Assembly: GCA_945292135.1 (NCBI GenBank)
Contig: CALYRA010000051.1
Coordinates: forward strand, 1 to 7,222
DNA length: 7,222 nucleotides
Direction of reading: 5' to 3'
Origin: an uncultured Dysgonomonas sp.
GTDB lineage: Bacteria > Bacteroidota > Bacteroidia > Bacteroidales > Dysgonomonadaceae
Part shown: one piece after another, positions 1-7,222 of the stretch
Numbering within the stretch: the stretch's first letter is position 1
Layout: each line of letters opens with the position of its first letter
The notes under the pieces: model-generated
Told to the model about the DNA's origin: nothing
The model's input: the letters and a program-made list of their open reading frames with translations, nothing else
Database searches by the model: none
Program-made: the position numbers and the translations under genes

Positions 1-54
1 TTTGTGCGTCTTTACCGAATATAAAATAATATTATATATTTAATTCATTATTAA

Positions 55-1353
<1,299 letters not shown>

Positions 1354-1376
1354 TAAGAAACATATCTTAAATATTC

Positions 1377-1412
1377 AAAAACCACGGTTTTAAAAGAACC
1401 GTGGTTTTTTAT
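1377..1412 (+). terminator. Intrinsic terminator of eno
   Basis: Perfect inverted repeat ACCACGGTT (1381-1389) / AACCGTGGT (1397-1405) around a 7-nt loop. The stem is extended by flanking A-T pairs and followed by a T tract. It starts 23 nt after the eno stop. The flanking A and T tracts make it potentially active on both strands, but no gene on the - strand needs it here. Confidence 0.92.
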
Positions 1413-1429
1413 TTTTATACACTTCTTCC

Positions 1430-1437
1430 TATCTTTG
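1430..1437 (+). promoter_or_regulatory. Bacteroidetes-type -7 element of the amidase gene
   Basis: TATCTTTG matches TAnnTTTG exactly and lies 56 nt upstream of the amidase ATG. The expected -33 position falls in the T-rich tail of the eno terminator and shows no clear TTTG, so the element is called on the -7 match and its position. Confidence 0.65.
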
Positions 1438-1493
1438 CAAGATAATTACCAATTAATCTATACCTTATATTCATATCGTACAATTAAGATAGG

Positions 1494-2348
1494 ATGAAAT
1501 ATATTTACATAATCTCAATTCTTATTTTCAGTTTTTCAAATATTAATATACTTGCTCAAAAGAAAAAACCAAATGATAATCAGACGTTAAAAACAAAAGG
1601 GGTAAAACGAACAAATAAACTTTTTGGATCAAAATATCAGAATTATACAGTCAAATCAAACAAATTGAAAGGAGCATGCTTCTTCCTTTCAAGTGGACAT
1701 GGTGGTCCTGACCCGGGTGCTATCGGCAGAATCAATGGCAAAGAACTCCATGAAGATGAATATGCCTATGATATAACTTTACGTTTAGCGCGCAATCTTC
1801 TTGAAGAAGGTGCTACGGTTTATGTTATAATACAAGACAAATCTGATGGAATCAGAGATGGTATTTACCTGAATAACAGCAAAACAGAAACTTGTATGGG
1901 TCAAGCGATACCCCTGAATCAGACAAAAAGGCTGAAGCAACGATCCGACAAAATCAATAGCCTAAGCAAAAAATCAAAAGCAAAATATAAAAGATCAGTC
2001 TTTATACATCTTGACAGCAGAAGTAAAAAAAAGCAACTGGACGTATTTTTCTATTATGCACATAATAGTTTAGCGGGAAAAAAATTAGCGGAAACGATGA
2101 AGGAAACATTTAACGCTCATTATAATAAACATCAACCCAACAGAGGTTTTACCGGTACTATCAAATCCCGAAGGTTATATGTATTAGATAATACCACTCC
2201 GGTAGGTCTCTTTGCGGAACTTGGAAACATACAAAATACTTTCGATCAACGAAGATTTCTTCAACCAAACAATAGACAGGCACTGGCTAATTGGATGTGC
2301 AGAGGTTTTATAAAAGATTATGAAAATTGGAAAAAAATAAATAATTAA
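1494..2348 (+). CDS. Secreted N-acetylmuramoyl-L-alanine amidase (Amidase_3 family)
   Basis: Predicted zinc amidase that cuts the bond between N-acetylmuramic acid and the stem peptide of peptidoglycan, acting in the periplasm. Residues 1-21 form a signal peptide (MKYIYIISILIFSFS, then ILA before QKKK), followed by a basic Lys-rich linker of about 35 residues. The catalytic domain starts near residue 60 with SSGHGGPDPGAIG. The zinc ligands are His69, Glu87 (in EDEYAYDITLRLARNL) and His172 (FIHLDS), and the catalytic Glu is Glu242 (FAELGN), so the full set is present. An insert of about 20 residues (roughly 119-140, IRDGIYLNNS onwards) before the conserved IPLNQTKRL is, from memory, normal in Bacteroides-type members. 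At 284 aa the length fits the family. The ATG is chosen because the signal peptide begins there and a -7 element lies at 1430-1437. No terminator separates it from the next gene, so some read-through into the M48-like gene is possible. Its exact role (cell separation, recycling or remodelling) cannot be told from the sequence. Confidence 0.93.
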   Translation: MKYIYIISILIFSFSNINILAQKKKPNDNQTLKTKGVKRTNKLFGSKYQNYTVKSNKLKGACFFLSSGHGGPDPGAIGRINGKELHEDEYAYDITLRLARNLLEEGATVYVIIQDKSDGIRDGIYLNNSKTETCMGQAIPLNQTKRLKQRSDKINSLSKKSKAKYKRSVFIHLDSRSKKKQLDVFFYYAHNSLAGKKLAETMKETFNAHYNKHQPNRGFTGTIKSRRLYVLDNTTPVGLFAELGNIQNTFDQRRFLQPNNRQALANWMCRGFIKDYENWKKINN

Positions 2349-2387
2349 TTAAAATAAATCTAAAGTTAGCATTAACAAAAAATACGT

Positions 2388-2395
2388 TATATTTG
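2388..2395 (+). promoter_or_regulatory. Bacteroidetes-type -7 element of the M48-like gene
   Basis: TATATTTG is an exact TAnnTTTG match ending 48 nt before the chosen ATG at 2444. GTTAG (2365-2369), 18 nt upstream, is a partial -33 match. The element overlaps the TTG at 2393 that opens the longest frame, which argues that this TTG is promoter sequence and not a start codon. Confidence 0.72.
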
Positions 2396-2443
2396 CAAAC
2401 ATTATTTAAATTAAATACAATTATTAACTTAGATTCAAAAATT

Positions 2444-3250
2444 ATGATCAAAAAAACGTTAATTACTGTTGTAGCTGTTTGCGCAATATTTGTATTTGCT
2501 AACTCTGCTCAAGCTCAGCCCGGAAAAGGTTTTGGAAAATCATTAGGTAAAGCAGCTAAAAGCGCTGGAAAAGTTGTAGGCGATGCTGCTATGGGCATGG
2601 CCGGCGATATGGCCGCAAACCAAGTTTCCGCTAAAATGGCAGCATTTATGGATAACAATAACACTGTTGCTCAACCCGATAATAAATATTATAAAAGATT
2701 AGAAGCATTAGTTGCTCCTAAATACATTACAGTTGATGATCTAACATTAAATTACCAAGTTTATCTTAATGATGAAGCAAATATACTTGCTTTAGCTGAC
2801 GGAAATATACGTGTATATTCAGGAATGATGGATCTTCTTTCTGATGATGAATTATTGGCTGTAATCTCAACACAAATTGGTCATATCGCAAATAAAGATG
2901 TTCGTGACAACCTAATGAAGATTGCATCAGAAGATAATGCAAGCAAAGCAGCAGGAAACCAAATGGAAAAAATGTTGGCTTTATCAGGTGATAAATTAGG
3001 TTCTATTGTTAATGAATTAATTCAAATTCCTTATACTGAAGAACAAAACTTTGCTGCTGATACTTATGCTCGTGATCTATTGAAAAAGAATGGTTCAAAT
3101 GTTAAAGCGTTAGTATCTGCACTTAACAAATTTGCTGAATTGGAAGAAGCTGACGCAATTGCTTCTGAATCAGAAGAAGGAGAATTAAGTTCCGCTGCAA
3201 AATTTATTGGCGTGAACTCAGGCAATTCACTTCGCGCTGATCGCTTTTAA
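2444..3250 (+). CDS. Secreted M48/LoiP-like protein lacking the zinc-protease residues (pseudo-peptidase)
   Basis: 268 residues starting with a clear signal peptide (MIKKTLITVVAVCAIFVFAN, then SAQA before QPGKG, cleavage near residue 24). There is no good lipobox. Residues 26-68 are a Gly/Ala/Lys-rich, probably helical segment. The M48 domain runs from about residue 80: LNDEANILALADG, NIRVYSGMMDLLSDDELLAV (121-140), then ISTQIGHIANKD. By family pattern (E. coli LoiP/YggG has VIGHEMGHV here) the HExxH motif should occupy 143-147, but reads T143-Q-I-G-H147: the first His ligand and catalytic Glu are lost and only the second His remains. The third-ligand Glu of the EAD motif is Ala204 (EEQNFAADTYARDLL), and the C-terminal His-Pro of LoiP-type proteins is also absent. 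It is thus probably not a protease, though the fold and frame are intact. The ATG at 2444 is preferred over the TTG at 2393, which lies inside the promoter and would add 17 residues before the signal peptide. It follows the amidase by 95 nt and has its own promoter and terminator. Function unknown; a binding, chaperone or regulatory role in the periplasm is an inference. Confidence 0.85.
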   Translation: MIKKTLITVVAVCAIFVFANSAQAQPGKGFGKSLGKAAKSAGKVVGDAAMGMAGDMAANQVSAKMAAFMDNNNTVAQPDNKYYKRLEALVAPKYITVDDLTLNYQVYLNDEANILALADGNIRVYSGMMDLLSDDELLAVISTQIGHIANKDVRDNLMKIASEDNASKAAGNQMEKMLALSGDKLGSIVNELIQIPYTEEQNFAADTYARDLLKKNGSNVKALVSALNKFAELEEADAIASESEEGELSSAAKFIGVNSGNSLRADRF

Positions 3251-3279
3251 TAAAAAATATAATTACAAATTATATATAT

Positions 3280-3326
3280 TAACAAAAAGAGGAATGCTTT
3301 ACATTCCTCTTTTTGTTATATTTTTT
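3280..3326 (+). terminator. Intrinsic terminator of the M48-like gene
   Basis: The arms 3280-3296 and 3302-3318 pair perfectly over 17 bp (core AAAAAGAGGAATG / CATTCCTCTTTTT) around a 5-nt loop CTTTA. A T6 run follows at 3321-3326. It starts 30 nt after the stop codon. Confidence 0.93.
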
Positions 3327-3751
3327 ACATAAGATTTAATCTCATTAATTTCACCTATCTATAATTTTCGTCTATTTAAATACTAACCTTTAATTCAGCA
3401 TCCATAAGTAAATATAGTACTTGAAAACACTATATTTAGTCTTTCCGAACCTTAAATATATTTTGAGGATAACAACCCAAACAGTAAGAGACTTCAATAT
3501 TTGATAGATTTTTTTTAAATCACACTTTAACAATTCGAATATTCTCTCATAATTTACGACAACCCCTTCAAGCTAAGTCCTTCAGCTATTAATCATAATA
3601 ATCAATAATTTATATTCTAAAAATTATTTTTAACAAATGATAACTCCATTCAAAATTAAAACTGTATGAGTAAGTAATTTATTGGCTGTATAACATAAAC
3701 ATTTTTAAAAATTCGGACAAATTTATTACTTCTGGTGTAAAAATATTTTTT
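3327..3751. other. AT-rich intergenic region with no supported gene
   Basis: About 425 bp with frequent stops in the frames I read and no convincing small gene or RNA gene. The one clear structure is the 10-bp inverted repeat at 3409-3438, listed separately. AATATTTG at 3496-3503 is a one-mismatch match to the -7 element, but no start codon with a usable frame follows it. The region may have held genes now decayed, or be a long regulatory spacer. Confidence 0.6.
3409..3438. repeat. Perfect 10-bp inverted repeat with 10-nt spacer
   Basis: TAAATATAGT (3409-3418) and ACTATATTTA (3429-3438) are exact reverse complements separated by 10 nt, so the half-site centres lie 20 bp apart, about two helical turns. 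No T tract follows on the + strand, so it does not look like a terminator. It could be a dimeric protein-binding site or an RNA hairpin; no gene start lies close to it. Confidence 0.6.
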
Positions 3752-3759
3752 TATATTTG
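3752..3759 (+). promoter_or_regulatory. -7 element immediately upstream of the small membrane protein
   Basis: TATATTTG is an exact TAnnTTTG match. It ends only 7 nt before the ATG at 3767, so transcription would start at or within a few bases of the start codon and give a leaderless or nearly leaderless mRNA. The -33 region (about 3730-3736, TTCTGGT) is a weak match. Confidence 0.55.
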
Positions 3760-3766
3760 AACAGAA

Positions 3767-4009
3767 ATGAACATAGTATATGTAGTAATAGCCACTCTTG
3801 TACTTAATATACCTTTAGGTCGGTGGCGAAACAAATATAAAAAATTTACAATTATTTGGTGGTTACTAATCCATGCCTCAATACCTATAATTGTTGCGAT
3901 GCGAATTTGGCTTGATACGCCCAGAGTTTGTATCCCACTTTTTATTTTCTTAGCAATATTAGGGCAACTGATTGGATCAAAGTTATTGTTTCGAGACAAA
4001 AAATCTTAG
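3767..4009 (+). CDS. Small integral membrane protein of unknown function
   Basis: 80 residues with three hydrophobic stretches: about 1-15, 28-46 (TIIWWLLIHASIPIIVAM) and 54-73 (VCIPLFIFLAILGQLIGSKL). A basic loop RWRNKYKK (19-26) separates the first two, and the tail is RDKKS. The NIPLGRWR ... HASIPIIVAMRIWL pattern resembles short hypothetical membrane proteins that I recall from Bacteroidetes and Proteobacteria, which supports this strand over the opposite-strand frame covering the same bases. The start is fixed: an in-frame TGA lies at 3758-3760 and the next Met is residue 45. The basic loop after helix 1 suggests a cytoplasmic loop with the N-terminus outside, by the positive-inside rule. 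It stands alone, with a promoter almost touching its start and no clear terminator. No function can be assigned. Confidence 0.72.
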   Translation: MNIVYVVIATLVLNIPLGRWRNKYKKFTIIWWLLIHASIPIIVAMRIWLDTPRVCIPLFIFLAILGQLIGSKLLFRDKKS

Positions 4010-4254
4010 TCCAATTATTCGCAACATATATTATGTAAATTAACTAATCATAAATCTTATATCCAATATCGTAAAATTAAAAACCTGAAATCACTAAAAA
4101 ATAGACATAAGATACCCGAATAAATATAAAATCTAATTATTTTCTCTAATGGAAAAATTATCAATCACAAAACAAGTTATATAAAAATATTATTAAATAA
4201 TTTTTTTATAAAAAGTGTCACATGTTACGAAATATAAATCTCGATATACATTAT
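4010..4254. other. AT-rich intergenic region upstream of the Nudix regulator
   Basis: About 245 bp with no supported gene. It holds an all-AT hairpin (ATTATTAAATAAT, 4189-4201) running into a T7 tract, a weak terminator candidate for the small membrane gene, and the imperfect palindrome at 4217-4228 described separately. Confidence 0.55.
4217..4228. promoter_or_regulatory. Candidate operator: 12-bp near-palindrome upstream of the Nudix gene
   Basis: GTCACATGTTAC is palindromic except for one base pair (third position from each end). It stands out for its G/C content in an otherwise A/T-rich stretch. It is centred about 32 bp upstream of the putative -7 element at 4255, near the position of a site adjoining the -33 region. 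Which protein binds is unknown; autoregulation by the Nudix regulator is a guess. Confidence 0.35.
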
Positions 4255-4262
4255 CATCTTTG
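4255..4262 (+). promoter_or_regulatory. Probable -7 element of the Nudix regulator gene
   Basis: CATCTTTG matches TAnnTTTG at all but the first base and lies 30 nt upstream of the ATG. No TTTG is visible at the expected -33 position (about 4230-4236), which suggests a weak or activator-dependent promoter. Confidence 0.45.
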
Positions 4263-4292
4263 TATCAAGGGTATAGAACGATTAAATATTAA

Positions 4293-5027
4293 ATGATAAC
4301 TAACAACTTTAGCAGTTATAATGAAGAGAATATTCATCCCGGTTTTTCGGTAGATTGTGTAATATTTAGCTTCAATAAGGGAAAAATAAACGTATTATTA
4401 AGAAAGTTTGAACTCGAAGATTATTGGTCTTTATTGGGAGGATTTATGTTCAATCATGAGGATGCTGATGGAGCAGCTTATCGCATATTAGAATCTCATA
4501 CCGGATTAAAAAATATTTTTCTTAAGCAATTTCATCTTTTTAGCGATCCCAAAAGAACAGATATAGAGCAAAATAGAGATTATTTAAATAAAAATTCATC
4601 TATAAATCATGACGGTCACTGGCTCTTAAGAAGATTTATAAGTTTAGGATATTACGCGCTTGTGAAATATGATGAAGTACAACTTTCGGGCAGTCCTGAT
4701 GAAACTTTAAAATGGTATGATATAAACAAACTTCCTCACCTGCAATCTGACCATAATGACATTATAAAAACCGCATTAAAGACAATTAAAGCTATGCTGC
4801 CTGTCATACCTATAGGCTACGAACTTTTACCGGAGAAGTTCACTATGACCGAGCTTCGAAAAATATATGAGATCATTTTAGGGAAAACATTTGATCGCCG
4901 AAATTTTCAGCGGAAAGTTCTATCGGATGGGCGTATTGTGCAATTGGAAGAGACTAAAACTAGTAAAACATATAATCCACCTATATTATACACATTCAAA
5001 CATCCATATAAAGAGGATATTATATAA
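4293..5027 (+). CDS. Nudix-fold transcriptional regulator, NrtR/AraR type
   Basis: 244 residues in two parts. Residues 15-165 form a Nudix-like sensor domain (FSVDCVIFSFNKGKINVLLR, then DYWSLLGGF). The rest, from about 175, is the winged-helix DNA-binding domain typical of this family (ELLPEKFTMTELRKIYEIIL, then FDRRNFQRKVL). The Nudix box at 50-72 keeps the frame G50-x5-E56-x7-R64 and the closing G71-L72, but the REUxEE core reads R64-I-L-E-S-H: three of the usual Glu positions are Ile65, Ser68 and His69. Pyrophosphohydrolase activity is therefore unlikely and the domain probably only binds a ligand. Known Bacteroides members of this class, such as AraR of B. thetaiotaomicron, sense sugars. 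It faces the rhaT-rhaD operon, so a role in rhamnose control is possible but unproven. The start lies 30 nt after a probable -7 element. Just after the stop the same frame encodes LEERLKAID before another stop, perhaps a lost C-terminal tail. Confidence 0.9.
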   Translation: MITNNFSSYNEENIHPGFSVDCVIFSFNKGKINVLLRKFELEDYWSLLGGFMFNHEDADGAAYRILESHTGLKNIFLKQFHLFSDPKRTDIEQNRDYLNKNSSINHDGHWLLRRFISLGYYALVKYDEVQLSGSPDETLKWYDINKLPHLQSDHNDIIKTALKTIKAMLPVIPIGYELLPEKFTMTELRKIYEIILGKTFDRRNFQRKVLSDGRIVQLEETKTSKTYNPPILYTFKHPYKEDII

Positions 5028-5341
5028 CTTGAAGAAAGGCTAAAAGCAATTGATTAAATTTTGAAAAAGACAAATTGGTTTGAATAGGTCTTTCCTAATT
5101 ATATCCAAATGGAATAAAACAAGGTCAAAATAATATATCTTTCTCTTTTTTGAGATAAGTATAAACATGTCAGGAGATTACAAAAACACAATTATTTATT
5201 ATGATAATGTGTTGAAGGAAAAAATTATAAAGCTACACCCTCAAAAAGATTAAAACAATTGCGAAAATTGTCTTAAAGCTTTATTACTTAAAAAATGGGT
5301 AAAAAGAACTTTTATTAAAAGAATTGCCCTTTACCAAAAGT
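5028..5341. other. Intergenic region between convergent genes, no supported gene
   Basis: About 310 bp between the Nudix gene and the rhaD terminator. A 28-codon frame at 5167-5253 (MSGDYKNTIIYYDN...) has a one-mismatch -7 element (TATCTTTC, 5136-5143) upstream, but its length and lack of a recognisable motif do not justify a gene call. Small inverted repeats occur at 5255-5271 (ACAATT/AATTGT) and 5298-5335. No convincing terminator for the Nudix gene was seen on the + strand. Confidence 0.55.
5298..5335 (-). repeat. Nested inverted repeat downstream of rhaD, possible backup terminator
   Basis: The outer arms GGTAAA (5298-5303) and TTTACC (5330-5335) enclose an inner hairpin CTTTT-ATT-AAAAG (5309-5321). 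Read on the - strand the structure is followed by CATTTTTT, so it could act as a second, weaker terminator for transcripts passing the rhaD terminator. The pairing is discontinuous, with unpaired GGGCAATT on one side. Confidence 0.3.
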
Positions 5342-5386
5342 TTGTAAATAATAAAAAATAGGATTCCATATTACTATAGAATCCTG
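5342..5386 (-). terminator. Intrinsic terminator of the rhaT-rhaD operon
   Basis: AGGATTC (5360-5366) pairs with GAATCCT (5379-5385), with an extra inner 3-bp helix around a TTAC loop. On the - strand the stem is followed by TATTTTTTATTATTTAC, a T-rich tail. It begins about 25 nt past the rhaD stop codon. The + strand side lacks a T tract, so it probably works in one direction only. Confidence 0.8.
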
Positions 5387-5410
5387 TTAATACCAACTTA
5401 ATTTAATTTC

Positions 5411-6220
5411 CTATTTGGGAAGATTAAACGCTTTACCTAATGCTATCATATCTTCCATAGATGTTCCTGTCGGTTCGTAACCCATCGATTTAGCCGCTAT
5501 ATAAATAAGCGCAGACTTATTTAATGTATCCACCATGTCAAATGCTTCCATAATATCACTACTAACAGAACATACTCCATGTTTTTCCCACATCACAACA
5601 TCATATTCTGATAATGCGGCGACTGTAGCATCTGCCAATTCTACCGAACTAGGCATTTTATAAGGAATTATACCTAAGCCTTTCGGACAAAATGCTCTTG
5701 TTTCCGGGATCATGCTCCAAAGAAGGTATGTCAACTTATCTTTCTCCAAGAATTCAGGTTTATGGGTCATCGCTATCAATTCGATAGGATGAGTATGTAA
5801 TGCTGCCTTATATCCTGAACCTGTACTAATCATATAATCATGCATAGACAAATGTGAAGGCAATTCTGATGTCGGCTTCACAGGATTATCAGCAATAATT
5901 TCATACGAGCTGCAATCATCAAGGATGCGGATAACAGACCCATTTTCCATAGGCCAACGAGCCAAATCACGCATACGGCGGTTTGTTCCCTTACAGAAAA
6001 AATAACAGCCTTTCAGGTTTGGAAGAGTTTTACCTATTTCGAAAACTTCACTTATTGGTTTCATCGCGCGAACCTCATCATCAATGACATCAGTTATATT
6101 TATTGTGATATTGCCGCCGTTTCTTTCAGCCCAACCTTTTTGCCATAAATATCCTGCTACCTCCGCGACGTTTGCTACCTGTTTTGCCAATTGGGGACGA
6201 TTATCTAAAATTGATTTCAT
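5411..6220 (-). CDS. rhaD: Rhamnulose-1-phosphate aldolase
   Basis: Cytoplasmic class II (zinc) aldolase of L-rhamnose breakdown: L-rhamnulose-1-phosphate gives dihydroxyacetone phosphate and L-lactaldehyde. The 269-residue length is close to E. coli RhaD (274). Visible motifs are WAERNGGNITI (30-40, phosphate-binding region), GCYFFCKGTNRRMRDLA (71-87), TSELPSHLSMH (117-127) with catalytic Glu119, zinc ligands His142 and His144 in ALHTHPIELIAMTH, and His214 in MWEKHGV. These match the E117, H141, H143, H212 set of the E. coli enzyme. The ATG follows an A/T-only leader without Shine-Dalgarno. It starts 28 nt after the rhaT stop, in the same direction, so the two are co-transcribed. RhaD is the last gene of the operon here: a terminator follows directly and no lactaldehyde reductase (fucO) lies behind it. 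Confidence 0.97.
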   Translation of the reverse strand: MKSILDNRPQLAKQVANVAEVAGYLWQKGWAERNGGNITINITDVIDDEVRAMKPISEVFEIGKTLPNLKGCYFFCKGTNRRMRDLARWPMENGSVIRILDDCSSYEIIADNPVKPTSELPSHLSMHDYMISTGSGYKAALHTHPIELIAMTHKPEFLEKDKLTYLLWSMIPETRAFCPKGLGIIPYKMPSSVELADATVAALSEYDVVMWEKHGVCSVSSDIMEAFDMVDTLNKSALIYIAAKSMGYEPTGTSMEDMIALGKAFNLPK

Positions 6221-6248
6221 TTTTAATTATATTATTATATTTAAATTT

Positions 6249-7222
6249 CTACTGCTGCGAAATTGCAACGACGCCAATAGACGAGATTAATATCACTAAT
6301 CCAAGTACTAATACGCAAATCGTTGTTTTGCTAACACCTTTCCACTCTTTGAGGACGATACCCCATACGTTGCTAAACACAACATTCAGAGACATTAAGA
6401 TTGTCCAAGAAAAAGCAAGTAACAAGGGACTGTCATTCAGGAAGCTTTTACCCATTTCCAAACCGAAGAATTGGGAATACCAAAGTACGCCTGCTAATGC
6501 ACAAAACAGAATATTGTTTACTAAAACATTTTTAGGAATATTAAAATATTCGTTGCCGGTCTTATTCTTAATATTTTGTTGAACGCAATAAACGGCATTT
6601 GTAAGAAAACCTCCAAGCGTGACCAAGAATATAACGGGAAGTCCGGCATAAAGAGGGTCGATTCCAAGATTCAATGCTACCGTTTTGATCGGCGTACCTG
6701 CATCCAATCCCAGAGCAAAACAGGCACTCATTACGCCTGCCAATAATGCGACTAAAAGACCTTTGGTCAAAGCAAAATCTTTTACGGCAGCTTTTTTCTC
6801 TTCTTCACTCATATTTTTGGAACGAAGGCTTCCTGCATATCCAATAATTGCAATACCTGCCAGCGTAATGCAAACTCCTATCAAAAGGAGTAATCCCTCT
6901 CCATGAAATAAATCTTTACCAACCAATAAAGCAGGGAATAACGTACCGAAAGCGGCGCATGTACCTAATGAGATACTTTGCCCTAAAGCTACGCCTAAAT
7001 ATCTCATGCTAAGTCCAAATGTGAGACCTCCAACACCCCAAAGCACTCCATATATAATTGATTTCATCGCGCCTCCAGAGCTCCACAGCTGAAATAATCC
7101 AACATCTGAACTTATAGCCAATAATGAACCTAACAATGGAAAAACAAGCCATGCGAATATCCCTTGTACTAACCAAAAAGACTCCCATGACCAATTCTTT
7201 ACCTTCTTGATAGGAACATACG
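6249..7222 (-). CDS. rhaT: L-rhamnose/H+ symporter, 5' end outside the window
   Basis: Inner-membrane carrier that imports L-rhamnose with protons; drug/metabolite-transporter-like fold with about ten helices. The frame stays open from the stop at 6249 to the right edge, giving 323 visible residues. The family is about 340 residues (E. coli RhaT 344), so roughly 20 N-terminal residues are missing. The first visible residues (YVPIKKVKNWSWESFWLVQG) are the conserved cytoplasmic loop and second helix of RhaT. Downstream come GVLWGVGGLTFGLSMRYLGV, ALGQSISLGTCAAFGTLFP, a charged loop SLRSKNMSEEEKKA between the two halves, and LWYSQFFGLEMGKSF near the end. The TTG at 7134-7136 is an internal Leu codon, not the start, because RhaT-like sequence continues upstream of it. 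Its promoter and any regulator site lie outside the window. Confidence 0.96.
   Translation of the reverse strand, partial: YVPIKKVKNWSWESFWLVQGIFAWLVFPLLGSLLAISSDVGLFQLWSSGGAMKSIIYGVLWGVGGLTFGLSMRYLGVALGQSISLGTCAAFGTLFPALLVGKDLFHGEGLLLLIGVCITLAGIAIIGYAGSLRSKNMSEEEKKAAVKDFALTKGLLVALLAGVMSACFALGLDAGTPIKTVALNLGIDPLYAGLPVIFLVTLGGFLTNAVYCVQQNIKNKTGNEYFNIPKNVLVNNILFCALAGVLWYSQFFGLEMGKSFLNDSPLLLAFSWTILMSLNVVFSNVWGIVLKEWKGVSKTTICVLVLGLVILISSIGVVAISQQ

Follow-up and report, generated by a model that had tools for sequence, protein, structure and literature searches.

The window, which is the whole stretch of 7,222 nucleotides analysed here, is contig C51 of a draft genome of an uncultured Dysgonomonas sp. 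(2.0 Mb, 416 contigs, 71.6% complete). It carries an enolase gene (67-1353), a gene encoding an Amidase_3 protein according to Pfam (1494-2348, + strand), the gene under study (2444-3250, +), a hydrophobic open reading frame of 80 residues with no Pfam or NCBIfam family above the cut-off (3767-4009, +), a gene encoding a regulator in which the domain search found an NrtR/AraR-type winged helix and a NUDIX domain (4293-5027, +), and genes encoding a class II aldolase and a RhaT-type transporter on the opposite strand (5411-7220, -). The regulator adjoins the aldolase and transporter genes, and these are perhaps a rhamnose-responsive set. In the Amidase_3 protein, FIHLDSR stands in the region where the second zinc His is normally found, and the remaining zinc ligands are presumably present, as judged by eye.

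An earlier note, made from the sequence alone, had described the gene under study as a maintained M48/LoiP-like pseudoprotease gene with intact frame, signal peptide, promoter and terminator. The frame is intact (268 codons plus stop), and the sequence upstream and downstream also agrees with this description. A match to the Bacteroidetes-type -7 element, TATATTTG (2388-2395, +), is the predicted promoter of the gene, the consensus of this element being TAnnTTTG. Homologues with HExxH are called HE rows in the following, and relatives without it non-HE or pseudo rows. TAnnTTTG was found within 170 bp upstream at 12 of 16 pseudo loci (mean of 2.4 and maximum of 6 in 300 shuffles) and was missing upstream of L012, L013, L043 and L049. 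A terminator hairpin of 17 pairs followed by a T-rich stretch lies downstream (3280-3318, +; -22.2 kcal/mol, z -9.8); 12 of the 16 loci likewise had a downstream hairpin whose stability exceeded that of every one of 30 shuffles, and it was missing at L012, L040, L043 and L049. The sigma-70 scan gave 6 matches, compared with 5.7 in shuffles. From these elements, the gene looks like a transcription unit of its own. An operon with the upstream amidase gene was considered and rejected, since the amidase is not common to the other loci compared.

The protein has a hydrophobic start ending in AQA-Q, read by eye as a signal peptide of residues 1-24 (2444-2515, +) with cleavage likely after AQA. The pattern AxA-Q/K was present at the start of 93 of 121 non-HE rows, and a lipobox-like pattern in 1 of 121, and the protein is predicted to be exported to the periplasm.

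Family assignment and active site

The assignment as an M48/LoiP-like protein was borne out by the profile searches, with Pfam Peptidase_M48 matched and LoiP as the nearest NCBIfam model. The protein matched Peptidase_M48 (PF01435) with E 9.3e-11 and 42.3 bits (cut-off 20.3), as did all 65 members of the query alignment A1 with E up to 0.01. The match to LoiP (NF052399; E 5.5e-38) reached 130.8 bits and stayed below the cut-off of 365, and the HExxH paralogue in genome G007 was likewise under this cut-off with 191.7 bits. The predicted structure is a confident M48-type model, weakest within the core at the lid segment (block means of 58 and 76 at residues 161-180). The protein is thus a member of the M48 family by descent and, as modelled, by fold.

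The position of HExxH is occupied by T143-Q-I-G-H147 (2870-2884, +), as read previously and as now placed by alignments to HExxH homologues and to BepA and by profile comparison. A genuine HExxH at another place, which the earlier note had named as a finding that would overturn its reading, was rejected, since none was found over the full length of the protein. H147 is the only His and C13, within the signal peptide, the only Cys, so that a standard His/Cys zinc site is impossible and the protein is predicted to bind no zinc. The first His, the catalytic Glu and the third ligand had all been described as lost, and the losses hold, but the site given for the third ligand was wrong: the residue equivalent to BepA E201 is Asn202 (3047-3049, +) and not Ala204. 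Asn202 was obtained in three alignments, namely that with 39 HExxH homologues, the profile-profile alignment and the alignment to BepA chain 6sar (own numbering), and the column of A204 is a non-ligand column with Ala in 24 of the 39 HExxH rows. The C-terminal His-Pro is missing, as had been noted, and the alignments place N258-S259-x4-R264 (3215-3235, +) where the active-site plug HPx4R (PMC7950410) would stand, with R264 of the plug retained. According to Bryant et al., this plug is conserved throughout the Pfam family (PMC7950410); here it was found in 46 of 46 HE rows and in 1 of 121 non-HE rows. None of the features of an active M48 metalloprotease, HExxH, the third-ligand Glu and HPx4R, was found in the protein.

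Clade of relatives, maintenance and distribution

In the first protein search, HExxH was found in none of 90 relatives. The second, which used A1 as query and scored the 7996 candidates sharing most words with it, gave 119 matches. Because both searches used pseudo queries and the second was limited to these candidates, the absence of HExxH is partly ascertained, and the safeguards against this are a gap in bit score between pseudo and HE proteins and a phylogenetic tree. Among the 121 protein ids from both searches, 7 had HExxH (P0115-P0121); in the second search the HE proteins scored at most 167 bits and the pseudo proteins at least 264, except P0113 and P0114, which are pieces of 132 and 135 residues (183 and 176 bits). 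No form intermediate between pseudo and HExxH proteins was found among these 121 ids.

The set of 121 non-HE rows, from which P0113 and P0114 were left out, comprises 120 distinct sequences. The first His was present in 0/121, Q144 in 119/121, H147 in 112/121 and HExxH in 0/121, showing the replacement to be clade-wide, a point that the earlier note had raised as a question. A 138-row alignment (39 HE and 99 non-HE; exact duplicates merged, 13 locus proteins left out as duplicates, partial or remote matches) had H143, E144, H147, E202, H258, P259 and R264 in all 39 HE rows, and in the 99 non-HE rows Q144 in 98, H147 in 98, N202 in 78 (S in 17) and N258 in 89. A maximum-likelihood tree was built from 79 rows (40 non-HE and 39 HE), with six motif columns left out; these rows were 24 from the protein searches, the window protein and all locus rows of the alignment. 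In it, a single branch with support 100/100 divides the two states. The relatives come from several independent sources, and the 16 named ones include 8 Dysgonomonas and 2 Dysgonamonadaceae.

Within the clade, a sub-branch (P0082, P0098-P0105 and relatives) is without the second His, having QAAQ, QAGQ, SASQ or QIGY for QIGH, and Gln144 is retained in all but one of its members. P0101-P0105 have no Pfam assignment left in the database. Two entries titled 'Prevotella sp.' (L033, L039) carry pseudo genes which, as judged by matching contigs from genomes of the window's genus (L004 and L011), fall in the tree among those of Dysgonomonas type; their titles may be wrong.

It is very improbable that the protein is still catalytic through other metal ligands or other chemistry. 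Acidic residues such as D70, E111, E191 and D206 show little or no variation within the clade and could be seen in this light, but D70 and D206 are common to the proteases and so are not new ligands, the only His (H147) is lost in 9 of 121 rows, the mature part is without Cys in 94 of 121, and the general-base position is Gln in 119 of 121.

The earlier note had proposed dN/dS as a test of maintenance. Among the 32 pseudo pairs listed, only L006-L008, which does not include the window gene, has dS below 1, and this sole unsaturated pair gave dN 0.03, dS 0.45-0.58 and dN/dS 0.05-0.08 by three methods. HExxH pairs with dS below 1 (NG86) gave 0.02-0.06. The comparisons of the window gene itself (62-67% identity) are saturated, with NG86 values of 0.12-0.21 in four of five and none in the fifth; NG86 returned no value in 7 of the 32 pseudo pairs. 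The former metal columns remain constrained, with one exception: among 261 columns, 144 ranks 20th in conservation, 258 ranks 54th and 202 ranks 70th, and the first-ligand column 143 drifts (rank 251). No internal stop was found in any of the 34 genomic matches listed.

Decay of the gene, or sequencing error in a single genome, would also make residues deviate from the family pattern, and the window's genome is a 71.6% complete draft. This explanation has a negligible probability and was ruled out by the clade-wide pattern and dN/dS: the same replacements occur in 120 distinct sequences from several independent sources, dN/dS is about 0.06 in the one usable pair, and the 34 genomic matches are free of internal stops. 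The description as a maintained pseudoprotease is thus upheld by the clade-wide replacements, the 100/100 branch, the low dN/dS and the confident M48-type model, and is further backed by the promoter-like element and the downstream hairpin beside 12 of 16 loci. Catalytic residues have been lost in an evolutionarily kept lineage, as in metallopeptidase pseudoenzymes, and from the comparisons above the protein is almost certainly a conserved M48 pseudoprotease.

The pseudo gene (at least 396 bits) was found in 11 of 101 genomes of the family, ten of them belonging to the window's genus, and in 2 of 393 genomes of an order-wide sample, own genome included, in which at most 6 candidates per genome were scored. 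Among 25 genomes of the genus, 9 have only the pseudo gene, 10 only an HExxH LoiP-like gene, 1 has both and 5 have neither (Fisher p 0.012, kinship not corrected); among the 18 near-complete ones the numbers are 6, 9, 1 and 2 (p 0.013). Genome G015 holds two pseudo copies, C117 (L007) with 442 bits and C235 (L049) with 274 bits, the second belonging to a diverged sub-branch with QVGH and without the C-terminal tail. At G332:C11:457301-458933 (L071), two LoiP-like matches lie in tandem (164.5 and 142.5 bits).

The window gene lies beside the enolase and amidase genes, seven pseudo loci adjoin PurC- and methyltransferase-like families, and HExxH genes mostly adjoin YchF-, GNAT- or PolA-like families (family names other than enolase and amidase by eye). 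Inactivation in place of a local LoiP-like gene was rejected, since pseudo and HExxH genes are apparently at separate genomic places.

An active paralogue had been suggested as something to look for, and the own genome, which is incomplete, encodes one other M48 protein, of 411 aa with HEIGH. All seven near-complete pseudo-carrying genomes of the genus (G007, G008, G009, G010, G015, G024 and G026) encode an M48 protein, some 282 aa long, that has HEVAH and HPx4R and begins with a lipobox-like pattern. This co-occurrence would suit a regulator or decoy that restrains cutting by binding either an active M48 protease of the envelope or the substrates of that protease, and pseudoenzymes often regulate active relatives (PMC11266112). 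Such a role is nevertheless unlikely, since the LoiP-like protease, the nearest active relative, occurs together with the pseudo gene in just 1 of 25 genomes of the genus, the 282-aa lipoprotein is also present in G005, which is without the pseudo gene, and no neighbourhood is common to pseudo and LoiP-like genes.

Gained residues and proposed function

In seventeen columns, a residue is fixed to at least 90% in the pseudo clade and to no more than 15% in HE rows. Of these, eight (Q173, K176, L178, G182, N190, E191, Q194 and P196) lie in the stretch of 35 columns that separates the former zinc helices (segment 163-197; 2930-3034, +), a clustering with p 0.0008, for which thresholds and region were picked after looking and the columns are not independent. 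In BepA and 3C37, the region aligned to 163-197 is where Bryant et al. put a putative lid of the active site (PMC7950410). The N-terminal segment is the part differing most from HE rows: a Gly/Ala-rich helix is predicted by the structure model at residues 33-71 (2540-2656, +), GxxxG occurs within residues 26-72 in 89 of 121 non-HE rows and 0 of 46 HE rows, and the share of small residues in this segment averages 0.34 and 0.26, respectively. The edge strand N113-I-L-A116 (2780-2791, +), with strand 114-116 in the model, aligns to BepA N105-A-F-A108; N113 (BepA N105) is invariant in all 138 rows, and the two residues after it are A-F in 39/39 HE rows, I/L in most other rows and Ile-Leu in the protein.

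A non-catalytic role is suggested by these features. Our tentative reading, given a little less than an even chance, is that the protein holds unfolded or assembling envelope proteins without cutting them. Holding is favoured over regulation of a LoiP-like paralogue because the two genes co-occur in only 1 of 25 genus genomes. On this reading, client chains would be added to the edge strand, as happens in BepA, and be clamped or selected by the lid residues specific to the clade. The polar set Q144/N202/N258 would replace the metal, and the Gly/Ala-rich N-terminal helix may replace the TPR domain of BepA as a docking or oligomer element.

The edge strand of BepA (N105-A106-F107) touches LptD and is needed for proteolysis and for the chaperone-like step (PMC8423444). 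The protein carries the equivalents of two laboratory mutations of BepA, E137Q and H246N. BepA E137Q is protease-dead and weakened in chaperone-like action (PMC8423444). Complementation fails with E137Q, with H246N and with the double mutant, and all three are dominant negative (PMC7950410). This behaviour may reflect binding without resolution. Because E137Q is weakened and the E137Q and H246N mutants fail in complementation, loss of proteolysis alone does not make a good chaperone. Further points against the holder reading are that the two edge-strand residues after N113 are changed, that the lid (161-180) is modelled less well than the rest of the core, and that the docking of BepA to BAM goes through the TPR domain, which is absent here.

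The altered edge-strand side chains, together with the 17 gained columns, 8 of them in the segment over the cleft, and the most divergent N-terminal segment with GxxxG in 89 of 121 rows and 0 of 46 HE rows, would also suit a quite different use of the fold, as an envelope structural or a lipid- or glycan-binding protein, in which the lid fills the cleft and the Gly/Ala-rich helix does the work. We consider this improbable, at about the same level as regulation. The holder reading may be put more specifically as a dedicated periplasmic client-clamp derived from a dead M48 protease, in which the E137Q/H246N equivalents became fixed, a new, nearly invariant lid motif (Q..K, NE..Q) and the Gly/Ala-rich helix were added, and the LoiP-like protease was replaced in part of Dysgonomonas and kin; in this full form it is possible but rather doubtful.

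If this is true, M48 would have its first pseudoprotease family of chaperone type. Cutting and chaperone-like action are joined in M48 proteases such as BepA and are hard to separate in one protein, and the pseudo clade would be a natural separation, with cutting removed and the fold and edge-strand framework kept. The pseudo gene is present in genomes that are not labelled as metagenome bins (Dysgonomonas sp. BGC7, Marseille-P4677, Marseille-P4361 and 216), which makes the proposal testable. Several public entries named 'M48 family metalloprotease' are without the residues for that activity. No vesicle proteome of Dysgonomonas was found in the literature searched, subscription journals and preprints being outside its scope.

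Comparison with known systems

LoiP (YggG) of E. coli and the HExxH homologues in Bacteroidales (L014-L031, L046-L048, L050, L070-L085 and L087) have the same length and domain order as the protein, and the HE (LoiP-like) profile matched the pseudo profile over 246 columns (probability 100, E 1.8e-49). Unlike this group, the protein is without zinc ligands and catalytic Glu and has new lid residues and a Gly/Ala-rich N-terminal segment, the pseudo clade has a lipobox-like start in 1 of 121 rows, and the genomic places mostly differ. BepA (YfgC) is an active zinc M48 peptidase with a C-terminal TPR domain, chaperone-like in outer-membrane protein assembly, whereas the protein is without zinc ligands, ends at residue 268 with no TPR family by Pfam, and keeps only the strand and N113 of the BepA client site. 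The Geobacter M48 protein 3C37 also differs in having HExxH (HEINH in the alignment).

No bacterial M48 pseudoprotease family was found by title or start of abstract among the matches listed, in a literature search that had subscription journals and preprints outside its scope, and 'M48' is absent from the text of a 2024 review of inactive metallopeptidases (PMC11266112). The known pseudometallopeptidases treated there are inactive homologues kept by selection and thought to act via protein contacts, as is proposed here; the present case differs in being a bacterial clade with predicted export. Pseudoproteases in general are already well known.
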